Shown here: positions 1 through 60,181 of the stretch, one piece after another
Layout of the letters: every line of letters begins with the position of its first letter
Position numbering within the stretch: the first letter of the stretch is position 1
Assembly (NCBI GenBank): GCA_001791645.1
Contig: MGFA01000016.1
Location: forward strand, 1 to 60,181
From: Candidatus Uhrbacteria bacterium RIFOXYB12_FULL_58_10
GTDB lineage: Bacteria; Patescibacteriota; Patescibacteriia; UBA9934; GWF2-40-263
Direction of reading: 5' to 3'
Length of the DNA: 60,181 bases
The notes under the pieces: generated by a model
What the model was told of the DNA's origin: nothing
Seen by the model: the letters and a program-made list of their open reading frames with translations, nothing else
Database searches by the model: none
Position numbers and translations under genes: made by a program

Positions 1-185
1 CGCTCGAGCACATGATGATTGAAACCGATGCGCCGTATCTCACGCCGGTTCCGCATCGGGGAGAACGCAATGAGCCGTGGATGGTGGAATATGTGGCAGC
101 GAAGATCGCGGAACTGAAGGGGATTCCGACCGAGGAGGTCGCGCACGTCACGACGGAGAACGCCAAGCGTCTGTTCGGGATTTAG
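1..185 (+). CDS. tatD: TatD family metal-dependent nuclease, C-terminal 60 residues (partial)
   Basis: The window opens inside this gene; the readable part starts at base 3. It carries the TatD C-terminal signature: IETDAPYLTP, then P.P.RG.RNEP, a helix ending VAAKIAELKG, and the closing TT.NA.RLFG stretch. The Asp of ETDAP is a metal ligand in the TatD amidohydrolase fold. TatD proteins are cytosolic 3'-5' exonucleases/deoxyribonucleases with a proposed role in repair of oxidised DNA; this substrate is inferred from the family. The stop is followed by about 45 bases before the minus-strand terminator of the next gene, so the two are convergent. Confidence 0.9.
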   Translation, partial: LEHMMIETDAPYLTPVPHRGERNEPWMVEYVAAKIAELKGIPTEEVAHVTTENAKRLFGI

Positions 186-230
186 AAGGCCACCATAACG
201 GGGACCGACACAGGTTTCCGTTTTGGTTTT

Positions 231-264
231 CAAAATAAAATAGCGGACACACTGCTGTGTCCGC
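231..264 (-). terminator. Rho-independent terminator of the J-domain-like gene
   Basis: Perfect 9-bp stem GCGGACACA/TGTGTCCGC with loop CTGC (243-264). On the minus strand it is followed by the T-rich run TATTTTATTTT (232-242). It lies 16 bases past the end of the minus-strand gene. Confidence 0.85.
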
Positions 265-279
265 CGTGCGCTCGACCCG

Positions 280-1632
280 TCAGAGGGTCGGCGCGGGGGG
301 AGCCTCGTCCGGCGGCGAGTCCGCCGCCGCCTCGTCGTCGGGCTCGGTGACCCTCGCGGCCTTTGCCAGATGGGTGAGTGCCTTCCTACGGAGACCGACG
401 TGGTTGTCGTTCTTCCAGTCGAACGGCTCACCGAGCGCCGTGGCAACCGCGAGGGTCAGGAGATCCTCACCCGTCCTCGCGTTGCGGAAGCTCCTCAGAC
501 CTGCTCCATCGAGGACCTGCTCGAGGGTGCTGTCGCCGAGGCTTTCCTCGACCGCGTCCCAGTCGTTGCCGCGGATCTCGAGCGCACGCTCGAAGGCGGC
601 CTGGATCATGGGGAATTGCAGCCCCGCGGCCGCGACCATGTCCTCGAGGGTCTCGTCCGGGATCAGCCTCTTGAACTTCAGGGAGATCTTGTCCGGGTGC
701 TTGTCGGCTGCCACCAGGCGGCGTGCCTTCTTCAGATCGGCGTAGGACGTCGTGCGCTTGACCCCGAACTTGGTGAGGTCGCTCCACACGTTCCCGCGGT
801 AGGCCCCGCAGTCGTACTCTTCCGGACCGAGTTCCGGCTTTTCCTCGATTTCGGCGATCGAGGTCGTCACGACGTTTGGCACGCTGTCGACCTGTGAGAG
901 CGGCACGGCGACGAAGATGTTCGCGCGTTCGACGACGTAGTAGTCGCCCTGGCGCTCCCAGTCGATCGCCCGCGTACAGACGATCAATTTCCCGCTCGGG
1001 TGGTAGGCCTGGCCTTCCACCAGCTCGCGACGGCCGCGGCCTCGGAAGCTCCGAACCGGGAACAGGCGCATCTCCGCGATGCGGCGAGTGGGATCTTGGC
1101 TCAGGAGGAACCACCCCTTCTCGGAGGCTCCGTCGAGGTCGAAGGGGAGGGCGTACCCGGCGCACTTCGTCCCGTTCTCGTATCGCCACAGCACCACGCA
1201 GTCCACGGGGGTGCCGATGGGGAGGATGGACTCGCCCTTTTCGTTGGTCGTGCAGTTGACGCTTGCTGGTCGGATCAGCAGGTCGAGGTTCTCCATGTCG
1301 AGCGGCAAGGAACACTGGGCCGCCCGGTCGTACCGTTCTCCCGCGGTGATCCCGCGGACCTGGAAGGCGACGTCGTAGTGACGACCGCGCTTGCGCAACT
1401 CCTTGAAGTGCTGCGCGGCGAGCGTGTCGTCCACCGGCAGCCAGTGGGTGACGTTGTCCTCGCGCGTCCAGATCAGGCCGGGCACGATCTCGACGGACGG
1501 ATGCTCGGGGTCGCCGATCCGTCCGGTGTCGACGTGGAACCCCAAGGCCCGGAACAGATCCAGGTGGGAATTGAGCAGGGACACGAGGCCCGCGTTGGCG
1601 GGAGTTCGTGGTGCACGATGCGATCTTGTCAT
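280..1632 (-). CDS. Unrecognised 450-aa protein with an internal J-domain-like module
   Basis: I do not recognise the whole protein. Residues about 284-350 resemble a DnaJ J-domain: a helix-I-like segment DLTKFGVKR, a basic helix KKARRLVAADK, the diagnostic HPD tripeptide at 312-314, and a helix-III-like segment ending IQAAFERALEI. The HPD loop to helix III spacing is longer than in classical J-domains (an insert around KRLIPDETLEDM). Residues 1-280 have no motif I can name, and the C-terminus (about 425-450) is acidic and Pro/Ala-rich. There is no signal peptide or membrane segment. J-domains stimulate Hsp70 ATPase; that role here is inference only, and no dnaK is nearby. The gene has its own promoter, a GAGGAG ribosome binding site 9 nt upstream and its own terminator, so it is monocistronic. 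It is visibly more GC-rich than most of the window. Confidence 0.8.
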   Translation of the reverse strand: MTRSHRAPRTPANAGLVSLLNSHLDLFRALGFHVDTGRIGDPEHPSVEIVPGLIWTREDNVTHWLPVDDTLAAQHFKELRKRGRHYDVAFQVRGITAGERYDRAAQCSLPLDMENLDLLIRPASVNCTTNEKGESILPIGTPVDCVVLWRYENGTKCAGYALPFDLDGASEKGWFLLSQDPTRRIAEMRLFPVRSFRGRGRRELVEGQAYHPSGKLIVCTRAIDWERQGDYYVVERANIFVAVPLSQVDSVPNVVTTSIAEIEEKPELGPEEYDCGAYRGNVWSDLTKFGVKRTTSYADLKKARRLVAADKHPDKISLKFKRLIPDETLEDMVAAAGLQFPMIQAAFERALEIRGNDWDAVEESLGDSTLEQVLDGAGLRSFRNARTGEDLLTLAVATALGEPFDWKNDNHVGLRRKALTHLAKAARVTEPDDEAAADSPPDEAPPAPTL

Positions 1633-1641
1633 GGCGAAGTA

Positions 1642-1647
1642 CTCCTC
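1642..1647 (-). promoter_or_regulatory. Shine-Dalgarno site of the J-domain-like gene
   Basis: GAGGAG on the minus strand, 9 nt before the ATG. It is worth listing because nearly all other starts in the window lack such a site. Confidence 0.75.
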
Positions 1648-1704
1648 TTCGCGGGTTGTGAATCCCTCGAGTCCAAACGGCAGGACGCCGCAGGCCGAGG
1701 ACGT

Positions 1705-1733
1705 ACGCTATCAGGAAATACGGCCATTGTCAA
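1705..1733 (-). promoter_or_regulatory. Promoter of the J-domain-like gene
   Basis: Minus strand: consensus -35 TTGACA (1728-1733), 17-bp spacer, -10 TAGCGT (1705-1710). The predicted leader of about 65 nt contains the GAGGAG site. Confidence 0.7.
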
Positions 1734-1799
1734 GCAGTCAGGACAACGAATCGGCTAGATTTCAAACGCAATTATGTCTGAATTCCTGTCATGGTCTGC

Positions 1800-1828
1800 T
1801 TGACAAAATGCCAATTTTCTGGCATGCT
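1800..1828 (+). promoter_or_regulatory. Promoter with an operator-like palindrome in the spacer
   Basis: A perfect -35 TTGACA (1800-1805) is followed after 17 bp by a weak -10 CATGCT (1823-1828). The spacer and -10 hold the palindrome ATGCCA-N6-TGGCAT (1808-1825), placed where a repressor would block polymerase. Which protein binds it is unknown. Confidence 0.6.
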
Positions 1829-1863
1829 CGTCCCTTCTGTCGCTCAATCCATGTGCGCAGAAC

Positions 1864-1867
1864 GGAG
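1864..1867 (+). promoter_or_regulatory. Shine-Dalgarno site of the tail-anchored protein gene
   Basis: GGAG 5 nt before the ATG; it supports the chosen start at 1873. Confidence 0.6.
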
Positions 1868-1872
1868 TCGAA

Positions 1873-2718
1873 ATGTCACAGGAAGAAGGCATCAAGGCCA
1901 TGGCGGAGGCTTTGTTGAGCGGGTCGGGTTTCATGCCCGAGAAGGCCGTCGGCATGGCCGGCGTCACCTTCTTCGGAACCAGCGGCGACGTGAGCCTCTG
2001 GGCTCAGTTCGTGATCGCGCTCAACGCAGCCTCTGGCAACGAAGATCCCAAGCGGACCGCTCGCGTGACAAGGATCGTCCGCCGGACGGACGAACTTGCC
2101 GAGAAGGATAGCGGGCTCGTCATCGGCCGGCTCAAGAACGAGATCAAGGATCTCACTGATGCCGAGATATTGTTTCTTGTGAGCTACCTCGCGGTCGGGC
2201 ACAAGATCAACGCGACGCCGACGGAAGACGCGCCGGCTGAGATCCAGGCTCCCCCGATAACCTCGATACCTTCCAGGATGGTGCTCACGAACACGGGTGC
2301 GCATCCGCAAGGGACGTTGGGCACTGATGCCGCCCGGGCAAACGCGCGCCAGCACCAGCAGGCGCCTCCAGCCCAACAGTCGCCTCCGGCGCAGGCGCCT
2401 GTGGCGCGGGCCCTGTTCGATGGATCCGCCTGGGCCGGTGGAGCCGCGGCGGGTGGCGCTTCGCCTCCGGTCGCGTCTCCCGAGCAGTCCTCGGCCGACG
2501 AGCCGATGGACCCGCGCGTCGCGCCGGCCTCCACTGGTCCGGTCCGAGAGGTCCGCGAGCTCGACGACGAGCCGACGGACCTGGACGCGCACGGCGGCCA
2601 CGGCGCTTTGCCCCCACAGGACTGGGGCAGGCTCATCAAGATCGCCGCTGTTGCGATCTGCTTCGTGATCCTGGTCTGTACAGGGTCACTGAGCTTCCTC
2701 AACTGGCTCTTCAACTGA
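1873..2718 (+). CDS. Unrecognised 281-aa protein with a single C-terminal membrane anchor
   Basis: The family is not recognised. Three parts are visible. Residues 1 to about 112 form a mainly helical, ordered domain with charged helices (RTARVTRIVRRTDELAEK, then VIGRLKNEIKDLTDAEILF). Residues about 115-248 are a low-complexity linker rich in Ala, Pro, Gln and Gly, with an acidic patch (RELDDEPTDLD). Residues about 252-277 are one hydrophobic segment (IAAVAICFVILVCTGSLSFL) with only about four residues after it. With no N-terminal signal peptide this is the layout of a tail-anchored protein, with the N-terminal domain in the cytoplasm. The gene is monocistronic: own promoter, GGAG site and a terminator just after the stop. 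It is divergent from the J-domain-like gene and, like it, GC-rich. Any functional link between the two is inference from position. Confidence 0.8.
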   Translation: MSQEEGIKAMAEALLSGSGFMPEKAVGMAGVTFFGTSGDVSLWAQFVIALNAASGNEDPKRTARVTRIVRRTDELAEKDSGLVIGRLKNEIKDLTDAEILFLVSYLAVGHKINATPTEDAPAEIQAPPITSIPSRMVLTNTGAHPQGTLGTDAARANARQHQQAPPAQQSPPAQAPVARALFDGSAWAGGAAAGGASPPVASPEQSSADEPMDPRVAPASTGPVREVRELDDEPTDLDAHGGHGALPPQDWGRLIKIAAVAICFVILVCTGSLSFLNWLFN

Positions 2719-2721
2719 GCC

Positions 2722-2749
2722 GATCGGGTCCAATCCCCGATCTTTTTTT
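2722..2749 (+). terminator. Rho-independent terminator upstream of the atp operon
   Basis: Stem GATCGGG (2722-2728)/CCCGATC (2736-2742), 7-nt loop, then seven T residues. It directly follows the tail-anchored protein gene and insulates it from the atp promoter that starts 8 bases later. Confidence 0.85.
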
Positions 2750-2756
2750 ATTTGTC

Positions 2757-2785
2757 TTGACCTTCGACCGGATCCTGCGTATACT
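2757..2785 (+). promoter_or_regulatory. Promoter of the ATP synthase operon
   Basis: -35 TTGACC (2757-2762), 17-bp spacer, -10 TATACT (2780-2785). Transcription should begin near 2792, giving a leader of about 19 nt before the first gene. Confidence 0.8.
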
Positions 2786-2810
2786 TTCGGCGCCTATCCA
2801 CAGGCCCGTT

Positions 2811-3050
2811 ATGAGCTCAGACGCCGCCTACCAACGCCTTGCCATGCGCATCTTCGCTGACTTCAGCGGAACCATCGCCGTTCCAGCGGTTCTCGCGGCG
2901 CTTCTCGGCAAATGGCTTGACGCGCGCTATGGCACGGAGCCAAAGTTGCTCATCGTCTGCTTTTCTCTTGCCCTGGCACTGACGGTTTTCATGGTTGTTC
3001 GCAAGGCGCGGTTTTACGGAAAAAAATATCAAGAATTGAACCAGAAATAG
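2811..3050 (+). CDS. atpI: AtpZ/AtpI-like accessory membrane protein of ATP synthase
   Basis: A 79-residue protein with two membrane helices: about 20-36 (GTIAVPAVLAALLGKWLD) and about 46-63 (LLIVCFSLALALTVFMVV), with a basic C-terminal tail. This is the pattern of the small AtpI/AtpZ proteins encoded just before atpB, which help assemble the c-ring or couple Mg2+/Ca2+ to the complex. The exact subfamily cannot be settled by eye. An in-frame TTG at 2757 would extend it, but that codon is part of the -35 box, so the ATG at 2811 downstream of the -10 is the real start. It is the first gene of the operon. Confidence 0.8.
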   Translation: MSSDAAYQRLAMRIFADFSGTIAVPAVLAALLGKWLDARYGTEPKLLIVCFSLALALTVFMVVRKARFYGKKYQELNQK

Positions 3051-3054
3051 TGTG

Positions 3055-3882
3055 ATGATTCCTCCGGCCGCGGCTGAACCTATTTTCCACATTGGAACGT
3101 TTCCCATCACCAACGCGATGGTCAATGGCTGGATTGCCGTTGTTTTTTTCATCGTCGTCGCGTTTCTCGTCAGCCGTCGGAAGGCGCTCGTGCCAAAAGG
3201 GCTCCAAAACCTCGCGGAAGGAATCGTGGAATTCATGCTGTCCGAAATCCAAAAGGTCACGGGCGACGCAAAGCGCGCGCGTCTTTTTTTTCCGTTCGTC
3301 GCGACCATCTTCCTGTTTATTCTGTTTTCCAACTGGATCGGGCTGCTCCCGGGCACCGGTTCCATCGGCGTGTGGGAAATGATCCATGGCGAGCGTGAGC
3401 TCGTACCACTCCTGCGTCCGGCGGCGAGCGACCTGAACCTCACGCTTGGGATCGCGCTTTTCGCGGTACTCGCGAGCCATGCGTTCGGCGTCTACGCGCT
3501 CGGCGTAACGAATCACGTGAGCAAGTTCGTGAACGTGCGCGGCATTTTTCGCTCGTTCAGGCACGGACCGATGGCCGTAATCGTCGCGGTGATCGAATTC
3601 GGCGTCGGCCTGCTGGAAATTGTCTCCGAAATCGCCAAGGTCCTTTCGCTCTCCCTTCGTTTGTTCGGGAACATCTTCGCGGGAGAGGTATTGTTGACCG
3701 TGATTCTGGGGTTGTTCGCCTATGTTCTTCCGTTGCCGTTCATGTTCTTGGAATTGCTCGTCGGGATCATTCAGGCGACGGTTTTCTCCATGCTGACCCT
3801 CGCGTACCTTACGGTCGCGACGGAAGCGCACGGAGAAGAACACGATGAAGGACAACGCGCCACGGAAGCCGCTCACCACTAG
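3055..3882 (+). CDS. atpB: ATP synthase Fo subunit a
   Basis: 275 residues, five to six membrane helices. It is the stator half-channel subunit that passes protons to the c-ring. The decisive motif is LSLSLRLFGNIFAGE, with the essential arginine at residue 202 (Arg210 in E. coli), followed by the last helices with their conserved ALYxTV-like end (LAYLTVATEAH). The C-terminus is His/Glu-rich (HGEEHDEGQ...EAAHH), a lineage-specific tail. The ATG at 3055 is preferred over the adjacent in-frame GTG at 3052; no Shine-Dalgarno precedes either. It starts 4 bases after atpI. Confidence 0.95.
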   Translation: MIPPAAAEPIFHIGTFPITNAMVNGWIAVVFFIVVAFLVSRRKALVPKGLQNLAEGIVEFMLSEIQKVTGDAKRARLFFPFVATIFLFILFSNWIGLLPGTGSIGVWEMIHGERELVPLLRPAASDLNLTLGIALFAVLASHAFGVYALGVTNHVSKFVNVRGIFRSFRHGPMAVIVAVIEFGVGLLEIVSEIAKVLSLSLRLFGNIFAGEVLLTVILGLFAYVLPLPFMFLELLVGIIQATVFSMLTLAYLTVATEAHGEEHDEGQRATEAAHH

Positions 3883-3923
3883 GGAGTAGGCGCAAGGACT
3901 CGATTGCATCCAGTCCTTACTCC
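3883..3923 (+). other. Imperfect hairpin between atpB and atpE
   Basis: Starts on the first base after the atpB stop. Outer arm GGAGT (3883-3887)/ACTCC (3919-3923), inner arm AAGGACT (3894-3900)/AGTCCTT (3912-3918), 11-nt loop. There is no T-run, so it is more likely an mRNA processing or stability element than a terminator. Confidence 0.6.
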
Positions 3924-3948
3924 TAAATCCTAATTCCTAACTCCAATT
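3914..3948 (+). repeat. Five-copy 7-bp tandem repeat in the atpE leader
   Basis: Successive heptamers TCCTTAC, TCCTAAA, TCCTAAT, TCCTAAC, TCCAATT (consensus TCCTAAN) fill the space up to 3 bases before the atpE ATG. The first copy forms the 3' arm of the preceding hairpin. Confidence 0.85.
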
Positions 3949-3951
3949 GAT

Positions 3952-4170
3952 ATGGACGCGGAAATGATCGTTACGCTTACCAAGGGCATCACGATGGCGG
4001 TCGGCGGTTTCGCCCCGGCGCTCGCGATCGGACTCATCGGCCTCAAGGCCATGGAAGCGATCGGACGCAATCCGGAAGCCTCCGGCAAGCTGTTCGTTCC
4101 GATGTTGCTTGGCATGGCGTTTGCCGAGGCCATCGCCATCTACTCGCTCGTCGTGTCTTTCACGCTGTAA
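3952..4170 (+). CDS. atpE: ATP synthase Fo subunit c
   Basis: A 72-residue hairpin of two membrane helices joined by the conserved polar loop GRNPEA (38-43). The ion-carrying carboxylate is Glu59 in the second helix (MAFAEAIAIYSLV). The residues that accompany Na+ binding in sodium-driven enzymes are not here: the Gln position of helix 1 is Ile, and the Ser after the carboxylate is Ala (AEA). A proton-driven enzyme is therefore inferred. Its leader is unusual: a hairpin plus heptamer repeats and no Shine-Dalgarno. Subunit c is needed in many copies, so the leader may set its translation or mRNA stability. Confidence 0.95.
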   Translation: MDAEMIVTLTKGITMAVGGFAPALAIGLIGLKAMEAIGRNPEASGKLFVPMLLGMAFAEAIAIYSLVVSFTL

Positions 4171-4240
4171 GGCGGGAAGGCCCTCAGGCACCCAGGCCCG
4201 CACGATTGCGGACCTGTCGCTTGCGGAATAATCGAAACGT

Positions 4241-4792
4241 ATGTCTGCTGAACCAACAAACATGGAAACCAACGAATTGACCGAGGTCGCGGAACCGACG
4301 GGCGCGCTTGGCACGCTTGGCATCGACGGCGGAATTTTTGTCGCGCAGCTCGTAAACTTTCTCATCGTGCTGCTCGTGTTGTGGAAGTTCGCGTACAAGC
4401 CGATCCTGAGGATGCTTGACGAGCGATCCGAGCGCATCGAAAAAAGCATGAAGGACGCGGAGCATGTGGAAAGGCGCGTTGCGGCTCTCGAGGACGAGCG
4501 CAAGCAGGTTGTCTCGGAGGCGCGCGCCGAAGCCGCGAAGGTCATGGAAATGGCGCGTACGGACGCGGAGGCACTCAAGGCAGACACGGTCGAAAAGGCC
4601 AGGCGCGAAGTCGAGCGGGTGATCGTGGGCGGCAAGGCGCAGCTGAAGAGCGAACAGGAAGCCATGTTGCGGGAGGCTCGCAAGGAAATGATAGAGATCG
4701 CCGTGTCGGCCGCGAAAAAAATTCTGACCGAGGGCGTGGATGACAAAAAGGCGGCGTCGCTTGCGGAAGAGGTTGTGCGGAAGCTGACCTAA
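4241..4792 (+). CDS. atpF: ATP synthase Fo subunit b
   Basis: 183 residues. One membrane helix at about 31-49 (GIFVAQLVNFLIVLLVLWKF) is followed by a long charged coiled coil (about 55-165), the peripheral stalk that dimerises and ties F1 to Fo. A 28-residue N-terminal extension rich in Glu/Thr precedes the helix, which is longer than the usual few residues; a shorter start at the ATG at 4262 is possible and would still leave an extension. No Shine-Dalgarno. The atpH ATG follows 1 base after the stop. Confidence 0.93.
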   Translation: MSAEPTNMETNELTEVAEPTGALGTLGIDGGIFVAQLVNFLIVLLVLWKFAYKPILRMLDERSERIEKSMKDAEHVERRVAALEDERKQVVSEARAEAAKVMEMARTDAEALKADTVEKARREVERVIVGGKAQLKSEQEAMLREARKEMIEIAVSAAKKILTEGVDDKKAASLAEEVVRKLT

Positions 4793-4793
4793 T

Positions 4794-5147
4794 ATGAAGG
4801 TCTCAACCAAACAATGGACGGACGCCATCGTGCAGGCAAGCGAAGGGAAGTCGGAAAGGCAGTTGAAAACGATTGCCGGCGAGCTCATCCGGGAACTCGC
4901 GAGGCGCGGGGAGCTCGGACGCGTCCGCGACGTCATCCGACGACTGACCACGACGGTCGTCGCCGAGACGGCATATCCGCTGCAGGCGGCGACGCGCAAG
5001 GCCATCGAGGAAGCCGCCGCGGCGCCCGTAAAGGAAATCGTGAATCCGGACCTCATCGGAGGCATGAGACTGCGCATGAATGACCGCGTGCTCGACGGAT
5101 CGATCGCGGGACAGCTTGAGAGATTGAAGCGAACCCTTGCTGAATAA
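4794..5147 (+). CDS. atpH: ATP synthase F1 subunit delta (short form)
   Basis: Only 117 residues against about 175-180 for typical delta. The C-terminal part is canonical: [20 protein letters not shown] followed by the helix QLERLKRTL, the region that contacts the subunit b dimer. The N-terminal helical domain that caps the alpha subunits is reduced to roughly 70 residues. Position between atpF and atpA makes the assignment firm. I see no frameshift: the gene is closely packed on both sides, so the shortening looks genuine. Confidence 0.88.
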
Positions 5148-5148
5148 T

Positions 5149-6642
<1,494 letters not shown>

Positions 6643-6645
6643 CCT

Positions 6646-8932
<2,287 letters not shown>

Positions 8933-8958
8933 GGGATGTTATCTCGACCTCTCGGCGT

Positions 8959-9402
8959 ATGACAAAAATTTCACTTAAAATCGTCACGCCCGAACGCGTC
9001 GTCTATGAAGACGTCGTTGATTCGGTGACCACGATGACGGAGAGCGGCGAGATTACGGTGCTTCCGAATCACGTTCCGCTTGTGACCAACCTGCGTTCCG
9101 GAGAGATTCGACTAAAAAAGGACAAAGAGGAAATTTTCCTCGCGGCATCAACCGGTTTCCTGGAGGTTCGTTCGGGACGGGAGGTTGTGATTCTTGCGGA
9201 TACGGCCGAACGCGCCGAGGAACTCGAGCTCGAAAAGATCGAGGAAGCCAAGGAGCGGGCCCGCCAGGCGCTGACGGACGTCCGTCACACTGACGACGTG
9301 TCATTCGCCAACGCCGCGGCCGCGCTCGAACGCGAGCTCGCGCGTCACAAGGTCGCGCTCAAGCGAAAGCATCGGACGATGATCGCGCCCAAATCCGAAT
9401 AA
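8959..9402 (+). CDS. atpC: ATP synthase F1 subunit epsilon
   Basis: 147 residues: an N-terminal beta-sandwich (residues 1-85, with the conserved GEITVLPNHVPLVTNLRSGE-type segment), then the regulatory two-helix domain. It couples F1 to the c-ring and can brake ATP hydrolysis. Last gene of the operon; a strong terminator begins 5 bases after the stop. Confidence 0.94.
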   Translation: MTKISLKIVTPERVVYEDVVDSVTTMTESGEITVLPNHVPLVTNLRSGEIRLKKDKEEIFLAASTGFLEVRSGREVVILADTAERAEELELEKIEEAKERARQALTDVRHTDDVSFANAAAALERELARHKVALKRKHRTMIAPKSE

Positions 9403-9406
9403 TGTA

Positions 9407-9435
9407 CATGACCGCCCTCGGCGGTCATGTTTTTT
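9407..9435 (+). terminator. Terminator of the atp operon
   Basis: Perfect 10-bp stem CATGACCGCC/GGCGGTCATG with a CTC loop, followed by six T residues. Confidence 0.92.
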
Positions 9436-9463
9436 CCACCTGGGCGGGCAGCCGATTTTTTCA

Positions 9464-9472
9464 TGGTAAGAT
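9464..9472 (+). promoter_or_regulatory. Extended -10 promoter of the helicase-nuclease gene
   Basis: TGGTAAGAT: TGn followed by the -10 TAAGAT (9467-9472). No clear -35. Only 9 nt separate the -10 from the ATG, predicting a leaderless or near-leaderless mRNA. Confidence 0.55.
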
Positions 9473-9481
9473 GACGCCATT

Positions 9482-12385
9482 ATGTCCGACCTGCTCGCCA
9501 ACCTCAATGAACAGCAGGCAATGGCCGTTACGCACAAAAACGGCCCGCTTTTGATCGTGGCCGGGGCCGGGACCGGGAAGACAACCGTGATTACGCGCCG
9601 CATCGCGTGGCTTGTCGAGCAGGGGATCGCCAAACCGCAGAACATTCTCGCGTTGACGTTTACGGACAAGGCGGCCGGGGAAATGGAGGAGCGCGTGGAC
9701 CAGCTGCTGCCGTACGGGTACGTGGAGCTCCAGATTTCGACGTTCCACGCGTTCTGCGAGAAGCTCCTGCGCGAGTACGCGGCCGAGATTGGACTGTCGC
9801 GCGACTTTTGCGTGGTGAGCGAGCTCGACGGCTGGTTGCTTGCGCGCCGTTCGCTCGACCAATTTGCACTCGACCATTACCGGCCGCTCGGGAACCCGAC
9901 AAAATATCTGCGCGGCCTGCTCACGCACTTTTCGCGCGCGAAGGACGCGGCCATCACCGCGGACCAGTATCTGGCGTTTGCTGACGACTGCGAGGGGGAA
10001 GATGCCGCGCGCGTGCGCGAGCTGGCCGGGGCGTATCACACCTATCAACAAATCTTGCTGGAAAACGACGCCATGGATTTCGGCGATCTGCTTCTGTACG
10101 CGCTGCGGCTGTTACGCGAACGGCCGCGCGTGCTTGATGAGCTTCACCGTCGATACACGCACGTTCTCGTCGATGAGTTCCAGGATACGAATGGCGCGCA
10201 ATATGAAATCGTGAAGCTGATTGCCGCCCCGGCCGACAACCTCACCGTGGTCGGCGATGACGATCAATCCATCTACAAGTTCCGCGGCGCATCGCTTGCG
10301 AACATCATGCAATTTGAAACGGATTATCCGGACGCGAAGCGCGTCGTCCTCATCAATAATTACCGTTCCGTCCAACAGATTCTCGATCATGCGCATCGCT
10401 TCATTCAGGCGAATAACCCAAGGCGACTCGAGGCGCAGGGGAAGCTTGATAAGCGACTCGTCTCGTCGCGTGACGACGAAGGCGTCGTCGGTCACTTGCA
10501 TCTGTCGACGCTCGACGAAGAAACCGAGGCCGTCGCGACAAAGATCTTGGAATTGAAGGCCGCCTATCCGAATGCGAACTGGAATGACTTCGCGATTCTC
10601 ACGCGATCGAACGACGCGGCGGTCCCGTTTTTGGCGGCCCTGGACCGTCACCGAGTTCCATACCAGTTTATGGCGTTGCGCGGGCTTTACGCGAAATCAG
10701 TCATTCTGGACCTGGTCGCCTACCTGAGCGTGCTTCTCGCGCCCTATGACGGGCCGTCATTTTATCGCGTACTCACGCACCCCATGCGAAAGATTTCACC
10801 CGACGCAGTCGCCGAACTGTCACGCTATGCCAGTCGCAAGGGGAAATCGCTTTCCGAAGCCTGCCGGTTCGCGACGATCCTGACATCGTTAGGGGAAGAA
10901 ACGGCCGTCCAATTACAGGAACTGAATGCGGAACTCGATCGATTTCGCATGCTTGTTTCCACGAAAAATATCTCGGAATTGTTCGTCACCATTGCTCGGG
11001 AAGCCGGGTTCGTCGATTACTTGAATCAACTCCCCGAACGGGAGAAACAAGAGGGATTTCGGTATCTTCAGCAGTTTTTCGAACGCGTCAAGCGATTCGA
11101 GGAAATGCATGACCATCCGGTTTTGAAGAACTTTCTCGATGAGTTCGCGGTCGAGCGGGAGGCTGGCGAGGAGGGCGCCTTGCAGTTCGATCCGGACACG
11201 GGACCGGAAATGGTTCGGGTGATGACCGTGCACGCGTCGAAAGGGCTGGAATTTCGATTCGTGTTCGTGATTTCGATGATTGATCAGCGTTTTCCATCCG
11301 TGTCGCGCACGGAGGCAATCCCGCTTCCAAGCGGGCTTATTATCCAAAATGCCATTTCGGACGAGGGTGATGACTGGCACCTGGAAGAAGAACGCCGATT
11401 ATTCTACGTCGCGATGACTCGCGCGAAGGAGCATGTGTACCTCACGTCGGCTGACGATTACGGAGGCGCGCGCAAGCGCAAGCTGTCGCGCTTTCTCAGC
11501 GAGCTCGGTTTCGACAAACCGGAAGGGAAGGAAGCCGCCAAACGCGATCCGTTCGCTAAGGACATATCACCGGTCGATTCCATCGAGTCGCCCGTTGTCA
11601 TTCATCTTCCAAAGCAGTTTTCGTTTACGCAGCTTTCGGCGTTCCGAACCTGCCCGCTTCAGTACAAGTTCGCGCATATCCTCAAAATTCCCGTGTTTGG
11701 AAAATGGACATTTTCATTCGGAAAGACCATGCACAACGCGCTTCATGATTTCTTCCTCCGATGGCTGGAGCGCGCGGGGGTGCAACAGGGGAGTCTGTTT
11801 GGCGCGCCATCGACGGTCGCGGATGGTCTGCCCGTGTCGCTCGACGAATTGCTCGTCATGTATTCGGACGCATGGCAGGATGACTGGTATACGGATGACG
11901 CTCAGCGCGAGGAGTACCGCAAGCGAGGCCGCGGTCAACTCCGTGCCTTTTACGCGTTTCTCGTCGAACATCCTCCGAACCCAAGATTTCTCGAGCAGGA
12001 TTTTACGTTAAAAATCGGCGACGCGGTAATCAAGGGCCGCATCGATCGCGTGGACGCGGTTGACGGCGGCGTGGAGATCATCGATTACAAGACCGGCACC
12101 CCGAAGGAGGACGGCAAGCTAGACGCGTCCGACAAGGAACAGCTGCTTTTGTACCAGATGGCGGCAAAAAATATTTTTGGTCTCAAACCAGTAAAATTAA
12201 CGTACCATTACCTGGAGGATAACTCGCAGGTTTCGTTCATTGGAGACGAAAAGGATCTGCTTCGCCTTCAAGAAAAGATTCTGGACCGCGTGAATGGAAT
12301 TCGAAGGAGCAATTTTGGCCCGACCCCCGGATTCCATTGTAAATACTGTGACTTTGCCGATATTTGCGAATACCGGCAGGGTTAG
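9482..12385 (+). CDS. UvrD/Rep-family helicase fused to a RecB-type nuclease with a predicted Fe-S cluster
   Basis: 967 residues. The N-terminal two thirds is an SF1A helicase: Q-motif LNEQQ, Walker A GAGTGKT (28-34), motif II VDEFQDTN, motif III GDDDQSIYKFRGA, motif VI RRLFYVAMTRAKEHV. The C-terminal part (about 715-967) is a PD-(D/E)XK nuclease: the GRIDRVD and IIDYKTG catalytic strands, and four cysteines placed as in AddB/AdnB-type Fe-S nucleases (Cys724 in FRTCPLQY, then Cys953, 956 and 962 in CKYCDFADIC). Single-chain enzymes of this kind process double-strand DNA ends for recombination; that role is inferred from AdnAB/AddAB. No partner subunit is adjacent. Transcribed from its own extended -10 promoter after the atp terminator. 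Confidence 0.9.
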   Translation: MSDLLANLNEQQAMAVTHKNGPLLIVAGAGTGKTTVITRRIAWLVEQGIAKPQNILALTFTDKAAGEMEERVDQLLPYGYVELQISTFHAFCEKLLREYAAEIGLSRDFCVVSELDGWLLARRSLDQFALDHYRPLGNPTKYLRGLLTHFSRAKDAAITADQYLAFADDCEGEDAARVRELAGAYHTYQQILLENDAMDFGDLLLYALRLLRERPRVLDELHRRYTHVLVDEFQDTNGAQYEIVKLIAAPADNLTVVGDDDQSIYKFRGASLANIMQFETDYPDAKRVVLINNYRSVQQILDHAHRFIQANNPRRLEAQGKLDKRLVSSRDDEGVVGHLHLSTLDEETEAVATKILELKAAYPNANWNDFAILTRSNDAAVPFLAALDRHRVPYQFMALRGLYAKSVILDLVAYLSVLLAPYDGPSFYRVLTHPMRKISPDAVAELSRYASRKGKSLSEACRFATILTSLGEETAVQLQELNAELDRFRMLVSTKNISELFVTIAREAGFVDYLNQLPEREKQEGFRYLQQFFERVKRFEEMHDHPVLKNFLDEFAVEREAGEEGALQFDPDTGPEMVRVMTVHASKGLEFRFVFVISMIDQRFPSVSRTEAIPLPSGLIIQNAISDEGDDWHLEEERRLFYVAMTRAKEHVYLTSADDYGGARKRKLSRFLSELGFDKPEGKEAAKRDPFAKDISPVDSIESPVVIHLPKQFSFTQLSAFRTCPLQYKFAHILKIPVFGKWTFSFGKTMHNALHDFFLRWLERAGVQQGSLFGAPSTVADGLPVSLDELLVMYSDAWQDDWYTDDAQREEYRKRGRGQLRAFYAFLVEHPPNPRFLEQDFTLKIGDAVIKGRIDRVDAVDGGVEIIDYKTGTPKEDGKLDASDKEQLLLYQMAAKNIFGLKPVKLTYHYLEDNSQVSFIGDEKDLLRLQEKILDRVNGIRRSNFGPTPGFHCKYCDFADICEYRQG

Positions 12386-12408
12386 GATTGAAAAAGCGAT
12401 CCATTTGT

Positions 12409-12705
12409 ATGGAATCAATCAAGTCATTGCTTGACGGGATGCTCCAGCGCCATCAGATCACGGCGCAAGTGACGACCGCCCGCATTATCGAGGCGACGAA
12501 CGAGTCGCTCGTGCGCATCCTTCCGCACGGACGCGCGTCCGACGCGGTTGCGATTTCGGTTCGGGACGGAGTCATCCTCGTTCATTGCCGAAATTCTTCC
12601 GCGGCGGAACTTGTGTCTTCTCGTGCGAATGCCGTGCTTGATACGATCAAATCAACGCTCCCCACGGCCATCGTCGAGAGAATTCGGACGCGCATCGGCA
12701 CCTAG
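12409..12705 (+). CDS. DciA-like protein (DUF721 family)
   Basis: 98 residues. The layout fits DUF721/DciA: an N-terminal helix (ESIKSLLDGMLQRH), a small KH-like alpha/beta core with ISVRDGVILVHCRNSSAAEL in the place of the family's conserved ssaWa.eL strand-helix, and a C-terminal VERIRTRIG close. DciA loads or stimulates the replicative helicase DnaB in bacteria lacking DnaC. The match is by eye and moderate. The ATG at 12409 is chosen; upstream in-frame codons overlap the helicase gene. No Shine-Dalgarno. Confidence 0.65.
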   Translation: MESIKSLLDGMLQRHQITAQVTTARIIEATNESLVRILPHGRASDAVAISVRDGVILVHCRNSSAAELVSSRANAVLDTIKSTLPTAIVERIRTRIGT

Positions 12706-12708
12706 CCG

Positions 12709-12739
12709 TTGGCGTTCAATGGCGGGTGTGCGGTATAAT
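12709..12739 (+). promoter_or_regulatory. Promoter ahead of the small membrane protein and rod-shape genes
   Basis: Perfect -10 TATAAT (12734-12739) with TTGGCG (12709-12714) at a 19-bp spacing. It lies just after the DciA-like stop, 24 nt before the next start codon. Confidence 0.6.
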
Positions 12740-12763
12740 GCGTTTCGAATCGCGTTTGCCCAC

Positions 12764-13162
12764 ATGACCTTCCGACAGTTTCTTATCTTCATGACCCTCG
12801 CGACGATCGCGGCCTGGTCCGCATGGATCGTGGTGCTTTGGTCGATCGATCCGTCACGCTCGGGTTCGCCCGGCTTTCTTTTCTTCTACGCGACGCTCGC
12901 GCTCGCGCTCCTTGGCACGCTCACCATCGTTGGCGCGGGAATTCGTGCGTGGGCACGGCGCGACGAGGTTCTCTCCCGACAGGTCGCAAAGGCGTTTCGG
13001 CAGGCATTCCTCTTTACGGCGTTAGTCATTACGTCGCTCATTCTGCTCTCGCAGGGATTATTTCGATGGTGGACGGCCACATTGCTCATCCTGTTGCTCG
13101 CCATCGTGGAACTGGTTTTTTTAAGCGCGTTGAAACCGCGTGGCAATGGTCGATTTTCCTGA
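12764..13162 (+). CDS. Small four-helix membrane protein, unknown function
   Basis: 132 residues with four predicted membrane segments: about 4-26, 39-60, 84-103 and 106-125. The segment KAFRQAFLFTALVITSLILL resembles a conserved R-Q-x-x-L-F signature I associate with an uncharacterised membrane family in Patescibacteria; that link is from memory and unverified. No catalytic residues seen. The start is the ATG after the TATAAT promoter; a longer reading would run back through that promoter and is rejected. Confidence 0.7.
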   Translation: MTFRQFLIFMTLATIAAWSAWIVVLWSIDPSRSGSPGFLFFYATLALALLGTLTIVGAGIRAWARRDEVLSRQVAKAFRQAFLFTALVITSLILLSQGLFRWWTATLLILLLAIVELVFLSALKPRGNGRFS

Positions 13163-13170
13163 TAATTTTG

Positions 13171-13220
13171 CCCGTTTGACCGCCCTTGCGGAAGGTGGTT
13201 CGGTCAAGTAAAGTAACGGG
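13171..13220 (+). other. Long imperfect stem-loop ahead of mreB
   Basis: Outer arm CCCGT/ACGGG (13171-13175, 13216-13220), middle TTGACCG/CGGTCAA (13176-13182, 13201-13207), inner CCTT/AAGG (13184-13187, 13192-13195). No T-run follows, so it is a leader structure or operator rather than a clear terminator. Confidence 0.5.
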
Positions 13221-13245
13221 GCTGATGCCCTGTATTTGTTTTGCT

Positions 13246-14298
13246 ATGTTCAACAAATTGTTCGGAAAATTTTCAAAGGATCTGGGGATCGACCTCGGCA
13301 CCTCAAATACCCGCGTGTTCGTTCGCGAGAAGGGAATCATGATCAATGAACCGTCTGTCGTCGCGGTGAATACGCGCACGGACCAGATCCTCGCGGTCGG
13401 AATGGACGCGCGTGACATGCTCGGAAAAACACCGCCGCACATTATTACTACCCGACCTCTCAGCAAAGGCGTTATTTCGGATTTCGAAGTCGCGGAAAAG
13501 ATGCTTAAGTACTTCATTGATCGCGTACACACGGAATCGTTTACGATCGTCCCGCGCCCGCGCATCGTCATTGGCGTCCCGCTTGAGACAACCGAGGTAG
13601 AACGCAAGGCGATCGAGGATGCGGCGCTTTCCGCGGGAGCGCGAGAAGTGGCGCTTGTCGAAACGCCGATGATCTCGGCCATTGGCGCGCGTCTCCCCAT
13701 CTCCGAATCCGTCGGCATGATGGTGGTTGACATCGGAGGCGGAACAACGGAGATCGCCGTGCTTTCTCTCGGGGGCGTCGTCACCTGGAAGTCGATGCCG
13801 ATTGCCGGTGAAGAGCTCAATCGAAACGTCGTTCAATATGCGCGTGACGTCTTTAACCTGCTGCTCGGCGAGCGCGTGGCAGAACAGATAAAGATTCGAA
13901 TTGGAAGTGCGGTGGAACAAACGGAGCCGCTGACCATGGAGATGCGCGGACGTGATCTTATTACGGGACTACCGAAGGAAATTATCGTCAACGACGGACA
14001 AATCCGCGAAGCCCTGCATCGATCGGTTGCGACGATCGTGCAAAACATCAAGGCAACGCTTGAAGTTACGCCTCCGGAATTGGTCGCGGACATTTATGAG
14101 CGAGGCATTGTCATGACTGGCGGTGGGTCGCTGCTGCGCGGCCTGGACCAGCTGATCGCTCGTCAGGCGGAGATTCCCGTGCGCGTTGCGGAAGATCCGC
14201 TAACCTGCGGTGTGCGTGGCGCGGGCGCCCTCCTAGAAAATGACCTGCTTTTGAAGGATCTCGCTCTCCCATCCGCGACGCACGGATCGATCGTCTAA
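13246..14298 (+). CDS. mreB: Rod-shape actin homologue MreB
   Basis: 350 residues, full length. Actin-fold motifs: phosphate-1 DLGTSN (16-21), phosphate-2 VVDIGGGTTEIAV, and the adenosine motif MTGGGSLLRGL. The N-terminus FNKLFGKF is an amphipathic-type membrane-binding stretch. MreB filaments on the inner membrane position the elongation peptidoglycan synthases. The ATG at 13246 gives the conserved N-terminus; an upstream in-frame codon would add residues encoded by the stem-loop. First gene of mreB-mreC-mreD-prs-mrdA. Confidence 0.95.
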   Translation: MFNKLFGKFSKDLGIDLGTSNTRVFVREKGIMINEPSVVAVNTRTDQILAVGMDARDMLGKTPPHIITTRPLSKGVISDFEVAEKMLKYFIDRVHTESFTIVPRPRIVIGVPLETTEVERKAIEDAALSAGAREVALVETPMISAIGARLPISESVGMMVVDIGGGTTEIAVLSLGGVVTWKSMPIAGEELNRNVVQYARDVFNLLLGERVAEQIKIRIGSAVEQTEPLTMEMRGRDLITGLPKEIIVNDGQIREALHRSVATIVQNIKATLEVTPPELVADIYERGIVMTGGGSLLRGLDQLIARQAEIPVRVAEDPLTCGVRGAGALLENDLLLKDLALPSATHGSIV

Positions 14299-14315
14299 CG
14301 CCCCATCCCGCTTTC

Positions 14316-15107
14316 ATGAGAAGACTCGCCCGACGCACGTCGAACACGCTCATCACGATCGCGGCGCTTGCCTTGGTCGCGTTTGTCTTTCGCGGCTCGG
14401 TCATGCGTGTGCTTGCCGTTGTCCAGCGGCCATTGGTAGCCGCCGGCACCTGGGTTTCCATCCGCGCGATCGGGATCTTTGATCAAGCCGCCGTATCACC
14501 CGAACGTCTCTCGCAACTAGAAGCTCAGCGGGAGGCGGCGATCATTGACCACGCCGAGCTTGAGCGTCTGCGGATAGAGAACGAGGAACTCCGCGCGGAA
14601 ATCGGATTCGTCAGCCGATCTCACGTCCGAACGCTTACGGCGGCCATTGTCAGCCGATCCGTTGGACCGGAGGCCTCTGCATTCGTGATCGACAGGGGAT
14701 CGGATGACGGGGTTGAGATAGGCGATCCGTCGGTCACCGGAAACGGGGTACTGGTCGGGAAGGTCGTTGCGGTCACGGCTACATCCGCGACGGTGCGAGT
14801 TGTATCAGATCGTGATTCCGCGACGGCGATCGCTCTTCTCAATGGAACGCGTACCATTGGAATCGCTCAGGGAATATCTGGCGCCCTCCTAGCGTTGCAT
14901 TACATCCCGCAAGACGAACGCGTGGCCGTCAATGACATTGTCGTCACGTCGGGACTTGAGGACAATATTCCGAGCGGACTCATCGTCGGAATTGTGAATA
15001 CGGTAACGGGTGATCCAACGGCGCCGTTTCAGGAAGCCGTGATCGAACCGCTCGGCGACGTCCGGAGAATCTACACGGTTTCCGTTATTGTCTCGGGATC
15101 GCTATGA
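14316..15107 (+). CDS. mreC: Rod-shape protein MreC
   Basis: 263 residues: one N-terminal membrane helix (about 13-33), a coiled coil (about 58-92, QLEAQREAAIIDHAELERLR), then the two beta-barrel lobes typical of MreC (SAFVIDRGSDDGVEIGDPSV, and IPSGLIVGIV near the end). It is the periplasmic/exoplasmic scaffold linking MreB to PBP2. Its last 4 bases overlap the mreD start (ATGA). Confidence 0.93.
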   Translation: MRRLARRTSNTLITIAALALVAFVFRGSVMRVLAVVQRPLVAAGTWVSIRAIGIFDQAAVSPERLSQLEAQREAAIIDHAELERLRIENEELRAEIGFVSRSHVRTLTAAIVSRSVGPEASAFVIDRGSDDGVEIGDPSVTGNGVLVGKVVAVTATSATVRVVSDRDSATAIALLNGTRTIGIAQGISGALLALHYIPQDERVAVNDIVVTSGLEDNIPSGLIVGIVNTVTGDPTAPFQEAVIEPLGDVRRIYTVSVIVSGSL

Positions 15108-15634
15108 GACGTTCTCTGTCCATCTTTCTTCTGTTTCTGGCCCTGGCAATCATCCAAACGAGTTTTTTTGCCTCCTTACCCGGATTGCTTGCGTACACTC
15201 CGCTTGTTGCGGCGTCCGGCGTCTACCTCGTGCAGCACGTTGGCGAACGATACGGGGCGTTTTGGATCGCGAGTTTTGGTGTCTTTTTGGATATTCTTTC
15301 AATTCCATCCTTTCCTCTGGAAACGTTTCCGTACGTAACGGCCGGTCTCGCGGCTTATTTATCCGCGCGGCACCTATTCTCAAACCGCTCCTGGTATGGA
15401 TTGATCGCATGCGGGGCATTTACGCTGTTGTCGCTTGGCTTGGTTCGCGCTTTCATTCTCGTGGCCATTTCATTGCGTCATCCAGAAACAGTATCTTGGA
15501 TGGCGTTCTGGGACACGTTACTTTGGAACGCCGTCCTCAGCACGGTTCTCCTAACGGCATTCTTCGGCTTTGCCGGTCGAATTCGTTCGTTCCTGCGAAC
15601 CGGATTTTTGGCTTCGAACGGCCATGAAATCTAA
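15104..15634 (+). CDS. mreD: Rod-shape membrane protein MreD
   Basis: 176 residues, five to six hydrophobic segments, and the MreD-like helix pair GAFWIASFGVFLDILSIPSF. Sequence conservation in this family is weak; the call rests on topology, size and position directly after mreC with a 4-bp overlap. It is thought to connect MreC with the synthase complex. The stop overlaps the next start. Confidence 0.85.
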   Translation: MRRSLSIFLLFLALAIIQTSFFASLPGLLAYTPLVAASGVYLVQHVGERYGAFWIASFGVFLDILSIPSFPLETFPYVTAGLAAYLSARHLFSNRSWYGLIACGAFTLLSLGLVRAFILVAISLRHPETVSWMAFWDTLLWNAVLSTVLLTAFFGFAGRIRSFLRTGFLASNGHEI

Positions 15635-16509
15635 TGCATCCCGATATGATTCACTTTCTTGCGCGATCAACGAAACATCTCCGCCCCTTGTTCGTAAATC
15701 GGCAAGCGGGAGTCGGCGCGTTCGATATCGACTCCTCTCCGGAGAGGGAGTGGAATATTCGCATAAATGAAGACGTCAAACGGAAACAGGTAACCCTTGT
15801 CGGTTCAATCCTGCCGGATCCAAATTCGTTATTCGAAATATTGACAGCATTTCGAGTTCTTCGCGAGAATAAGTCATTGAACCCATTCCTGGTCGTTCCG
15901 TACCTCGCGTACGCCCGACAGGACCACATCGCGAAACCAGGCGAGGCGGCCATTGGGATCATGATCGCGGAGACGCTTCGAAATCTGAATCCATCATCCC
16001 TATTCGTTTTGGACGTACACAGCCGCTCCGTGATTGATGCGCTTGGACCGAATGCCGTAGAGCTTTCGGCCCTTCCGTTATTTGCCAGAACGCTGTTGGA
16101 TGACGAGCCAGTGGACGTTATCGTGGCTCCTGACCAGGGAGCGACCGGGCGCGCAAAGAGGCTCGCCGAGCTTGTCGGGGCAGAAGTGGCCGTTATTGAA
16201 AAAATCCATCCAAAACCGAATGTCACGCAGGCAAAATCAATCTCGCGTGATATTTCGGGAAAACATGTTGTGATCGTAGATGACCTGATCGATACGGGAG
16301 GGACAATCATTGAGGCCGTTCGACTGGTGTCAAAACGCGGAGCGAGCTCGATTCGCGTGGCAGCAACACACGGGCTATTTTCGAATGACGCGCGCGAAAA
16401 ATTAGCCGCGCTTCCGATTCGCCGTCTTTACGTCACCAACTCAATCGCTCAGGAGCGCCATCCGAACATAACCGTGCTTGACATAACGCCAATGCTCCTA
16501 TCCTTGTGA
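15634..16509 (+). CDS. prs: Ribose-phosphate pyrophosphokinase homologue
   Basis: 291 residues. It makes PRPP from ribose 5-phosphate and ATP for nucleotide and histidine synthesis. Seen: the ATP-binding/flexible loop PYLAYARQDHIAKPGEA, the metal site FVLDVHSRSV, and the PRPP loop VIVDDLIDTGGTII. The PGEA and DHI variants resemble archaeal-type (class III) enzymes more than the bacterial YARQDRK...REPI pattern. Unusually, it sits between mreD and mrdA, overlapping both (TAATG and GTGA), so it is translated with cell-wall genes. Confidence 0.88.
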   Translation: MHPDMIHFLARSTKHLRPLFVNRQAGVGAFDIDSSPEREWNIRINEDVKRKQVTLVGSILPDPNSLFEILTAFRVLRENKSLNPFLVVPYLAYARQDHIAKPGEAAIGIMIAETLRNLNPSSLFVLDVHSRSVIDALGPNAVELSALPLFARTLLDDEPVDVIVAPDQGATGRAKRLAELVGAEVAVIEKIHPKPNVTQAKSISRDISGKHVVIVDDLIDTGGTIIEAVRLVSKRGASSIRVAATHGLFSNDAREKLAALPIRRLYVTNSIAQERHPNITVLDITPMLLSL

Positions 16510-18419
16510 GAAATCCGTTTACCATTCAGGGCGGACGTCTTGGGTCGATTCGTAGTTCCCGGGCCTTAACGGCATTGGACGAATCGCCTGACGCTGTATT
16601 CCCGATGGGATCGGGAGCACGTCAATTTCTCGGTCTGACCATCCCAAAACGTCGATTTGCGATCGCCGGCGCATTTTTTTTACTTTCATGCGGGCTATTG
16701 GTCGGACGCGCGGCACAGCTTCAAATCATCGACGGCGGTAAATACGCCTCCCTTGCGGAAGCAAACCGCGTTCGGACATATACGCTCCTCCCGCCGCGCG
16801 GAATCGTCTATGACCGATTCGGAAAGATCCTCATTCAAAATGTTCCCTCGTTTGTTTTTACACTGACATACGCAGATCTTCCAATAACGAGCTCGGAACG
16901 GGAAAACACGATTGCAAGGGCAGCTGACCTTGCCGGCGTGCCACGCACGGAAATCGATCTGCTTCTGACGAACGCGGAAAAAGATCCGTTTGAGCCCTTC
17001 GAAGTCAAAAAGGGGATTGCGTATGAGACGGCCATGCGACTGGCCATCGAGGCACAATCCCTGCCAGGTTTCCGGCTTGAGGATACGGCTATTCGGTCAT
17101 ATCTTTCGAATGTCCACACGCTCTCACATGTGCTCGGATACACCGGAAAGATTAACCCTGAGGAATTTGCTGAAAAACGAAATGCTGGATATCGCGCGCT
17201 GGACCAGATCGGAAAAACCGGGATTGAAAAATCCGAGGAGACACGCCTGCGCGGAACGCCAGGCTCCCTGTTGGTCGAAGTGGATTCGCGCGGAAGAGAA
17301 CTTTCCGTGGACGGACGAACCGAACCGGTGGCCGGACAAAATCTCACTCTGACGATTGATCTTGAGCTCCAGGCATTCATCGAATCGCGCATATCGAACG
17401 TTCTCACGAAACTCGGGCTTTCGCGCGCGTCCGTCGTCGCAATCGATCCGCGTGACGGATCCATCCGTGCCATGGTGAGCTACCCCACGTTTGACAGCAA
17501 CGCTTTCGCGTCTGGCATTGATTCGGAACTCTACGCCCAACTGCTCGCGGACGAAGACAACCCGTTATTCCCGCGTGCCTTGTCCGGAGAGTATCCTCCG
17601 GGGTCCACGTTTAAGCCTTATGTCGCCTATACGGCTTTGGCCGAAGGTTTGGTCGGTCCATCAACGTCCTTTCTTTCAACCGGAGGACTGCGCATTGGCG
17701 AATGGTTTTTCCCTGACTGGAAGGCGGGTGGGCACGGCGTTACGGATGTCCGATCGGCGCTTGCCTGGTCGGTCAACACGTATTTTTACATTATCGGCGG
17801 CGGATTCGACATGTTCACGGGTCTCGGCGTCGAGCGTATCGCGGACGGGGCGCGACAGTTCGGTTTCGGATCACCAACCGGCATCGACCTCCCGGGAGAA
17901 GCGGACGGCTTTCTTCCAAGCAAGGAATGGAAGGAGGAGGCCAAAGGGGAACGCTGGTACGTCGGGGACACATACCATCTGGCGATCGGGCAGGGCGACA
18001 TGCTTGCCACGCCGTTGCAAATCGCGGTCGCCAACGCAACGATCGCAAATGGGGGGAAGCGATTCATTCCGCGTTTGGTCGAAATGGCTGGCGGTGCCGC
18101 GGAACCACCGGGCCAGGCATCGGAAACCCTTGACTTCGCCGCGGTTCAAATCGTTCGGGAGGGCATGCGCCAGGCGGTCACAATAGGAAGCGCGCGTTTT
18201 CTTTCCTCGCTCGCCCTTCCGGTCGCCGGAAAGACGGGAACGGCCCAGGCGCCGGGTGACGTTCCAACGCACGCATGGTTCGAAGGATTCGGCCCGTATG
18301 AGAACCCGACGCTGTCCGTGGTTATCCTTATCGAAAATGGCGGGGAAGGATCTTCCGTCGCCGTTCCGATCGCACGCGATATATTTGAATGGTGGTTTCT
18401 AAATCGACCGAACGAATAA
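16506..18419 (+). CDS. mrdA: Penicillin-binding protein 2 (elongation transpeptidase)
   Basis: 637 residues. Membrane helix at about 50-70, the PBP dimerisation/pedestal domain (about 90-270, with LPPRGIVYDRFGKIL), then the transpeptidase: SxxK at Ser367-Lys370 (GSTFK), SVN at 422-424, KTG at 576-578 (GKTGTAQ). It crosslinks peptidoglycan during elongation under MreBCD. The start is a GTG whose last bases overlap the prs stop (GTGA); an N-terminal cytoplasmic stretch of about 48 residues is longer than usual. No rodA follows; the next gene is convergent. Confidence 0.94.
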   Translation: MRNPFTIQGGRLGSIRSSRALTALDESPDAVFPMGSGARQFLGLTIPKRRFAIAGAFFLLSCGLLVGRAAQLQIIDGGKYASLAEANRVRTYTLLPPRGIVYDRFGKILIQNVPSFVFTLTYADLPITSSERENTIARAADLAGVPRTEIDLLLTNAEKDPFEPFEVKKGIAYETAMRLAIEAQSLPGFRLEDTAIRSYLSNVHTLSHVLGYTGKINPEEFAEKRNAGYRALDQIGKTGIEKSEETRLRGTPGSLLVEVDSRGRELSVDGRTEPVAGQNLTLTIDLELQAFIESRISNVLTKLGLSRASVVAIDPRDGSIRAMVSYPTFDSNAFASGIDSELYAQLLADEDNPLFPRALSGEYPPGSTFKPYVAYTALAEGLVGPSTSFLSTGGLRIGEWFFPDWKAGGHGVTDVRSALAWSVNTYFYIIGGGFDMFTGLGVERIADGARQFGFGSPTGIDLPGEADGFLPSKEWKEEAKGERWYVGDTYHLAIGQGDMLATPLQIAVANATIANGGKRFIPRLVEMAGGAAEPPGQASETLDFAAVQIVREGMRQAVTIGSARFLSSLALPVAGKTGTAQAPGDVPTHAWFEGFGPYENPTLSVVILIENGGEGSSVAVPIARDIFEWWFLNRPNE

Positions 18420-18422
18420 GCG

Positions 18423-19208
18423 TCACTCCATGAGCGCAAAACCGATCATCATGCCCAATCCAAGGAGGAAGACGACAACGTGCAGGATCGCTTCGGAAAT
18501 GTTTTCCTCATGCTTAAGCTCCGGCAAAAGATCTGAGGTGGCAATATAGAGAAAGCTGCCAGCCGCGAATGGAAGCAAGAAAGGCGCGAATGTCGTAAAG
18601 GATGAGGACAACATATATCCGACAATACCTCCGAAAATTATGCTCGTCGCGGATAGATAATTAAGAAGCAACGCACGGCGCTTCGAATACCCCCCATAAA
18701 CAAGTACGGCAAAGTCGCCCAACTCCTGAGGAATCTCATGCAAGGCAACGGCCAAAACCGTGGTCAGACCGAGCGCGGGAGAAACGATGAACGCAGCCGC
18801 GACAATCAATCCGTCGATAAAATTATGGATGAGGTCTCCCCATAGCACGAGATGGGCGAACGGCTTGATGTCCGTATGGCAGTGATGCGATGGCTTCGCG
18901 CTACCATGATGCGAGGTGCTGTGACAGTGATGGATTGAAAATGCCTGTTCGAAGATAAAAGACAAAACAAAGGCCCCCGTTACAATCAAAAATGTCTGAA
19001 ACAGAGACAGCCCAACGGTCTCGCCGGTTTCAATCGCTTCGGGAAGCAGGTGAAAAATCGAGTTTCCAAGCATGGCGCCGGTCGAAAGGGCAACAAGGGA
19101 CATCAATGCTCGTCCAGGTTTCTTTCCTTTTAGGTACAAGACGAAAATACCGACCAACGATAGGCACGAAACACAGAACGTTGAAACGAGAATCCAGAAC
19201 AGCGCCAT
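18423..19208 (-). CDS. ZIP family divalent metal transporter
   Basis: 261 residues, about eight membrane helices. The ZIP metal path is clear: HNFIDG in helix IV and HEIPQELGD in helix V. The cytoplasmic loop is histidine-rich (HHCHSTSHHGS...HHCH), as in zinc-handling ZIPs. It probably imports zinc (or iron/manganese). It begins 9 nt after the Fur-family regulator on the same strand, so the two are an operon and the transporter should be repressed when metal is sufficient. Confidence 0.92.
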   Translation of the reverse strand: MALFWILVSTFCVSCLSLVGIFVLYLKGKKPGRALMSLVALSTGAMLGNSIFHLLPEAIETGETVGLSLFQTFLIVTGAFVLSFIFEQAFSIHHCHSTSHHGSAKPSHHCHTDIKPFAHLVLWGDLIHNFIDGLIVAAAFIVSPALGLTTVLAVALHEIPQELGDFAVLVYGGYSKRRALLLNYLSATSIIFGGIVGYMLSSSFTTFAPFLLPFAAGSFLYIATSDLLPELKHEENISEAILHVVVFLLGLGMMIGFALME

Positions 19209-19217
19209 AATTACAGG

Positions 19218-19580
19218 TTAACGGCACGACGCGCAGATCCCTGCGAGTTCGAGCGTGTGAGTTGAAAGTTTTGGGACTGGGCAGGGGATACATCGGACCG
19301 TATAGCAACTCTGACAGGAAAAATGGTCATGGTGCGGACGGCCCGCTCCCTCATAGCGAGATTCCGTTTCATGCGAGTGCGTACGAACGATCAGTTGTTC
19401 CAAAAGAAGCGTATGCACGTTTCGATAGATGGTCGAGAGGTCAGGCCCATGGATTTGATCGGCGATTTCCGAGACCGTCCATGAACGATTTTCATGAAAC
19501 AATTCGAGAATATGATGTCGATCAACCGTATTTCGAAGCCCTTTCGCCGCAAGCGCGTCCTCAATATGACAGGAGTGCAT
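19218..19580 (-). CDS. Fur-family metal-responsive repressor (Zur-like)
   Basis: 120 residues. A winged-helix DNA-binding domain with recognition helix DLSTIYRNVHTLL (about 47-59), then the metal domain HHDHFSC (83-89) with C89-x2-C92, further Cys at 97 and 100, and C116-x2-C119 at the end: the structural zinc site of Fur/Zur proteins. The ZIP partner suggests a zinc sensor, but PerR/Mur-type specificity cannot be excluded. In-frame ATGs at 19610 and 19604 fall in the operator and -10 region, so the ATG at 19580, 9 nt after the -10, is the supported start. Autoregulation is implied by the operator. Confidence 0.88.
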   Translation of the reverse strand: MHSCHIEDALAAKGLRNTVDRHHILELFHENRSWTVSEIADQIHGPDLSTIYRNVHTLLLEQLIVRTHSHETESRYEGAGRPHHDHFSCQSCYTVRCIPCPVPKLSTHTLELAGICASCR

Positions 19581-19589
19581 AGGAATTTC

Positions 19590-19618
19590 ATTCTGCAAAT
19601 TCATTTGCATTTTGTCAA
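19590..19618 (-). promoter_or_regulatory. Promoter of the Fur-family/ZIP operon (leaderless)
   Basis: Minus strand: TTGACA (19613-19618), 17-bp spacer, CAGAAT (19590-19595), then 9 nt to the ATG at 19580. The spacer contains most of the palindromic operator. Confidence 0.75.
19594..19609. promoter_or_regulatory. Fur/Zur-type operator palindrome
   Basis: TGCAAAT-TC-ATTTGCA: 7-bp inverted arms around a 2-bp centre, close to Fur-family boxes of the TGCAAATnATTTGCA type described in alphaproteobacteria. It lies within the -35/-10 spacer of the regulator promoter and directly upstream of the -35 of the divergent YibE/F promoter. Confidence 0.75.
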
Positions 19619-19640
19619 ATCAAGCTGTTTAGATTATCAT
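19612..19640 (+). promoter_or_regulatory. Promoter of the YibE/F gene (leaderless)
   Basis: TTGTCA (19612-19617), 17-bp spacer, TATCAT (19635-19640), then 9 nt to the ATG at 19650. Its -35 overlaps the -35 of the divergent promoter. Confidence 0.75.
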
Positions 19641-19649
19641 GAGCCTGTT

Positions 19650-20720
19650 ATGAAACGTTTCTTCGCGATCCTAATCATTTGTCTCATTTTCGTTCCGTCG
19701 ATGACGCTTGCTCAGGATAATTCCGCCGGCAATCGGGTAACGGGCATCGTGGAGTCCGTCATGAGAGAGTATCGAGACGATCGCGGATTTCCTCAGGCGG
19801 AAATGCGCGTCAATGGATACGACGGTAAAACGTACGAGGTCGACACGGGAATCTCCGCGAACATGGGCCTGCATTTCGCGCTGCGACCAGGCAACCGTGT
19901 CACGCTGGAAATCCTTACGAATGAGGATGGCAGCCAATCGGTTTATTTCAACGACGCCGTCCGAACGAGGGGAATCTGGTGGGTCGCGTTGGCCTTTGCC
20001 ATCGCTATCATCGCGATCGGTCTCACGCGCGGCGTACGCGCACTTATTGGCCTGGCCGTGACCGTCGCGGTCCTTTTTGGTTATGTCCTGCCGGCGATTA
20101 TTTCAGGATCGAACGCCGTCACAGTAAGTGTCATCGCCTCGCTCGTGATCCTGGCCTTTAACATGCACCTGACACATGGATGGAAACGAGAAACATGGAC
20201 CGCGTTCGCATCAACGGCCGCGGGACTTGTCCTCGCATGGGCATTCGGCAAATGGTTCATTTCTCTAACCTTTCTTTCCGGGCTGGTCTCGGAGGAATCC
20301 GCAATGCTGTACCTCGAACACATAAACGTGTCGGTTGACATGTCAGGAATCCTGCTCGCCGGCATTATCATCGGTACCACTGGCGCGCTTGACGACATCG
20401 CGATCGCGCAAGGTGAGGTTGTTGCGGAACTTCGGAAGGCAAACCCCTCACTATCCCCAAAGGAACTGTTTGTGCGGGCCATGCGCGTCGGGCGCCATCA
20501 TATTGCCTCGATTGCAAACACCCTTGTGCTCGCGTATGCCGGCGCCGCCCTGCCGACGCTACTCTTATTCTGGGCCATACAGTCAGTAAGCGTACTCGAT
20601 TTTCTCAACACCGAAGCCATTGCCGAAGAGATTGTGCGAACGCTCGCCGGAACAACGGCCCTCGTTTTAACCGTTCCTATTTCCACATGGTTTGCGGTAT
20701 CGCTTGACAAGCGCGGATAA
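19650..20720 (+). CDS. YibE/F-family membrane protein
   Basis: 356 residues. Signal peptide or first helix 1-21 (ends MTLAQ), an extracytoplasmic beta domain (about 25-105), then seven to eight membrane helices. Family hallmarks: GTTGALDDIAIAQGEVVAEL, NPSLSPKELFVRAMRVGRHH and ANTLVLAYAGAALPTLLLF. The molecular function of YibE/F is not established. The divergent promoter shared with a Fur-type repressor and ZIP transporter suggests a role tied to metal status; that is inference. The ATG at 19650 is chosen because upstream in-frame codons lie in the promoter. Confidence 0.88.
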   Translation: MKRFFAILIICLIFVPSMTLAQDNSAGNRVTGIVESVMREYRDDRGFPQAEMRVNGYDGKTYEVDTGISANMGLHFALRPGNRVTLEILTNEDGSQSVYFNDAVRTRGIWWVALAFAIAIIAIGLTRGVRALIGLAVTVAVLFGYVLPAIISGSNAVTVSVIASLVILAFNMHLTHGWKRETWTAFASTAAGLVLAWAFGKWFISLTFLSGLVSEESAMLYLEHINVSVDMSGILLAGIIIGTTGALDDIAIAQGEVVAELRKANPSLSPKELFVRAMRVGRHHIASIANTLVLAYAGAALPTLLLFWAIQSVSVLDFLNTEAIAEEIVRTLAGTTALVLTVPISTWFAVSLDKRG

Positions 20721-20732
20721 GGGCCGTATCAT
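20704..20732 (+). promoter_or_regulatory. Promoter of greA
   Basis: Consensus -35 TTGACA (20704-20709), 17-bp spacer, -10 TATCAT (20727-20732). It overlaps the end of the YibE/F gene and leaves a leader of about 55 nt before greA, one of the few longer leaders here. Confidence 0.78.
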
Positions 20733-20794
20733 GACCGTTATCAAGCCCTCGACCCGGATATTCCCGGCCGAGCGCTAATTTTTTCTGGAATCAT

Positions 20795-21250
20795 ATGCCA
20801 ACGTATCTCTCTGCGGACGGGCTGCAGAAACTAAAGGACGAAATGGAAACGCGCAAGTCCATAACGCGTCGAGAAATCGCGGATAAAATTTCCGCGGCAA
20901 TGGAACTTGGGGACCTCTCCGAAAATTTTGAGTATCAGGAAGCAAAGGAGCAGCAGGGATCGAACGAGGTCCGCATTTCGGAGCTTGAGTCCATGATTAA
21001 GGACGCGTCGATCGTCGTACAACAGTCCGGCGGAGATACGATCACGCTCGGAACCACGTTTGAGGCCGAAGTCGCAGGAATGACCAAGACCTTCCAAATC
21101 GTCGGTTCCAACGAGGCAAATCCCTTGGAAGGAAAAATAAGCAACGAGTCGCCCATTGGCCAGGCGTTTATCGGGCGCAAGCTCGGCGAAGACGTTTCCG
21201 TGGCTGTCCCATCGGGTACCCTGGTTTACAAGATCATCCGAATCGCCTAA
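20795..21250 (+). CDS. greA: Transcript cleavage factor GreA
   Basis: 151 residues. An N-terminal antiparallel coiled coil (1-75) carries the tip motif GDLSENFEY with the acidic residues Asp40 and Glu43 that reach the RNA polymerase active site, followed by the FKBP-like C-terminal domain (SPIGQAFIGRKLGEDVSV). It rescues backtracked polymerase by stimulating RNA cleavage. Own promoter; lysS follows after a weak hairpin. Confidence 0.95.
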   Translation: MPTYLSADGLQKLKDEMETRKSITRREIADKISAAMELGDLSENFEYQEAKEQQGSNEVRISELESMIKDASIVVQQSGGDTITLGTTFEAEVAGMTKTFQIVGSNEANPLEGKISNESPIGQAFIGRKLGEDVSVAVPSGTLVYKIIRIA

Positions 21251-21253
21251 AGT

Positions 21254-21277
21254 AAGGGGTGCAAAGCCCCTTATTTT
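21254..21277 (+). terminator. Weak terminator-like hairpin between greA and lysS
   Basis: Stem AAGGGG/CCCCTT with a 7-nt loop, followed by ATTTTC. The short T-run suggests partial termination or attenuation. Confidence 0.5.
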
Positions 21278-21284
21278 CATTGGT

Positions 21285-22751
21285 ATGATTGAGGAAGAAG
21301 CAGTACGCCGAGGTCGTTTGGAACGCCTTCGGCAATCGGGACATGACCCATATCCGTCACGGGTCGAACGCACGCATCGCGTTCATGATTTTCTTGGCGC
21401 CTTTGACGGCATGCTGTCTGACAAGACCGTCGTTACGCTGACAGGACGCATGAGAACCGTTCGAAAGCACGGCGGGTTGACGTTTGCCCAGCTTGAGGAT
21501 GGAAGTGGCGTCATACAAATTGCCCTCCGTCGTGATCGGATTGGCGAAGATGGATATCGGTATTTTCATGACACGGCCGACATGGGTGATTTTATCGAGG
21601 TTCGCGGAACGGCTTTCGTCACGAAAACGGGACAACGAACGCTTGACGTCGACTCCTACCGCATCATTGCCAAGTCGCTTCTCCCCATGCCGGAAAAATG
21701 GCACGGACTCACGGACACGGAGGTCCGATATCGCCAGCGATATCTTGACCTCCTCGCCAACGAGCAGGTTCGCGCAATCTTCAAGACGCGCGCGACGATC
21801 GTACGAACCATCCGTTCGTATCTTGACGCGAAAGATTTTCTTGAAGTAGAGACACCAATTCTTCAGGCGATCCCGGGCGGCGCAAGCGCAAAACCATTCG
21901 TGACGCACCATAATGCGCTCGATGCCGACATGTACCTTCGCGTCGCGCCCGAGCTCTTCTTGAAACGTTGTCTCGTTGGCGGCTTCGAGCGCGTTTATGA
22001 GGTCGCGCGTTGCTTTCGAAATGAAGGCATTGACCATTCGCATAACCCTGAATTCACACAGGTCGAGGGATATGTCGCGTACATGGACTACGAGGGCCTC
22101 ATGGTTTTCCTCGAAGACATGACGCGCGAAGTCATTCGCGCGTGCGGACGAGATCCGGCAGCGGTGCCGTTCAAGGAATTCTCCTTAAATTTTGCCGACC
22201 CATGGCCGCGCATAAAATTCCGCGACGCCATTTTGGCGCACGCCAAATTGGACATCGAACAGTTTCAAGATCGTGATTCGATCGCGCGCCAGGCCGCGAA
22301 GATGGGCGTTCCAGTCGAAAAAACAGACAGTCACACCACCATCATCGACAATATCTTCAAGCATCACGTTCGTCCGAACATCGTGCAGCCAACCTATCTT
22401 ATTGACTACCCGGTTGAAATTTCTCCGCTTGCAAAACGGAAGGCCGATGATCCGCGATATGTCGAAATGTTCCAGCTCGTGTATGGCGGAGGTGTTGAAA
22501 ACATTAAGGCATTTTCGGAACTGAACGATCCGCTTGACCAGGAAGAACGATTTCGAATCCAGCAAGAGGCGCGAGAAGGTGGCGACGAAGAGGCTCAATT
22601 TGGCGATGACGATTACGTAACGGCCTTGAAGCATGGCATGCCGCCGACCGCCGGATTCGGAATTGGCATCGATCGACTGACGGCCACCCTCACGAATTCG
22701 CACAACCTCAAGGAAGTCATTTTGTTCCCAACGCTGAAACCGCAGATATGA
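21285..22751 (+). CDS. lysS: Lysyl-tRNA synthetase, class II
   Basis: 488 residues, full length. N-terminal OB-fold anticodon-binding domain (about 40-140, VTLTGRMRTVRKHGGLTF), then the class II core: motif 2 ARCFRNEGIDHSHNPEFTQV, and motif 3 GFGIGIDRL near the end. It charges tRNA-Lys. The ATG at 21285 is chosen; a longer in-frame reading would begin inside greA. The stop overlaps the next gene by 4 bases. Confidence 0.96.
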   Translation: MIEEEAVRRGRLERLRQSGHDPYPSRVERTHRVHDFLGAFDGMLSDKTVVTLTGRMRTVRKHGGLTFAQLEDGSGVIQIALRRDRIGEDGYRYFHDTADMGDFIEVRGTAFVTKTGQRTLDVDSYRIIAKSLLPMPEKWHGLTDTEVRYRQRYLDLLANEQVRAIFKTRATIVRTIRSYLDAKDFLEVETPILQAIPGGASAKPFVTHHNALDADMYLRVAPELFLKRCLVGGFERVYEVARCFRNEGIDHSHNPEFTQVEGYVAYMDYEGLMVFLEDMTREVIRACGRDPAAVPFKEFSLNFADPWPRIKFRDAILAHAKLDIEQFQDRDSIARQAAKMGVPVEKTDSHTTIIDNIFKHHVRPNIVQPTYLIDYPVEISPLAKRKADDPRYVEMFQLVYGGGVENIKAFSELNDPLDQEERFRIQQEAREGGDEEAQFGDDDYVTALKHGMPPTAGFGIGIDRLTATLTNSHNLKEVILFPTLKPQI

Positions 22752-23119
22752 CCACGGTGCTCGCGTTTGGAACATTTGATGCGTTTCATCACGGGCATGA
22801 GTTTTTCCTCGCAAGCGCGAATAAACTTGGCGACAGACTTGTGGTCGGGGTAGCCCGTGACGCGCATATCTTGGCCTTAAAGGGCAGGCTTCCGGTTCAG
22901 AACGAACGCGAACGGCTGGCGAGCCTGCGAGATCATCCAATGGTCGCAAAGGCCGTCTTGTGCGACGAACGCCTTGGCACGTATGAGATCCTCAATGTGG
23001 TGCAACCGGACATCATTGCCATTGGTCACGACCAAGACGCGTTGCGGATGGATCTGAAGCGGTGGTTGACGGAAACCGGTCGTTCTATCCGCATGGAACA
23101 AATCGCCATCTATGACTGA
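22748..23119 (+). CDS. Cytidylyltransferase-like nucleotidyltransferase
   Basis: 123 residues. The nucleotidyltransferase signature GTFDAFHHGHEFFL stands at 7-20, and IGHDQD later in place of the family's second motif (usually GxDxx). Proteins of this size and pattern include glycerol-3-phosphate cytidylyltransferases and archaeal-type FAD synthetases; the substrate cannot be told here. It overlaps lysS (ATGA) and the downstream Nudix gene (8 bases), so the three are one transcript. Confidence 0.82.
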   Translation: MTTVLAFGTFDAFHHGHEFFLASANKLGDRLVVGVARDAHILALKGRLPVQNERERLASLRDHPMVAKAVLCDERLGTYEILNVVQPDIIAIGHDQDALRMDLKRWLTETGRSIRMEQIAIYD

Positions 23120-23528
23120 CCTTCCCGTTAAGGACGTACGAATTGCGGTTGCCATGGTAATTCGAGACGGAAATCTGCTGCTACTCGAACGCCGTGATGC
23201 AAACCCGATGTGGGATCACAAATGGGAATTCCCCGGAGGAAAAATCGAGGAGGGGGAACATCCGGAAAATGCGATGCGAAGGGAAGTCATCGAAGAAACG
23301 GGGCTTGAAGTTATTGACGCGGAATTTCTTGGGCTTCACCTGCATAAATGGTATCTTCCGGATCGTATTCTTCAGGTGTATCTGCATTGTTTTCGTTGCG
23401 GCGCCGGGGAAGGGGATATTGTACGGGAAGAACGTGGATCGTATAGCCATGTATGGACCAAACCTCAGGATGCGCTCGCATTCGATTTATTGGAGGCAAA
23501 CGCCGACTTGATTCGAAAATTTCTTTGA
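23112..23528 (+). CDS. Nudix hydrolase (MutT-like)
   Basis: 138 residues. Complete Nudix box: GGKIEEGE...REVIEETG, with the metal-binding REVIEE. Preceded by KWEFPGG as in MutT. It could sanitise 8-oxo-dGTP or other nucleotides, or act on a nucleotide-sugar; MutT-like size and the WEFPGG motif favour pool sanitation, weakly. Overlaps the preceding nucleotidyltransferase by 8 bases. Confidence 0.88.
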   Translation: MTDLPVKDVRIAVAMVIRDGNLLLLERRDANPMWDHKWEFPGGKIEEGEHPENAMRREVIEETGLEVIDAEFLGLHLHKWYLPDRILQVYLHCFRCGAGEGDIVREERGSYSHVWTKPQDALAFDLLEANADLIRKFL

Positions 23529-23535
23529 ATAGCCT

Positions 23536-24675
23536 GTGGGAACGCATAAAACATGGGTTGAAATCGATGAGCGCGCGCTCGCAAGAAATATCGAGACGCT
23601 AAAATCACTACTCCGACCCGGGGTCCGTTTTTGTGCGGTCCTCAAGGCGAATGCCTATGGACACGGGCTGACTGAAGTCGCGCGCATTGCCGCTCGAACG
23701 GGCGTAAACGCATTTGCCGTGGATAACGTAGATGAGGCGCTTGTGCTCCGATCCATGCTTCCGTCCGCGCTTATCATCGTACTTGGGTATACGTTACGGG
23801 ATCGACTTCCCGATGCGGTATCAGCGGACATTCATCTGACCGTATACGATAAGGAAACGGTTCTCGCCCTTGAAGCCGTTGCGTCAGAACGCGCAAAAAT
23901 AGCATCCATTCATCTTAAGATTGAAACGGGAACCTCACGTCAGGGAGTTCTGCCCGACCTGGTTAACGACCTGTTAATTGAGATTCGCCGTTGTTCGCAC
24001 GTATCGCTTGCCGGGACATCGACGCATTTCGCGAACGTGGAAGACACCACGGACACGAGATACGCGAATCAACAATTTTCGCTGTTTCAAAAATGTGTCG
24101 GAATCATTCGGAAGGCTGGATTCGAACCGGAATGGATCCATTGCGCCTGTTCCGCCGCGCTTGTCCTTTATCCGGACACGCATGGAACGCTCGTACGCTC
24201 CGGAATCTCAATGTATGGAATTTGGTCATCACGTCTCACGGAGGAAACTGTCCGCCGACACAACGTCTCCGTCCAACTCGAGCCGGTGCTCGCATGGAAA
24301 ACGCGAATTATCCAAATCAAATCGCTGCCCGCGGGCACGCCGGTTGGATATGGCCTGAGTGAGACGTTAAGAAAAAATAGCCGCATTGCCGTTCTCCCCA
24401 TCGGTTACTGGGATGGGTTCGACAGGGGACTTTCCTCGGTCGGCGAGGTATTAGTCGGCGGAACACGCTGCAAGGTTGTCGGACGTATCTGCATGAACAT
24501 GACGATGATCGACGTTTCCGCCGTCCCGCAGGTAGAGGTCGAGCAAGAAGTGGTCCTGATCGGTCGATCCGGACGCTTTGTGATTCACGCGGATGAGATC
24601 GCGGATCGAATTGGCACAATTCCTTATGAGGTCATGACGCGCATCAACCCGATGCTTCCAAGGATTGTGGTATAA
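23536..24675 (+). CDS. alr: Alanine racemase
   Basis: 379 residues. The PLP lysine is Lys37 (AVLKANAYGHG), and the barrel shows VRSGISMYGI and RICMNMTMIDV. The C-terminal domain motif GTPVGYGLSETL holds the second catalytic base, Tyr. It provides D-alanine for peptidoglycan. The start is a GTG 7 bases after the Nudix stop: no ATG exists near the conserved N-terminus (TWVEIDERALARN). Confidence 0.95.
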   Translation: MGTHKTWVEIDERALARNIETLKSLLRPGVRFCAVLKANAYGHGLTEVARIAARTGVNAFAVDNVDEALVLRSMLPSALIIVLGYTLRDRLPDAVSADIHLTVYDKETVLALEAVASERAKIASIHLKIETGTSRQGVLPDLVNDLLIEIRRCSHVSLAGTSTHFANVEDTTDTRYANQQFSLFQKCVGIIRKAGFEPEWIHCACSAALVLYPDTHGTLVRSGISMYGIWSSRLTEETVRRHNVSVQLEPVLAWKTRIIQIKSLPAGTPVGYGLSETLRKNSRIAVLPIGYWDGFDRGLSSVGEVLVGGTRCKVVGRICMNMTMIDVSAVPQVEVEQEVVLIGRSGRFVIHADEIADRIGTIPYEVMTRINPMLPRIVV

Positions 24676-24676
24676 T
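24668..24676 (+). promoter_or_regulatory. Extended -10 promoter of the ftsQ-like gene
   Basis: TGGTATAAT, a perfect extended -10 overlapping the alr stop, 10 nt before the ATG. No clear -35. Predicts a leaderless mRNA. Confidence 0.65.
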
Positions 24677-24686
24677 TTGCTCGGGT

Positions 24687-25616
24687 ATGCGTTCACGCAA
24701 CCATTTTCGAGTGCTTCAACGCAAGCGCTATGCGGCGCATCGTTTTAGTAATCCATATTTTCGACGAGAAAAAAAACAGAACTGGAAAGCCATCTTCATT
24801 TTGTCGGCAATCATCCTTCTTTTGCTTGGTGGAGTCAGATGGATATTTGGAGCACAACGTTTCTCCGTTACGAGCGTAAGGTTGAATGGAAACGAGACAA
24901 TCTCCTCGGACCAGCTTTCTGGCAAGGTCTGGGGGGAGCTAAATCGGCGTCGGGCGCTTTTCTTTCGAGCGGGTAACCGTTTCCTCTTCGATGAGAACCG
25001 ATTACGCGCGGCCCTTTCATCCGCCTATGCCTTCGAAACGCTCAATATTGACCTTGTCTGCGAATGGGTTGGGCCTGGCGAGTGCGCCATGAGCATAGAC
25101 GTAAAAGAAAAAACATCCCAACTCCTGTGGCAGGTCGGCGGACGGGTGTTTTTGGCCGACATCCAAGGAATCGTCATTCGCGAACTCACGGATGTCGAGC
25201 TGGAAGAATGGCGTGCCGCGGACTCTCCGTCGCCCGAGCCGCTGTCAGACGGAACGATTCTGACACCGACTCCACCGAATCCTCTCAAACGTCTTCCTCT
25301 TTTCGTAGACGTAAATGCGACGCCGATCGAAATTGGCAATACGGTTCTCTCAAAAGAGGAGGTAGCCAATTTATTCGTTTTTCATAAACGACTTGAGGAA
25401 ATGGATATCCCATTTACCCAGACGAATATTGATCGTCTGGCAGGGAAGTGGATGGCGGTCCGGACGGAAGCGGGATACGATATCCTTTTCGATGCCGCTG
25501 GCGATGTCGATGCCCAAATGCGAAATTTAGTCGTTCTTCTGCGCGATACGATTAAGGACCAATCAACGCTCGAATACATTGATCTTCGTTTTGGGGATCA
25601 TGTGTATTATAAATGA
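24687..25616 (+). CDS. ftsQ: FtsQ-type cell division protein with POTRA domain
   Basis: 309 residues. A basic cytoplasmic tail (1-32), one membrane helix (about 33-53, AIFILSAIILLLLGG), then a POTRA-like segment FSVTSVRLNGNETISSDQL and a C-terminal beta domain ending STLEYIDLRFGDHVYYK, which matches the FtsQ/DivIB close. It connects divisome proteins outside the membrane. A Pro/Ser/Thr-rich stretch (about 170-200) interrupts the beta domain. It lies away from the usual mur-fts cluster, next to alr and pgi. Confidence 0.8.
   Translation: MRSRNHFRVLQRKRYAAHRFSNPYFRREKKQNWKAIFILSAIILLLLGGVRWIFGAQRFSVTSVRLNGNETISSDQLSGKVWGELNRRRALFFRAGNRFLFDENRLRAALSSAYAFETLNIDLVCEWVGPGECAMSIDVKEKTSQLLWQVGGRVFLADIQGIVIRELTDVELEEWRAADSPSPEPLSDGTILTPTPPNPLKRLPLFVDVNATPIEIGNTVLSKEEVANLFVFHKRLEEMDIPFTQTNIDRLAGKWMAVRTEAGYDILFDAAGDVDAQMRNLVVLLRDTIKDQSTLEYIDLRFGDHVYYK
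25605..25610 (+). promoter_or_regulatory. Possible -10 box for pgi
   Basis: TATTAT within the end of the ftsQ-like gene, 9 nt before the pgi ATG. There is no convincing -35; it is listed because it repeats the spacing seen at other leaderless starts. Confidence 0.4.
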
Positions 25617-25619
25617 ACT

Positions 25620-26888
25620 ATGGAATCATTTCTCACATACGATGACCGGAACATGCGCATTACGGATGCGGAAAGACGTTCTGTGCGCAAGGCCGTTCTT
25701 GAAGCGCATATGCGCATCGAAAAAGCGCGCGTTCGAGGTGAACGGGAATTTTTGGACCTCCCGTTTGATCTTCGCTCGATGACAGCCATTGCACGCGCGG
25801 CGCGGCGCGTGCAAAAACGTTTTACCCACATGATTATTGTCGGGATTGGTGGATCAGACCTCGGGGCAAGGACGATCTGGCAAGCACTCGGAGGAAGCAA
25901 GGCAACCCTTACGTTTGCAAGCAATCCGGATCCAGAAAGCATTTCGCATTTGCTCACGTCAATCGACTGGAAGCAAACTGCCATGAACGTCGTCTCTAAA
26001 TCCGGCACAACCCTTGAGACCATGGCCATTTTCATGGTCCTTCGCGAATCACTCATCAAGGAGGTCGGCACCAAGCATCACGCCGAGCATATTTTCGTAA
26101 CCACGGAACCATCTCCGGACAGTCCATTATTTCAAATTGCGACGGAGGAAGCGTATGAGGTCATTCCACACCCGTTGAATATCGGCGGACGTTTTTCCGT
26201 CCTCTCAGGTGTCGGATTATTTCCGGCTGCCGTAAGCGGAGCAAACGTGCGAAGGATCCTTGCTGGTGCACGAACTGCCGAAACGGAACGTAGGGAAAGA
26301 AAATGTGAGAGCGTGGCCGCACGGTTCGCATTGAACCAATTCATCTCAATGACCAAGTATGCGCGAACGAATCACGTCCTCATGGCATATGCGGACCTGC
26401 TTTCCCAATTCGGGTTTTGGTACCGCCAAATCTGGGCAGAATCACTCGGTAAGGTTCGTCATGGCGTTTCCATTGGTCCCACGCCAATCGCCGCGATTGG
26501 CGCCATTGACCAGCACTCACAAATCCAACTATACAATGAGGGCCCCGACGATAAGACAACGACGTTTATCGAGGTAGAACGTTTTCGACGCTCCATTCGC
26601 ATCCCCAAGGTCTGGGGAAACCATGAGGCGTTCGATTATATCGGAGGCTTGTCATTGGAGCGCATTTTGCACGACGAACGTGCTGGTACGGAACACGCGC
26701 TCACCATGCATCATCGTCCGAGTGGCACGCTTCGTATCCACGCAATCTCGCCGGAGTCCCTAGGGTCGCTCTTCATTACATTCGAAGCCGCGACGGCATA
26801 CATGGGCGAACTCATGGGAGTCAACGCCTACAACCAACCTGGAGTTGAGGAAGGGAAACGCGAGGCCCGTCGCCTCTTGTCACGATAA
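25620..26888 (+). CDS. pgi: Glucose-6-phosphate isomerase
   Basis: 422 residues, within the short bacterial/archaeal range. Motifs: VGIGGSDLGART, the sugar-phosphate loop SKSGTTLETMA, GGRFSVLSGVG, and AIDQHSQIQLY with the catalytic His. It interconverts glucose and fructose 6-phosphates for glycolysis and sugar-nucleotide supply. It begins 3 bases after ftsQ. Convergent with the next minus-strand gene across a 74-base gap with no strong terminator. Confidence 0.95.
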   Translation: MESFLTYDDRNMRITDAERRSVRKAVLEAHMRIEKARVRGEREFLDLPFDLRSMTAIARAARRVQKRFTHMIIVGIGGSDLGARTIWQALGGSKATLTFASNPDPESISHLLTSIDWKQTAMNVVSKSGTTLETMAIFMVLRESLIKEVGTKHHAEHIFVTTEPSPDSPLFQIATEEAYEVIPHPLNIGGRFSVLSGVGLFPAAVSGANVRRILAGARTAETERRERKCESVAARFALNQFISMTKYARTNHVLMAYADLLSQFGFWYRQIWAESLGKVRHGVSIGPTPIAAIGAIDQHSQIQLYNEGPDDKTTTFIEVERFRRSIRIPKVWGNHEAFDYIGGLSLERILHDERAGTEHALTMHHRPSGTLRIHAISPESLGSLFITFEAATAYMGELMGVNAYNQPGVEEGKREARRLLSR

Positions 26889-26962
26889 TCGCCATGATCT
26901 AATCCTCATGCTTCGTCTAACTTTCATTAGGCGACACATGATATGTTGGATGAAATCGCCTT

Positions 26963-27184
26963 CTATTTTAAAAACCATTCCGTTGAGAATCCGGCAAAAT
27001 ACGTCATGAGTAGTAAAATTGCCCCGACGGAAAAGATCCCGAGACCCAGCATGATAAGCCCCTTAATGGAATCATCGTCTTCTGCCGCTCCAGACATCAT
27101 GTAAAAGCTGATAACCAGGAACACGGTGACCGGCGTAACGGTCATGGCCCAGGCAATTACTTTTAGCGCGAGATCGAGGTCCAT
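26963..27184 (-). CDS. Small two-helix membrane protein, unknown function
   Basis: 73 residues with two membrane helices (about 9-33 and 45-66) joined by an acidic loop (GAAEDDDSIKG). No family recognised. It starts one base after the M23 peptidase stop on the same strand and is the last gene of that operon. The ATG at 27184 is preferred over an upstream TTG inside the peptidase gene. Confidence 0.65.
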   Translation of the reverse strand: MDLDLALKVIAWAMTVTPVTVFLVISFYMMSGAAEDDDSIKGLIMLGLGIFSVGAILLLMTYFAGFSTEWFLK

Positions 27185-27185
27185 A

Positions 27186-28439
27186 TTATCGTTCAACAAG
27201 ATAATTGAGCGGATCCGTTGGAATGCCGTTTAGGCGTACTTCAAAGTGAAGATGCGCTCCCGTAGATAATCCTGCCCCAGGCGTGCCTGGCACGCCACCC
27301 GAGAGTCCCAGCGTGCTTCCACGCGAAACGAACTGATCCTGAGATACAGAAACCTTTGAAAGATGCGCGTAGAGAGTCGCGATCCCGTTGGAATGAATGA
27401 CCATCACGTAGTTGCCGTACATATTCCCCGTTCGCGTCCACGCGACATAGCCCGGGGCCGCTGACAGCACGGGCGTTCCAAGAGGGACAGGAAGATCAAT
27501 GCCTGGATGCTCAAAGAGATGACGGAACGGATAACTCTTATCATGAAACAGGGCTGAAATCCCCTTCAATGGCTCTACGGGCCAGGAAAGGACGCTGCTC
27601 CCCTCCCCCACGGAGTCAACGGAAGAAAGTTTTCTCTCAACCTCATCCTGAAGCAGAGCAATCTGCTGGTTTACATACTGTTGCTCTCCACGTAATTCAG
27701 AGAGAAATGATTGAAATTGAGCCTCCGAACGTTGCGTCTGCGCCAAGAGGATTCCTTTTGATCCTTGCTCGTCCTCAAGTAATGCCATTTGCGTTTCCTG
27801 TTGCGTCTGAAGATCCGCGAGCTGCTTTCGCTTACCGATCTGGGAGGCGCGATCGCTTTCAAAACGCACGCGTTCGGCTTCCGCCTGATCCAAGGCACTC
27901 TTCAGATCACCCGTAACGCTTGAAAGCTCCTGAAGCCTTGTAAAGAGATCTCCAAACGAATCGGAACCGAAGAGAAGCTGAAGCGTCAAATCATTATCAT
28001 ATACGTCCATTTGGCGCAAAAGCTGTGCCAGTGACTCGCGGCTTCGGCTCAGCTGTGCCTCCACGGCCTCCATTTGAGTTTCCAAGACGAGGATTTCATC
28101 GTTTAGCGCGGACATTTCTTTTTCCGTCACATCAATGTCCAATTCCGTTTTCGCGATACGGTTATCCAGCAACTCCAGCTCAACCTCGATGGTCGTTTCT
28201 TTGCTTTGAAGCAGGGAGATCTTCTCCCGATATTTGTCGATGTTTTGGTTCAGTTTTTCGACATCCGAACGTTTTTCCGAAATTTGCTCGTTCAGCGAAT
28301 CAATGACAACCACCGCGCCCGCATCCTCAATAACGACATCATTTGGCGTATTGTCACCCATGGCATATACAAATCCAAAACAGGCCGCACTTGCGATGAG
28401 AATAACGAATCCGATCAAATACCCCTTTGGATGGATCAT
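27186..28439 (-). CDS. Membrane-anchored coiled-coil M23 peptidase (EnvC/PcsB-like)
   Basis: 417 residues. Membrane anchor or signal 8-26, a long coiled coil (about 45-280), then an M23 (LytM) domain with HPGIDLP and, at 396-401, HLHFEV: the zinc-binding and catalytic residues appear intact. Proteins built this way (EnvC, PcsB) activate or perform peptidoglycan cleavage during division. It overlaps gltX by 4 bases (ATGA). Confidence 0.9.
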   Translation of the reverse strand: MIHPKGYLIGFVILIASAACFGFVYAMGDNTPNDVVIEDAGAVVVIDSLNEQISEKRSDVEKLNQNIDKYREKISLLQSKETTIEVELELLDNRIAKTELDIDVTEKEMSALNDEILVLETQMEAVEAQLSRSRESLAQLLRQMDVYDNDLTLQLLFGSDSFGDLFTRLQELSSVTGDLKSALDQAEAERVRFESDRASQIGKRKQLADLQTQQETQMALLEDEQGSKGILLAQTQRSEAQFQSFLSELRGEQQYVNQQIALLQDEVERKLSSVDSVGEGSSVLSWPVEPLKGISALFHDKSYPFRHLFEHPGIDLPVPLGTPVLSAAPGYVAWTRTGNMYGNYVMVIHSNGIATLYAHLSKVSVSQDQFVSRGSTLGLSGGVPGTPGAGLSTGAHLHFEVRLNGIPTDPLNYLVER

Positions 28440-29905
28440 GAGGAAATGGCATTAACGGCCGATTCCAGCCTTCGAAGCGTTTCTTCGAGGCCAAGCGCCC
28501 ACGCGAGCTCAAACGGGCTTGGTGATGACGAACGTCCGGAAAGGGCAACACGCATCGGCCACAAAACGTTTCCATTTTGTAGTCCGTTAGCTTCAATATA
28601 CTCCTTAAGAGACGCTTCGATCAACCCAACATCCTCCCAGATTTTCGGATCCATGGACGTCAAATGCCCGCGTACTCCCTTCAGGCTCCGGAGCGCGTCA
28701 TTGACATCGGCCTTTTTCCAAATGAGCAGCTGCGGATCAAACGTCGGTAAGACCCGATATCCATCCACCAGGTCAACAATTTCGGACAAGCGGGTCATGC
28801 GAGGCCGCTCAACCGAGCAGATGCGCTTAATCAGCATAGGTTCGACGCTCTTCCCTGCCCGTTCCAGAAACGGCATAACCAACCCGACCAATTCTTCCGG
28901 TGTTTTTTTCATGATGTACTGTCCATTCATCCAGTCGAGTTTTGCCGTATCAAAAACGGCTCCGGACTTGTTGATCTTTGACAAATCAAATGCTTCGGTC
29001 AGTTCATTGATTGAATACAATTCTTGATCAGCCTTGGGATTAAAGCCAAGGAGGGCTACGAAATTAATGAGCGCCTCCGGAAGGTATCCCTTGTCCAAAA
29101 AATCTTCGACGGCAACGTCACCCTGACGTTTCGAAAGCTTTGATTTGTCCGGATTGAGAATGAGAGGCAGATGAGCGAACACAGGCGCGTCCCATCCGAA
29201 TAAGCGGTACAAAATGACGTGTTTCGGAGTCGATGAAATCCATTCCTCACCACGAATGACATGGGAAATCTTCATGAGGTGGTCATCGACCACAACCGCG
29301 AGATGATAGGTTGGAAATCCATCCGACTTCATCAAAACCTGATCATCGATTTCAGCATTTTGAATAGTAATTTGTCCACGGATAGCATCATCAAACGACG
29401 TTTCGCCATCTGGCATCCTGAGTCTGATCACATGCGGCTCGTTCGCGCTCAGTCGAAGGCTCGTTTCTTCCTTGGAAAGCGAGAGACAACGGCGGTCGTA
29501 CTTCGTGGGAAGTTTAGCGATTTCTTGTTGCTTGCGAAGCGAATCCAGTCGTTCGCTCGAACAAAAACAATAATACGCACTTCCCTGCGCGACCAATGAC
29601 TCGGCATACTCCAAGTAAAGCGGGAGCCGTTCTGACTGAATATATGGGCCGAGGTCACCCGATTGGACAACGACACCCCCTTCAAGCTTGGGGCCCTCAT
29701 CCGGCGCAAGGCCAACGCGAAAGAGCGTAGAAAGCAACGATTCAACCGCACCAGGCACATAACGTTCTCGATCCGTGTCCTCAATGCGCAGCAAAAAAGT
29801 TCCGCCCTGCTGACGCGCGAGCAAGACGTTATACAAACAGGTGCGAAGACTGCCGATGTGAAGATATCCGGTCGGTGACGGTGCAAAACGAGTTCGAATG
29901 CTCAT
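28436..29905 (-). CDS. gltX: Glutamyl-tRNA synthetase
   Basis: 489 residues. Class I motifs: HIGS at 16-19 (FAPSPTGYLHIGSLRT) and KLSKRQGDV in the KMSKS position, followed by the all-helical anticodon-binding half. It charges tRNA-Glu, and often tRNA-Gln where GatCAB is used; no gat genes are in view. Flanked by 4-bp overlaps on both sides, so co-translated with the WecG-type transferase and the M23 peptidase. Confidence 0.95.
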   Translation of the reverse strand: MSIRTRFAPSPTGYLHIGSLRTCLYNVLLARQQGGTFLLRIEDTDRERYVPGAVESLLSTLFRVGLAPDEGPKLEGGVVVQSGDLGPYIQSERLPLYLEYAESLVAQGSAYYCFCSSERLDSLRKQQEIAKLPTKYDRRCLSLSKEETSLRLSANEPHVIRLRMPDGETSFDDAIRGQITIQNAEIDDQVLMKSDGFPTYHLAVVVDDHLMKISHVIRGEEWISSTPKHVILYRLFGWDAPVFAHLPLILNPDKSKLSKRQGDVAVEDFLDKGYLPEALINFVALLGFNPKADQELYSINELTEAFDLSKINKSGAVFDTAKLDWMNGQYIMKKTPEELVGLVMPFLERAGKSVEPMLIKRICSVERPRMTRLSEIVDLVDGYRVLPTFDPQLLIWKKADVNDALRSLKGVRGHLTSMDPKIWEDVGLIEASLKEYIEANGLQNGNVLWPMRVALSGRSSSPSPFELAWALGLEETLRRLESAVNAISS

Positions 29906-30711
29906 AATCCACGTAATTGACGAAAAATTTCAGGAACACTTGCGCGGCAGGCACGGATGAATCTTCGATGCCTAAGTGTATCCCAAATGACAATGGCTGG
30001 GAAGACAGGAAAAGCCCGGAAAATACGACGGAATCGGCGCGGTTCAATCAAAAGCCGCCAAAGCCATTCAAGCCCAATGTGACGAACATGAATGGGAGCA
30101 CGCCGTTTTGAATGAGAAATCATGTCGAATGCGCCGCCGGTGCCGATGAGCACGCGCAAGGACGGGAGATTCGAGGCTGCGCGGTCTCTAAGAAATTCCA
30201 TGACACGCTCCTGTTTTTTCATGCCGAGCCCCACGGCAACTACGTGGAAGCCACTTAGAACCGAAACGGAAAGATCCTGAATTTGCTCGAGTCTAATGTG
30301 CCCCGGATCGATCCCCTCGACCTGCAAGCCAGAAATCTGCGCTCTGAGGTTCTGCGCGGCACGTTCCGAGACTCCCTGGTCACCGCCGAACAGGGCGAGA
30401 CGCATGCCAGTCGCCGCACATTCGCGCGCAATCAGTAAAAGCGAGTCAACGCCCGTATGACGGTGAGCTAGGAGGTTGCCCGTAATCGCAGGAACGGCAA
30501 AGCGCAGTCCGACGCCGTCCGGGAGCGAAAGGTCTGACCGATTGAGCATCGAACGAAACGAGTCATCGTGACGGACGAGCAAAAGGAATTCCGGATTTGG
30601 CGTGACGATCACGTGAGCCGAACTTGAACGCAGCCAATCCGAAACGCAACGACGAAGCTCGTCCGTCGATAAATCATCAATGCGAACACCAAAAAGTTGA
30701 TGCTGCCTCAT
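29902..30711 (-). CDS. WecG/TagA/CpsF-family glycosyltransferase
   Basis: 269 residues, GT26 family. Signatures: TPNPEFLLLVRHD, LSLPDGVGLRFA, ALFGGDQGVSERAAQNLRA, and VAVGLGMKKQERVMEFLRD. Members add N-acetylmannosamine or its uronic acid to lipid-linked GlcNAc in teichoic acid and enterobacterial common antigen synthesis; the sugar here is unknown. First gene of its operon, with a leaderless promoter that abuts the CIRCE element of clpB. Confidence 0.9.
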   Translation of the reverse strand: MRQHQLFGVRIDDLSTDELRRCVSDWLRSSSAHVIVTPNPEFLLLVRHDDSFRSMLNRSDLSLPDGVGLRFAVPAITGNLLAHRHTGVDSLLLIARECAATGMRLALFGGDQGVSERAAQNLRAQISGLQVEGIDPGHIRLEQIQDLSVSVLSGFHVVAVGLGMKKQERVMEFLRDRAASNLPSLRVLIGTGGAFDMISHSKRRAPIHVRHIGLEWLWRLLIEPRRFRRIFRAFPVFPAIVIWDTLRHRRFIRACRASVPEIFRQLRGL

Positions 30712-30719
30712 ACGGTTTC

Positions 30720-30748
30720 ATCTTATCCCGTTTGTTGACATTCACCAA
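30720..30748 (-). promoter_or_regulatory. Promoter of the wecG-gltX operon (leaderless)
   Basis: Minus strand: TTGGTG (30743-30748), 17-bp spacer, TAAGAT (30720-30725), 8 nt to the ATG. Its -35 touches the CIRCE palindrome, so HrcA could affect it too. Confidence 0.6.
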
Positions 30749-30763
30749 TTAGCACTCTATACT
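30735..30763 (+). promoter_or_regulatory. Heat-shock operon promoter of clpB
   Basis: TTGACA (30735-30740), 17-bp spacer, TATACT (30758-30763). The -10 is exactly the first six bases of the CIRCE spacer. Confidence 0.85.
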
Positions 30764-30775
30764 ACGGAGTGCTAA
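30749..30775. promoter_or_regulatory. CIRCE element (HrcA operator)
   Basis: TTAGCACTC-N9-GAGTGCTAA, a perfect match to the CIRCE consensus. It overlaps the clpB -10, so HrcA binding would block transcription until heat shock. hrcA itself is not in the window. Confidence 0.96.
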
Positions 30776-30789
30776 TCGTACTACGCTTT

Positions 30790-33420
30790 ATGCTTCCCAA
30801 CAATTTTACACTCAAGTCGCAAGAGGCTCTTCAAAGTGCAAATTCCTTCGCGGCCGAAGGCGGCCAGCCTGCCCTTGAGCCGATTCACCTGCTCGCTTCC
30901 CTGCTTTCGCAGGACGATGGCGTGGTACGCGCAATCGTAAACAAGATCGTGGGGAATCCCACTGAACTGCGCGCAGAACTCGATCGTATTCTTGATTCGC
31001 TTCCAAAGCAACGCGCGCGTGGCGGCGGCATCGGACAAATTTTCTTATCGCAGGAAATGGCGGCCGTTCTTTCCGAATCTTCAAAAATTGCCAAACAGTT
31101 TAAAGATGACTATATTTCGACCGAACATCTGTTGCTCGGCCTGCTCACAAATAAAAACATCGTTCGGTTTCTCAGCCAGCATAACATGACAGACGAAACG
31201 GTCATGCGCGCGCTGAAGGACATTCGCGGAACCCAACGCGTCGATACCCAGGAGCCGGAGGCACGGTACCAGGCGCTTAAAAAATACAGCCGCAATCTCA
31301 CGGATGCCGCCCGTGCGGGAGAACTTGACCCGGTCATCGGACGTGACGCGGAAATTCGTCGCGTGATGCAGGTATTATCCCGCCGAACAAAAAATAACCC
31401 AGTCCTTATCGGAGAAGCCGGCGTAGGAAAGACGGCTATCATCGAAGGCCTGGCACAACGCATCATCGCGGGCGACGTCCCAGAAATGCTCAAGGACAAG
31501 GAGATCGTCGCGCTTGACATTGGCTCATTGGTTGCCGGAACAAAATATCGTGGCGAATTCGAAGACCGTCTGAAGGCCGTACTCAAGGAAATCGAGGAAT
31601 CGGGCGGCAAGATTATTTTATTTATTGATGAGCTTCATACGCTGGTGGGAGCCGGCACAACCGAAGGCGGATCGCTTGACGCAGCGAATATGCTCAAGCC
31701 TGCCCTTGCCCGCGGAAAACTCCGTGCGGTCGGCGCGACGACACTAAAGGAATTCCAGCGCTACATTGAGAAAGACGCGGCGTTAGAACGCCGGTTCCAA
31801 CCAGTCATGGTGGAGGAACCGTCCACGGAAGACACTATCGCCATTCTTCGCGGCATCAAGGAAAAATACGAGCTCCACCATGGCGTGCGCATATCCGATC
31901 CGGCGATCGTATCCGCGGCGGAACTTTCGCAACGCTATATCACCGACCGACATCTTCCCGACAAGGCGGTGGACCTCATTGATGAGGCCGCCTCCGCATT
32001 GCGCATGCAGATTGACTCCATGCCAGAGGAGCTAGATATGCTCAAGCGCGACCTGATGCGCCATGAAATTGAGCGTCGAGCGCTTGAAAAGGAGGAGGAC
32101 AAGGATTCAAAGGCGCGTTTGTCTGAAATTGAACGGCAAATCGCCGACCTGCGAGAAAAAACGGATGCCCTCGAGGGAAGGTGGAAAAATGAAAAGGAAA
32201 AAATTTCGGAAATTCAATCGATCAAGGGCGCGTTAGAAAAATCGCGCGCGGAAGCCGAGATTGCGGAACGCAAGGGTGATCTTGAAACGGTCGCCAAAAT
32301 TCGGTATGGCACGATCCCCGCGGATGAAAAACGTCTAAAGACAGTTGAAATATCCCTGACGAAACTGCAACAGGATCGCGGGATTCTTAAGCAAGTCGTA
32401 ACGGAAGAGGATGTCGCCGGCGTCGTTTCGCGCTGGACCGGGATCCCCGTGTCAAAAATGCTTGAATCCGAACTCAAGAAGCTCGTACGTATGGAAAAGG
32501 AGCTCGGCTCGCGCGTCGTTGGACAATCCGAGGCGATCGCCGCGGTCTCAAACGCCTTGCGCCGTTCTCGTGCCGGGATTGCGGAAACGAACCGTCCCAT
32601 CGGCTCTTTCATTTTCCTCGGACCAACCGGCGTTGGAAAGACCGAACTTGCCAGGGCGCTTGCCGAGTTCATGTTCAATGACGAGTCCGCGCTCGTTCGC
32701 CTTGACATGTCCGAGTACATGGAACGTCATGCGGTATCGAAGATCATCGGTTCCCCGCCGGGCTACGTCGGCCACGAAGAAGGCGGACAACTGACGGAGA
32801 CCGTTCGACGCCGCCCATATTCCGTTCTTCTTTTCGACGAAATCGAAAAGGCGCATCCGGATACGTTTAACATTCTTTTGCAAATCCTTGATGACGGACA
32901 TCTCACGGACGCCAAAGGACGAAAAGTCAACTTCAAGAACACCGTCATCATCATGACTTCGAACATTGGTTCCGACGTGATTTTGGACGCGGGAAAAACA
33001 AAGGCTGCCATCGGATTTTCTGATGAGGATGACAGAGGGTCGGAAGAAGGGGAGGTTCGCGACCGCGTCCTCGGAATGCTCAAGGACCACTTTCGTCCCG
33101 AATTTATTAATCGCGTCGATGACATCATCATGTTCCACGCGTTAACCGAGGAACAAATCGGAGAAATCGTTAATCTGCAACTTACACGCGTCTTCGAACG
33201 CATCGAGCGCGAGCGCTCGATGACTCTTTCCGTGTCCGCGGCCGCGCGCAAACTGCTCGCCCGCAAAGGATATGATCCATCGTACGGAGCTCGACCGCTC
33301 AAACGTGTGATTCAGCAGCTCATCCTGAATCCGCTCGCGTTGAAAATCGTTTCCGGGGAATTGCTGGAAGGAGCTTCGGTCAGCATCGGGGCGAAAGGGG
33401 ACGAAATCACCATTTCATAG
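30790..33420 (+). CDS. clpB: ClpB-type disaggregase, AAA+ protein
   Basis: 876 residues. Clp N-domain (1-145, two repeats), NBD1 with Walker A GEAGVGKT (208-215) and [12 protein letters not shown], a coiled-coil middle domain (about 390-515), NBD2 with Walker A GPTGVGKT (611-618), [12 protein letters not shown], and the C-terminal [13 protein letters not shown]. The middle domain is long enough for ClpB rather than ClpC, and I see no ClpP-binding IGF/L loop. ClpB resolves protein aggregates with DnaK; CIRCE control fits. The ATG at 30790 is used because an upstream in-frame GTG lies inside CIRCE. Confidence 0.93.
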
Positions 33421-33426
33421 TATAAT
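33421..33426 (+). promoter_or_regulatory. Probable -10 box ahead of the repeat-bearing secreted protein
   Basis: Perfect TATAAT immediately after the clpB stop, 9 nt before the ATG; no clear -35. Confidence 0.5.
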
Positions 33427-33435
33427 GACGTCGCT

Positions 33436-34845
33436 ATGATGCGACGTTATTTTATTGCTGCGTTGACGGCAATCCTTCTTATTTCGATCGTCTCTCCCAC
33501 GTTGGCGTTTGAGTTTAATCCGAGCTATGTGATTTCGGATGCCGAACTTCTGGACGCGGACAGCATGTCCGAGGAAGAAATCCAGGCATTTCTTGACGCA
33601 TATGGAACACTCGGAAGTCGATCGTTCACAGACGTCGATGACGAACGAAAATCTGCGGCTGAGATCATCCGCGATGCCGCGCACCGCAACGGGATTAATC
33701 CGCGCGTGATTCTCATCATGCTCCAAAAGGAGCAGAGTTTGATTGATGACACGGATCCGACGAGCGACCAGCTTGATTGGGCCATGGGCTATGGGATTTG
33801 TGACTCATGCAATTACCGCACGGAAGCGGCCCAACGATTCCGTGGATTTGCAAAGCAAATTAATTCTGCCACGCTTCAGCTGACCGATGGTTACATGGCC
33901 GATCTTGCGGCCTATGGAAAAACAGTCATCGGTTTCGGGCCGGGAATTTCCGTGGAGATAGATGGAATATCAGTGATATTCTCGAACAACGCTACCGCCG
34001 CACTCTATACCTACACTCCGCACACCCATGGAAATTCAAATTTTGCCAAGCTCTGGCAACGTTGGTTTACGCACGACTACCCGGACGGTACGCTTTTACA
34101 AAATAGTGAGGATGGAGGCGTGTGGCTGATTCGAAATGGAACGCGTCGTCCGATTACGTCTCGCGCGGCTCTGCTGACACGCTTTAACGAAAATGCCATT
34201 GTTTCCGTGGACGCAACGTCACTCGCCGTCTATCCGGTTGGAATGGCCATCTCTCTTCCGAACTATTCCCTGCTCCGTTCGCCGCGCGGAACGGTCTATT
34301 TGCTCGTCGATGACACGCTGCGAGGCATTGCGTCACAAGAGGCATTCCGAGCCATTGGATTCAACCCAGATGAGATCCTGGACGTGACCTTCGAGGATCT
34401 CGCTCAGTACGAAGAAGGCGAGCCAATCAGTACGGATACGGTCTATCCGCAGGGCGCCCTGCTTCAGGATACGGAAACGGGCGGCGTTTACTTCGTTCAG
34501 AATGGTGAGAAATCACCCATCATGTCACGCGAAATCCTCATGGCAAGATTCCCTCATGCCTCAATCAGCGCGGCGGAAGTAGGCGAACTTGAGCTCTATC
34601 CACTTACGGCACCGCTCTTGTTTCCTGATGGGACGCTCATCTCCGCTTCTGGGAAGCCCGATGTATACGTCGTCTCAGGCGGATACCGCCTTCCCATCAC
34701 TGACGAAGCCACGTTTCTTTCCTACGGTTGGAAATGGTCACAGGTCGTGACAACGAATGACCGCTCGATCTCAATTCATCCGCTCGGAGACCCCATTCAA
34801 ACTTCTGACACCGACGACCTGAGTCATGATACCAGTACGCTATGA
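33436..34845 (+). CDS. Secreted lysozyme-like protein with four C-terminal repeats
   Basis: 469 residues. Signal peptide 1-24 (ends PTLAF). The N-terminal part has NPRVILIMLQKEQSLI, then AMGYGICDSCNYR and NNATAALYTYTPH, a pattern I associate with lysozyme/transglycosylase-fold secreted proteins in which the Glu of KEQS would be catalytic. From about residue 213 come four tandem units of roughly 55-60 residues: each opens with (D)GTLL or equivalent, a Gly-rich turn, VWLI/VYLL/VYFV/VYVV, then a G.RRPI-like stretch and an ARF/FLSYG-like helix. The repeats may bind the cell wall or surface glycan. Exact function is unproven. It overlaps the next gene (ATGA). Confidence 0.7.
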   Translation: MMRRYFIAALTAILLISIVSPTLAFEFNPSYVISDAELLDADSMSEEEIQAFLDAYGTLGSRSFTDVDDERKSAAEIIRDAAHRNGINPRVILIMLQKEQSLIDDTDPTSDQLDWAMGYGICDSCNYRTEAAQRFRGFAKQINSATLQLTDGYMADLAAYGKTVIGFGPGISVEIDGISVIFSNNATAALYTYTPHTHGNSNFAKLWQRWFTHDYPDGTLLQNSEDGGVWLIRNGTRRPITSRAALLTRFNENAIVSVDATSLAVYPVGMAISLPNYSLLRSPRGTVYLLVDDTLRGIASQEAFRAIGFNPDEILDVTFEDLAQYEEGEPISTDTVYPQGALLQDTETGGVYFVQNGEKSPIMSREILMARFPHASISAAEVGELELYPLTAPLLFPDGTLISASGKPDVYVVSGGYRLPITDEATFLSYGWKWSQVVTTNDRSISIHPLGDPIQTSDTDDLSHDTSTL

Positions 34846-35633
34846 TCGTTTTTGCCGCGTTCACGCCACATTCGCCCCTTTTGCTTCCTCCAATTGGAAA
34901 GGACGCACGCGAACGAATGCGCCAGACGATCACGGCAATGGAAGGTCTCGGCGATGAACTGTATGCCTCCAAGCCAGATACCATCGTATGCATTTCCGCG
35001 CATGCCACCCAGCACGACGCAGCCTTTTCGGCAAACATGCACGATCACTACCACGTGGACATGCGCGAATTCGGGGATCTGACCACGACCCGCGAATTTT
35101 CATCGAACCCGTCGCTTCTTGACGCGATCCAGCGATCCGTTCGGCATGCTGGCATCCCCTTTACGCTTGATTCTGACGCGCGTCTGGACTATGGTTCGGC
35201 CGTTCCTCTGGTCATGCTCGCATCACCGCTCGCTTCCGTCAAAATTGTCCCCCTTTCATACAGCGGATTGGGTCCGAAGGAGCATTTTGCATTCGGTCGT
35301 GCGCTCAAGGATCTTTTGGTGACTCGAAATGAACGGATTGCCGTCATTGCCTCAGGAGATCTCGCACATTGCCTTACGTCGAATGCTCCGGCCGGGTTCC
35401 ATCCCGAAGGCGCCTTGTTCGATGAAGTCGCGCGTCGCTCGATTGAATCAGGTTTGGTCTCCAGACTACTTACAATTGATCCAAATATCGTCGAAAAAGC
35501 GTCTGAGTGCGCGTACCGCCCCATGCTCGTCCTGTTTGGGATCTTAGAAAATACGCGCATGGAACCAGAAATGCTTTCCTATGAAGCGCCGTTCGGTGTC
35601 GGATACCTTGTCGCCCAGTTCCACTTGTCGTAG
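34842..35633 (+). CDS. LigB/MEMO-like class III extradiol dioxygenase-fold protein
   Basis: 263 residues. Conserved His positions of the LigB fold: His10 (TPHSPLLLPP), His54 (ISAHAT), His176 (SGDLAHCL) and Glu189 (GFHPEGALFDE); also DYGSAVPLVML and CAYRPMLVLFG. Enzymes of this fold open catechol rings with Fe(II); the MEMO branch instead works in the AmmeMemoRadiSam system. Neither aromatic-degradation genes nor AMMECR1/radical-SAM partners are adjacent, so the substrate is unknown. Overlaps the upstream gene by 4 bases; priA follows after 5. Confidence 0.8.
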   Translation: MIVFAAFTPHSPLLLPPIGKDARERMRQTITAMEGLGDELYASKPDTIVCISAHATQHDAAFSANMHDHYHVDMREFGDLTTTREFSSNPSLLDAIQRSVRHAGIPFTLDSDARLDYGSAVPLVMLASPLASVKIVPLSYSGLGPKEHFAFGRALKDLLVTRNERIAVIASGDLAHCLTSNAPAGFHPEGALFDEVARRSIESGLVSRLLTIDPNIVEKASECAYRPMLVLFGILENTRMEPEMLSYEAPFGVGYLVAQFHLS

Positions 35634-35638
35634 CGACT

Positions 35639-37453
35639 ATGATTGCCGAGGTATATCCCATCATGAGAATGCCGAGAAGGTTCGGCATTTTTGATTATGA
35701 GTTCCCTGAGGAGAAAACGATCTTGCGTGGGACGTTTGTCCGCATTCCATTCCGATTCGGAGAAACCATGGGCGTTGTCGCACGTGTAAAGGAAGGTGGC
35801 GGCAGAGGGATCAAATTGAAACAAATTGCCTCTGTTTTTGAAGAGATTCTCCCCTTTTCGGACGCCGAACTTTCCGCGATCGAGGATATCGCGTTTGACG
35901 TAGCGCAATCCGTCTCAACGATTCTCTATGCGTCCGTTCCAAAACTGACAAAACGTGAGCTAAAATTCGCACAAAACGAATCGGTCCCACTTACCATTCC
36001 TGCTCGGGAAGCGCCTTCTATTACCTTAGCCGCATCTCAGGTCGGGCAACGCGCGGCCTCCTTCGTTGCCATGCCAGACGTTCGTCGGTCGTGCGTTCTG
36101 CTCACCGCCTATTTGCGCGAGCACCCAGATGAGCCCGTCATGGCTCTCCTTCCAAATGTCCGTGACGCAAAATTGATCGCCTCAAGGCTCGGAGGATTTT
36201 CTCCGATCGTCGTGACCGGCGAGGAAACACCCCTTGAGCGAGCGAGGGCATGGCGCGCATGGCGCGCGTGCAAAACAGGGCTCCTCATTGGGACGCGAAC
36301 GGCGGCACTTTGGACCCATCCGGCGCTCGGAGCGATTTTTTTGTTGCGATCCGGGCACCCGAACCACAAGCAAGATGAACGTAATCCACGTTTTGATGCG
36401 CGCGCCGTTGCGGAAATTCTTCGGATTCGACTGCACGCACGCGTCATTTACGTCGACGTTGCTCCGCGTGCAGATGATCTTGCGACTCTTGACCCCATCG
36501 ACCTACTCGGCCCCAGGACTCGTCCGCCAAGCGCAGTCGCCGACATGAACGTCGAGCGATTCGGGGCACCACACCCCCGCATCGGTCAGAGCGCGCTCCT
36601 TCGCATCGCAGAAACGCTGTCAACGCGCCGACGGGTTCTTTGTGCCTACAACCTCAAGGGAGTTTCCAGGCGCCTCCAATGCGCAGATTGTTCCTATCGC
36701 TTCCCGTGCCTCTCCTGTGGCGGTGTATTCGCGTCCTATGGCCAAACGATTCAATGTCATCGGTGCGGTAGAATCGAACCGACGCCGCTTTCCTGCCCTT
36801 CCTGCAATGGGAGTCGGCTTGCTGCCCGCGGCTATGGAAATCGGGCGGTCGCGGCCGCATTACAAACGCTTTTTCCGGAGGCGACCGTTCGATGCGTCGA
36901 AAAAGGAACCGATCCTGCGGGTTCGGACCAATCTGACATTCTCGTAGTCACGCGACACTATTACGAAAATATCTTTGACCCGTTCCAACCGCCCAATGTC
37001 GGTCTCGTTGTTGACCTGGATGCCGACCTCCCTTTGTATGAACCGACGATGCGCGCCGTGGAACATGCTATTCTCAATATGGAGGAATGGCGTGGGGTTG
37101 CCAACGCCTGTCGGGCCGATTTCCTTGTTCAAACGGAAGTTCCCGATCTATTTCGTTCGATTTTTTCGGAACGAGATCGTGTTCTCTCGGACGATCTGAC
37201 CACAAGACAGGCCTATGGACAACCACCATTTCGCAGGATATGTATGATTCGATTCCGTTCATCCGAGCCGCATGAACGCGATCATGCGTTGCGTGCCATG
37301 TCGGATCGCATCCGAGAAGGCGTACCAACCGCAATGATTTCGGACGGTGAGAATCTTCGCGTTTCAATCCCTCCCGAAGACAAGAATCTGCTTTTTGAGA
37401 TTTTCTCGAACGCGGATGACGGATATATCATTGACACACGGCCACTTGAATGA
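35639..37453 (+). CDS. priA: PriA-family primosomal protein lacking helicase motifs
   Basis: 604 residues against about 730 in E. coli. Retained: the N-terminal 3'-DNA-binding-like domain, the helicase-lobe framework (GLLIGTRTAALW, HKQDERNPRFDARAVAEI), and two zinc sites with eight cysteines (348, 351, 357, 360, 373, 376, 386, 389). Lost: Walker A (GVTGSGKT in PriA) reads VAMPDVRRS at about 143-151; the DEEH box reads LRSGH at about 236-240; the VAGRAGR motif VI reads VANACRAD at about 487-494. It should still bind DNA forks but not hydrolyse ATP, so it is probably a loading platform rather than a helicase. There is no frameshift. Confidence 0.85.
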   Translation: MIAEVYPIMRMPRRFGIFDYEFPEEKTILRGTFVRIPFRFGETMGVVARVKEGGGRGIKLKQIASVFEEILPFSDAELSAIEDIAFDVAQSVSTILYASVPKLTKRELKFAQNESVPLTIPAREAPSITLAASQVGQRAASFVAMPDVRRSCVLLTAYLREHPDEPVMALLPNVRDAKLIASRLGGFSPIVVTGEETPLERARAWRAWRACKTGLLIGTRTAALWTHPALGAIFLLRSGHPNHKQDERNPRFDARAVAEILRIRLHARVIYVDVAPRADDLATLDPIDLLGPRTRPPSAVADMNVERFGAPHPRIGQSALLRIAETLSTRRRVLCAYNLKGVSRRLQCADCSYRFPCLSCGGVFASYGQTIQCHRCGRIEPTPLSCPSCNGSRLAARGYGNRAVAAALQTLFPEATVRCVEKGTDPAGSDQSDILVVTRHYYENIFDPFQPPNVGLVVDLDADLPLYEPTMRAVEHAILNMEEWRGVANACRADFLVQTEVPDLFRSIFSERDRVLSDDLTTRQAYGQPPFRRICMIRFRSSEPHERDHALRAMSDRIREGVPTAMISDGENLRVSIPPEDKNLLFEIFSNADDGYIIDTRPLE

Positions 37454-37459
37454 TATCTT
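37431..37459 (+). promoter_or_regulatory. Promoter of def (leaderless)
   Basis: TTGACA (37431-37436), 17-bp spacer, extended -10 TGATATCTT (TATCTT 37454-37459), then 8 nt to the ATG at 37468. It lies across the priA stop. Confidence 0.8.
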
Positions 37460-37467
37460 GGCTCCCT

Positions 37468-37953
37468 ATGCAAATGCATGTCCGAGTAGAAACCGAGCCA
37501 AACAACGAGCTGCGCGTGCGTTCAAATGAAGTTCCACCATCGGAGCTTGGTTCGGCACGAATCAAAAAGCTTATCTCGGACCTCACGGAAACCATGCGGG
37601 CTGAAAATGGATGCGGCATCGCTGCCCCGCAAGTGGGCATTCATGAACGGGTCATCATCGTGGACCCCGGAAACGGACCAAGGGCGTATGTGAATCCTAA
37701 AATCGTATCCCGGTCCCTTAGGACATTTTCATTCGAGGAGGGATGCCTGTCGGTTCCTGGCGTGTGGGGCATGGTCAAGCGACATCGGTCCGTAAAGGTG
37801 AGGGCCCACGACGAAAATGGAATCGAGGTTTCCCTTCAGGCAACTGACCTTGAAGCAGTGATCCTCCAGCATGAGATCGACCATTTGGATGGCGTGCTGT
37901 TCATCGACCGCGTAGAAAAAATTACGAGGCTTCCCAATCACCAGATTCTCTAA
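37468..37953 (+). CDS. def: Peptide deformylase
   Basis: 161 residues. All three motifs present: GCGIAAPQ (48-55), EGCLS (91-95, metal ligand Cys93) and HEIDH (135-139). It removes the formyl group from nascent proteins. An in-frame ATG at 37450 falls inside the promoter, so 37468 is chosen. It forms a pair with fmt two bases downstream, the usual def-fmt arrangement after priA. Confidence 0.94.
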   Translation: MQMHVRVETEPNNELRVRSNEVPPSELGSARIKKLISDLTETMRAENGCGIAAPQVGIHERVIIVDPGNGPRAYVNPKIVSRSLRTFSFEEGCLSVPGVWGMVKRHRSVKVRAHDENGIEVSLQATDLEAVILQHEIDHLDGVLFIDRVEKITRLPNHQIL

Positions 37954-37955
37954 CT

Positions 37956-38888
37956 ATGATCCGCGTCGTTTTTTTTGGAACTCCCTCCTTCTCTATTCCG
38001 TTCTTGCGCGCACTACTGGAGGATCCGACATTTGAGGTCATTGCAACGGTCACGCGACCGGACGAAGAGGCGGGACGTAACCATGTTCTCACGGCTCCTC
38101 CAATCAAAATCGCGGCCGCGGCGGCTGGTATTCCGACGTTCCAACCAACCATGCTGAAATCGGATGACGCGCGCGAGACACTCCGTGCCATGCGCGCGGA
38201 CGTATTTATCGTGTTCGCCTATGGACGCATCATCCCCAAGGCGATCCTTGACCTTCCTCGTTTTGGATGCGTAAACGTCCATCCTTCCCTTCTCCCAAAA
38301 TACCGAGGTCCTTCTCCCATGCAATCCGCCATTCAAAATGGCGACGCGAAAACAGGAATTTCCATTATGCTTCTCGATGAGGGGATGGATACCGGTCCGC
38401 TTCTATCCTCAGTGAATATCGGCCTGGATGACAACGAAACGATCGAAACGCTGACAAAAAAAGTCGAGGAGCAGGGGCCGGGCCTTCTTGTCGAAACAAT
38501 CAAGCGCCTTGCTGCGGGCGAAATCGTGCCAATGGCACAAGACAACGCGCAGGCAACCATTTGCAAGTCCCTTGATCGTGAGGACGGACACATTGACTGG
38601 AATCGGTCCCTCGCACACATCGAACGCATGACGCGCGCATACAAAGGCTGGCCCGGCACCTGGACAACATGGAACGGATTGCGCCTCAAAATCCAGGAGG
38701 TTGCGGAGGCAGATTTCAACGCGGATCTTCCTCCCGGGACCGTAAGCGTTAAGCACAATCAACTATTCGTTGACTGTGCTGACGGAACTCTTGAAATCCT
38801 CACTCTCCAACCTGAAGGAAAACCCAAAATGACGGCCGAGGCTTTTTTACGCGGCTATTCAACCATTGATACCGCCGTATTGACCTGA
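37956..38888 (+). CDS. fmt: Methionyl-tRNA formyltransferase
   Basis: 310 residues. The formyltransferase core has the catalytic Asn-His (VNVHPSLLPKYRGPSP) and Asp in LLDEGMDTGPLL; the C-terminal OB-like domain (about 205-310) contains the DGHIDWN motif. It formylates initiator Met-tRNA. Its last 34 bases overlap the convergent ligase gene on the other strand. Confidence 0.95.
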   Translation: MIRVVFFGTPSFSIPFLRALLEDPTFEVIATVTRPDEEAGRNHVLTAPPIKIAAAAAGIPTFQPTMLKSDDARETLRAMRADVFIVFAYGRIIPKAILDLPRFGCVNVHPSLLPKYRGPSPMQSAIQNGDAKTGISIMLLDEGMDTGPLLSSVNIGLDDNETIETLTKKVEEQGPGLLVETIKRLAAGEIVPMAQDNAQATICKSLDREDGHIDWNRSLAHIERMTRAYKGWPGTWTTWNGLRLKIQEVAEADFNADLPPGTVSVKHNQLFVDCADGTLEILTLQPEGKPKMTAEAFLRGYSTIDTAVLT

Positions 38889-40402
38889 GTCCCCGCGTTC
38901 GTCTCCAATGTTTCGAGGACAGATACCTCCGACCGAATGGCCGGTGGAATTTTTTTTAAAAACGGCACGAACAACAGAAGCATGCCAAGACCAAGCGGAT
39001 GGTTCAAATATGGAGAGAACGCATGGGTCGCGAACAACATGACGAGCGAGGAAAGAAAGGCGACCCCAATCCATGACTGCTCCGATCTTACATATGGCCA
39101 AAGACCGCGAGCAAGACCAACAAACAAGGAAAGAAATGCAACGGGGCCGAGAATGCCCATTTTAAGCCACAGTTCGAGCCAACCCCATTCAAGCGCGTAT
39201 GTGGTCCAGGTTCCGTCCGGATTAATCGCGCGGGCGCGCGGATCATCCGTTTCGAACGTCACGTCCTCGCCAAATCCCGCACCAAGGACCGGAGACGCTT
39301 TGATTTCGTCGAGAAGCGGCGCAAGCAAATTCCACCGACTGGAGATGGCAACGTCCGAAAGATCGGTCGTACGATCGGAGAATAAATTCGTGAGATCCCC
39401 TACTCGACCGACACGATACGGCAATGGAAATAATACGATTCCAACGAGAAGAACAATCGCAAATAGCGCTGCGACAAAAACGGAACCAACCGCATGGCTC
39501 AACTTGCGCGCACCAGGCCAGACATCCTTCCACAATAGCGCCAATAGGGCGATATCCCCGACAATGATGCCGACCCAAAAACTACGCGAAAGACTGATCA
39601 TCACCACGGAAATCAAGGCCGCGATGACCAGGGTCAGTTTCCACCACATGTCGCGTGAAAGCGAACGAACAAAAAGAAATGGAACGACGAGATACAGGGC
39701 GAATACCACTGACAACTGCGCCTGCAAAAAAATTCTAAAGATATTTCCCGCCATTTTTGTTAGTTCGCCCGTTCGCGTGTCACGAATAAAGCGGTATGTC
39801 GGGCCAAGCATCCATTCTGGAAAATGCGTAAAGACATAGAGAAGCCCAAGGGTAAGCGCCACGACCCACGTTGCCGCGGCCGCAAACACCTGAAGCAGCA
39901 GGCGCTTCTTTTCCCCGTCCCATTCAACGGAAAGGATCGGGAGCAGGTATCCGAGGTACAAGTAGGCATTTCCGTCCTTAAATGCCGTCACAGGGTCATT
40001 TTGAAGGAATCCGACGGTGAATCCAAGCGCAATCGCGATGATGAGGGGGATAAAGATTGCGAGGCGCGGATCATTAATCGTCAGTCGTGCGCGTTTCGTT
40101 GCGACAGCCGCGACCCAGGCCAGCATCACCGCCGCGAAAATCACCATACGAAGCGAAAGAGAGAATCCGCCGATCGCATATGAGATAAGATGACCGTGTG
40201 AATTTGCGAACAGTTCCGCGAATGCCACGGCGATGCCGAGCTCCGGACGCTTCCACGCAATGGCAAACGTCGCCATTGCGAAAAATCCAAGTGCGAGCGC
40301 GGCAAGAATCGGAGTCGAGAAAACCAGTATGGAAACAAGAAACGTGCTTGCGAGCGCGGCAAGCGTCAGAAAAAAAGGCTTTCCAAAGAATTGATCAGAC
40401 AT
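38855..40402 (-). CDS. O-antigen ligase/polymerase family membrane protein
   Basis: 515 residues, about 11-12 membrane helices, with a large extracytoplasmic loop before the last helices (about 335-400) containing SRWNLLAPLLDEIKASPVLGAGFG; the R-W and GxGxG-like region matches the Wzy_C (WaaL/Wzy) domain. It should polymerise or transfer lipid-linked glycans at the outer face of the membrane. Last gene of the polysaccharide operon; tail overlaps fmt. Confidence 0.88.
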   Translation of the reverse strand: MSDQFFGKPFFLTLAALASTFLVSILVFSTPILAALALGFFAMATFAIAWKRPELGIAVAFAELFANSHGHLISYAIGGFSLSLRMVIFAAVMLAWVAAVATKRARLTINDPRLAIFIPLIIAIALGFTVGFLQNDPVTAFKDGNAYLYLGYLLPILSVEWDGEKKRLLLQVFAAAATWVVALTLGLLYVFTHFPEWMLGPTYRFIRDTRTGELTKMAGNIFRIFLQAQLSVVFALYLVVPFLFVRSLSRDMWWKLTLVIAALISVVMISLSRSFWVGIIVGDIALLALLWKDVWPGARKLSHAVGSVFVAALFAIVLLVGIVLFPLPYRVGRVGDLTNLFSDRTTDLSDVAISSRWNLLAPLLDEIKASPVLGAGFGEDVTFETDDPRARAINPDGTWTTYALEWGWLELWLKMGILGPVAFLSLFVGLARGLWPYVRSEQSWIGVAFLSSLVMLFATHAFSPYLNHPLGLGMLLLFVPFLKKIPPAIRSEVSVLETLETNAGTQVNTAVSMVE

Positions 40403-40406
40403 ACGG

Positions 40407-41252
40407 CTATTGGGGCTTGATTATGCTGGCTATAACCGCAAGCAAAACGAACAATGGATCTAGCATAACAAAGAGGAACCATGCGGCATTCCCATGATGC
40501 TTTTTCATATACCGCCGCAGGCTTCGTCGAACCATTCCTTGTTTTTTAAACGTGCCAACGCGGCGAAACGATCCTGCTTTTCGATGTGACACGGACACGT
40601 CGGCATAATACCGCGCCTTCCAACCCGCATTCCTTGCCCGCTTGCAAAAATCAACTTCCTCGTACCACATGAAAAAACCGTCGTCGAGCAAGCCGATCTG
40701 AGCAAGCGTTTCACGACGGATACAGAAGAACGCCCCCATCACCTGATCAACGTCCTGCGTGACGGCATAGTCAAAGTCCTTCATCAGATATCGACGGATC
40801 GGACCGACGTTTGGAAACAGATGCGGGACCTTGAGCATGAGAAGCAACTGGTCGATTGGCGTCGGAAATCGCCACACGCAATCCTGTTGCGACCCATCGG
40901 GATTCTTGAGCGATATGCCCCCCACGCCCACGTCCGCATCGCGCCGCATTCGATCCCGTATCCCTTGAATCGCGTTTTCCGTAAACACGACGTCCGGATT
41001 TACAAGCAGGATAAATTCTCCACGAGCCTCTGCGATGGCAAGATTATTTCCCCCTGCGAATCCGAGGTTTTTGTCACTCACAATGAACCGCACGGTCGGG
41101 AATGCCGCCTGAAGTTCGCCCGAATCCGTTCCATCCCCGTTGATCACCACGAATACTTCCATCTCTGCGCCGTAGGCGTGCTTGAACAACGACGAAAGCA
41201 TGGCATACACGTAGTCGGTCGTTTTGTATGATACGGTAACAATGGAAATCAT
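40407..41252 (-). CDS. GT2 glycosyltransferase (rhamnosyltransferase-like)
   Basis: 281 residues. GT-A fold: SIVTVSYKTTDYV at the start, NKNLGFAGGNNLAI, the DxD-equivalent LLVNPDVVF, and the acceptor-side motif GFFMWYEEVDFCKRARNAGW typical of WbbL-like enzymes. A C-terminal amphipathic/hydrophobic tail (about 255-278) suggests membrane association. Overlaps its upstream neighbour by 4 bases. Confidence 0.9.
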   Translation of the reverse strand: MISIVTVSYKTTDYVYAMLSSLFKHAYGAEMEVFVVINGDGTDSGELQAAFPTVRFIVSDKNLGFAGGNNLAIAEARGEFILLVNPDVVFTENAIQGIRDRMRRDADVGVGGISLKNPDGSQQDCVWRFPTPIDQLLLMLKVPHLFPNVGPIRRYLMKDFDYAVTQDVDQVMGAFFCIRRETLAQIGLLDDGFFMWYEEVDFCKRARNAGWKARYYADVSVSHRKAGSFRRVGTFKKQGMVRRSLRRYMKKHHGNAAWFLFVMLDPLFVLLAVIASIIKPQ

Positions 41253-41953
41253 AGACCGTGCTTACGGGAAATCACACGCCTGGCCTCTTCGTATTTTTGA
41301 ATCGAATCTGGACACCAGCCAAAATGTTTCCACGGAATTTTATACAAAAACGACGGACGCCATTGCGAAATCGCCGGACGATGATCAAGGTCAATGACGC
41401 GAAAAAGTTCCTCGTCGATAAATGTACCGATCCTTCCCTGCTCAAGCATGGTGAGCCAGACGTCCCAGTCTTGAAAGCGACGAATCGAAGGATCAAATCC
41501 TGGAAAATGTTCGCGGCGAACGAGCGATGTGGTATGAATATAGTTCATCTGTCTGAGACGGCCTGGGTCAAACGGAAACGAACGAAATGACTTCCACCCG
41601 AAACGAAATCCGGCATACGCGACACTCGCTTCCGGATTTGCCACAAGTGCCTGCTCCATTTTCTCAAGAGCGTCCGGATGCAACACAACGTCCGCGTCAC
41701 AAAAAATGACAAGGTTCCCGTTCGAAGCCAGGCATCCATTATTTCGTGCCACGTTACCGCCCTGATTCTCCTGTGTTATTATGCTCAGGCGTTGACGAAA
41801 TCGCTCTAGGAGCTTTTCCGTGCCGTCCGTGCTTCCGTCGTTAACGACGATCACCTCGTCTGGCACACGTGTCTGCGCGAAAACCGAATTCAAGCACTCC
41901 ACGATCGTCGCGGCATGCTGATACGTGGGGATGATGACGGAAAGGCGATTCAC
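41249..41953 (-). CDS. GT2 glycosyltransferase
   Basis: 234 residues. GT-A motifs: SVIIPTYQHAATIVECLNSV, VNDGSTDGT, GGNVARNNG, and the metal site FCDADVVL. The acceptor helix region FQDWDVWLTMLEQG follows. Donor and acceptor unknown. 4-bp overlaps on both sides place it in the flippase-to-ligase operon. Confidence 0.91.
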   Translation of the reverse strand: MNRLSVIIPTYQHAATIVECLNSVFAQTRVPDEVIVVNDGSTDGTEKLLERFRQRLSIITQENQGGNVARNNGCLASNGNLVIFCDADVVLHPDALEKMEQALVANPEASVAYAGFRFGWKSFRSFPFDPGRLRQMNYIHTTSLVRREHFPGFDPSIRRFQDWDVWLTMLEQGRIGTFIDEELFRVIDLDHRPAISQWRPSFLYKIPWKHFGWCPDSIQKYEEARRVISRKHGL

Positions 41954-42966
41954 AACAAATCTCTGATCTGACCAAACTGACGCTCAGGCGTAAACTCTTC
42001 CAATACTCGACGCTGAGCCTCTTTTCCAAGTGCGCGACGACGTTCCGGATTCACGGACAGACCATACACCGTGTCCGCAAGCGCCGCAATGTCTCCGTCC
42101 GGAACCAGTACGCCCGTCTTTCCGTTCAATATGGCCTCGTTTACGCCGGACATGTCCGTAGCAATGGACGGGACGGCATGTGCAGCGGCTTCCAAAAATA
42201 CCATGCCGAATCCTTCACGATCCTGTTCGTTTTGAATGATTGGAAGGACAAAAATGTCGGATGACGCGTAGATGATTGCAAGCTCGTCATCATTTGCGTG
42301 AATAACCATACGGACATTTTTCAACCCAAAATTCCTGATAGATTGCTCGATTGATTCGCGCATCGGACCGTCTCCGACAATAACGTATTCAAACGAGCGC
42401 TCAGGGTGCTCCCTTTGGAGTCGAACAAGCGCCTCTAAAACACGAAGATGCCCCTTTCGCGCTACCAATCGGGCGACGGTTAGCAACCTAAGCGCTGTCC
42501 CGCATGTTCGTGAAACGTCGATGGCCGAGAGTGAAACGGGAGGATAGGCGGTCAGGCACCGAGTCACGGCAAACGTGTCGCGGACTTCGCTTCGTAAGGA
42601 GTTAGAATTTGTGATGACCAGCTTTGCATGACGCAATATCATCCTCACGACGAATCGCTTGATAGCATGTTGCTTGGCAAGGCCAACGTCCATTCCGTGA
42701 ACGATGACGACAAAAGGTTTACGCGTAACAATTCCGGCGATCAGTGCCGCGGTCCCGATCGGCAACACATGGCTTACGATAAGCAGGTCATATGTCGTTC
42801 GTCGTGCCACGAGGTCTATCATGGCCGACCACCATCTTGATCGGGCCACCTCAGGACCGACTACCTCCATTTGCGAACCAAAGAATCCGGCCAAAGCCGA
42901 CAGATATCGGGCGACCCCCCCTCGGTTCGGTGGATAGTCAATCGTGTAAAGCAGGATCTTCGACAT
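41950..42966 (-). CDS. GT4-family glycosyltransferase
   Basis: 338 residues, GT-B fold. N-terminal PPNRGGVARYLSAL; C-terminal donor domain with VARLVARKGHLRVLEAL, VIVGDGPMRESIEQ and the EX7E-type EGFGMVFLEAAAHAVPSIAT. Retaining transferase of a surface polysaccharide; the sugar is unknown. Its start lies 29 bases inside the end of the flippase gene. Confidence 0.92.
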   Translation of the reverse strand: MSKILLYTIDYPPNRGGVARYLSALAGFFGSQMEVVGPEVARSRWWSAMIDLVARRTTYDLLIVSHVLPIGTAALIAGIVTRKPFVVIVHGMDVGLAKQHAIKRFVVRMILRHAKLVITNSNSLRSEVRDTFAVTRCLTAYPPVSLSAIDVSRTCGTALRLLTVARLVARKGHLRVLEALVRLQREHPERSFEYVIVGDGPMRESIEQSIRNFGLKNVRMVIHANDDELAIIYASSDIFVLPIIQNEQDREGFGMVFLEAAAHAVPSIATDMSGVNEAILNGKTGVLVPDGDIAALADTVYGLSVNPERRRALGKEAQRRVLEEFTPERQFGQIRDLL

Positions 42967-44407
42967 AAACTTGTTTGCGTCGAACGAGTTGCAACGCGGT
43001 TCTCAGGTGCGTACTACGCATGGAGCGCGTTAACAATAGCATGGCCAGATACACGACGACCGCGACCGGTACGACCAGGACGAACCCGATCACTGGCCGC
43101 AATGCATACGCCACGGCGCCCATCACCGCCCCTGAAAGCAAGATCGGAAAAACCGTGCGTGCAAAAGACACGAACGAGTATCCGGGAATGATCTGTGGGA
43201 CGAAGCACAACCCACCGACGAACAAGAACGTGAAGCTTCCAAGCGCGGAGTATGCCGCTCCGAGAATGCCAAACGATGGGATGAGCAGAACGTTCAATAT
43301 GACGTTCAAAACCATCGTCACTCCCATGATCGCCGTTTTTGTCCCCTGTCGATCTGCCGCGTTTAAAAGTGAACCCACGGGAAAATCGAGGAAAATGGGG
43401 ATCAGAACGAAAACCAATGCCTGCAACACGGGGACAGCCTCCTGATACCCATCGCCGGCCAGAGCAATCGCGTCCGGCGCAATCGCGAAAAGACCGAAGG
43501 CGATCGGAGCAGCAAGAACGATCACGTACCAAATCGCATCATCAAACAATTTTCGAAGACGGGGCAAATCCTTTCCGACCAACGCGCTCATTCCGGGATA
43601 GAGCGCCGCGACAAACGCCATGGGAAGAAATTGAAACGAATAGGTAAACTTGTATGCGACGGCATACACGCCTACGGCCGCCGTTCCAATGAACTTCGAG
43701 ATAAAAATGGAGTCGACGTATGAGTACACCTTCACAAAAATCCCCGCGAGCGCGAACGGCAATGAGGCCAAAAGCAGTGCCTTCGTTGTCGCCCTATCCC
43801 ACACGGGACTCAAAACAGACGGACCAAGCAACCGAATGACATGCCAGGCGGAATAGATCATGTTAAATGTGCTGCCAGCGAGAAGCGCAAGTACAAGAAG
43901 ATGAAGGGATGGGAACGCAAACAGTACGGTCCCTCCAAAAATCAACGTCAATGTTTGTCCGACAAAAATCCCAAGCGATTCAAACTTTAGCGCATGATGA
44001 CCGCGCAAAACGCCATAAAAAAGAAGCGAGATCGCGTCAGCGAGCATGACAAGCGAAGCAATGAACACCAGTTCGCGCACACGCACGTCATAATCGAGCA
44101 TCCAGACAGAAATAAAAGCACCAATGGCGCCGACCGCCATAAACGGGATCTTAAGCCATAACACGCGACGAACAAGACCGATTGCTTCCAAGGGATATTT
44201 CGCCACGTCACGAATGACCACCGGCGTCATTCCGAAATCGGTGAATGTCGAGAAGATGGTCGTAATTGACAAGGCAAGGAAATATCCGCCCGTCTGCTCC
44301 GTTCCCATGACGCGCGCGAGAAACAAAAAATACACGAACGCCAAAAGTTTCTGTCCTATGGACGCGGCGGTCAGATACAGCGTATTTTTCGCAACGTTCG
44401 CAGCCAT
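42938..44407 (-). CDS. Polysaccharide flippase (Wzx/MATE-like)
   Basis: 489 residues with about 14 membrane helices; opens KNTLYLTAASIGQKLLAFVYF, with the conserved GTEQTGGYFLALSI region after helix 1. It flips undecaprenyl-linked glycan across the membrane. A longer reading (to 44560) would run through the rpsI terminator and the promoter described here, so the ATG at 44407 is taken. First gene of the operon flippase-GT4-GT2-GT2-ligase. Confidence 0.9.
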   Translation of the reverse strand: MAANVAKNTLYLTAASIGQKLLAFVYFLFLARVMGTEQTGGYFLALSITTIFSTFTDFGMTPVVIRDVAKYPLEAIGLVRRVLWLKIPFMAVGAIGAFISVWMLDYDVRVRELVFIASLVMLADAISLLFYGVLRGHHALKFESLGIFVGQTLTLIFGGTVLFAFPSLHLLVLALLAGSTFNMIYSAWHVIRLLGPSVLSPVWDRATTKALLLASLPFALAGIFVKVYSYVDSIFISKFIGTAAVGVYAVAYKFTYSFQFLPMAFVAALYPGMSALVGKDLPRLRKLFDDAIWYVIVLAAPIAFGLFAIAPDAIALAGDGYQEAVPVLQALVFVLIPIFLDFPVGSLLNAADRQGTKTAIMGVTMVLNVILNVLLIPSFGILGAAYSALGSFTFLFVGGLCFVPQIIPGYSFVSFARTVFPILLSGAVMGAVAYALRPVIGFVLVVPVAVVVYLAMLLLTRSMRSTHLRTALQLVRRKQVYVEDPALHD

Positions 44408-44417
44408 AACGACGTTT

Positions 44418-44446
44418 ATCGTACCCGTTTCTAGAAATTTCGGCAA
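44418..44446 (-). promoter_or_regulatory. Promoter of the polysaccharide operon (leaderless)
   Basis: Minus strand: TTGCCG (44441-44446), 17-bp spacer, TACGAT (44418-44423), 10 nt to the ATG at 44407. Confidence 0.6.
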
Positions 44447-44450
44447 TCGA

Positions 44451-44475
44451 AAACCGCCCGAACGGGCGGTTTCAA
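44451..44475 (-). terminator. Terminator of the ribosomal protein operon
   Basis: Palindrome AAACCGCC/GGCGGTTT around CGAACG (44451-44472), 11 bases after rpsI; on the minus strand it is followed by TTTTCGATT. The palindrome is nearly symmetric and could also act on the plus strand. Confidence 0.75.
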
Positions 44476-44483
44476 CTTTTGTG

Positions 44484-44888
44484 TTAGCGCTTGGCCCATT
44501 GTGGGGATCGACGGGCGCCGAGGTGACCGTACTTTTTTCGCTCACGAATACGTGCATCACGAGAGAGATATCCGAGTTTTTTGAGCGCTGGACGATAATC
44601 CGGATTCAAATCGATAAGTGCACGGGCAATCCCAAGACGTACCGCGTCGGCCTGACCACGAATACCGCCGCCGGAAACCCTTACGGACACGTCAAACTTT
44701 CCTTCGTTGCCCGTTGCAATTAACGGCGCATTTACTGACTGTTGGAGCGTAAACAACGGAAAGTATTCCGCCATCTCGCGTCCGTTAATCTCGATCTTGC
44801 CTGTTCCGCCCGGAATGAGCCGAACCTGCGCGGACGCCTCCTTCCGGCGTCCAAGACCCTTAATATATTTTGTGGTCGTTTCGGTCAT
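44484..44888 (-). CDS. rpsI: Ribosomal protein S9 (uS9)
   Basis: 134 residues. GLGRRKEASAQVRLIPGG at the N-terminus, RVSGGGIRGQADAVRLGIAR in the middle, and the basic tail ending LGARRSPQWAKR that reaches the ribosomal P site. Last gene of the operon; begins 2 bases after rplM. Confidence 0.96.
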   Translation of the reverse strand: MTETTTKYIKGLGRRKEASAQVRLIPGGTGKIEINGREMAEYFPLFTLQQSVNAPLIATGNEGKFDVSVRVSGGGIRGQADAVRLGIARALIDLNPDYRPALKKLGYLSRDARIRERKKYGHLGARRSPQWAKR

Positions 44889-44890
44889 AA

Positions 44891-45250
44891 CTAGTTCGTG
44901 ATCTTCAAGCGCTTCATGCGTTCGGTGCGGTGGCGGTTCTTCGGAAGCATGCGATCAACGGCACGGCGCAGAACGTCTGACGGATCTTTCGCCCAAACGG
45001 TCTTCATGAGCTTCGCGGAAAGTCCGCGCGGCCCGCCCGTGTGCGCATAGTACGTTTTCTGTTCCAACTTTTTGCCAGTGATCTTCATTTTGGATGCGTT
45101 TGCTACCTCCACCGCGTCACCCGCATCGACGTTCGGAAGAAAACTCGCCTTGTCCTTCCCGATCAGAATCATCGCGATCTGGGTCGCCAAACGACCGGGC
45201 GCTTTGCCGGCGGCATCAATCGTTCGAATTGTACGTTTCAATACTGCCAT
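44891..45250 (-). CDS. rplM: Ribosomal protein L13 (uL13)
   Basis: 119 residues, shorter than the usual 140-odd. Core motifs: GRLATQIAMILIGKDK, the Y.HTGGPRG segment, and LRRAVDRMLPKNRHR. The C-terminal end after KRLKI is trimmed relative to E. coli. The ATG at 45250 gives the conserved start; an upstream in-frame codon lies inside rplQ. Confidence 0.95.
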   Translation of the reverse strand: MAVLKRTIRTIDAAGKAPGRLATQIAMILIGKDKASFLPNVDAGDAVEVANASKMKITGKKLEQKTYYAHTGGPRGLSAKLMKTVWAKDPSDVLRRAVDRMLPKNRHRTERMKRLKITN

Positions 45251-45251
45251 A

Positions 45252-45602
45252 TTACACGAGCTCAATCTGGACCATATCGGCAGCGTCATTCAGACGATGT
45301 CCGAGCTTAACGATGCGCGTATAACCGCCCTTTCGTTCAGCGTAACGCGGACCGAGCACCTCAAGGATCTTCTTAACCGGATGCTCCGTATAAAACACCT
45401 TCATCAAGTTTCTCCGCGAAACGAGCGTCGGCGTTTTTCCCGTTGAAATTGCGCGCTCGACGAACGGACGGACCGCCTTGGCCTTTGCTTCGGTCGTCTT
45501 TACCTTTTCGTACAAAATAATGCTCGCCGCAAGATTGCGGAGCAATGCTTCGCGCGGAGCTTTTTCACGGCCGAGTTTTGTGCCTTTCTTACGGTGACGC
45601 AT
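45252..45602 (-). CDS. rplQ: Ribosomal protein L17 (bL17)
   Basis: 116 residues. Starts MRHRKKGTKLGREKAPREAL and contains EKVKTTEAKAKAVRPFVE and GGYTRIVKLGHR, all typical. It follows rpoA by 8 bases, the standard order, and confirms that rpoA truly ends where it does. Confidence 0.96.
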   Translation of the reverse strand: MRHRKKGTKLGREKAPREALLRNLAASIILYEKVKTTEAKAKAVRPFVERAISTGKTPTLVSRRNLMKVFYTEHPVKKILEVLGPRYAERKGGYTRIVKLGHRLNDAADMVQIELV

Positions 45603-45610
45603 AATGAGGT

Positions 45611-46327
45611 TTATTCCGCCGACGGTTCTTCCGTCGCGGCCGGATTCTGCAACAGAATCGAGAAATAGTCAATAAGGATCTTTGCTGACTCCGTCACGGC
45701 CTCCTCCGGCGTGATCGTTCCGTCCGTTTCGATGGTCATTACGAGCTTGTCGTAGTTCGTAATTTCACCGACGCGCGTGTTTTCTACGCGGTAGCCGACG
45801 TTTCGAACCGGAGAGTACAAGGAGTCAATGGCAATGGTGCCAATATCGTTCACTTCACCGATGCGCTCCTCGGTCGGAACATAACCCCGGCCACGACCGA
45901 CCGTGAGTTCCGCCTCAAAAACACCGCTGTCATCCGTAATCGTCGCAATCTTCATGTCAGGATTGACGATCTCGATGTCAGAATTCGGCTCGATGTCCGC
46001 CGCCGTCACGGTCTTTGAGCCCTTTACCTTCACGGTCAGCTTAACCGGCTCCTCGCTGAAGCACTTCAGACGAAGTCCCTTCAGGTTAAGGATGATCTCA
46101 AGCATGTCCTCCTTAACGTTCGGGATTGCCTGAAACTCATGCGTACCGCCCTTAACCTTGACGGCGATGACGGCCGCACCTGGCAGCGAGGAAAGAAGCA
46201 CGCGACGCAAGGCATTGCCAAGCGTTGTTCCATAGCCGTGAAAACACGGCTCAACGACCAAGAGACCCTCGTTTGGGCGAGTGCTTGGTTCAAATTTGAT
46301 CGTTGACGGGAGAAGGATGTTCTCCAT
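45611..46327 (-). CDS. rpoA: RNA polymerase alpha subunit without C-terminal domain
   Basis: 238 residues against about 315-330 normally. The N-terminal assembly domain is complete: PNEGLLVVEPCFHGYGTTLG, the NALRRVLLSSLPG dimerisation helix, and the final helix AKILIDYFSILLQ. After a short PAATEEPSAE tail it stops. The alpha-CTD, which binds UP elements and class I activators such as CRP, is absent, and rplQ begins 8 bases later, so there is no room for it in another frame. Polymerase here should not use alpha-CTD contacts unless the domain is encoded elsewhere. Confidence 0.95.
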   Translation of the reverse strand: MENILLPSTIKFEPSTRPNEGLLVVEPCFHGYGTTLGNALRRVLLSSLPGAAVIAVKVKGGTHEFQAIPNVKEDMLEIILNLKGLRLKCFSEEPVKLTVKVKGSKTVTAADIEPNSDIEIVNPDMKIATITDDSGVFEAELTVGRGRGYVPTEERIGEVNDIGTIAIDSLYSPVRNVGYRVENTRVGEITNYDKLVMTIETDGTITPEEAVTESAKILIDYFSILLQNPAATEEPSAE

Positions 46328-46342
46328 AGGTTCGCGAAAGCG

Positions 46343-46963
46343 TTAACGCGAATAAAATTCAACGATGAGGGTCGGATCGAAAACCGATTTTAGATCCTCA
46401 CCTTCTGGGAGAGACGTGACTTTTCCTGTAAACATGGCAGCATCGAGCGAAAGCCAGCGCGGAGCCTCGGTTTTTTGAAGACGTTCCTGAAGCCCGTTAA
46501 GAAGACCTTTGGTTTTCTTGCTTTCCTTGAAACCAATCACCTCGTCAACACGAACCGTAAATGAGGGGATATTCACGTCAACGCCGTTCACAGTAATGAA
46601 TCCGTGATTAACCATCTGGCGAGCTTGTCGACGCGTCTTCGCAAAACCAAGCCGGAACACCACGTTATCCAAACGACGCTCGAGGGTCTGAACCAAGAAA
46701 TCGGCTGTGTTTCCCTTTTTCAAGCTAGCGGCCTCAAAATAGCGTCGAAACTGACGTTCCATCACATTATACAGCCGCTTGGCCTTTTGCTTTTCACGCA
46801 GCTGGACCCCATAGGAAGAAAGCCGCGGGCGACGCAAGGCCTGTGCCGGACCATGAACGCCCGGCGGGGCGCTGCGGCGCTTCAACGCGCACTTTTCCTT
46901 GCCACAAAGGGTCACCCCTTCGCGACGGCACATCTTGCAGGTTGTTTTGAGTGTCTTGCCCAT
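46343..46963 (-). CDS. rpsD: Ribosomal protein S4 (uS4), zinc-type
   Basis: 206 residues. The N-terminus has four cysteines (9, 12, 20, 25) in a CxxC...CxxxxC arrangement, the zinc-binding form of S4. The S4 RNA-binding domain follows (LERRLDNVVFRLGFAKTRRQARQMV...), with HGFITVNGVDVNIPSF. S4 nucleates 30S assembly. The ATG at 46963 is taken; the longer reading overlaps rpsK. Confidence 0.95.
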   Translation of the reverse strand: MGKTLKTTCKMCRREGVTLCGKEKCALKRRSAPPGVHGPAQALRRPRLSSYGVQLREKQKAKRLYNVMERQFRRYFEAASLKKGNTADFLVQTLERRLDNVVFRLGFAKTRRQARQMVNHGFITVNGVDVNIPSFTVRVDEVIGFKESKKTKGLLNGLQERLQKTEAPRWLSLDAAMFTGKVTSLPEGEDLKSVFDPTLIVEFYSR

Positions 46964-46971
46964 AATCAGCG

Positions 46972-47370
46972 TTAGATGCGACGAGCGCGCGAGGAACGGC
47001 AACCGTTGTGCGGAAGCGGGGTCATATCCTTGATGCTGGTAACCGTAAAACCGTTTGCATTTAGCGCCCGGACAGCCGAATCCCGACCGGATCCCACGCC
47101 CCTGACGAAAACGGCGAGCTCACGCAAACCAGTTTCCTTCACCTTGTCGGCAATCGTCTTCACGATCATGCTTGCGGCGTACGGCGTAGCCTTTTTCGGA
47201 CCACGGAATCCACAGGCTCCGGCAGAAGACCAAGCAAGAGTATTTCCGTTCTGGTCCGTAACCGTAACAATCGTGTTGTTGTAGGTGGCCTGAATATAAG
47301 CGCACCCCTGAGACACCTGTCGGATCGCCTTGACCTTCTTTGGCTTGTTTGTAACTTTCACGGTTGCCAT
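46972..47370 (-). CDS. rpsK: Ribosomal protein S11 (uS11)
   Basis: 132 residues. GCAYIQATYNNTIVTVTDQN, the GFRGPKKATPYAA segment, and the closing PHNGCRSSRARRI, which matches the invariant HNGCRPPK.RR end with Ser-Ser in place of Pro-Pro. Platform protein of the 30S subunit. Confidence 0.96.
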   Translation of the reverse strand: MATVKVTNKPKKVKAIRQVSQGCAYIQATYNNTIVTVTDQNGNTLAWSSAGACGFRGPKKATPYAASMIVKTIADKVKETGLRELAVFVRGVGSGRDSAVRALNANGFTVTSIKDMTPLPHNGCRSSRARRI

Positions 47371-47376
47371 AGCTAA

Positions 47377-47763
47377 TTATGTCTTGGTGAGGACTCGACG
47401 ACCAGAACCCATGGTCTTACGGACGTTCCCGCGCACGGTACGCGAATTCGTCTTTGTTCGTTGTCCGCGGACAGGAAGCTTTTTCATGTGACGGACGCCG
47501 CGATAACTTCCGGTATCCTTTAGCCGCTTGATGTTCGACATCACGTCACGACGAAGATCTCCCTCGAGACGGTGATTCTTCTCAAGCGCCTCGCGAATCT
47601 GCGAGGTCTGATCGTCCGTGAGGTCCTTCACGCGGATATCCTCGCTGATGCCAACCTGCTTCAAAACGCGTTTAGCAATGGTATCGCCCACGCCATAGAC
47701 GTACGTGAGACCAATGATGATTCGTTTGTTGTTTGGGAGTGTAACTCCAGCAATACGTGCCAT
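47377..47763 (-). CDS. rpsM: Ribosomal protein S13 (uS13)
   Basis: 128 residues. [20 protein letters not shown] at the start, a helix-two-turn-helix ([20 protein letters not shown]), and a basic C-terminal tail. Contacts tRNA and L5 in the head of the 30S subunit. Starts 3 bases after rpmJ. Confidence 0.96.
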
Positions 47764-47766
47764 AGA

Positions 47767-47880
47767 TTACCCTTGGCGCTGTTTATGACGCGGGTTCTTA
47801 CAAATAACTCGGACCCGACCTTCACGGCGGATCACTTTGCAGTCCCGGCAAATGGATTTTACGGATGCACGCACTTTCAT
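47767..47880 (-). CDS. rpmJ: Ribosomal protein L36 (bL36)
   Basis: 37 residues, readable directly on the minus strand: [20 protein letters not shown] and so on, ending [10 protein letters not shown]. The zinc ligands are Cys11, Cys14, Cys27 and His32 (the CCCH form). Placed between infA and rpsM as in most bacteria. Confidence 0.95.
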
Positions 47881-47895
47881 AATGAAGCAATAACC

Positions 47896-47919
47896 TCATC
47901 GGACGGAAACGCCCGATGA
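47896..47919 (-). other. Hairpin between infA and rpmJ
   Basis: 7-bp stem TCATCGG/CCGATGA with a 10-nt loop, no T-run. Possibly an RNA processing or translational-control element; function unknown. Confidence 0.45.
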
Positions 47920-47935
47920 AGTGGGGTTCGCTCGA

Positions 47936-48160
47936 TCAGAATCGGTAAACGACTCGTCCCTTGGTTAAATCATACGGGCTCATCTCGAGTTTTACCTCGT
48001 CGCCTGGAAGGATACGAATGCGATGCATACGCATTTTTCCAGACAGATGCCCAGTGATGGTTTGACCGTTCTCAAGACGGATTTTGAATTTGGCAGACGG
48101 AAGAAGTTCTTCCACCTTACCCTTCACCTCGATGAATTCCTTTGACCCTTGTTCGCTCAT
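47936..48160 (-). CDS. infA: Translation initiation factor IF-1
   Basis: 74 residues, an S1-like OB fold: [40 protein letters not shown] and the closing [11 protein letters not shown]. It occupies the ribosomal A site during initiation. The ATG at 48160 lies 10 nt after the proximal -10 box; an upstream TTG is rejected. Confidence 0.95.
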
Positions 48161-48170
48161 AATCGTCAAG

Positions 48171-48179
48171 ATTCTATCA
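48171..48179 (-). promoter_or_regulatory. infA proximal promoter P2 (leaderless)
   Basis: Minus strand extended -10 TGATAGAAT, 10 nt before the infA ATG; a poor -35 (TTGCGT) lies 16 bp further up. Confidence 0.55.
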
Positions 48180-48226
48180 GTTGAGCGAAAAAACGCAAGA
48201 GGTTGTGGATAGTCGAAGGCGCCGGT

Positions 48227-48255
48227 ATTGTACGTTTTTGCTTTTCATGTGTCAA
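48227..48255 (-). promoter_or_regulatory. infA distal promoter P1
   Basis: Minus strand: TTGACA (48250-48255), 17-bp spacer, TACAAT (48227-48232). A strong promoter inside the end of alaS, giving a leader of about 60 nt. Confidence 0.8.
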
Positions 48256-50147
48256 GAGTTGGTTGTGGAAGCGTTTACAATCGCTTTGATTCGCCTTATT
48301 CCAGCGGCTACGGGCTCTTCTTTGACAATATGAAATTCGCCGATTTCCGAGGTGTTTTCCACATGCGGACCGCCACAAACTTCCTTTGAGAAATATTCCT
48401 CTGCCGCCTTGTCACCAATGAAGTATACCTTGATCTTTCCGCCGAGCGAAGCATACTTGTCCTCAAACACGCCAATCGCCCCGCGTCGCTTCGCCTCCTC
48501 GAGATCCACGATCTCGAAGTGAACCGGGAGGGCTTTCCTGATATGTTCATTCACGATGTCCTCAACTTGCCTGATCTGTTCCTGAGTCATTCTTTCAGGA
48601 TGCGAGAAATCAAAGCGAAGACGCTCGGCCGTGATGTTCGAGCCGCGCTGAAGCACATGGTCGCCAAGGACCTGCCGTAACGCGCAATGAAGCATGTGCG
48701 TCGCCGTATGAAGTCGCACCACCTCTGCCGAGTGATCCGCGAGCCCACCGGCAAACTTCTGCTCGGATCCGGCTCGCGAAAGCTCCTGGTGCTTTTTAAA
48801 TTCATCGCGGAAAACGGCTCGATCTACCACTTGACCATGCTCGAGCGCTAATTCTTCCGTTAGTTCCCACGGGAACCCGTAAGACTGATAAAGATTAAAT
48901 GCATCCACGCCTAACACGGCTCCGGTCTTGGCAAATGACTTCTCAAACTCGCGGAGTCCCTTATCGAGTGACGCCTTAAACTTTGCCTCCTCCTTCGTCA
49001 TTTCCGAGACGATAATTTCACTCTTATCAACAAGCTCCGGATATGCTTCACGATAGGTTTCGACGTAGGCGGATGCGACCGTGCCACAAAATGCATCCTT
49101 TGCGCCAATCTTGTTGCCGAAACGCACGGCGCGGCGGATAAGACGGCGGACGTAGTAGCCCTGATCCTTGTTGGACGGCAAGACGCCATCAGCGATGAGA
49201 AACGTCGCGGCTCGCAGATGATCAAGCATGACGCGGAACGCAAACGTTTCGTCGGAGTTCGCTCCATACATCTTTGCAGTGACCGACTCGACGGCTGAAC
49301 GCGCTCGGTCGAACAGGTCGATGCGAAACATGTCCGGATCGTCTCCGACCGCGGCAGCCATGCGTTCGAGGCCTCCGCCAAAATCGACGTTTTGCTTCGG
49401 CAGCAGCTCAAACCCGGATTCCGTTCTTTTGTACTGCATGAACACGTTGTTGCCGATCTCTACGAACCGGCCGCAATCACAGTTGACATGGCACGGCCCT
49501 GACGCGAAGGCCGACGTCTCATGCAACCTACGTTCAGCACCGAAATCCCAAAACATTTCCGTATCCGGTCCGCCTGGTTCGCCAACTGGCATGGCATTTG
49601 GTATGCCGGAGCGAGACCACCAGTTCTTTTTCTCGTCATAATAAAAAATCCTACCGCTTTCCATGCCATCTCTCTCGGAAAAATCAACCGCTTCCGCTGA
49701 CATCCCAACGGAAGCGAAAGCCTCTTTCCAATACGCGACCGTTTCCTCGTCACGCGCGATCTGGTCGTTTCCACGAAATACGGTTACGTATAAACGCGAA
49801 GGATCGAGGCTTAATTCCCTCGTGAGGAACTCAAACATCCAGGCAACCTGCTCCCTCTTAAAATAATCTCCAAGCGACCAGTTTCCGAGCATTTCAAAAA
49901 ATGTCGTGTGTCGATTGTCTCCTACCTCCTCTATGTCCTGTGACCGAAAACATTTTTGGGCATCAGCGATGCGTGTGCCGCTCGGATGCGGCTCGCCAAG
50001 CAAAAACGGAACCATCGGTTGCATGCCGGAGCCGGTAAATAACGTCGTCGGGTCATTTTCCGGCAACAAGGGCGCGGACGGGACGACCGAATGGCCGCGT
50101 GCCGCGAAAAAATCAAGATAGGCCTTTCTAATCTCAGAGGATGTCAT
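48252..50147 (-). CDS. alaS: Alanyl-tRNA synthetase, short form
   Basis: 631 residues against about 870 in E. coli. The class II aminoacylation core is intact (FTGSGMQPMVPFL, RHTTFFEMLGNWSLGDYFK, GGGLERMAA), as is the editing domain with its zinc ligands HTATHMLH (480-487) and CGGPH (591-595). It stops about 35 residues later: the C-Ala/DHHA1 domain, which bridges the two active sites on the tRNA, is missing. Its leaderless promoter lies just upstream, and infA promoter P1 overlaps its end. Confidence 0.93.
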   Translation of the reverse strand: MTSSEIRKAYLDFFAARGHSVVPSAPLLPENDPTTLFTGSGMQPMVPFLLGEPHPSGTRIADAQKCFRSQDIEEVGDNRHTTFFEMLGNWSLGDYFKREQVAWMFEFLTRELSLDPSRLYVTVFRGNDQIARDEETVAYWKEAFASVGMSAEAVDFSERDGMESGRIFYYDEKKNWWSRSGIPNAMPVGEPGGPDTEMFWDFGAERRLHETSAFASGPCHVNCDCGRFVEIGNNVFMQYKRTESGFELLPKQNVDFGGGLERMAAAVGDDPDMFRIDLFDRARSAVESVTAKMYGANSDETFAFRVMLDHLRAATFLIADGVLPSNKDQGYYVRRLIRRAVRFGNKIGAKDAFCGTVASAYVETYREAYPELVDKSEIIVSEMTKEEAKFKASLDKGLREFEKSFAKTGAVLGVDAFNLYQSYGFPWELTEELALEHGQVVDRAVFRDEFKKHQELSRAGSEQKFAGGLADHSAEVVRLHTATHMLHCALRQVLGDHVLQRGSNITAERLRFDFSHPERMTQEQIRQVEDIVNEHIRKALPVHFEIVDLEEAKRRGAIGVFEDKYASLGGKIKVYFIGDKAAEEYFSKEVCGGPHVENTSEIGEFHIVKEEPVAAGIRRIKAIVNASTTNS

Positions 50148-50156
50148 AACGCACGC

Positions 50157-50185
50157 ATTGTGCCGGAGAATTCGAATTTGATCAA
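50157..50185 (-). promoter_or_regulatory. Promoter of alaS (leaderless)
   Basis: Minus strand: TTGATC (50180-50185), 17-bp spacer, CACAAT (50157-50162), 9 nt to the ATG. It fills the gap between murJ and alaS. Confidence 0.65.
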
Positions 50186-50192
50186 ACGCGCC

Positions 50193-51815
50193 CTACGCCG
50201 CGGTCGTTGATTCCGGCGTCACGGTTTCCTCAGGGGCAGATTTGCGTAAAATGCGTCGCTTTAATCCGGAAACCACGTCGGATAATTCCTCGCTTCGGAA
50301 GCCATATGAAACAAGAAGATAGACGAAGAGCCCCGCTCCCCCGGCAATGAATCCCTGGGTAAGGACGCCGAGAAAGGTGTCGAGCGCAATGACGGATACA
50401 ATAACCGGCTTCAAAAATTGCGTGACGACCGCGCAGGCCAGGCCCGCAGTGCTGATCGTAAACAAAGAACGAACGATCCGGGCCTCATCGAGCGTTCCTG
50501 TTCGCTGACGAAGTGGCATCCACAGCAACAACAGGTTGACGATCGCGGCAATGGAAAACGCCATGGCCAACCCAACCACGCCGAAATGCTGGGAGAACCA
50601 AAGCGCGGCAATGAGCGACAGAAGCGCGGAGACTAATCCTGCGACAAGCGGGGTCATCGTGTCACGATACGCGAAAAATGCGCGTGAGAGAATAAACGTG
50701 AGCGCCTGGGCGACAAAACTCAAAGTAAAAAAAGCCAGCGTATCGGCGGCAAGAATAGTCGCATTCCAATCGAATTGCCCCGCGCCTGCGACCACGCGAA
50801 CAATTTGAGCGCGTAGGATCAGAAACACGACCGTCATCGGAACCATAAAAAAGAGCACCTGGCGGACGGCGTGCGAAAATGTAGCCACGAGCGCGCGCGT
50901 ATCCCCATTCTCTGCCTCTAGAACGAATTGCGGGAATACGGCGATGGCGTATGAAACGCCAAAAATTCCAATCGCAAAAAATTGTATGTTATACGCTACC
51001 TGAAAAATAGTGACCGACCCAACGGCAAGAGTCGTCGCAATGATCGTCAAAATGACAAAATTCACCTGGCTCACGGCGATGCCCATCATGCGCGGACCGG
51101 TTAATCGAACCATTTCATGCGTGTCGGCATCCTTCCAGTCAAAGCGCGGCGACCAACGGAATCCCGCTGAAATCACGCCGAGCAGTTGGACTACGAGGTG
51201 AAGGAATGCCCCCAAGACCACGCCCCAGGCCAAACCAATGGGACCGAAGGGCTTGGCAAGAAAAAGGGCCCCCGTGATGATGCCGACATTATAAAAAATC
51301 GGCGCAAGAGAAAAAAGAAGAAATCGCTTTAATCCCTGCAGCACGCTTCCAAATACCACGGAAGCAGCGAGAAAAAACTGCGCGAGGAGCATGACTCTGG
51401 TCATCTGCGCGACCATGCCTTGCTTAGCGGGATCAAATCCAGGCGCGATCAACCCCGCAAGCGGGTCCGCAAAAATGAACAAAATCACGGACATGCCCGC
51501 CATGGCCACCGCAAGAAGATTCAATGTGTTGCTCGTGAATTCCCAAGCCCGATCACGGCGCAAAGGCGAATGGAAGTGCCGGCTAAAAATCGGAATGAAG
51601 CTCGCGGACAACGAACCGACGACAAACAGCCCAAACAAGAGGTCAGGGAGCTTAAACGCGGCGTAATACGCATCAAGAACGTCGCCCGCCCCAAATTCCC
51701 CGAGCAGGATGCGATCACGAACCAATCCGACGATACGGCTCACGAACGAAAGAAGCCCAACGATCGCCGCTGCGCCAACGATGGTCTTCGATTCCTTATT
51801 CAAAAAACCGAACAC
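50193..51815 (-). CDS. murJ: Lipid II flippase MurJ
   Basis: 540 residues, about 14 membrane helices. The MurJ N-terminus is clear: AAAIVGLLSFVSRIVGLVRD, then GAGDVLDAYYAAFKLPDLLF, with later FSLAPIFYNVGIITGAL and FQVAYNIQFFAIGIFGVSYA. It flips lipid II for peptidoglycan synthesis. The start is GTG, one base after the stop of the upstream gene; the nearby ATG is out of frame. Charged C-terminal tail (RRILRKSAPEE). Confidence 0.94.
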   Translation of the reverse strand: MFGFLNKESKTIVGAAAIVGLLSFVSRIVGLVRDRILLGEFGAGDVLDAYYAAFKLPDLLFGLFVVGSLSASFIPIFSRHFHSPLRRDRAWEFTSNTLNLLAVAMAGMSVILFIFADPLAGLIAPGFDPAKQGMVAQMTRVMLLAQFFLAASVVFGSVLQGLKRFLLFSLAPIFYNVGIITGALFLAKPFGPIGLAWGVVLGAFLHLVVQLLGVISAGFRWSPRFDWKDADTHEMVRLTGPRMMGIAVSQVNFVILTIIATTLAVGSVTIFQVAYNIQFFAIGIFGVSYAIAVFPQFVLEAENGDTRALVATFSHAVRQVLFFMVPMTVVFLILRAQIVRVVAGAGQFDWNATILAADTLAFFTLSFVAQALTFILSRAFFAYRDTMTPLVAGLVSALLSLIAALWFSQHFGVVGLAMAFSIAAIVNLLLLWMPLRQRTGTLDEARIVRSLFTISTAGLACAVVTQFLKPVIVSVIALDTFLGVLTQGFIAGGAGLFVYLLVSYGFRSEELSDVVSGLKRRILRKSAPEETVTPESTTAA

Positions 51816-51816
51816 A

Positions 51817-53073
51817 TTATTCGTTATCCAAATTCCTTACCGCGATCTTTTTCCGCGGCTCGTCATCAAGCCGCTCGTCTTCCTGGACGACATCTGGAAT
51901 GAGCTTGCTTCTTTTCGTCGACGAACCGCGCCATCGGTCGCCTGAAAGCTTCGCGATCATTGCCATGCCGATCAGCAGGAGAAGCGACAAGAACGCGAGA
52001 ATCATTTCGACTACACGATTCTGGAGCGTCCAAAATCGCACGTGAATCACGGAGCTATCCTCGGATATGGAGCCATTCGGATCAACGACCCTAAAGGACA
52101 CTTCAAAATCCCCGGAGACAGAATACGTATGACGCACGGTGGCACGCGACGATTCCACGCCATCTCCGAAATCCCATTGATATTGATACCCCGCCGCCTC
52201 GGGAGTCACTGCCTTGAATTCGAACGTATTCCAGGAATCACGCGCATAACTGAAGACCGCCCTTGGAGAGAAGGAAAGTTCATCATGCGTGTCTGGGGCA
52301 TCCACGGAAGAATCCGTCGTGTCGACCGCATCTTCCTCAGAAACAGATTCGTCTCGAGCGTTCAGTTGGAATGCGTCAACGACAGGAGCCTCTAACGTCG
52401 TCACGACCGTAGCCGGGACAACGACCGGTTCGACCACGACCGGGACGATAACGGAACGCGTCGTGTCCGATGGATAGGCGTCGCTTGCGTCCGCGACACC
52501 GTCTCCGTCGGTATCCTTGGAGATTGGGCTTGTCCCGAGCTCCGTTTCGACGTCATCAGTAAGCCCATCGTCGTCATCGTCGTCATCGCACGCATCGCCT
52601 ATTAAATCGCCATCGGTATCCACCTGCGTTGCGTTCGCCTTTTGTGGACAATTGTCCGTATCATTTTCCACTCCGTCCCCATCATCGTCAAAAATAGGCG
52701 TAAATAATCTTGTGATGGCCACGTCATTTGTCGCGTTTTCGTCGGATGGATCTGTTCCACGAATCTCCGCGCGAACGTTAAATTCGCCGTTTGGAACGAT
52801 GAAATCGACATAAACTTCCTCGGGCACGCCGCCAGCGCGGACGGAAATTACCTGCGAGTCATCGATCGGAACCGTTCCTTGAAAGAAAGAGACGTACCCC
52901 GCAACATCCACGTCGCCATAATTCGTTATGACTCCGTAGATGCGTACCGTGCTCCCCGCGACAAGTTTGTCAGAAAACGTGATGGAACTCTGGTCGATTC
53001 CAAGGTCCGCGGACGTCGCATGCACGACGAAAGGCACGCAAAGAATAAGACTCATGAAAAACAATCGTTTCAT
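51817..53073 (-). CDS. Secreted, C-terminally anchored protein with calcium repeats and a PKD domain
   Basis: 418 residues. Signal peptide 1-19; a CARDB-like beta domain (about 25-125, LGIDQSSITFSDKLVAGSTV); thrombospondin type 3-like calcium repeats (about 128-200: DDDGDGVENDTDNCPQ, VDTDGDLIGDACDDDDDDD, DTDGDGVADASD); a PKD domain (about 285-350: YQWDFGDGVESSRATVRHTY); one membrane helix (about 357-380) and a basic cytoplasmic tail. A surface adhesion or scaffold role is inferred from the domains. Its start overlaps the pduL stop (ATGA). Confidence 0.85.
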   Translation of the reverse strand: MKRLFFMSLILCVPFVVHATSADLGIDQSSITFSDKLVAGSTVRIYGVITNYGDVDVAGYVSFFQGTVPIDDSQVISVRAGGVPEEVYVDFIVPNGEFNVRAEIRGTDPSDENATNDVAITRLFTPIFDDDGDGVENDTDNCPQKANATQVDTDGDLIGDACDDDDDDDGLTDDVETELGTSPISKDTDGDGVADASDAYPSDTTRSVIVPVVVEPVVVPATVVTTLEAPVVDAFQLNARDESVSEEDAVDTTDSSVDAPDTHDELSFSPRAVFSYARDSWNTFEFKAVTPEAAGYQYQWDFGDGVESSRATVRHTYSVSGDFEVSFRVVDPNGSISEDSSVIHVRFWTLQNRVVEMILAFLSLLLLIGMAMIAKLSGDRWRGSSTKRSKLIPDVVQEDERLDDEPRKKIAVRNLDNE

Positions 53074-53639
53074 AGGATGACGACTTGGTCGCCGGTTTCA
53101 AGCCAAAACTCACTGGCTTCATCATACGTCAAATGCAACCGAAGGGCGAACGTGGGGTGAATACGAACCGTGACTAACTCCACGCGGTCATTGGGACGTC
53201 CGGGAGGCGCGACAGTCACCAGCTGATGGTGCGTTAGTCCTAATTGTGCGGCGTCCCGTTCGCTGCAATGCAGGTGGCGCGCGGGAATAATGACCCCGGA
53301 TTTTAACTGTACGCTTCCTTCAGGACCAACGAGCGTGCATCCTGCCGTTCGATTGAGATCGCCAGAAAGCCGTACGGGAACATCAAGACCAAGCGCGAAT
53401 GCCTCCGTTGGCGATAATTCGACCTGGGTCGAATCGCGGGTCGGACCGAGTACGCGCACGCGCTCAAACTGAACTGCGTTCGGCCCAACGACCGTGACCG
53501 TTTGCGGACAAACATGCTGCCCGCGGTGCGGGACCTCAGAAAGCTTTTGCAATGTCTGCGTGCCAAAAAGAGCCTCCCTATCCGACGAAGACAGGTGAAC
53601 GTGCCTGTACTGGACATGTACGGAAATGATCGGAACCAT
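53070..53639 (-). CDS. pduL: PduL-type phosphotransacylase
   Basis: 189 residues covering both beta-barrel halves. Zinc-site histidines: His13 and His15 (YRHVHLS), His122 and His124 (ARHLHCS) and His169 (LRLHLTYDEA); also VRVLGP, QVELSPTEAFALGL and PVRLSGDL, all close to the PduL pattern. PduL converts acyl-CoA and phosphate to acyl-phosphate and CoA. There is no microcompartment shell gene here and no N-terminal encapsulation peptide, so a free cytosolic form that could support acetate/ATP metabolism is likely; no ackA is in view. It has a strong AAAAGGAGG sequence, though only 3 nt before the ATG. Confidence 0.9.
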   Translation of the reverse strand: MVPIISVHVQYRHVHLSSSDREALFGTQTLQKLSEVPHRGQHVCPQTVTVVGPNAVQFERVRVLGPTRDSTQVELSPTEAFALGLDVPVRLSGDLNRTAGCTLVGPEGSVQLKSGVIIPARHLHCSERDAAQLGLTHHQLVTVAPPGRPNDRVELVTVRIHPTFALRLHLTYDEASEFWLETGDQVVIL

Positions 53640-53642
53640 GGT

Positions 53643-53651
53643 CCTCCTTTT
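53643..53651 (-). promoter_or_regulatory. Shine-Dalgarno-like site of pduL
   Basis: Minus strand AAAAGGAGG, 3 nt before the ATG. The spacing is short for a classical site, but the match is the best in the central 57 kb. Confidence 0.5.
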
Positions 53652-53656
53652 CGTCG

Positions 53657-54379
53657 TTATTCCTTAATGGCCCTTGATTTATTTCGGTATCCAAAGGTGT
53701 ACTTAAACCGGTCATGGCGGATAGGCCCAAGCATGGCAAGGTGCATTTCCGCTAACAGGTATTTAATCGCGATATTGATGCGCCCGTCACGATCGAGCCG
53801 ACGGATGGATACCGGGATCTTTGTTGATCGCAAAAAACCAAACGTCCCGGCCCTCGAAGCGCGTTTGGCATACTCATGGTCCTCACAAAACACCACGGCC
53901 TCGTCGAATCCACCGATCGTCTCGTGCAACGATCGACGGACAAACATACAAAATCCTGGAGCATGCGGAAACACGTCGCCCCATGCGCGAGCATACACGT
54001 TATACGCCTTGTGCAGCACATGATCGACCCATGCGTCGGAAAGCGGAAACACGTCGCATGTTGCCAGATCGAGCCCGCGTTCCAACATTTCGCCTACGCT
54101 CCGCTCCAAAAATTCCGGGTCGCGAAGTTCGACGTCCGCGTCCAAAAAAAGCACGAGTTCCGTTGTTGCCGCCTCCGCCCCACGATTTCGTCCCGGACCA
54201 GGCATCCCACCATCCACGATGCGCGCACCATAAGACCCAGCGATCTCCCGCGTTCTGTCGGTCGACGAGACGTCCGCGACGATGATCTCTCGCGGCTGCA
54301 ACGTTTGGCGTCTGATGGATTCCAAAAGTCGTGGCAAGAAGGCTTCCTCATTTTTCGTTGGGATCACAATCGTGATCAT
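53657..54379 (-). CDS. GT2 glycosyltransferase
   Basis: 240 residues. GT-A motifs: TIVIPTKNEEAFLPRLLESI, VADVSSTDRT, GPGRNRGAEAA, and the metal site LFLDADVEL, followed by GGFDEAVVFCEDHEYAKRA. A C-terminal hydrophobic/basic region may associate with the membrane. Substrate unknown. It lies between the SpoU methylase and pduL on one transcript. Confidence 0.9.
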   Translation of the reverse strand: MITIVIPTKNEEAFLPRLLESIRRQTLQPREIIVADVSSTDRTREIAGSYGARIVDGGMPGPGRNRGAEAATTELVLFLDADVELRDPEFLERSVGEMLERGLDLATCDVFPLSDAWVDHVLHKAYNVYARAWGDVFPHAPGFCMFVRRSLHETIGGFDEAVVFCEDHEYAKRASRAGTFGFLRSTKIPVSIRRLDRDGRINIAIKYLLAEMHLAMLGPIRHDRFKYTFGYRNKSRAIKE

Positions 54380-54391
54380 ATGAATGTCATT

Positions 54392-54835
54392 CTACGGCGT
54401 TTTTTGGGATAAGACAAACAGCGCTATCCCCGTTGCCACGGAAACGTTCAGCGAGCGTTTTTGTCCTGGCATGGGGATTTCGACCGTTTCGTCGCACGAG
54501 GACAACACGGACGACTCAATTCCATCGACCTCATTGCCAAGGATGAGTGCCACCTTCCCCCCGATGGATCCTATCGCCCGCGCCCCGACTCCATTTTCCA
54601 GCGCGACGACCGTATACCCGTCGCGCCTAACCGCCCCAATCGCCTCAAACACATTTGTCGGCTTTTCCCACACAACGCGATCTTCAGACCCAAGGGCGGT
54701 TTTCGCGATTTCTAAGCGTGGCGGAGTTCCAGTAAATCCAGTAAGGTAAAGCCGTTCCACACCGAACGCGTCACAGGAACGGAAGATCGCGCCAACGTTG
54801 TGTAGCGAACGAATATTGTGCGCAATAACGATCAT
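54392..54835 (-). CDS. SpoU/TrmH-family RNA 2'-O-methyltransferase
   Basis: 147 residues, the catalytic SPOUT domain only. The three SpoU motifs: NIRSLHNVGAIFRSCDAFG, LILGNEVDGIES and IPMPGQKRSLNVSVATGIAL. Target (tRNA or rRNA ribose) unknown. Its start codon abuts that of the divergent RlmD-like gene: the two ATGs share the sequence CATATG. Confidence 0.92.
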   Translation of the reverse strand: MIVIAHNIRSLHNVGAIFRSCDAFGVERLYLTGFTGTPPRLEIAKTALGSEDRVVWEKPTNVFEAIGAVRRDGYTVVALENGVGARAIGSIGGKVALILGNEVDGIESSVLSSCDETVEIPMPGQKRSLNVSVATGIALFVLSQKTP

Positions 54836-56191
54836 ATGAAACTTTTACAGTCTATTTCCGGAACGATTGAGTCTCTCGCCGCAGACGGCAGCGGAATCAT
54901 TCCACGAACCGAGGGAAAGCCGTTCCTCGTATACAACACGATTCCGGGCGAAACGGTCAATGCGATTCTGGTAAAACGTACGGGAGAAGGACATCGCGCC
55001 AGGCTCGACGAAGTTGTGGTCCCGTCGGAGGATCGCGTATTGCCCAAATGCCCGTTCGCAACCGAGTGCGGCGGATGCAAATGGCAACATATGGGATACG
55101 ATCGACAACTTGCGGAAAAGCTTTTACGGCTCCGAACGACCTTCGATGAACTGGGCATCCCCTGTTCGGTAGACGCCATCGATCCTTGCCCATCCCAATT
55201 TTACTACAGAAATCGAATGGACTTCGTGTTCGGACGAAATGGCGAACTCGGCTTGAAACTTCCTGACCGTTGGTGGGCCACGCTCGATCTTAACACTTGT
55301 TTTCTTTTGTCCGAAGAATCAACGAACATCGTAAATGACGTTCGGACCTGGGCAAAATTTACTGGGCTTCCCTTCTGGAACAGCAAGACACACGAGGGAT
55401 TCTTTCGCTATCTTGTTATCCGAGAAGGAAAAAATACGGGAGAACGCATGGTCACGCTCGTCACATCCGATGCGGCTGCCATGCCGGAAGGACTCGTCGA
55501 TGTCATTGGGGATCGAGCGACGTCCGTCATTCACGGAATAAATGCGCGCATGACGGATCTTTCGGTTTCAGACGCGATCGTTCCGCTCAAGGGGGATCCA
55601 TTTATCCGAGAGAAGATCAACGACATCGCGTACAAAATCACGCCGAATGCATTCTTCCAGACGAATTCCGCAATGGCGGCAAAGCTGCAGGACGAGGTTT
55701 TACGACACTGCGAGAAAGCCATCGAACCTCTTTCCGACCCAACGATCCTTGATCTTTACTGCGGTTCCGGATTCTTCTCTCTTGCGCTCTCCCACCGATT
55801 CCCGCGCGTGAAGGTTATTGGAATTGAAGAAAATGCCGAGGCAATTGCTTGCGCAAATGAAAACGCTGAAACGAACAAGGCATTGGCCGAGTACTTCGTG
55901 TCCAAGTCCGAGGATTTTGATTGGGCGGGATATGCTCCAGACGTCGTGATTGTGGATCCGCCCCGAGCCGGGATGCACCCACAGGTCATCGAAACTCTTC
56001 TCCGTGCGGCACCAAAGACCATTGTCTATATTTCCTGCAAACACGAAAGATTTGCGAAGGAATTCAATGGAACCGCCACGGGCGCGCCCGCACTTTCGAC
56101 GCGGTACCGCATCGCCGAAAGCACAGGCCTTGATCTGTTTCCTCACACGCCTCATATTGAATTCGTCGCCAAGCTGGAACGACTCGATTGA
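54836..56191 (+). CDS. TrmA/RlmD-family RNA 5-methyluridine methyltransferase
   Basis: 451 residues. TRAM domain (1-65); Fe-S cysteines 72, 78, 81 and 155 (CPFATECGGC, and NTCFLLSEE); SAM site DLYCGSGFFSLAL; VIVDPPRAGM; nucleophile Cys401 in VYISCKHERF, where most members have SCNP. The four-cysteine cluster favours an RlmD/RlmCD (23S rRNA m5U) or related activity over TrmA. The ATG at 54836 is chosen; the longer reading enters the divergent gene. Confidence 0.9.
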   Translation: MKLLQSISGTIESLAADGSGIIPRTEGKPFLVYNTIPGETVNAILVKRTGEGHRARLDEVVVPSEDRVLPKCPFATECGGCKWQHMGYDRQLAEKLLRLRTTFDELGIPCSVDAIDPCPSQFYYRNRMDFVFGRNGELGLKLPDRWWATLDLNTCFLLSEESTNIVNDVRTWAKFTGLPFWNSKTHEGFFRYLVIREGKNTGERMVTLVTSDAAAMPEGLVDVIGDRATSVIHGINARMTDLSVSDAIVPLKGDPFIREKINDIAYKITPNAFFQTNSAMAAKLQDEVLRHCEKAIEPLSDPTILDLYCGSGFFSLALSHRFPRVKVIGIEENAEAIACANENAETNKALAEYFVSKSEDFDWAGYAPDVVIVDPPRAGMHPQVIETLLRAAPKTIVYISCKHERFAKEFNGTATGAPALSTRYRIAESTGLDLFPHTPHIEFVAKLERLD

Positions 56192-56216
56192 CGTGGATGA
56201 CGTTTCGTGGTTGAAT
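56188..56216 (+). promoter_or_regulatory. Possible promoter of era
   Basis: TTGACG (56188-56193), 17-bp spacer, TTGAAT (56211-56216), 7 nt to the ATG. Weak -10. Confidence 0.45.
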
Positions 56217-56223
56217 ACCCGCC

Positions 56224-57096
56224 ATGTTAGACACAACCGCCGCAAAACAAAAAACCGGATTCGCCGTGCTGGTCGGGCGCAGCAACGTGGGCAAATCCAC
56301 ACTGCTCAACACGCTCGTTGGAACCAAGGTAGCCATCACGACCCCGAAGCCCCAAACCACCCGACTCCCCGTGCAAGGAATCCTGACCCGTCCGGACGGA
56401 CAGGTCGTGTTTGTCGATACTCCGGGCCTCATGAAGAAGGCAAAGGACATGCTCACGAAGAAGCTCCTGGACAGCGTAAAGGACTCTCTGAAGGACGTGG
56501 ACGTCATTGTTTACGTCGCGGATCCCACGCGTTCCATTGGCGATGAGGAAAAGGCCATGCTGGCCATGATCCGAAACATCGAAAAACCAAAAATTTTAGT
56601 GATAAACAAGGCTGACCTGAATAGCCCGCCGTTCGTGGAACATTATCGGGATCTCGCCGCGGAATTCACAAGGGTCATCGACGTTTCCGCGTTGACTGGC
56701 ATGAACGTGAATGCGCTCGCGGATTTTATTTTCGAATCCATGCCCGAAGGCGAACCTTATTATCCGCTCCAACAGCTGACCAACATGAAAAGCGAGATCT
56801 GGCTCGCAGAGCTCATTCGTGAAAAATTATTTCTCCGTCTTCGACAGGAAGTTCCTTATACGACTCACGTTGAAGTCGAAGAAATGGAAACGCGGGAGGA
56901 CGGCACGCTGTATGTAAGGGCAACCGTCTATACGACCGAAGAACGGTATAAACGCATGATCATCGGCAAGGGCGGCCAAGGCATCAAAGAAATTGGACAA
57001 TCCACGCGCAATGAGCTCGAAGCCGTGATGCAAAAAAAAGTATTCCTCGACCTCACCGTGGAAGTCGACGCGCACTGGGTCGAACGACTATCCTAA
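56224..57096 (+). CDS. era: GTPase Era
   Basis: 290 residues. G1 GRSNVGKS (18-25), G3 DTPG, G4 NKAD, G5 SALTGMN, then a C-terminal KH domain with RMIIGKGGQGIKEIG. Era binds the 3' end of 16S rRNA and assists 30S maturation. The sequence it recognises includes the anti-Shine-Dalgarno region, of interest given how rare Shine-Dalgarno sites are here. Ends in a shared terminator with the convergent lipoprotein gene. Confidence 0.95.
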   Translation: MLDTTAAKQKTGFAVLVGRSNVGKSTLLNTLVGTKVAITTPKPQTTRLPVQGILTRPDGQVVFVDTPGLMKKAKDMLTKKLLDSVKDSLKDVDVIVYVADPTRSIGDEEKAMLAMIRNIEKPKILVINKADLNSPPFVEHYRDLAAEFTRVIDVSALTGMNVNALADFIFESMPEGEPYYPLQQLTNMKSEIWLAELIREKLFLRLRQEVPYTTHVEVEEMETREDGTLYVRATVYTTEERYKRMIIGKGGQGIKEIGQSTRNELEAVMQKKVFLDLTVEVDAHWVERLS

Positions 57097-57124
57097 AAAA
57101 GACGGGCTATTCGCCCGCCTTTTT
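57095..57124. terminator. Bidirectional terminator between era and the lipoprotein gene
   Basis: Stem CGGGC/GCCCG (57103-57107, 57113-57117) with a TATTC loop, flanked by A6 on the left and T5 on the right. The minus-strand gene stop lies within it. Confidence 0.8.
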
Positions 57125-57748
57125 GATTTCGGAAATTTCGAATCCCTCAAACGAAGAAAGCGCGTCGAGTTCCGCGCGGGCAGCCGGCTTGAGCGTGAGG
57201 GACAGGATCACTGGGGTTTCCTGATTTGCCAGGATCACATAGGACGCGAACCTGTTTGACGCCTTGATCGCCCTGACCTGGACGAGCCTGCCATTGAGTC
57301 GAACCCAGTCGGTCGCGTTTTCGTCGGATACGGTCACGAGCAATACGTCTTCCCGGGTTTCAAGGACCGAACTGCCTCCGAGCGCCGTGACGACCGCGTT
57401 TAAGCGATCAACGAGGCCAAGTGCATCCGAAATCTTCTGGTCATATAGTCCGAGGCTGATATGCGTTTGACCTGTTTCTGATAACTCGGCATACGACTCG
57501 CGAGGAAGGAGCACAAACGTGTCATCCCCAAAATCGGTCGCGGATGAAGGCCAGGCGTCGGGCACCAAAACGGTTCTCTCCTCCGGCGCGACGCCAACGA
57601 ATTCCGTTAACTTGCCGCCCACGCCAAACACAGTCTGACGAATGGTCAACGTGTCGCCTGCCCCGAGCATCAGGTCAACGGGCGGCGAACTATTACACCC
57701 GGCCCCCAGCAGAACAAGAATGCTCATCACCACGGCGATCGACTTCAT
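57107..57748 (-). CDS. Predicted lipoprotein, unknown function
   Basis: 213 residues. Signal sequence with a lipobox ending LLGAGC, so Cys18 would be lipidated after cleavage. The rest is a predicted extracytoplasmic mixed alpha/beta domain with no motif I recognise. It is translated with the thioredoxin-like gene upstream (ATGA overlap), which argues for the ATG at 57748 over an upstream in-frame ATG. Confidence 0.75.
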   Translation of the reverse strand: MKSIAVVMSILVLLGAGCNSSPPVDLMLGAGDTLTIRQTVFGVGGKLTEFVGVAPEERTVLVPDAWPSSATDFGDDTFVLLPRESYAELSETGQTHISLGLYDQKISDALGLVDRLNAVVTALGGSSVLETREDVLLVTVSDENATDWVRLNGRLVQVRAIKASNRFASYVILANQETPVILSLTLKPAARAELDALSSFEGFEISEIKKAGE

Positions 57749-58014
57749 ACGTTCTCGCCCCTTGCCCATTTGCGAAGCGTTTCCTCGTCAGTCTCTCCAC
57801 AGATGAACCGCTTTGATTCCGTGTTGTAAAAAAACGGCACTCCCCCGCACAAACCCCTGTCGTATTCCTTGAGCTTCTCCGCATTTTCGTCGTTATGCCA
57901 CGTTTCGAACCTTTCGATCAGGATTCCTTCCGCAATAAGCTTGTCGATCATGGACATCATGGTGACGCAATGGGGACATTCTGCACCGTAAAATTCAAGG
58001 AGCGCCATAATCAT
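57745..58014 (-). CDS. Thioredoxin-like protein with CPHC active site
   Basis: 89 residues. LLEFYGAECPHCVTMM carries a CxxC pair (Cys13 and Cys16) after a beta strand; GVPFFYN supplies the cis-proline loop of the thioredoxin fold. Proteins of this small type act as glutaredoxin-like reductants. A Cys-Gly-Gly (GLCGGVP) sits just before the cis-Pro. A second ATG 6 bases in is an equally possible start. No signal peptide, so cytosolic; its pairing with a lipoprotein is unexplained. Confidence 0.8.
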   Translation of the reverse strand: MIMALLEFYGAECPHCVTMMSMIDKLIAEGILIERFETWHNDENAEKLKEYDRGLCGGVPFFYNTESKRFICGETDEETLRKWARGENV

Positions 58015-58049
58015 TGGGCGTTACACATAAGACATGCTAGGATTCTAAC

Positions 58050-58643
58050 ATGAAATACGCGCCAATCGCCATCTTTTCAGTGTTACTTGCCAGCCTTCTC
58101 ATCGGCCAGCGCTTTGGATTCGTCTGGGCGGGCGGAAGCGGCTATGATCCCGAGACCGGAGCGTATGATGCTTCGGGTACTTATTATGACCGCGGTGAAA
58201 CCGTGTCGACGGCCGAACAAGACCGGACATACCTCCGAGTGGGAACGCCCGGTGATATCGCCATGCTCGCGGAGCTCTGGCTTGATCACGACACCGAGAT
58301 CATCCTCGACCAAACGAACAGCAAGCGCGTCACGGTCCGAATCATCCGTGGGCGTGTTTTCGCCGTCGCGCACGACGCGCAGCACCCTTTCACCATCACA
58401 ACCAATGCCGTACAGTCCACGATCTTCGGTGGTTCTCTCTCAGTGGTCAACTACGACTTCCGCGAAACGGTCTCAGTAATCCCAATCAATACGACGGCGC
58501 TCGTGCTTGTAAAAAACGCGGAAGTTTTTGAAACAGAAAAACCGGTCGATATCCACGAGACATCGCCCGTGTCGATTTTGGATACCACGTTCGATCCATC
58601 TTCCGGCGCGGCCGCTGACTTCTATGCGTGGGCTATCGAATGA
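58050..58643 (+). CDS. Membrane-anchored FecR-like beta-domain protein
   Basis: 197 residues. An N-terminal signal or anchor (1-26), then an extracytoplasmic beta-rich region. The stretch RVTVRIIRGRVFAVAHDAQH, then PFTITTNAVQSTIFGGSLSV, follows the FecR pattern (G.v.....pf.i.t....v...GT.f.v). No sigma factor is nearby, so a stress-sensing role is not supported. Its last 11 bases overlap mnmA on the other strand. Confidence 0.65.
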   Translation: MKYAPIAIFSVLLASLLIGQRFGFVWAGGSGYDPETGAYDASGTYYDRGETVSTAEQDRTYLRVGTPGDIAMLAELWLDHDTEIILDQTNSKRVTVRIIRGRVFAVAHDAQHPFTITTNAVQSTIFGGSLSVVNYDFRETVSVIPINTTALVLVKNAEVFETEKPVDIHETSPVSILDTTFDPSSGAAADFYAWAIE

Positions 58644-59688
58644 TCGCGCCGCCGAGCATTTCTTCTCCGTCATAAAAGACGATCGACTGACCCGGAGTGA
58701 CCGCGCGAACTGATTCGTCAAACGCCACCTCGACGTTTTCTCGCTCAATCGCGACAATAACGCACGCCTGCAGCGGCTGACGGTAGCGGACGCGCGCGAA
58801 GATTTTATCTCCGACCTTCGGTTGACAAAACCAGTTGGCTTGGAACGCCCGAACAGATTTCCCGAACAACTGTGGATGAAAATTGCTCGAGACAATGAGC
58901 TGCTTGGTCTCGGGCTTTTTATCGACCACATAATACGGCATGCCGCCGCCGACATTCAGACCGTGCCGTTGGCCAATCGTGTAGAATGCCACGCCCTCGT
59001 GCGTCCCAACGATCTCGCCGGTGATGGTCACGATATCGCCCGGATCTTCCGGTATCCGTTCCTTCAAAAACGCACGAATATCAACCTCCCCGACAAAACA
59101 AATTCCGGTTGAGTCTTTTTTGTCGGCCGTAGGCAATCCGAAAGTTCGCGCCATGTCGCGAACGACCGGCTTTTGCATACCGCCAACTGGGAAAAGAACA
59201 CGCGGCAATACGTCCCTTGGAATCGCCCATAGGAAGTAGGTTTGGTCCTTATTCGGATCGCTTCCAGCAAGCAGGCGTCCATCCTCGATTCTCGCATAAT
59301 GCCCGGTCGCGACGAACGCGCATCCGAGTTTGTCCGCCTCTTTCACGAACAGATCAAACTTTACGTATTTATTGCACAGCACGTCCGGGTTCGGCGTACG
59401 GCCCGAGGCATACTCCTGAAACAGATTATCAACGACCTTATCGCGATATTCTTTTTCGAAATCAAAGGTAACGAATGGGATGCCAAGCTTGGCAGCCACG
59501 CGCATCGCATCGCGCCGCTCCTCGCGCCACCCACATTCCCGATTCTCACCGTCGCACTTGGTCTCTGTCCAATTCTTCATGAACGCGCCGATAACCTCGT
59601 ATCCTTGGTCCAACAACAAGGCCGCGGCAACGGATGAATCCACACCGCCGGACATGCCAACCAATACTTTTGGGCGCGTTTCGCTCAT
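58633..59688 (-). CDS. mnmA: tRNA 2-thiouridylase MnmA
   Basis: 351 residues. PP-loop SGGVDSS (13-19), catalytic Cys105 (NPDVLCNKYVKF) and persulfide Cys197 (TGICFVGE), TGHYARIE, and GQRHGL before the C-terminal beta barrel. It thiolates U34 of tRNA-Lys, -Glu and -Gln; lysS and gltX are also in this window. First gene of its transcript with a leaderless promoter. Confidence 0.96.
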   Translation of the reverse strand: MSETRPKVLVGMSGGVDSSVAAALLLDQGYEVIGAFMKNWTETKCDGENRECGWREERRDAMRVAAKLGIPFVTFDFEKEYRDKVVDNLFQEYASGRTPNPDVLCNKYVKFDLFVKEADKLGCAFVATGHYARIEDGRLLAGSDPNKDQTYFLWAIPRDVLPRVLFPVGGMQKPVVRDMARTFGLPTADKKDSTGICFVGEVDIRAFLKERIPEDPGDIVTITGEIVGTHEGVAFYTIGQRHGLNVGGGMPYYVVDKKPETKQLIVSSNFHPQLFGKSVRAFQANWFCQPKVGDKIFARVRYRQPLQACVIVAIERENVEVAFDESVRAVTPGQSIVFYDGEEMLGGAIIR

Positions 59689-59697
59689 AAGGGCAAG

Positions 59698-59726
59698 AGT
59701 ATTTCACACGAGAGGCATTTCATCAA
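59698..59726 (-). promoter_or_regulatory. Promoter of mnmA (leaderless)
   Basis: Minus strand: TTGATG (59721-59726), 17-bp spacer, AATACT (59698-59703), 9 nt to the ATG. Confidence 0.65.
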
Positions 59727-59740
59727 GGGGTGCCGGACAG

Positions 59741-59769
59741 TTGACAATTTAGGCCAAACGTGGTTGTTT
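59741..59769 (+). promoter_or_regulatory. Promoter of the response regulator
   Basis: Perfect -35 TTGACA (59741-59746); at 17 bp the -10 is weak (TTGTTT, 59764-59769). Divergent from the mnmA promoter. Confidence 0.5.
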
Positions 59770-59777
59770 GTACGTCT

Positions 59778-59782
59778 GGAGG
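59778..59782 (+). promoter_or_regulatory. Shine-Dalgarno site of the response regulator
   Basis: GGAGG 4 nt before the ATG; supports the start at 59787. Confidence 0.65.
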
Positions 59783-59786
59783 TCAC

Positions 59787-60181
59787 ATGGCTACGCACTG
59801 CCTGGTCTTCTATGTCGAGGATGACTTGTCTATCGCCACTGTCATGAGACAGATGGTCGACGTAATCATGGATGCTGACGTCGCGCGGAGAACGGAGGTA
59901 CGATTTTTTGAGAGCGCGGATGCCGCGATGGAAGCCGTGCGTTCCGGAACATGGCCGGACGCCGTGGTTTCCGACGAAGGACTTCCGGGGACAAGCGGTT
60001 CGGCCATGCTCCAGGCGTGGCGCAAGGCCGATTGGCTAGGCAAATTCCTCCTTTGCTCTGGGGGATACTCGCAGCTTGATGGGGTGCGGCTTCTGGAGCT
60101 TCAAGCCGACTTCATGCTGAAGAACAACCCGGTCGCCGTGGCGAGGTGGGTCAACGCGAAGGCAAAGGAACATCTACGCTG
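59787..60181 (+). CDS. Stand-alone response regulator receiver domain (right edge)
   Basis: 131 codons are readable and the last two bases (TG) may begin a TGA stop, so the protein is probably complete at about 131 residues. Receiver residues: acidic pair Asp12-Asp13 (VEDD), phospho-acceptor Asp63 (VVSDEGLPG), Ser91 (LLCSGG, in the Thr/Ser switch position) and Lys112 (FMLKNN). No output domain, so it is a CheY/Spo0F-like single-domain regulator. No histidine kinase is nearby. It is GC-rich with a good ribosome binding site, like the two genes near the left edge. Confidence 0.85.
   Translation, partial: MATHCLVFYVEDDLSIATVMRQMVDVIMDADVARRTEVRFFESADAAMEAVRSGTWPDAVVSDEGLPGTSGSAMLQAWRKADWLGKFLLCSGGYSQLDGVRLLELQADFMLKNNPVAVARWVNAKAKEHLR

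Follow-up and report, generated by a model that had tools for sequence, protein, structure and literature searches.

The window, by which we mean the whole 60,181-nt stretch of Candidatus Uhrbacteria DNA analysed here, carries on its + strand at 35639..37453 an open reading frame for a protein of 604 amino acids, with zero internal stops. The NCBIfam PriA models match this protein with E values of 1e-35 to 1e-31, which places the homology beyond chance, and the PDB entry 4nl4 of PriA matches it with E 2.5e-22, the match to solved PriA structures covering residues 198 to about 552. Overall the homology spans the helicase lobes and the zinc module, about residues 198-562 (E 1e-35 to 1e-20), and the 3'-DNA-binding domain PF17764 is also kept (35684..35941, +; 39.6 bits, cut-off 22.7). 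On the helicase equivalog model TIGR00595 the protein scores 107 bits, below the cut-off of 230. The next gene is def (37450..37953, +), in which the peptide deformylase motifs GCGIAAPQ, EGCLS and HEIDH are visible and whose ATG at 37450 shares 4 bases with the priA stop, followed by fmt for methionyl-tRNA formyltransferase (37956..38888, +), where HPSLLPKYRGPSP is visible. The original prediction was thus right both in reporting no frameshift and in reading the gene order as priA-def-fmt. The same order recurs among relatives: def adjoins the gene at 28 of 29 homologous loci of the family and fmt at 26 of them, and among 30 loci of canonical PriA in the phylum def and fmt are each found nearby in 13. 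Because the order is common to both types, it supports orthology rather than paralogy, and on homology and gene order together we take the 604-aa protein to be the organism's genuine PriA, annotated here as a helicase-dead priA ortholog.

The reason for that annotation is seen in an alignment with PriA of E. coli K-12 and about 100 relatives. Walker A, GVTGSGKT, has become MPDVRRSC (36071..36094; family consensus xPD[LIV][RK]R), and the Walker B box DEEH has become LRSG (36344..36355; family consensus [LV]RSG). Motif III changes from GSATP to VDVAP (36452..36466), with D273 invariant in the family; motif V from GTQMLAKG to VTRHYYEN (36947..36970); and motif VI from GRAGR to GVANA (37094..37108), so that its arginines are gone. 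All of these lie on the + strand, as do the parts that are kept. Specifically, the segment following motif II reads NPRFDAR (36383..36403; GWRYHAR in E. coli), and N249, P250, R251, D253 and R255 of this NPRxDAR segment are 97-100% conserved in the family. The cysteine-rich region (36680..36805) retains all eight zinc cysteines, at residues 348, 351, 357, 360, 373, 376, 386 and 389, and the framework residues T438, D463, Q498, T499, R523, P529 and P530 are likewise in place. The loss of Walker A, DEEH and GRAGR from an otherwise preserved framework with complete zinc sites, as originally described, therefore holds up and extends to motifs III and V. Given this motif loss, the 604-aa PriA probably lacks ATPase activity. 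An AlphaFold model of the single sequence, made without an alignment, was too poor to use (pLDDT 35, pTM 0.25).

The genome is a 1.12-Mb draft in 28 contigs, rated 100% complete. A second, intact priA, which had been named beforehand as evidence that would count against the idea, was searched for in it and not found; there is a single PriA, and the other weak matches to the search are UvrB, RecG and a DEAD-box RNA helicase. DnaB, DnaA and DciA are each single-copy, and there are two strong UvrD-family loci. In a search of the genome with the DnaC/DnaI-related family PF01695, DnaA alone scored above the cut-off, with no match of DnaC/DnaI type. The DciA-like gene that had been placed at 12.4 kb does exist, at 12409..12705 (+): its 98-aa product, a candidate DnaB loader and candidate partner of PriA, matches the DciA/DUF721 family PF05258 marginally, at 24.8-24.9 bits for a cut-off of 24. 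A UvrD-family helicase ORF (9482-12385, 967 aa) ends 23 bases upstream of it, and the two may form a functional unit.

To what extent such a PriA is maintained can be read from its rate of change. Pairs of related proteins of this type, which we call pseudo-PriA, have dN/dS of 0.05-0.13 (dS about 0.9-2.5), and pairs of canonical PriA from the phylum have 0.05-0.12; both come from a simple counting method, for which values at dS > 1 are rough. The gene in the window was left out, since comparisons with its same-genus relatives (52-54% identity) are saturated. These values, equal to those of canonical PriA, rule out relaxed selection: pseudo-PriA is under strong purifying selection. The most conserved parts of the protein tend to be lobe 2 and the zinc module, and the family has also acquired new residues, near fixation, at the old ATP site: D147 (97%), R150 (90%), R237 (87%), S238 (90%), D273 (100%) and E443 (93%). 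Over the 30 columns of the former motifs the mean conservation in the family is 63%, compared with 51% over all columns. That the protein is maintained, as had been proposed, is thus well supported, both by dN/dS and by the new conserved residues at the Walker A, Walker B and motif III/V positions.

The motif loss is not peculiar to this organism. Of 60 genomes that were searched, one of them the source of the window, 59 have a PriA homolog. All 30 family sequences that were read, again counting the window's, are helicase-dead with replacements common to the family, as are all 20 sequences read from the order; the zinc cysteines are kept in 30/30 family members, motif VI being unreadable in one incomplete sequence. 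Throughout the aligned set of about 100 relatives, the Walker A pattern GxxxxGK[ST] is absent from every sequence outside the canonical group. In a sample of 380 genomes of the phylum, 138 have a match above the TIGR00595 cut-off, and about 118 have a PriA of canonical type, scoring 431-646 bits with alignments that nearly all start at profile position 1-3; 30 of the canonical-scoring proteins were fetched and their motifs are canonical. Among 286 genomes of the class, no PriA attains a canonical score. The best TIGR00595 match there has 421 bits and begins at profile position 10, and neither a P-loop nor GRAGR occurs in any of the 30 best class matches, which were read individually. Aligning PriA across Patescibacteria had been suggested as a check, and the outcome is a loss that spans the class, with replacements conserved in the family. 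What the earlier account had omitted is that the trait is class-wide, old and has a published precedent.

In a tree of PriA made without the motif columns (SH-aLRT support by a quick method), all class sequences together with several pseudo-PriAs of other classes form one group, separate from the canonical PriAs, with support of 94. Taken with the dead motifs throughout the class, this grouping suggests that the ATPase was probably lost no later than in the ancestor of the class. Two sequences from other classes (L102 and L106) and one from an Anaerolineae genome (L002) lie outside the pseudo-PriA group, so further independent losses are possible. Within the class the decay is graded. Of 60 order and class sequences, 24 still have the Walker lysine in its place in the P-loop, compared with 0 of 30 in the family, and elsewhere the zinc module is gone: in family f3 of the same order, three PriA homologs of about 530-540 aa (L086:199-1788, L087:169-1791 and L088:298-1902) have the entire cysteine-rich module deleted on top of the ATPase motifs, so that the zinc platform is evidently not needed universally. 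A homolog from another class (L104:363-2204, genome G292) has lost four of its eight zinc cysteines and also Walker A. Elsewhere in the phylum, a canonical-scoring PriA (G082:C21:1-1230) contains one in-frame TGA, which may mean that TGA is recoded in that lineage.

A profile built from 41 pseudo-PriAs finds the protein in 195 of the 286 class genomes and leaves it undetected in 91, among them whole families of near-complete genomes, which suggests that PriA is dispensable in many lineages. The presence of PriA is associated with that of DciA: 170 class genomes have both, 25 PriA alone, 21 DciA alone and 70 neither; by family, DciA is found in 56 of the 61 families that bear PriA, whereas it is found in 3 of the 28 that lack it. 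Many of the genomes in which neither was detected (70/286 class-wide) are near-complete, and they come from families f16, f17, f177, f9, f208, f210 and others. To address shared ancestry, RpoB sequences of 76 class genomes and two outgroups (78 in all) were placed in a tree, which requires a minimum of 12 changes of PriA state over 58 families. On the best RpoB tree, weakly supported branches included, an average of 9.9 independent pairs agree and 0.0 are opposed (median p 0.002). Well-supported branches alone leave 3-5 pairs, all of which agree where they differ but which are too few for a test. For pairs of individual genomes, taken from a sample chosen to over-represent discordant ones, the figures are 8.0 same and 2.0 opposite (median p 0.11). 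Because genome reduction could remove both genes, and because a divergent DciA may be missed, we regard the correlation as a lead and not as proof. The suggestion that DciA is the partner of this PriA has thus gained a correlated presence and absence across families, with ancestry partly controlled, and the partnership itself is still an inference. That DciA acts with PriA has already been proposed (PMC9825169), and a demonstration of the link was not found in the literature searched.

The reading that we favour, with a probability of about 0.72, is that an ancestor of the class turned PriA into an ATP-independent pseudohelicase that would serve as a fork-recognition scaffold for reloading DnaB, probably with DciA. 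Since every class PriA inspected is helicase-dead, stalled replication is probably restarted without unwinding by PriA. The protein would use its 3'BD and RecA-like lobes to recognise forks that are abandoned or made by recombination, and the lagging strand would be held by the cysteine-rich region, lobe 2 and the C-terminal domain. PriA of E. coli recognises every arm of a fork, and there these same three elements form a closed pore that encircles the lagging strand (PMC10175261, PMC13377028). DnaB would then be reloaded on this scaffold, and DciA is the probable co-loader because no loader of DnaC/DnaI type was found. If the lagging strand has to be unwound at all, other enzymes would do so; the genome has RecG and UvrD-family helicases. 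The helicase-free platform for restart that was originally envisaged fits what is known elsewhere: ATPase-dead K230A PriA loads DnaB in vitro and is used for loading assays, and the same paper states that PriA-PriB restart in vivo does not need this activity (PMC10175261). Together with PriA of Deinococcus radiodurans (PMC4504706), these observations suggest that such a platform would be biochemically sound. For the class PriA itself, fork binding, loading of DnaB and physical contact with DciA are inferred. A more ambitious version of this scheme, which we put forward tentatively, has ATP-independent restart throughout the class, with PriA as a static clamp on the fork: its rebuilt nucleotide pocket would lock both lobes in the fork-bound shape, and PriA would form a unit with DciA, the two being lost together and many lineages left with neither. 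The idea that a salt bridge forms this lock is conjecture, prompted by the charge and conservation of the residues now at the old ATP site.

The graded decay could also be read as a protein on its way out, in which genome reduction took first the ATPase, next the zinc module and in the end the whole gene, leaving a DNA-binding remnant of marginal use. The lysine that persists in part of the order and class and is missing from the family, the module deleted in the three f3 members and the gene undetected in 91 class genomes would all be stages of such a course. However, a remnant would not be expected to evolve at the dN/dS of canonical PriA, to keep its zinc cysteines at 100% in family f1, to fix new residues at the old ATP site, or to stay next to def and fmt in 26-28 of 29 family relatives, and we consider this account unlikely. 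The new charged residues would also suit a fold that has been given over to some other DNA or protein interaction, in recombination, fork protection or regulation, instead of replisome reloading. This too seems improbable, because the DNA-binding and zinc elements of fork recognition are kept and because PriA tends to occur where the DnaB-loader family DciA does.

The rebuilt pocket might still bind nucleotide, as the conservation of its replacement residues and the Walker lysine of some class members would allow, but the P-loop glycines, the Walker lysine, the acidic pair of Walker B and the arginines of motif VI are gone from both this protein and its family, and in E. coli PriA the single change K230R abolishes ATPase activity, according to work cited in PMC4504706; a cryptic ATPase is therefore very improbable. 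The draft state of the genome, in 28 contigs, might likewise suggest that an intact PriA lies elsewhere and that faulty assembly or annotation produced the one seen here, yet a genome rated 100% complete yields a single PriA match, and the 50 sequences read from the family and order, which all show the identical state, refute this reading.

The scaffold reading makes the class of interest beyond this locus. Most bacteria keep the helicase motifs of PriA, although E. coli can do without the activity. A class that has given up the motor while strong selection maintains the remainder of PriA amounts to a natural experiment in which platform and motor are taken apart. That PriA and DciA are retained and lost in parallel points to a direct tie between the recognition of forks and the DnaB loader that is commonest in bacteria. 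A literature search of partial coverage returned no report of a helicase-dead PriA in Patescibacteria. Helicase-dead PriA is already known from Deinococcus-Thermus; what is new here is that the ATPase motifs are erased and their replacements fixed, that this state extends through the class, and that PriA correlates with DciA.

With canonical PriA (E. coli, Klebsiella; TIGR00595, PDB 4nl4 and 8fak) the 604-aa protein shares the domain order, the 3'BD, the two lobes, the eight zinc cysteines and the framework residues T438, D463, QT498-499, R523 and PP529-530, as well as the def-fmt gene order in part of the phylum; unlike it, the protein is without motifs for binding or hydrolysing ATP, is shorter (604 vs 732 aa) and falls under the TIGR00595 cut-off. 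Actinobacterial PriA is regarded as helicase-defective, and its PRK14873 models match the 604-aa ORF weakly. The PriA of one Anaerolineae MAG (L002:2931-5384, CAIRYE010000218.1; 818 aa) resembles it in having Walker A replaced (KSDQKSSDSVY) and the zinc cysteines kept, but is known from that MAG only and branches among canonical PriAs, so that this loss, within Chloroflexota, was probably independent. The closest parallel is D. radiodurans, which has no clear PriB or DnaT homolog and whose PriA, without ATPase or helicase activity, binds fork DNA and DnaB (PMC4504706). It too is a PriA ortholog with poor Walker A and B and the rest of PriA conserved. Its Walker A is still recognisable, GKT having become GRT (PMC4504706), whereas in the 604-aa protein each of motifs I, II, III, V and VI has been replaced, with the new residues fixed, and the loss spans a whole class of small-genome bacteria; the D. 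radiodurans protein has been assayed, whereas that of the class is known from sequence. Since D. radiodurans PriA is a proven pseudohelicase, the class PriA would be a deeper and much wider variant of the same.
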